DNA of 7,921 bases from a bacterium (GTDB lineage Bacteria; CSSED10-310; JAJRTK01): assembly GCA_024278345.1 (NCBI GenBank), contig JAJRTK010000104.1:1-7921 (forward strand), in the 5' to 3' direction. The position numbers were made by a program, and so were the translations under genes. Positions 1-7,921 of the stretch are shown here, one piece after another. The notes beneath the pieces were generated by a model, which was not told where the DNA came from, made no database searches, and saw nothing but the letters and a program-made list of their open reading frames with translations. Each line of letters begins with the position of its first letter. Positions within the stretch are counted from its first letter, which is position 1.

Positions 1-168
1 GCGCAGCGCACAAAAATGTGGGTCCAGGGAGTGCGCTCCCTGGCGTGGGTCTGGGAGCGGCGCTCCCAGCGGAGGTCCGGAGGCGGAGCCTCCGCCGGGT
101 TCCAGGGCTGGAAGCCCTGGGGCTGGACCCGAAGTTCACAGGGTGGCCGGAACGATGACCAAGGCCGG
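1..168. repeat. Multi-hairpin intergenic repeat, copy R1
   Basis: This is an array of short perfect hairpins: H1 24-43 (8-bp stem CCAGGGAG/CTCCCTGG, loop TGCG), H2 51-69 (8-bp stem CTGGGAGC/GCTCCCAG, loop GGC), H3 78-94 (7-bp stem CGGAGGC/GCCTCCG, loop GGA) and H4 102-120 (8-bp stem CCAGGGCT/AGCCCTGG, loop GGA). GGGTCCAG at 20-27 is the exact reverse complement of CTGGACCC at 123-130, so an outer stem could close the array, although it partly competes with H1. The same block recurs in direct orientation at 1464-1663. Bases 1-12 (gcgcagcgcaca) look like the remains of a further hairpin cut by the window edge. The similarity to R2 continues past the hairpins to about 168 (aacgatgaccaaggcc). An open frame through it gives a peptide starting MWVQG, but I regard that as a by-product of the repeat. 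I recognise no named family. Confidence 0.85.
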
Positions 169-185
169 GGGGCTACCGTGCGAGT

Positions 186-258
186 GGCGGCGGACGCGGG
201 GAACTCGCGCCGCAGGCGCGGGTCGGTGCCGCCGGGAGCGGAACGCAACCCAATGGAG
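186..258 (+). repeat. Stem plus GAGCGGAACGYAAC element, copy 1
   Basis: GGCGGC at 186-191 can pair with GCCGCC at 228-233. Inside lies a second hairpin, CGCGCC 206-211 with GGCGCG 215-220 (loop GCA). Two bases after the outer stem comes GAGCGGAACGCAAC (236-249), followed by CCAATGGAG (250-258). A close relative lies at 2569-2617: 19 of the 23 tail bases agree, and a GGCGGC-type stem sits at the same 2-base distance. A third, inverted copy is at 7709-7744. Here the element ends 37 bases before the M48 start codon and points towards it, so it could be part of that gene's leader. Its function is unknown. Confidence 0.6.
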
Positions 259-282
259 GCTCATCCGCCACGGTCTTTTCCC

Positions 283-288
283 GGAAGG
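283..288 (+). promoter_or_regulatory. Ribosome binding site of the M48 peptidase gene
   Basis: GGAAGG lies 7 bases before the ATG at 296. The frame is open further upstream, to an ATG at 143, but that stretch lies in repeat DNA and the earlier codons have no comparable site. This sets the start at 296. Confidence 0.75.
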
Positions 289-295
289 TTTGAGC

Positions 296-1507
296 ATGGA
301 TGAGAAAAGAGCTTGCTACGTGGCCGGCGCGTTCGACCCCAACCGGGTCGGGGAGCGGGTTGCGGGAGAATTGGTGGTCAAAACTGGCTTTTTGCGTTTC
401 GTTTGGGAGGAGGGCAGGCTGGATCTCCCTTTTTCCGGGCTGGAGCTGCGGAGGGGAGGCGCCAACGACCGGGTGATTTTCTTTAGTCATCCGTCGAAGC
501 CGGATTGGACGCTTTTTACGACGGACCGGAGCATCTTGGGAAACCCAAGATTCCGCCAGGCACCGGCTGTTTCCCAGCAGATTGCGTACCTTCAGCGGGC
601 GGGGCGGAGCAAATGGTTGATAGGGTTGGTCGTTTTCTTGGCGGTGGTTGCCGGCCTTTGGGGGCTGACCTGGCTCAAGGATCCCGTGGTCGGCCTGGTG
701 GCTCGGGCGGTACCGGCCAGTGCGGAAGTCAAGCTGGGGGAGATTGTTTACGCCCAGGTGGAGTCGAGTCAGACAATTCTGGATGACAAGGCCTTGACGG
801 AAACCGTTCGCCGGATGGCCGAACCGCTGTTGGACGTGCTTCCCGAGCTGGGATACGAGTTTCGGTTCCACATAGCGGTTTCGGCCGAAATCAACGCCTT
901 CGCGCTTCCCGGTGGCAACGTCGTTTTGAACTCGGGGCTGCTGCTGAGGGCGGAGCGGCCCGAGGAAGTGCTCGGGGTGTTGGCCCATGAGTTGGCTCAC
1001 GTGACGGAGCGCCACAGTCTGCGACAGATCATCAGTTCCGTAGGTTTGTTCATGGTGGTGCAGACGTTTTTGGGGGATGTGAGTGGTCTGATTGCCGTGG
1101 TTGCCGATGGTGGGACGCAGCTTTTGCAGCTTGGTTTTTCCAGGGATTTCGAGCGGGAAGCGGATGGTGTGGGCTGGGCCTATTTGTTGGATGCCCGGAT
1201 CGATCCCACCGGGATGATCGCTTTTTTCAAGAAGCTTGCGGAGAAAGAGAAGCTCGGCAAGCTTGCTGATGTGCGGCAGGGACTGGAATTCCTGAGCACG
1301 CACCCGGCCACTGGCGAGCGGATCGAACGACTGGAAGAGAGGTGGCGTGAGCTCCCGGAAGTGGGGAGGTTTCGGAGCATTGGCATCGATTTTCCCGCGT
1401 TTCAAGAGCGATTGCGCGTGGCGGGAAAGCAAACTCAGGCTATGTCCATCGTTCCGGCCACCCTACGACGCGGAGCGTCGTACAGAAATGTGGGTCCAGG
1501 GAGCTAG
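296..1507 (+). CDS. Membrane-anchored M48 family zinc metallopeptidase
   Basis: The 403-residue protein is a predicted zinc endopeptidase of the M48 (HtpX/Ste24/BepA) group. Residues 1-100 form a small beta-rich domain without catalytic motifs; it resembles the N-terminal domain found on many bacterial M48 proteins (I believe DUF7092). RAGRSK at 101-106 precedes one transmembrane helix (about 107-127), so by the positive-inside rule the catalytic domain should lie outside the cytoplasm. The zinc site is complete: HELAH at 231-235 and EREAD at 286-290 (E286 the likely third ligand). The family motifs FALPGGNVVLNSGLL (about 202-216) and LSTHPATGERI (333-343) are present. BepA-type relatives take part in envelope protein quality control; that role here is inference. 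The tail from about residue 389 is encoded by repeat R2, and the stop codon TAG (1505-1507) sits in the middle of its hairpin H1. The native C-terminus was therefore probably different. Three AIM24-family genes follow on the same strand. Confidence 0.93.
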   Translation: MDEKRACYVAGAFDPNRVGERVAGELVVKTGFLRFVWEEGRLDLPFSGLELRRGGANDRVIFFSHPSKPDWTLFTTDRSILGNPRFRQAPAVSQQIAYLQRAGRSKWLIGLVVFLAVVAGLWGLTWLKDPVVGLVARAVPASAEVKLGEIVYAQVESSQTILDDKALTETVRRMAEPLLDVLPELGYEFRFHIAVSAEINAFALPGGNVVLNSGLLLRAERPEEVLGVLAHELAHVTERHSLRQIISSVGLFMVVQTFLGDVSGLIAVVADGGTQLLQLGFSRDFEREADGVGWAYLLDARIDPTGMIAFFKKLAEKEKLGKLADVRQGLEFLSTHPATGERIERLEERWRELPEVGRFRSIGIDFPAFQERLRVAGKQTQAMSIVPATLRRGASYRNVGPGS

Positions 1508-1663
1508 CTCCCTGGCGTGGGTCTGGGAGCAGCGCTCCCAGCGGAGGTTTGGAGGCAGAGCCTCCGCCGGGTTCCAGCCCTGGGGTTGCGCCCGGATTCT
1601 ACGAGGTGGCCGGGGCCGAGCGCCAGCGAGAGCTGCCGAAGGCACCAACGATGGACGAGGCCC
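1464..1663. repeat. Multi-hairpin intergenic repeat, copy R2
   Basis: This is a direct repeat of the block at 1-168. It begins with hairpin H0 TACGACGCGGAGCGTCGTA (1464-1482, 8-bp stem, loop GGA). Then come H1 at 1496-1515 (a perfect 20-base palindrome), H2 at 1523-1541 (loop AGC) and H3 at 1551-1565 (loop AGA). Compared with R1, H1 to H3 keep their core stems and differ in the loops (TGCG/CTAG, GGC/AGC, GGA/AGA). H4 has collapsed: 9 bases present in R1 are missing, leaving CCAGCCCTGG at 1574-1583. After the shared ggtggccgg, R2 has about 36 extra bases before the similarity resumes at aacgatggacgaggccc (to about 1663). The copy overlaps the last 44 bases of the M48 gene. Confidence 0.85.
1496..1515 (+). 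terminator. Perfect palindrome over the M48 stop codon; possible terminator or mRNA-end stabiliser
   Basis: CCAGGGAGCTAGCTCCCTGG is a perfect palindrome that contains the M48 stop codon TAG (1505-1507). Three further hairpins flank it. No T-run follows, so it does not look like a classical intrinsic terminator. Protection of the mRNA 3' end, as known for enterobacterial REP sequences, is an equally good guess. Confidence 0.35.
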
Positions 1664-1751
1664 AAACTCAAAAGTGTCGGCAAGAGCGAGTATCAGGAAG
1701 GAGACTTTCGGGGGGGGAGAGGAAACAGGAGTCTTCACAGGCGGACAGGTA

Positions 1752-1761
1752 GGGAAAGGAG
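1752..1761 (+). promoter_or_regulatory. Ribosome binding site of the first AIM24-family gene
   Basis: GGGAAAGGAG lies 10 bases before the ATG at 1772. An in-frame GTG at 1766, two codons earlier, would leave only 4 bases of spacing, so the ATG is preferred. The open frame extends back to 1517, but through repeat R2. Confidence 0.65.
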
Positions 1762-1771
1762 TCTTGTGGGT

Positions 1772-2431
1772 ATGAAGGTGAGTATCGATGGGTCACCGGC
1801 CTTTGCGCATCTGCAGGTCGATTTGGAGCCCGGGGAAAGCATTGTCGCCGAGTCCGATGCCATGGCGAGCATGGCTGCGGATCTCGACATGGAAGCCAGT
1901 TTCAATGGAGGTTTTTTCTCTGCGCTGGCCAAGAAATTTTTGGGGGGTGAATCCCTTTTCGTCAATACCTTTACCAACAATAGGTCCGGTGTGCGGCGGT
2001 TGACGCTGACCCAGGGCACGCCAGGGGAGATTCGGGAGGTTCGTCTGAGCGGGCGCAGCTTATGTCTTCAGCCAGGGGCCTTTATCGCGGCGACGCCCGG
2101 CGTGAAATTGGGGACGAAGTGGGCGGGTTTCGCCTCGTTTATCGGGCGCGAGGGCCTGTTCAAACTACAAGTTTCCGGGACCGGGACGCTGTGGTACGGT
2201 GCGTACGGGTCTCTGGTGGAGAAGCAGATCGAGGGCGAATACATCGTTGATACAGGCCATTTGGTCGCTTACGATCCGGGGATGAAGCTCAAGGTGGGAT
2301 TGGCCGGCGGAATTTTTTCGAGCTTTTTTGGCGGAGAAGGACTTGTGACCCGAGTGATCGGGCGCGGCAAGATCGTTCTCCAAAGCCGGAGTCTCAGCGG
2401 GTTGGCCGGTTGGCTGAATCCAAGACTGTAG
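1772..2431 (+). CDS. AIM24/TIGR00266-family protein, paralogue A
   Basis: The 219-residue protein has no signal peptide or transmembrane helix. It belongs to the AIM24/TIGR00266 family, all-beta proteins of unknown biochemical role; the yeast namesake is a mitochondrial inner-membrane protein linked to cristae organisation. Family landmarks in order: ESDAMASM (27-34), LGGESLFVNTF (57-67), the W-x-G-F stretch (117-120), SGTGTLWYGAYG (135-146), VDTGHLVAY (159-167) and FFGGEGLV (185-192). The usual GEG of the middle repeat is GREG here (125-128). It is the most diverged of the three tandem copies, and 255 bases separate it from paralogue B, so it may have its own promoter. Family assignment is firm; function is not known. 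Confidence 0.88.
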   Translation: MKVSIDGSPAFAHLQVDLEPGESIVAESDAMASMAADLDMEASFNGGFFSALAKKFLGGESLFVNTFTNNRSGVRRLTLTQGTPGEIREVRLSGRSLCLQPGAFIAATPGVKLGTKWAGFASFIGREGLFKLQVSGTGTLWYGAYGSLVEKQIEGEYIVDTGHLVAYDPGMKLKVGLAGGIFSSFFGGEGLVTRVIGRGKIVLQSRSLSGLAGWLNPRL

Positions 2432-2474
2432 CTGGAAAAACGCTGGGAAAAAGGGACCGGCTGCCTCAAGAATT

Positions 2475-2505
2475 GGGCCTCACGAAAGTGAGGAAGTGGG
2501 CCTCA
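2475..2505 (+). promoter_or_regulatory. GAAA-tetraloop hairpin overlapping a direct repeat of GGGCCTCA
   Basis: CCTCAC (2478-2483) pairs perfectly with GTGAGG (2488-2493) around a GAAA loop, a stable GNRA tetraloop in RNA. GGGCCTCA occurs at 2475-2482 and again at 2498-2505, 23 bases apart start to start, each followed by an A-rich stretch. The hairpin begins 46 bases after the stop codon of paralogue A. There is no T-run, so it is not an obvious terminator. A protein-binding site or an RNA structure between the AIM24 genes is possible. Confidence 0.35.
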
Positions 2506-2568
2506 TAAAAACTGGATGGTATTCCTCTTTCAGGGCAAGCGATGGGAAAAGGGGCGGAAATGGCGAGG

Positions 2569-2617
2569 GGCGGCGGACGGATTGCCGCCGCCATGAGCGG
2601 AACGTAACGCATTGAAG
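2569..2617 (+). repeat. Stem plus GAGCGGAACGYAAC element, copy 2
   Basis: GGCGGCGG (2569-2576) pairs with CCGCCGCC (2585-2592) in a perfect 8-bp stem with an 8-base loop. Two bases later GAGCGGAACGTAAC (2595-2608) follows, then GCATTGAAG (2609-2617). It matches copy 1 at 186-258 in the tail and in stem-to-tail spacing. It points towards the AIM24 paralogue B gene and ends 69 bases before its ATG. Confidence 0.6.
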
Positions 2618-2686
2618 AAGTTCGTCTCAAAAACCATGCCCTCAATCAGTGGCACCATCGAAAACTGACGTTGAAGGAAATCTGAC

Positions 2687-3364
2687 ATGGAAGTCGAACT
2701 TGTTCACAGACCCGGTGCTTCGGCGGCCAAGGTGAGCTTGGGGCCAAGGGAAACCTGCACCGCGGAGGCCGGTGCCATGATCGCCATGAGCGGCGATATG
2801 GGGATTGAGACCACGACTCACAAGAAGGGGTCTGGCGGCATCTTCAAGGCGATGAAGCGTATGATCGCCGGAGAGTCGTTTTTCTTGAACCACTTCACTG
2901 CCGGGCCAACTGGCGGCGAGCTTTGGTTGGCGACGACGTTGCCGGGCGACATGATGGCCTACGATCTCCGCGGCGAGAATCTCATCGTTCAAGGGGGTTC
3001 TTATGTCTGCTCGGAGGCGGGAGTCGAGATCGATCTTGGCTGGCAAGGCCTCAAATCCCTGTTTTCCGGCGAGGGGGTTTTTTGGCTCCATCTCAAGGGG
3101 AATGGCAAAGCGGTCATCAATTCGTTCGGAGCGATTTATCCCGTGGAGGTCGATGGAGAAACCATTGTCGATACTGGGCATATCGTCGCCTTCAACGAGA
3201 CGCTGGACTTCGACATTACCAAGGCGGGCGCGAGCTGGATCTCATCTTTTCTGGGCGGAGAAGGCCTCGTTTGCAAGTTCCGGGGCCGGGGTACTGTTTG
3301 GTGCCAGTCCCACAACGCGCCAGGTTTCGGCAAGGCACTGGGGCCGCTTCTCAGATCCCGCTGA
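2687..3364 (+). CDS. AIM24/TIGR00266-family protein, paralogue B
   Basis: The 225-residue, apparently soluble protein is a second AIM24/TIGR00266 member. Landmarks: EAGAMIAM (27-34), AGESFFLNHF (61-70), LPGDMMAYDL (85-94), QGGSYVCS (102-109), FSGEGVFWLHLKGNGKAVINSFGAI (126-150), VDTGHIVAF (161-169) and LGGEGLVCKFRG (189-200). It keeps the family consensus better than paralogue A. The start is set by GAAGGA at 2673-2678, 8 bases before the ATG. The stop codon TGA (3362-3364) shares its last base with the ribosome binding site of paralogue C, and the two genes are 13 bases apart, so B and C are one transcription and translation unit. An archaeal family member of known structure is a beta-sandwich protein reported as a trimer (from memory), so mixed assemblies with A and C are conceivable. 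Function unknown. Confidence 0.92.
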   Translation: MEVELVHRPGASAAKVSLGPRETCTAEAGAMIAMSGDMGIETTTHKKGSGGIFKAMKRMIAGESFFLNHFTAGPTGGELWLATTLPGDMMAYDLRGENLIVQGGSYVCSEAGVEIDLGWQGLKSLFSGEGVFWLHLKGNGKAVINSFGAIYPVEVDGETIVDTGHIVAFNETLDFDITKAGASWISSFLGGEGLVCKFRGRGTVWCQSHNAPGFGKALGPLLRSR

Positions 3365-3377
3365 AGGAGAGTAACGG

Positions 3378-4064
3378 ATGAATCAGCAGACTTCGGATTA
3401 CGGATATTCCATTGATTGTCAGCCCGATTACGCTTTCCTCACGGTCCGGATTCCGGCGGGGAAGATGCTCAAAGTGGAGGCCTCCGCCATGGCTTCCATG
3501 GATGTGACCCTCAAGATGAAGACCAAGCTCAAGGGCGGCTTTGGGCGGTTTCTGACGGGGGAGTCTCTCTTCATGAACGAGTTCACGGCGGAAGGCGGCC
3601 CCGGGGAGATCAAGATCGCGCCGGGTTCGCCGGGCGACATGGATCACGTCTACCTCGAGGGAAATGACGTCATCTACTTGCAGAACTCGGCCTATGTGGC
3701 CAGCGGACCCGGTGTCCAGGTGGAGAGCAAGTGGCAGGGCTTTACGAAGGGTTTCTTTTCAGGTGAGTCCCTCTTCCTGATCCGCTGTTCCGGGAGGGGC
3801 GATTTGTGGTTCAATACCTATGGGGCGATGATCCGCATCGATGTGGATGGGGAGTATGTCGTGGACACGGGGTTCATCGTGGCTTTCACGGAGGGTCTTG
3901 ATTACCGTGTTTCCAGAGTTGGAGGCTACAAATCGCTCTTCTTGTCCGGTGAAGGGTTTGTTTGCCGGTTTCGTGGGCAGGGAAGGCTTTGGATCCAGAC
4001 GCGGCAGCTCCCGGCGTTCCGGCAGTGGATTTGGCGTTACCGGCCCGCGAAGAGCAGCAACTAG
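3378..4064 (+). CDS. AIM24/TIGR00266-family protein, paralogue C
   Basis: The 228-residue protein is the third AIM24/TIGR00266 member in the row, with no membrane segment or signal peptide. Landmarks: EASAMASM (34-41), LTGESLFMNEF (59-69), SPGDMDHVYL (84-93), FSGESLFLIRCSGRGDLWFN (127-146), VVDTGFIVAF (161-170), LSGEGFVCRFRG (189-200) and an aromatic C-terminal stretch QWIWRY (216-221). The conserved His of VDTGH, kept in A and B, is Phe here. The ATG at 3378 follows AAGGAGAG (3364-3371) at good distance. N-terminally it is about nine residues longer than A. After its stop come 102 bases without a clear terminator before the pseudokinase gene, so read-through into that gene is plausible. Family certain, role unknown. 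Confidence 0.92.
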   Translation: MNQQTSDYGYSIDCQPDYAFLTVRIPAGKMLKVEASAMASMDVTLKMKTKLKGGFGRFLTGESLFMNEFTAEGGPGEIKIAPGSPGDMDHVYLEGNDVIYLQNSAYVASGPGVQVESKWQGFTKGFFSGESLFLIRCSGRGDLWFNTYGAMIRIDVDGEYVVDTGFIVAFTEGLDYRVSRVGGYKSLFLSGEGFVCRFRGQGRLWIQTRQLPAFRQWIWRYRPAKSSN

Positions 4065-4166
4065 TGTCCGCGCGGAGTTGACACTCGCCCCTTTGAAACG
4101 CCTTGGAAAACTTCCACCGCCAAGGATGCTTGAGGCGCGGTGGAGCGGCAGGAGCGGAGAGACTCC

Positions 4167-7040
4167 ATGGAGTTTGCACCTGGTGAACGGTTGATGCACT
4201 ACGAGATTGTTCATCGGTTGGGCGGCGGTCGGATCGTGGACGTTTACCGGGCACGGGATCTCCAACTAGAACGGGAAGTCGTGCTGAAGTTTCTTTCCGA
4301 AACTCTAGCCAGGAACCCCCGTTCCGTGGCGCGTTTTACTGCCCGCGCCAAGGCTTTGGCCGCCTTGAATCACCCGGACTTCGCCGCCATTTATGGCGTC
4401 GAAGAGAGGGACGGACTCCATTTTGTCGTCATGGAGTTCGTGGAGGGCGAGCCGATCTCGGAGCTCATCCCAGCCACGGGACTTGAGCTTCAACCCTTTT
4501 CTCGCTGGGCCATGGCCTTGGCTCAGGCGATGTCTTTTGCCCACAAGAGTGGTTTGACCCACGGCGCTTTGGAGTTGGCGGATATCTTCCTCGACAAGTA
4601 CGGGCATCTCAAAATCATCGGTTTCGATTTCCTCCGTCACGGAAAGGAGGGCGTGGGAGAGGGAGGCTCTTTTCCGGGGGGGCCGGAGCCGCTGGAGATG
4701 ACCCAGGCTCTCCATGAGCTCCAAGGCGTCGGTCCAGATGGAATGGTGGCGGCGTTGGCCAGCATGCCGGAGGGAGTCCGCGGGAAGCCCTTGGAGCCAG
4801 AGGCGGATATCTCCTCTTTGGGCGGCATCCTTTACGAGATGGTTACGGGTCGTCCCCCTTGCTCTGCCAAGGAATCCAATCGTTCGACACTTTCGATTCT
4901 GGTGAAAAGACTGGGACGGTCCAAAGATGGCGGAGCCCCTTTGCCTAGGGGGCTTGAGAGGATCTTTAGGGGTTGTCTGACCAAGAGTCCGAAGGCGAGG
5001 TTCCAGAGCATGGAGGAACTCTCAGGAGCTTTGGAACTGTTTCAGCGGGAGTTGTTCTCTTCGGAGGGCAACTTTTCCGAGAATGGCGTCGTTCGTCGGC
5101 GGTTGCCTCCGGGAAGATCAATCGCGGCAGCCATTGTGGCCGTGGGGATTCTAGTCATCGCAGGCTGCGTGCTCTGGTGCTGGACCGAGGAGTCGGACCC
5201 AAGCAGAAATATGAAACCCGTAGTGACGTGGCCGGGAAGGGAATGGAATTGCCACGTTTCACCGGATGCACGGTGGATTTCCTTTATTTCCGAAAGCGAT
5301 GGCGGCGAAGGAGTTTGGCTTTGCCCCGTGGGTGGCGGCGAGTTCCGCCAGGTCTTTGCCCGGGACCAGGCTTCTCTTTTGGGCCATTTGTGGTCACCCG
5401 ATGGCAATCGCCTGCTGATTCTGTTCAAGCGCTTTGGAAAAAAAGTCCTGGAGATTGTTCCTGCGTTTGGTGGAACAAGGGGGAGGGAGGTGATTTCGGA
5501 AAAGCTCGATCTCCAAGGGATGGTTTTGGTTCGCTGGGCCAAGGGGGGCATCTATTTGGAGCGTTCGGGTCAAGGGTTGTTTCGCTACCAGTTGGATTCT
5601 GGAAGGCTCCGGCTGGTCTTGCCATCTTCCGATTCGGAAGGTGAACGCGTAGACTTTGATGTTCGGCCTGACGAGAAAGAGCTCGCTTATTGCACTTTCG
5701 AAGGGGGTCGGAGTATTCTTTGGGTTTCCGGGATGGATGGAGCACGGCCTCGAAAGCTCACGAATGACGGTGCATCAGATTTTCATCCGCGGTGGCGCAG
5801 AGGGCGAAAGTGGGAGCTTCTCTTCTCTTCAAACCGAGGAGGCCAGTACGATCTTTGGTCCGTCAAGACTGAGAGGGGAGTACCAATACGCCTTGCCTCC
5901 GGTGCGGGTATCGAGAAGGCGGGAGTCGTTTCTTCCGACGGTTCATTGGTGGCGTTTCAAAGAGTCGTGGAGAGGGCCGATATCTATCTTTTCGATCCGG
6001 CAACCGACCGCGGCCACCTTTTGACGGGGAACACCTTGCAGGAGCTTTGGCCCAGTTGTTCTCGCCGCAATCGCCTTGTAGCGTTCCAGCGTGGGGGAGT
6101 TGTCAGAAGCCATTTGATGGTGTACGGGGCGAATATCTTCTTGGGAAGGCTCGACGGGCACGGGCTTCAAGATACAAGGCCCGTGGTGGTGAAAGGGGGG
6201 CGGCCAAGCTTGTCTTCGGAAGGGCGCTTTCTGGCTTTTGTCCAGAAGGGAGCCGAATCACTGGAACTTTGGAATCTGGATCTCGCTACCGAACGGAGAT
6301 GGCGGTTGACGGAGCGCTTTGTGCCCCATGGGCTTGAGAAGCCGATCTTGGCCTGGAGCAGGCAAAATATGGCTTGGAGCTCTTCAAGGGAGGAGTTCTA
6401 CTTCGTATCGGAGACAAAGGGCGGTGGCCAGGAAATCCAGCGGCTCGATTGTGACAAGAAGAAACGTCCCGAGCGTCTGCTGGAGGTACCCAAAGGGAAG
6501 GCGGTGGGCGACCTTCTACCCTCGTCAGATGGACGGCGCCTTGCCTATGTGCGGTCAGCGGAGATCGACGGGAGCGAAGTACTTTGCGTTCGCGATCTGG
6601 GGTCGGGCCTGGAAACACCGTTATGGAGGTTCAAGGGAGCACCGGGGACCGCGGCTTACTGGCCAGGGTGGCTGGAAGATGGCGCTGGCTTGATCGCCCT
6701 TCGGGGACGTGAGGCTCACGGCGGTGGGGGACGTCTCGAAGTGTTGCGGATAGGGTTGGACGGCGAAGTCAATGGCCTCGGTGAGATTGCCCATGGTTTC
6801 GGCGCCACGGCCCGCCTGGTACCCGGGGCGGAGAGCCTCATTCTGGTGGGAGCCGAGAGGGCGGGTGGCCCTAGAAACCTCTACGAGTTTCGGTTGTCTG
6901 ATGGGACTCTCCAGCGCTTGACGGAAAACAGTATCGCCGGAATCAGCTTTTCGGGGATTGAGGTTTTGCCCGATGGCCGCTTTCTCTATTCCAGGCAGGA
7001 GACCCGGGGGGATATCTTCGGGATCTGGTTTCACGATTGA
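4167..7040 (+). CDS. Membrane pseudokinase with TolB/PD40-type beta-propeller
   Basis: The 957-residue protein has three parts. Residues 10 to about 295 form a bacterial Ser/Thr kinase fold (HYEIVHRLGGG start, N-lobe Lys K41 in VVLKFL, HPDFAAIYG, MEFVEGEP, D214 and SLGGILYEMVTGRPP). Residues 318-339 are one transmembrane helix after a basic stretch. The remaining 600 residues carry TolB/PD40-like repeats (SPDARWISF 365-373, WSPDGNRLLILF 409-420, SSNRGGQYDLW 554-564, a final LPDGRFLYS), probably outside the cytoplasm. The catalytic residues are missing: the alpha-C Glu is R60, HRD is H132-G-A134, the catalytic-loop Lys and Asn are E136 and D139, DFG is G152-F-D154, and the glycine-loop pattern is G-G-G-R-I-V. 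Phosphotransfer is therefore unlikely; a signalling or scaffold role is inferred. GGAGAG at 4156-4161 and the family-like start (MEFAPGERL) favour the ATG at 4167 over a GTG at 4140. It follows the AIM24 genes by 102 bases on the same strand. The frame is intact throughout, so it is not a decayed gene. Confidence 0.9.
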   Translation: MEFAPGERLMHYEIVHRLGGGRIVDVYRARDLQLEREVVLKFLSETLARNPRSVARFTARAKALAALNHPDFAAIYGVEERDGLHFVVMEFVEGEPISELIPATGLELQPFSRWAMALAQAMSFAHKSGLTHGALELADIFLDKYGHLKIIGFDFLRHGKEGVGEGGSFPGGPEPLEMTQALHELQGVGPDGMVAALASMPEGVRGKPLEPEADISSLGGILYEMVTGRPPCSAKESNRSTLSILVKRLGRSKDGGAPLPRGLERIFRGCLTKSPKARFQSMEELSGALELFQRELFSSEGNFSENGVVRRRLPPGRSIAAAIVAVGILVIAGCVLWCWTEESDPSRNMKPVVTWPGREWNCHVSPDARWISFISESDGGEGVWLCPVGGGEFRQVFARDQASLLGHLWSPDGNRLLILFKRFGKKVLEIVPAFGGTRGREVISEKLDLQGMVLVRWAKGGIYLERSGQGLFRYQLDSGRLRLVLPSSDSEGERVDFDVRPDEKELAYCTFEGGRSILWVSGMDGARPRKLTNDGASDFHPRWRRGRKWELLFSSNRGGQYDLWSVKTERGVPIRLASGAGIEKAGVVSSDGSLVAFQRVVERADIYLFDPATDRGHLLTGNTLQELWPSCSRRNRLVAFQRGGVVRSHLMVYGANIFLGRLDGHGLQDTRPVVVKGGRPSLSSEGRFLAFVQKGAESLELWNLDLATERRWRLTERFVPHGLEKPILAWSRQNMAWSSSREEFYFVSETKGGGQEIQRLDCDKKKRPERLLEVPKGKAVGDLLPSSDGRRLAYVRSAEIDGSEVLCVRDLGSGLETPLWRFKGAPGTAAYWPGWLEDGAGLIALRGREAHGGGGRLEVLRIGLDGEVNGLGEIAHGFGATARLVPGAESLILVGAERAGGPRNLYEFRLSDGTLQRLTENSIAGISFSGIEVLPDGRFLYSRQETRGDIFGIWFHD

Positions 7041-7042
7041 GC

Positions 7043-7528
7043 TCAAGAGCCCTTTCCACGCCGGATGTTGTAGACTGCTTTGGCCGTGGCGATGGGCTTT
7101 TCCTTGCGGCCTGCATGATAGACGATCACATCGACGACCGCGACTCGGTTTCCCATTCGGATCACCGTGGCATCCGCCATCAAGGTTGCCTTGTCCCCCG
7201 GTCGGAGGTAGTCGATTCGAAGATCCACGGTACTGGCGCGGTCGCTGGGATTGACGAAACGGCTGAAGACCGCTGCTCCACCGGCGGTATCCGCCAGCGC
7301 CGAAATCACCCCCCCGTGGATGGCGGGGCGCCAGGGATCTCCGATGAGCTCCGGGCGAAACGGGATCCGTAGCCGTGCCTTGCCATCGCCTACACTATCG
7401 ATCTCGATGCCCAGAAGCGCGTTGAAGGGGATCTGTTGTTCCATGAACCGCACGGCGTCCGGGGATACCGCCGAGCCGGGCCTCTTTTTCGTCACGTCGC
7501 TAGATTCTGAGGGTTGATGAAAGCTCAA
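7043..7528 (-). CDS. PaaI-type hotdog-fold thioesterase
   Basis: The protein (161 residues with this start) is a PaaI/YdiI-like acyl-CoA thioesterase, predicted to hydrolyse acyl- or aryl-CoA thioesters in the cytoplasm; the substrate cannot be read from sequence. Signature residues: IPFNALLGIEI (33-43), the active-site motif HGGVISALADTAGG at 71-84 with D80 at the position of the catalytic Asp of E. coli PaaI, then STVDLRIDYLRPG (99-111). The start is uncertain. The TTG at 7528 has GGAG about 8 bases upstream. A GTG at 7567 (174 residues), a GTG at 7495 and an ATG at 7444 lack a visible ribosome site, and the conserved domain only begins near the last. It converges on the pseudokinase gene with 2 bases between the stop codons. 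Nothing links it functionally to the plus-strand genes. Confidence 0.88.
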   Translation of the reverse strand: MSFHQPSESSDVTKKRPGSAVSPDAVRFMEQQIPFNALLGIEIDSVGDGKARLRIPFRPELIGDPWRPAIHGGVISALADTAGGAAVFSRFVNPSDRASTVDLRIDYLRPGDKATLMADATVIRMGNRVAVVDVIVYHAGRKEKPIATAKAVYNIRRGKGS

Positions 7529-7580
7529 CGCTTTTCTCCATTGGGGGTGGACCCGACTTCTTATCACGTTTCTACCGCGG

Positions 7581-7619
7581 CGGCCGATCCACCGTCTTCA
7601 CCGGCGTCCTTGTCGGCCG
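7581..7619. repeat. Inverted repeat CGGCCGA ... TCGGCCG
   Basis: CGGCCGA (7581-7587) is the exact reverse complement of TCGGCCG (7613-7619), with 25 bases between. It lies just upstream of the thioesterase gene on its own strand. It could be a folded leader, a protein-binding site or the remnant of another interspersed repeat; no further copy is in this window. Confidence 0.35.
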
Positions 7620-7708
7620 ACCCAACAACGGATTGCACGGGTGGGATGAAAACCGGTCATGCTCTTCGGCGAGGTCGCGGATCTCCGTAAATCCTTTACT
7701 TTCTTTCT

Positions 7709-7744
7709 GTTGCGTTCCGCTCCCATCAGGCGCCATCCGGCACC
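7709..7744 (-). repeat. Stem plus GAGCGGAACGYAAC element, copy 3
   Basis: On the minus strand a hairpin GGTGCC/GGCGCC (7744-7729, loop GGAT, one G-T pair) is followed after 6 bases by GAGCGGAACGCAAC (7722-7709). The 14-base core is identical to copy 1 and differs by one base from copy 2. The preceding ATGGCGAG (minus strand, about 7757-7750) also matches bases before the stem of copy 2. The tail after the core diverges. It points towards the thioesterase gene, about 140-180 bases from the possible starts. Confidence 0.5.
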
Positions 7745-7869
7745 CGCTGCTCGCCATTGTCGCCGCTCTCCATCCATTGCCCGAAAGTTGGGGACCTATC
7801 AGGTCCGGTTGACAAGTCCACGCACGAAAGGAACCCACCGTTCAATTCCGTGAATCCCGTCCAGCCCGC

Positions 7870-7888
7870 CACCGGCAAGATGCCGGTG
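7870..7888. repeat. GTGILPV-type interspersed hairpin
   Basis: CACCGGCA (7870-7877) and TGCCGGTG (7881-7888) form a perfect 8-bp stem with the loop AGA. The minus strand, read through it, gives the peptide GTGILPV, which I remember as a frequent by-product of a very common intergenic hairpin in Verrucomicrobiota and some Planctomycetota. A 10-base palindrome GCGGCGCCGC (7897-7906) lies next to it. The block probably continues beyond the window edge. Confidence 0.6.
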
Positions 7889-7921
7889 CCACCAGGGCGG
7901 CGCCGCGGAGTGTAAAGCAAA

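Follow-up and report, generated by a model that had tools for sequence, protein, structure and literature searches.

P0001, an uninterrupted reading frame of 957 codons (4167..7040, + strand) in the window (the whole stretch of DNA that was analysed, 7,921 nucleotides, which is the entire contig C22 of a 6.06 Mb genome in 550 contigs), quite probably encodes a single-pass membrane receptor with a true pseudokinase domain, which would have originated by duplication of a receptor of the C57 type and would act by protein contact. Judged by its sequence, it is a real and intact bacterial membrane pseudokinase that belongs to an established, poorly studied category, and for which we infer a function.

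The complete protein of 957 residues, whose ATG at 4167 directly follows a GGAG-rich stretch recognised by eye, begins with a Hanks-type kinase fold (residues 12-283; 4200..5015, + strand) that matches the Pfam Pkinase profile with 74.5 bits over positions 1-256 of 263. The sole strong hydrophobic helix, a single transmembrane segment at residues ~317-340 (5115..5186, + strand; hydropathy 2.75), corresponds to a helix at 317-340 in the structure model; it is preceded by RRR and followed by acidic residues (EESD), an arrangement that fits a kinase located inside and a propeller located outside. The rest is a PD40/TolB-type beta-propeller region of ~600 residues (5211..7028, + strand), possibly forming two propellers, which was identified by Pfam (PD40, 39.9 bits), by NCBIfam (TolB propeller, 77 bits) and in the model. 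This order (N-terminal kinase, one transmembrane helix, C-terminal PD40 propeller) is that of a kinase-PD40 membrane receptor, and both an intact frame, open throughout from 4167 to 7040, and the fusion to a TolB/PD40-type propeller had been claimed by the original prediction and were found here. The G+C content at the three codon positions (0.63/0.44/0.67) is of the coding type, and the kinase part resembles the propeller part in this respect.

The claim that the kinase fold has been kept agrees with the predicted structure. An AlphaFold model of the kinase domain, made from 28 sequences, had a pLDDT of 84.2 and a pTM of 0.82 (the model of the full-length protein was modest, with 66.7 and 0.40), and the best solved fold among the matches listed was PknB from M. 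tuberculosis (1o6y; Z 27.4, rmsd 2.3 over 246 residues, 30% identity). The features of a Hanks-type (PknB-like) fold are present (H132, F153, the APE Glu, the alphaF Asp and the alphaI Arg), and the activation segment (163-179 and around) is predicted to be disordered or irregular. Known pseudokinase structures are absent from the 50 best structural matches listed, which proves nothing.

Residues were compared in a profile alignment of P0001 with 121 canonical domains, to which M. tuberculosis PknB was also aligned; this canonical set was picked by the presence of K, E, D, N and D, and those columns are, by construction, 100% conserved. P0001 departs from it by E60R, R133G, D134A, K136E, P137L, N139D, D152G and G154D, and a glycine-loop Gly has been lost as well (G22R). 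These changes replace the alphaC Glu (4344..4346, + strand; Glu in 121/121 canonical domains, which were chosen for it), turn the catalytic loop HRDLKPAN into HGALELAD (residues 132-139; 4560..4583, + strand) and DFG into GFD (residues 152-154; 4620..4628, + strand). On the other hand, the beta3 Lys K41 (codon AAG, 4287..4289, + strand) is retained, together with G19, G21, V26, H69, E90, H126, H132, F153, G219, R278 and the structural APE Pro/Glu (P201, E202) and alphaF Asp (D214), which lie within 4767..4808 (+ strand). P0001 keeps only one of eight phosphotransfer columns, compared with 25 of the 36 other columns conserved in at least 80% of the domains (Fisher p=0.005), a contrast that concerns what P0001 keeps, the eight columns being the analyst's own choice; its sister C57 retains 8/8. 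Misalignment is ruled out by the distance between the HRD-Asp and DFG-Asp positions, which is the canonical 18 residues. The possibility that a two-residue shift makes D154 (in DFL) the DFG Asp was weighed but discarded on this same spacing and because F153 is in phase.

All the substitutions originally reported (alphaC Glu to Arg, HRD to HGA, Lys to Glu, Asn to Asp, DFG to GFD) are thus present and in register with the 121 domains and PknB, and so is the retention of K41 and D214. The assertion that all catalytic residues had been lost has to be narrowed: phosphotransfer residues are selectively lost, but P0001 still has K41 as its beta3 Lys, and H132 and F153 of the spine are also in place. 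An active Ser/Thr kinase has the VAIK Lys, the HRD Asp and the DFG Asp, whereas in P0001 only the Lys is kept, the HRD Asp being Ala and the DFG Asp Gly; with two of three lost in a kinase fold, it falls within the sequence definition of a bacterial pseudokinase (at least one of the three lost). With K41 kept and with E136, D139 and D154 newly placed, the pocket may bind some nucleotide or metal. A more radical possibility is that of an atypical active enzyme, in which K41 and these relocated acidic residues would hold nucleotide-metal and catalyse either phosphotransfer or a different reaction, as in SelO (AMPylation) and SidJ (glutamylation), pseudokinase folds with other chemistry (PMC12599244). 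This is improbable, since the HRD-Asp, the DFG-Asp, the catalytic-loop Asn and the alphaC Glu have all been lost, the new acidic residues are without demonstrable family-level conservation, and SidJ reuses the ATP-/metal-binding Lys and the DFG-type Asp (PMC12599244), the latter being Gly in P0001.

No orthologue of P0001 was found in 60 genomes searched with the whole protein. Searches with the kinase domain in eight species of the phylum gave only kinases of at most 38% identity and the paralogue C57, a search of 386 genomes with the propeller again had C57 as its sole relative with an E-value of 1e-20 or less, and a peptide-pattern scan of GTDB-220 contigs returned distant kinases only. For this reason, a test of conserved loss and of dN/dS among orthologues was replaced by comparison with the sister paralogue C57, using relative rates, because P0001 and C57 are 31% identical and their synonymous sites are saturated. 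The nearest relatives (C57 and G001:C110) keep HRD and DFG. C57 (G000:C57:30784-33711; L065:6770-9748, - strand) is encoded in the same genome, not adjacent to P0001, and has the same kinase, transmembrane helix and PD40 propeller; the two proteins align co-linearly across 992 residues, with 37.6% identity between the kinases and 30.9% between the propellers. Unlike P0001, C57 retains HRDLKPAN, DFG and the alphaC Glu, and its Pkinase match is split in two pieces by a long activation-segment insert, which is not the case in P0001.

Another kinase-PD40 protein of this genome, C96 (L078:2376-5648, - strand), belongs to the kinase clade of P0001 (0.98) and, like it, lacks the DFG Asp (GCG) and has Asp for the catalytic-loop Asn, although it keeps the HRD-Asp and the alphaC Glu, has Arg for the beta3 Lys, has lost the glycine loop, and carries a propeller that falls outside the P0001+C57 group. 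In the propeller tree P0001 was joined with C57 (bootstrap 98), and the other two ways of pairing these proteins and C96 were rejected (AU p ~0.011); the kinase tree had the same branching order but was not significant. In both P0001 and C96 the DFG Asp became Gly and the Asn became Asp, and a common origin of these losses was examined; the propeller data rejected a pairing of P0001 with C96 (AU p=0.0115), although the kinase data did not (AU p=0.127). Sequence comparisons favour, without proving, a convergent origin of the losses in P0001 and C96.

Since its split from C57, the kinase domain of P0001 has evolved about twice as fast as that of its sister. Branch lengths for P0001 and C57 were 1.19 and 0.54 in the kinase, and 1.03 and 0.85 in the propeller; in a Tajima test of the kinase, P0001 had 54 unique changes and C57 28 (p=0.005), and across six outgroups the counts were 47-60 and 23-28, respectively, significant in all six (p from 0.013 to 0.0001). 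In the propeller, where the comparison is weaker because the outgroups are very distant, unique changes numbered 35 in P0001 and 40 in C57, and there was no difference with five of the six outgroups; P0001 had more with G032d (34 vs 18, p=0.036) and C57 tended to have more with G032b (30 in P0001 vs 47, p=0.07). Of three outgroups compared, two gave a significant contrast between kinase and propeller rates (p=0.0005 and 0.004), whereas G052 did not (p=0.29). Acceleration confined to the kinase, with equal rates in the propeller, speaks for a protein that is under constraint but no longer catalytic, and against a decaying gene. It is consistent with a protein that remains in use but has been freed from catalytic constraint, with which both relaxed constraint on the kinase domain and positive selection for a new role would be compatible. 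Together with the kinase model and a single transmembrane helix with a positive inner flank, it also bears out the initial claim of a receptor-like pseudokinase with a propeller under constraint.

If the gene were a receptor kinase at an early stage of decay, with catalysis gone through drift, the remainder due to follow and no selected role for the kinase domain, this would account for the faster kinase domain and for a lineage-specific singleton, and a MAG cannot reveal the population variation that bears on it. Nevertheless, this is rather unlikely: neutral drift at 0.05 substitutions per site would be expected to produce ~5 stops, and the 957 codons contain neither stop nor frameshift; the losses are selective for chemistry residues, codon composition is of the coding type in both parts, and the propeller has changed at the same rate as in active C57. 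An artefact of assembly or sequencing (a two-gene chimera or miscalled bases) deserves mention because the contig that carries P0001 measures 7.9 kb and the MAG is fragmented, but it is very improbable given that the eight in-frame substitutions are scattered and no frameshift accompanies them, that codon composition is uniform and that the domain order is identical to that of C57 along the whole length.

A plausible course of events for a membrane receptor with a true pseudokinase domain would start with the duplication of a kinase-TM-PD40 receptor, giving P0001 and C57, the latter still present in the same genome. After the split, the P0001 kinase would have lost the alphaC Glu, the HRD Arg and Asp, the loop Lys and Asn and the DFG Asp and Gly while retaining its fold, and its propeller would have stayed under constraint equal to that of its sister. 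The propeller would be an extracytoplasmic sensor, and the catalytically dead domain would work through protein contact, most likely by binding to an active kinase, either C57 or another of ~90, and tuning it. A plain scaffold role seems less likely than such tuning; modulation of an active kinase is considered the likeliest mode because the receptor from which P0001 derives was active and had the same type of sensor. The tuning of active relatives by paralogous pseudokinases is among the best-characterised pseudokinase modes (PMC8141879). Analogy with EGFR-HER3 suggests a bolder version, in which catalysis disappeared on at least two occasions among the kinase-PD40 receptors of this lineage (in P0001 and in C96) and the dead ones became ligand-gated regulators of active C57, but this appears doubtful. 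Against a PknB-like pairing counts that the Arg10 and Asp76 positions of PknB, which we take to be the pair of its back-to-back dimer, are His11 and Gly77 in P0001 when both are aligned.

P0001 is not alone in its genome. At least seven of the 96 complete kinase domains lack the HRD Asp or the DFG Asp (P0001, C96, C56, C321, C128, C218 and C181), not counting three K-to-R calls (L127, L135 and L137) excluded as possible misalignments; this is near the 10% rule of thumb for eukaryotes (PMC12599244). None of 43 kinases from other genomes, a sample picked by similarity to P0001, lacked the Lys, HRD Asp or DFG Asp. Further degenerate partial kinase domains occur in C9, C154 and C509. At L152:10273-13866, L153:1996-8001 and L151:3-3548, degenerate kinase domains are fused to an AAA_16 ATPase (a match below the curated cut-off in L152) and TPR, which recalls the CP1-type architecture (PMC12599244). 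L157:1-4398 (G000:C154) encodes a degenerate kinase-like domain with HGA for HRD and no Pfam kinase match, followed by TPR, a sigma-54 activator and a Fis-type HTH. Four kinase matches (G000:C306:8047-8808, C179, C57:17242 and C414) contain one in-frame stop each and are either broken genes or MAG errors.

Upstream of P0001, all on the + strand, lie an M48 peptidase gene (~296-1507; nearest to the BepA group, NCBIfam 119.6 bits against a cut-off of 570) and three tandem AIM24/TIGR00266 genes identified by Pfam and NCBIfam (1772..2431, 2687..3364 and 3378..4064), the only AIM24 genes of the genome; a 4HBT thioesterase gene lies downstream on the - strand. The third AIM24 copy ends 102 bp before P0001, and no terminator-like site was seen in between. 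The AIM24 triple recurs in G003:C111, from the same phylum, with no kinase among its neighbours, so the AIM24-kinase linkage is not conserved, and this neighbourhood yields no functional clue to P0001. A G+C-rich dispersed repeat of ~114-131 bp is found at 10-140 and ~1486-1600, its two copies flanking the M48 peptidase gene; 40 near-full copies (at least 92% identity) were scored in the genome among 476 first-look candidates, many of them at contig ends, and it probably explains the fragmented assembly.

Bacterial pseudokinases have been catalogued by sequence and hardly studied, and P0001 and active C57, with the same type of sensor in the same genome, constitute a matched pair for testing catalytic loss in a bacterial receptor, although the reach is small (a single gene from one uncultured lineage). 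The original description of such proteins as little described is correct in that they are hardly studied, but the category is established: at least seven bacterial families have been reviewed, in one of which a PQQ domain follows the pseudokinase, and the examples on record include proteins that carry TM segments or PQQ domains (PMC12599244). A literature search found no kinase-PD40 pseudokinases, and P0001 matches none of the reviewed family definitions compared (ActPs1, ActPs2/DYD, GLW and CP1). In the actinobacterial ActPs1 all three catalytic residues are substituted (PMC12599244), whereas P0001 keeps K41, and its PD40/TolB propeller also sets it apart. ActPs2/DYD is defined by Arg for the beta3 Lys together with either a DYD motif or Asn for the HRD Asp, where P0001 has Lys, HGA and GFD; the GLW family has GLW for HRD and LLLL/W at the beta3 Lys, where P0001 has HGA and VVLK; and CP1 is linked to COG3899 and has no TM segment, while P0001 has one, with PD40 as its only extra Pfam domain. 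The NCBIfam model for PASTA kinases matches P0001 far under its cut-off (146 vs 450 bits). PknB itself (1o6y, 1mru and 6b2p) shares the fold of P0001 but is catalytically competent in sequence. Like P0001, the pseudokinase domain of MviN (ActPs3) and EssB/YukC are membrane-associated non-catalytic kinase folds, and P0001 may resemble them in acting by contact, although they have lost the VAIK Lys and have shortened activation segments and other partner domains.
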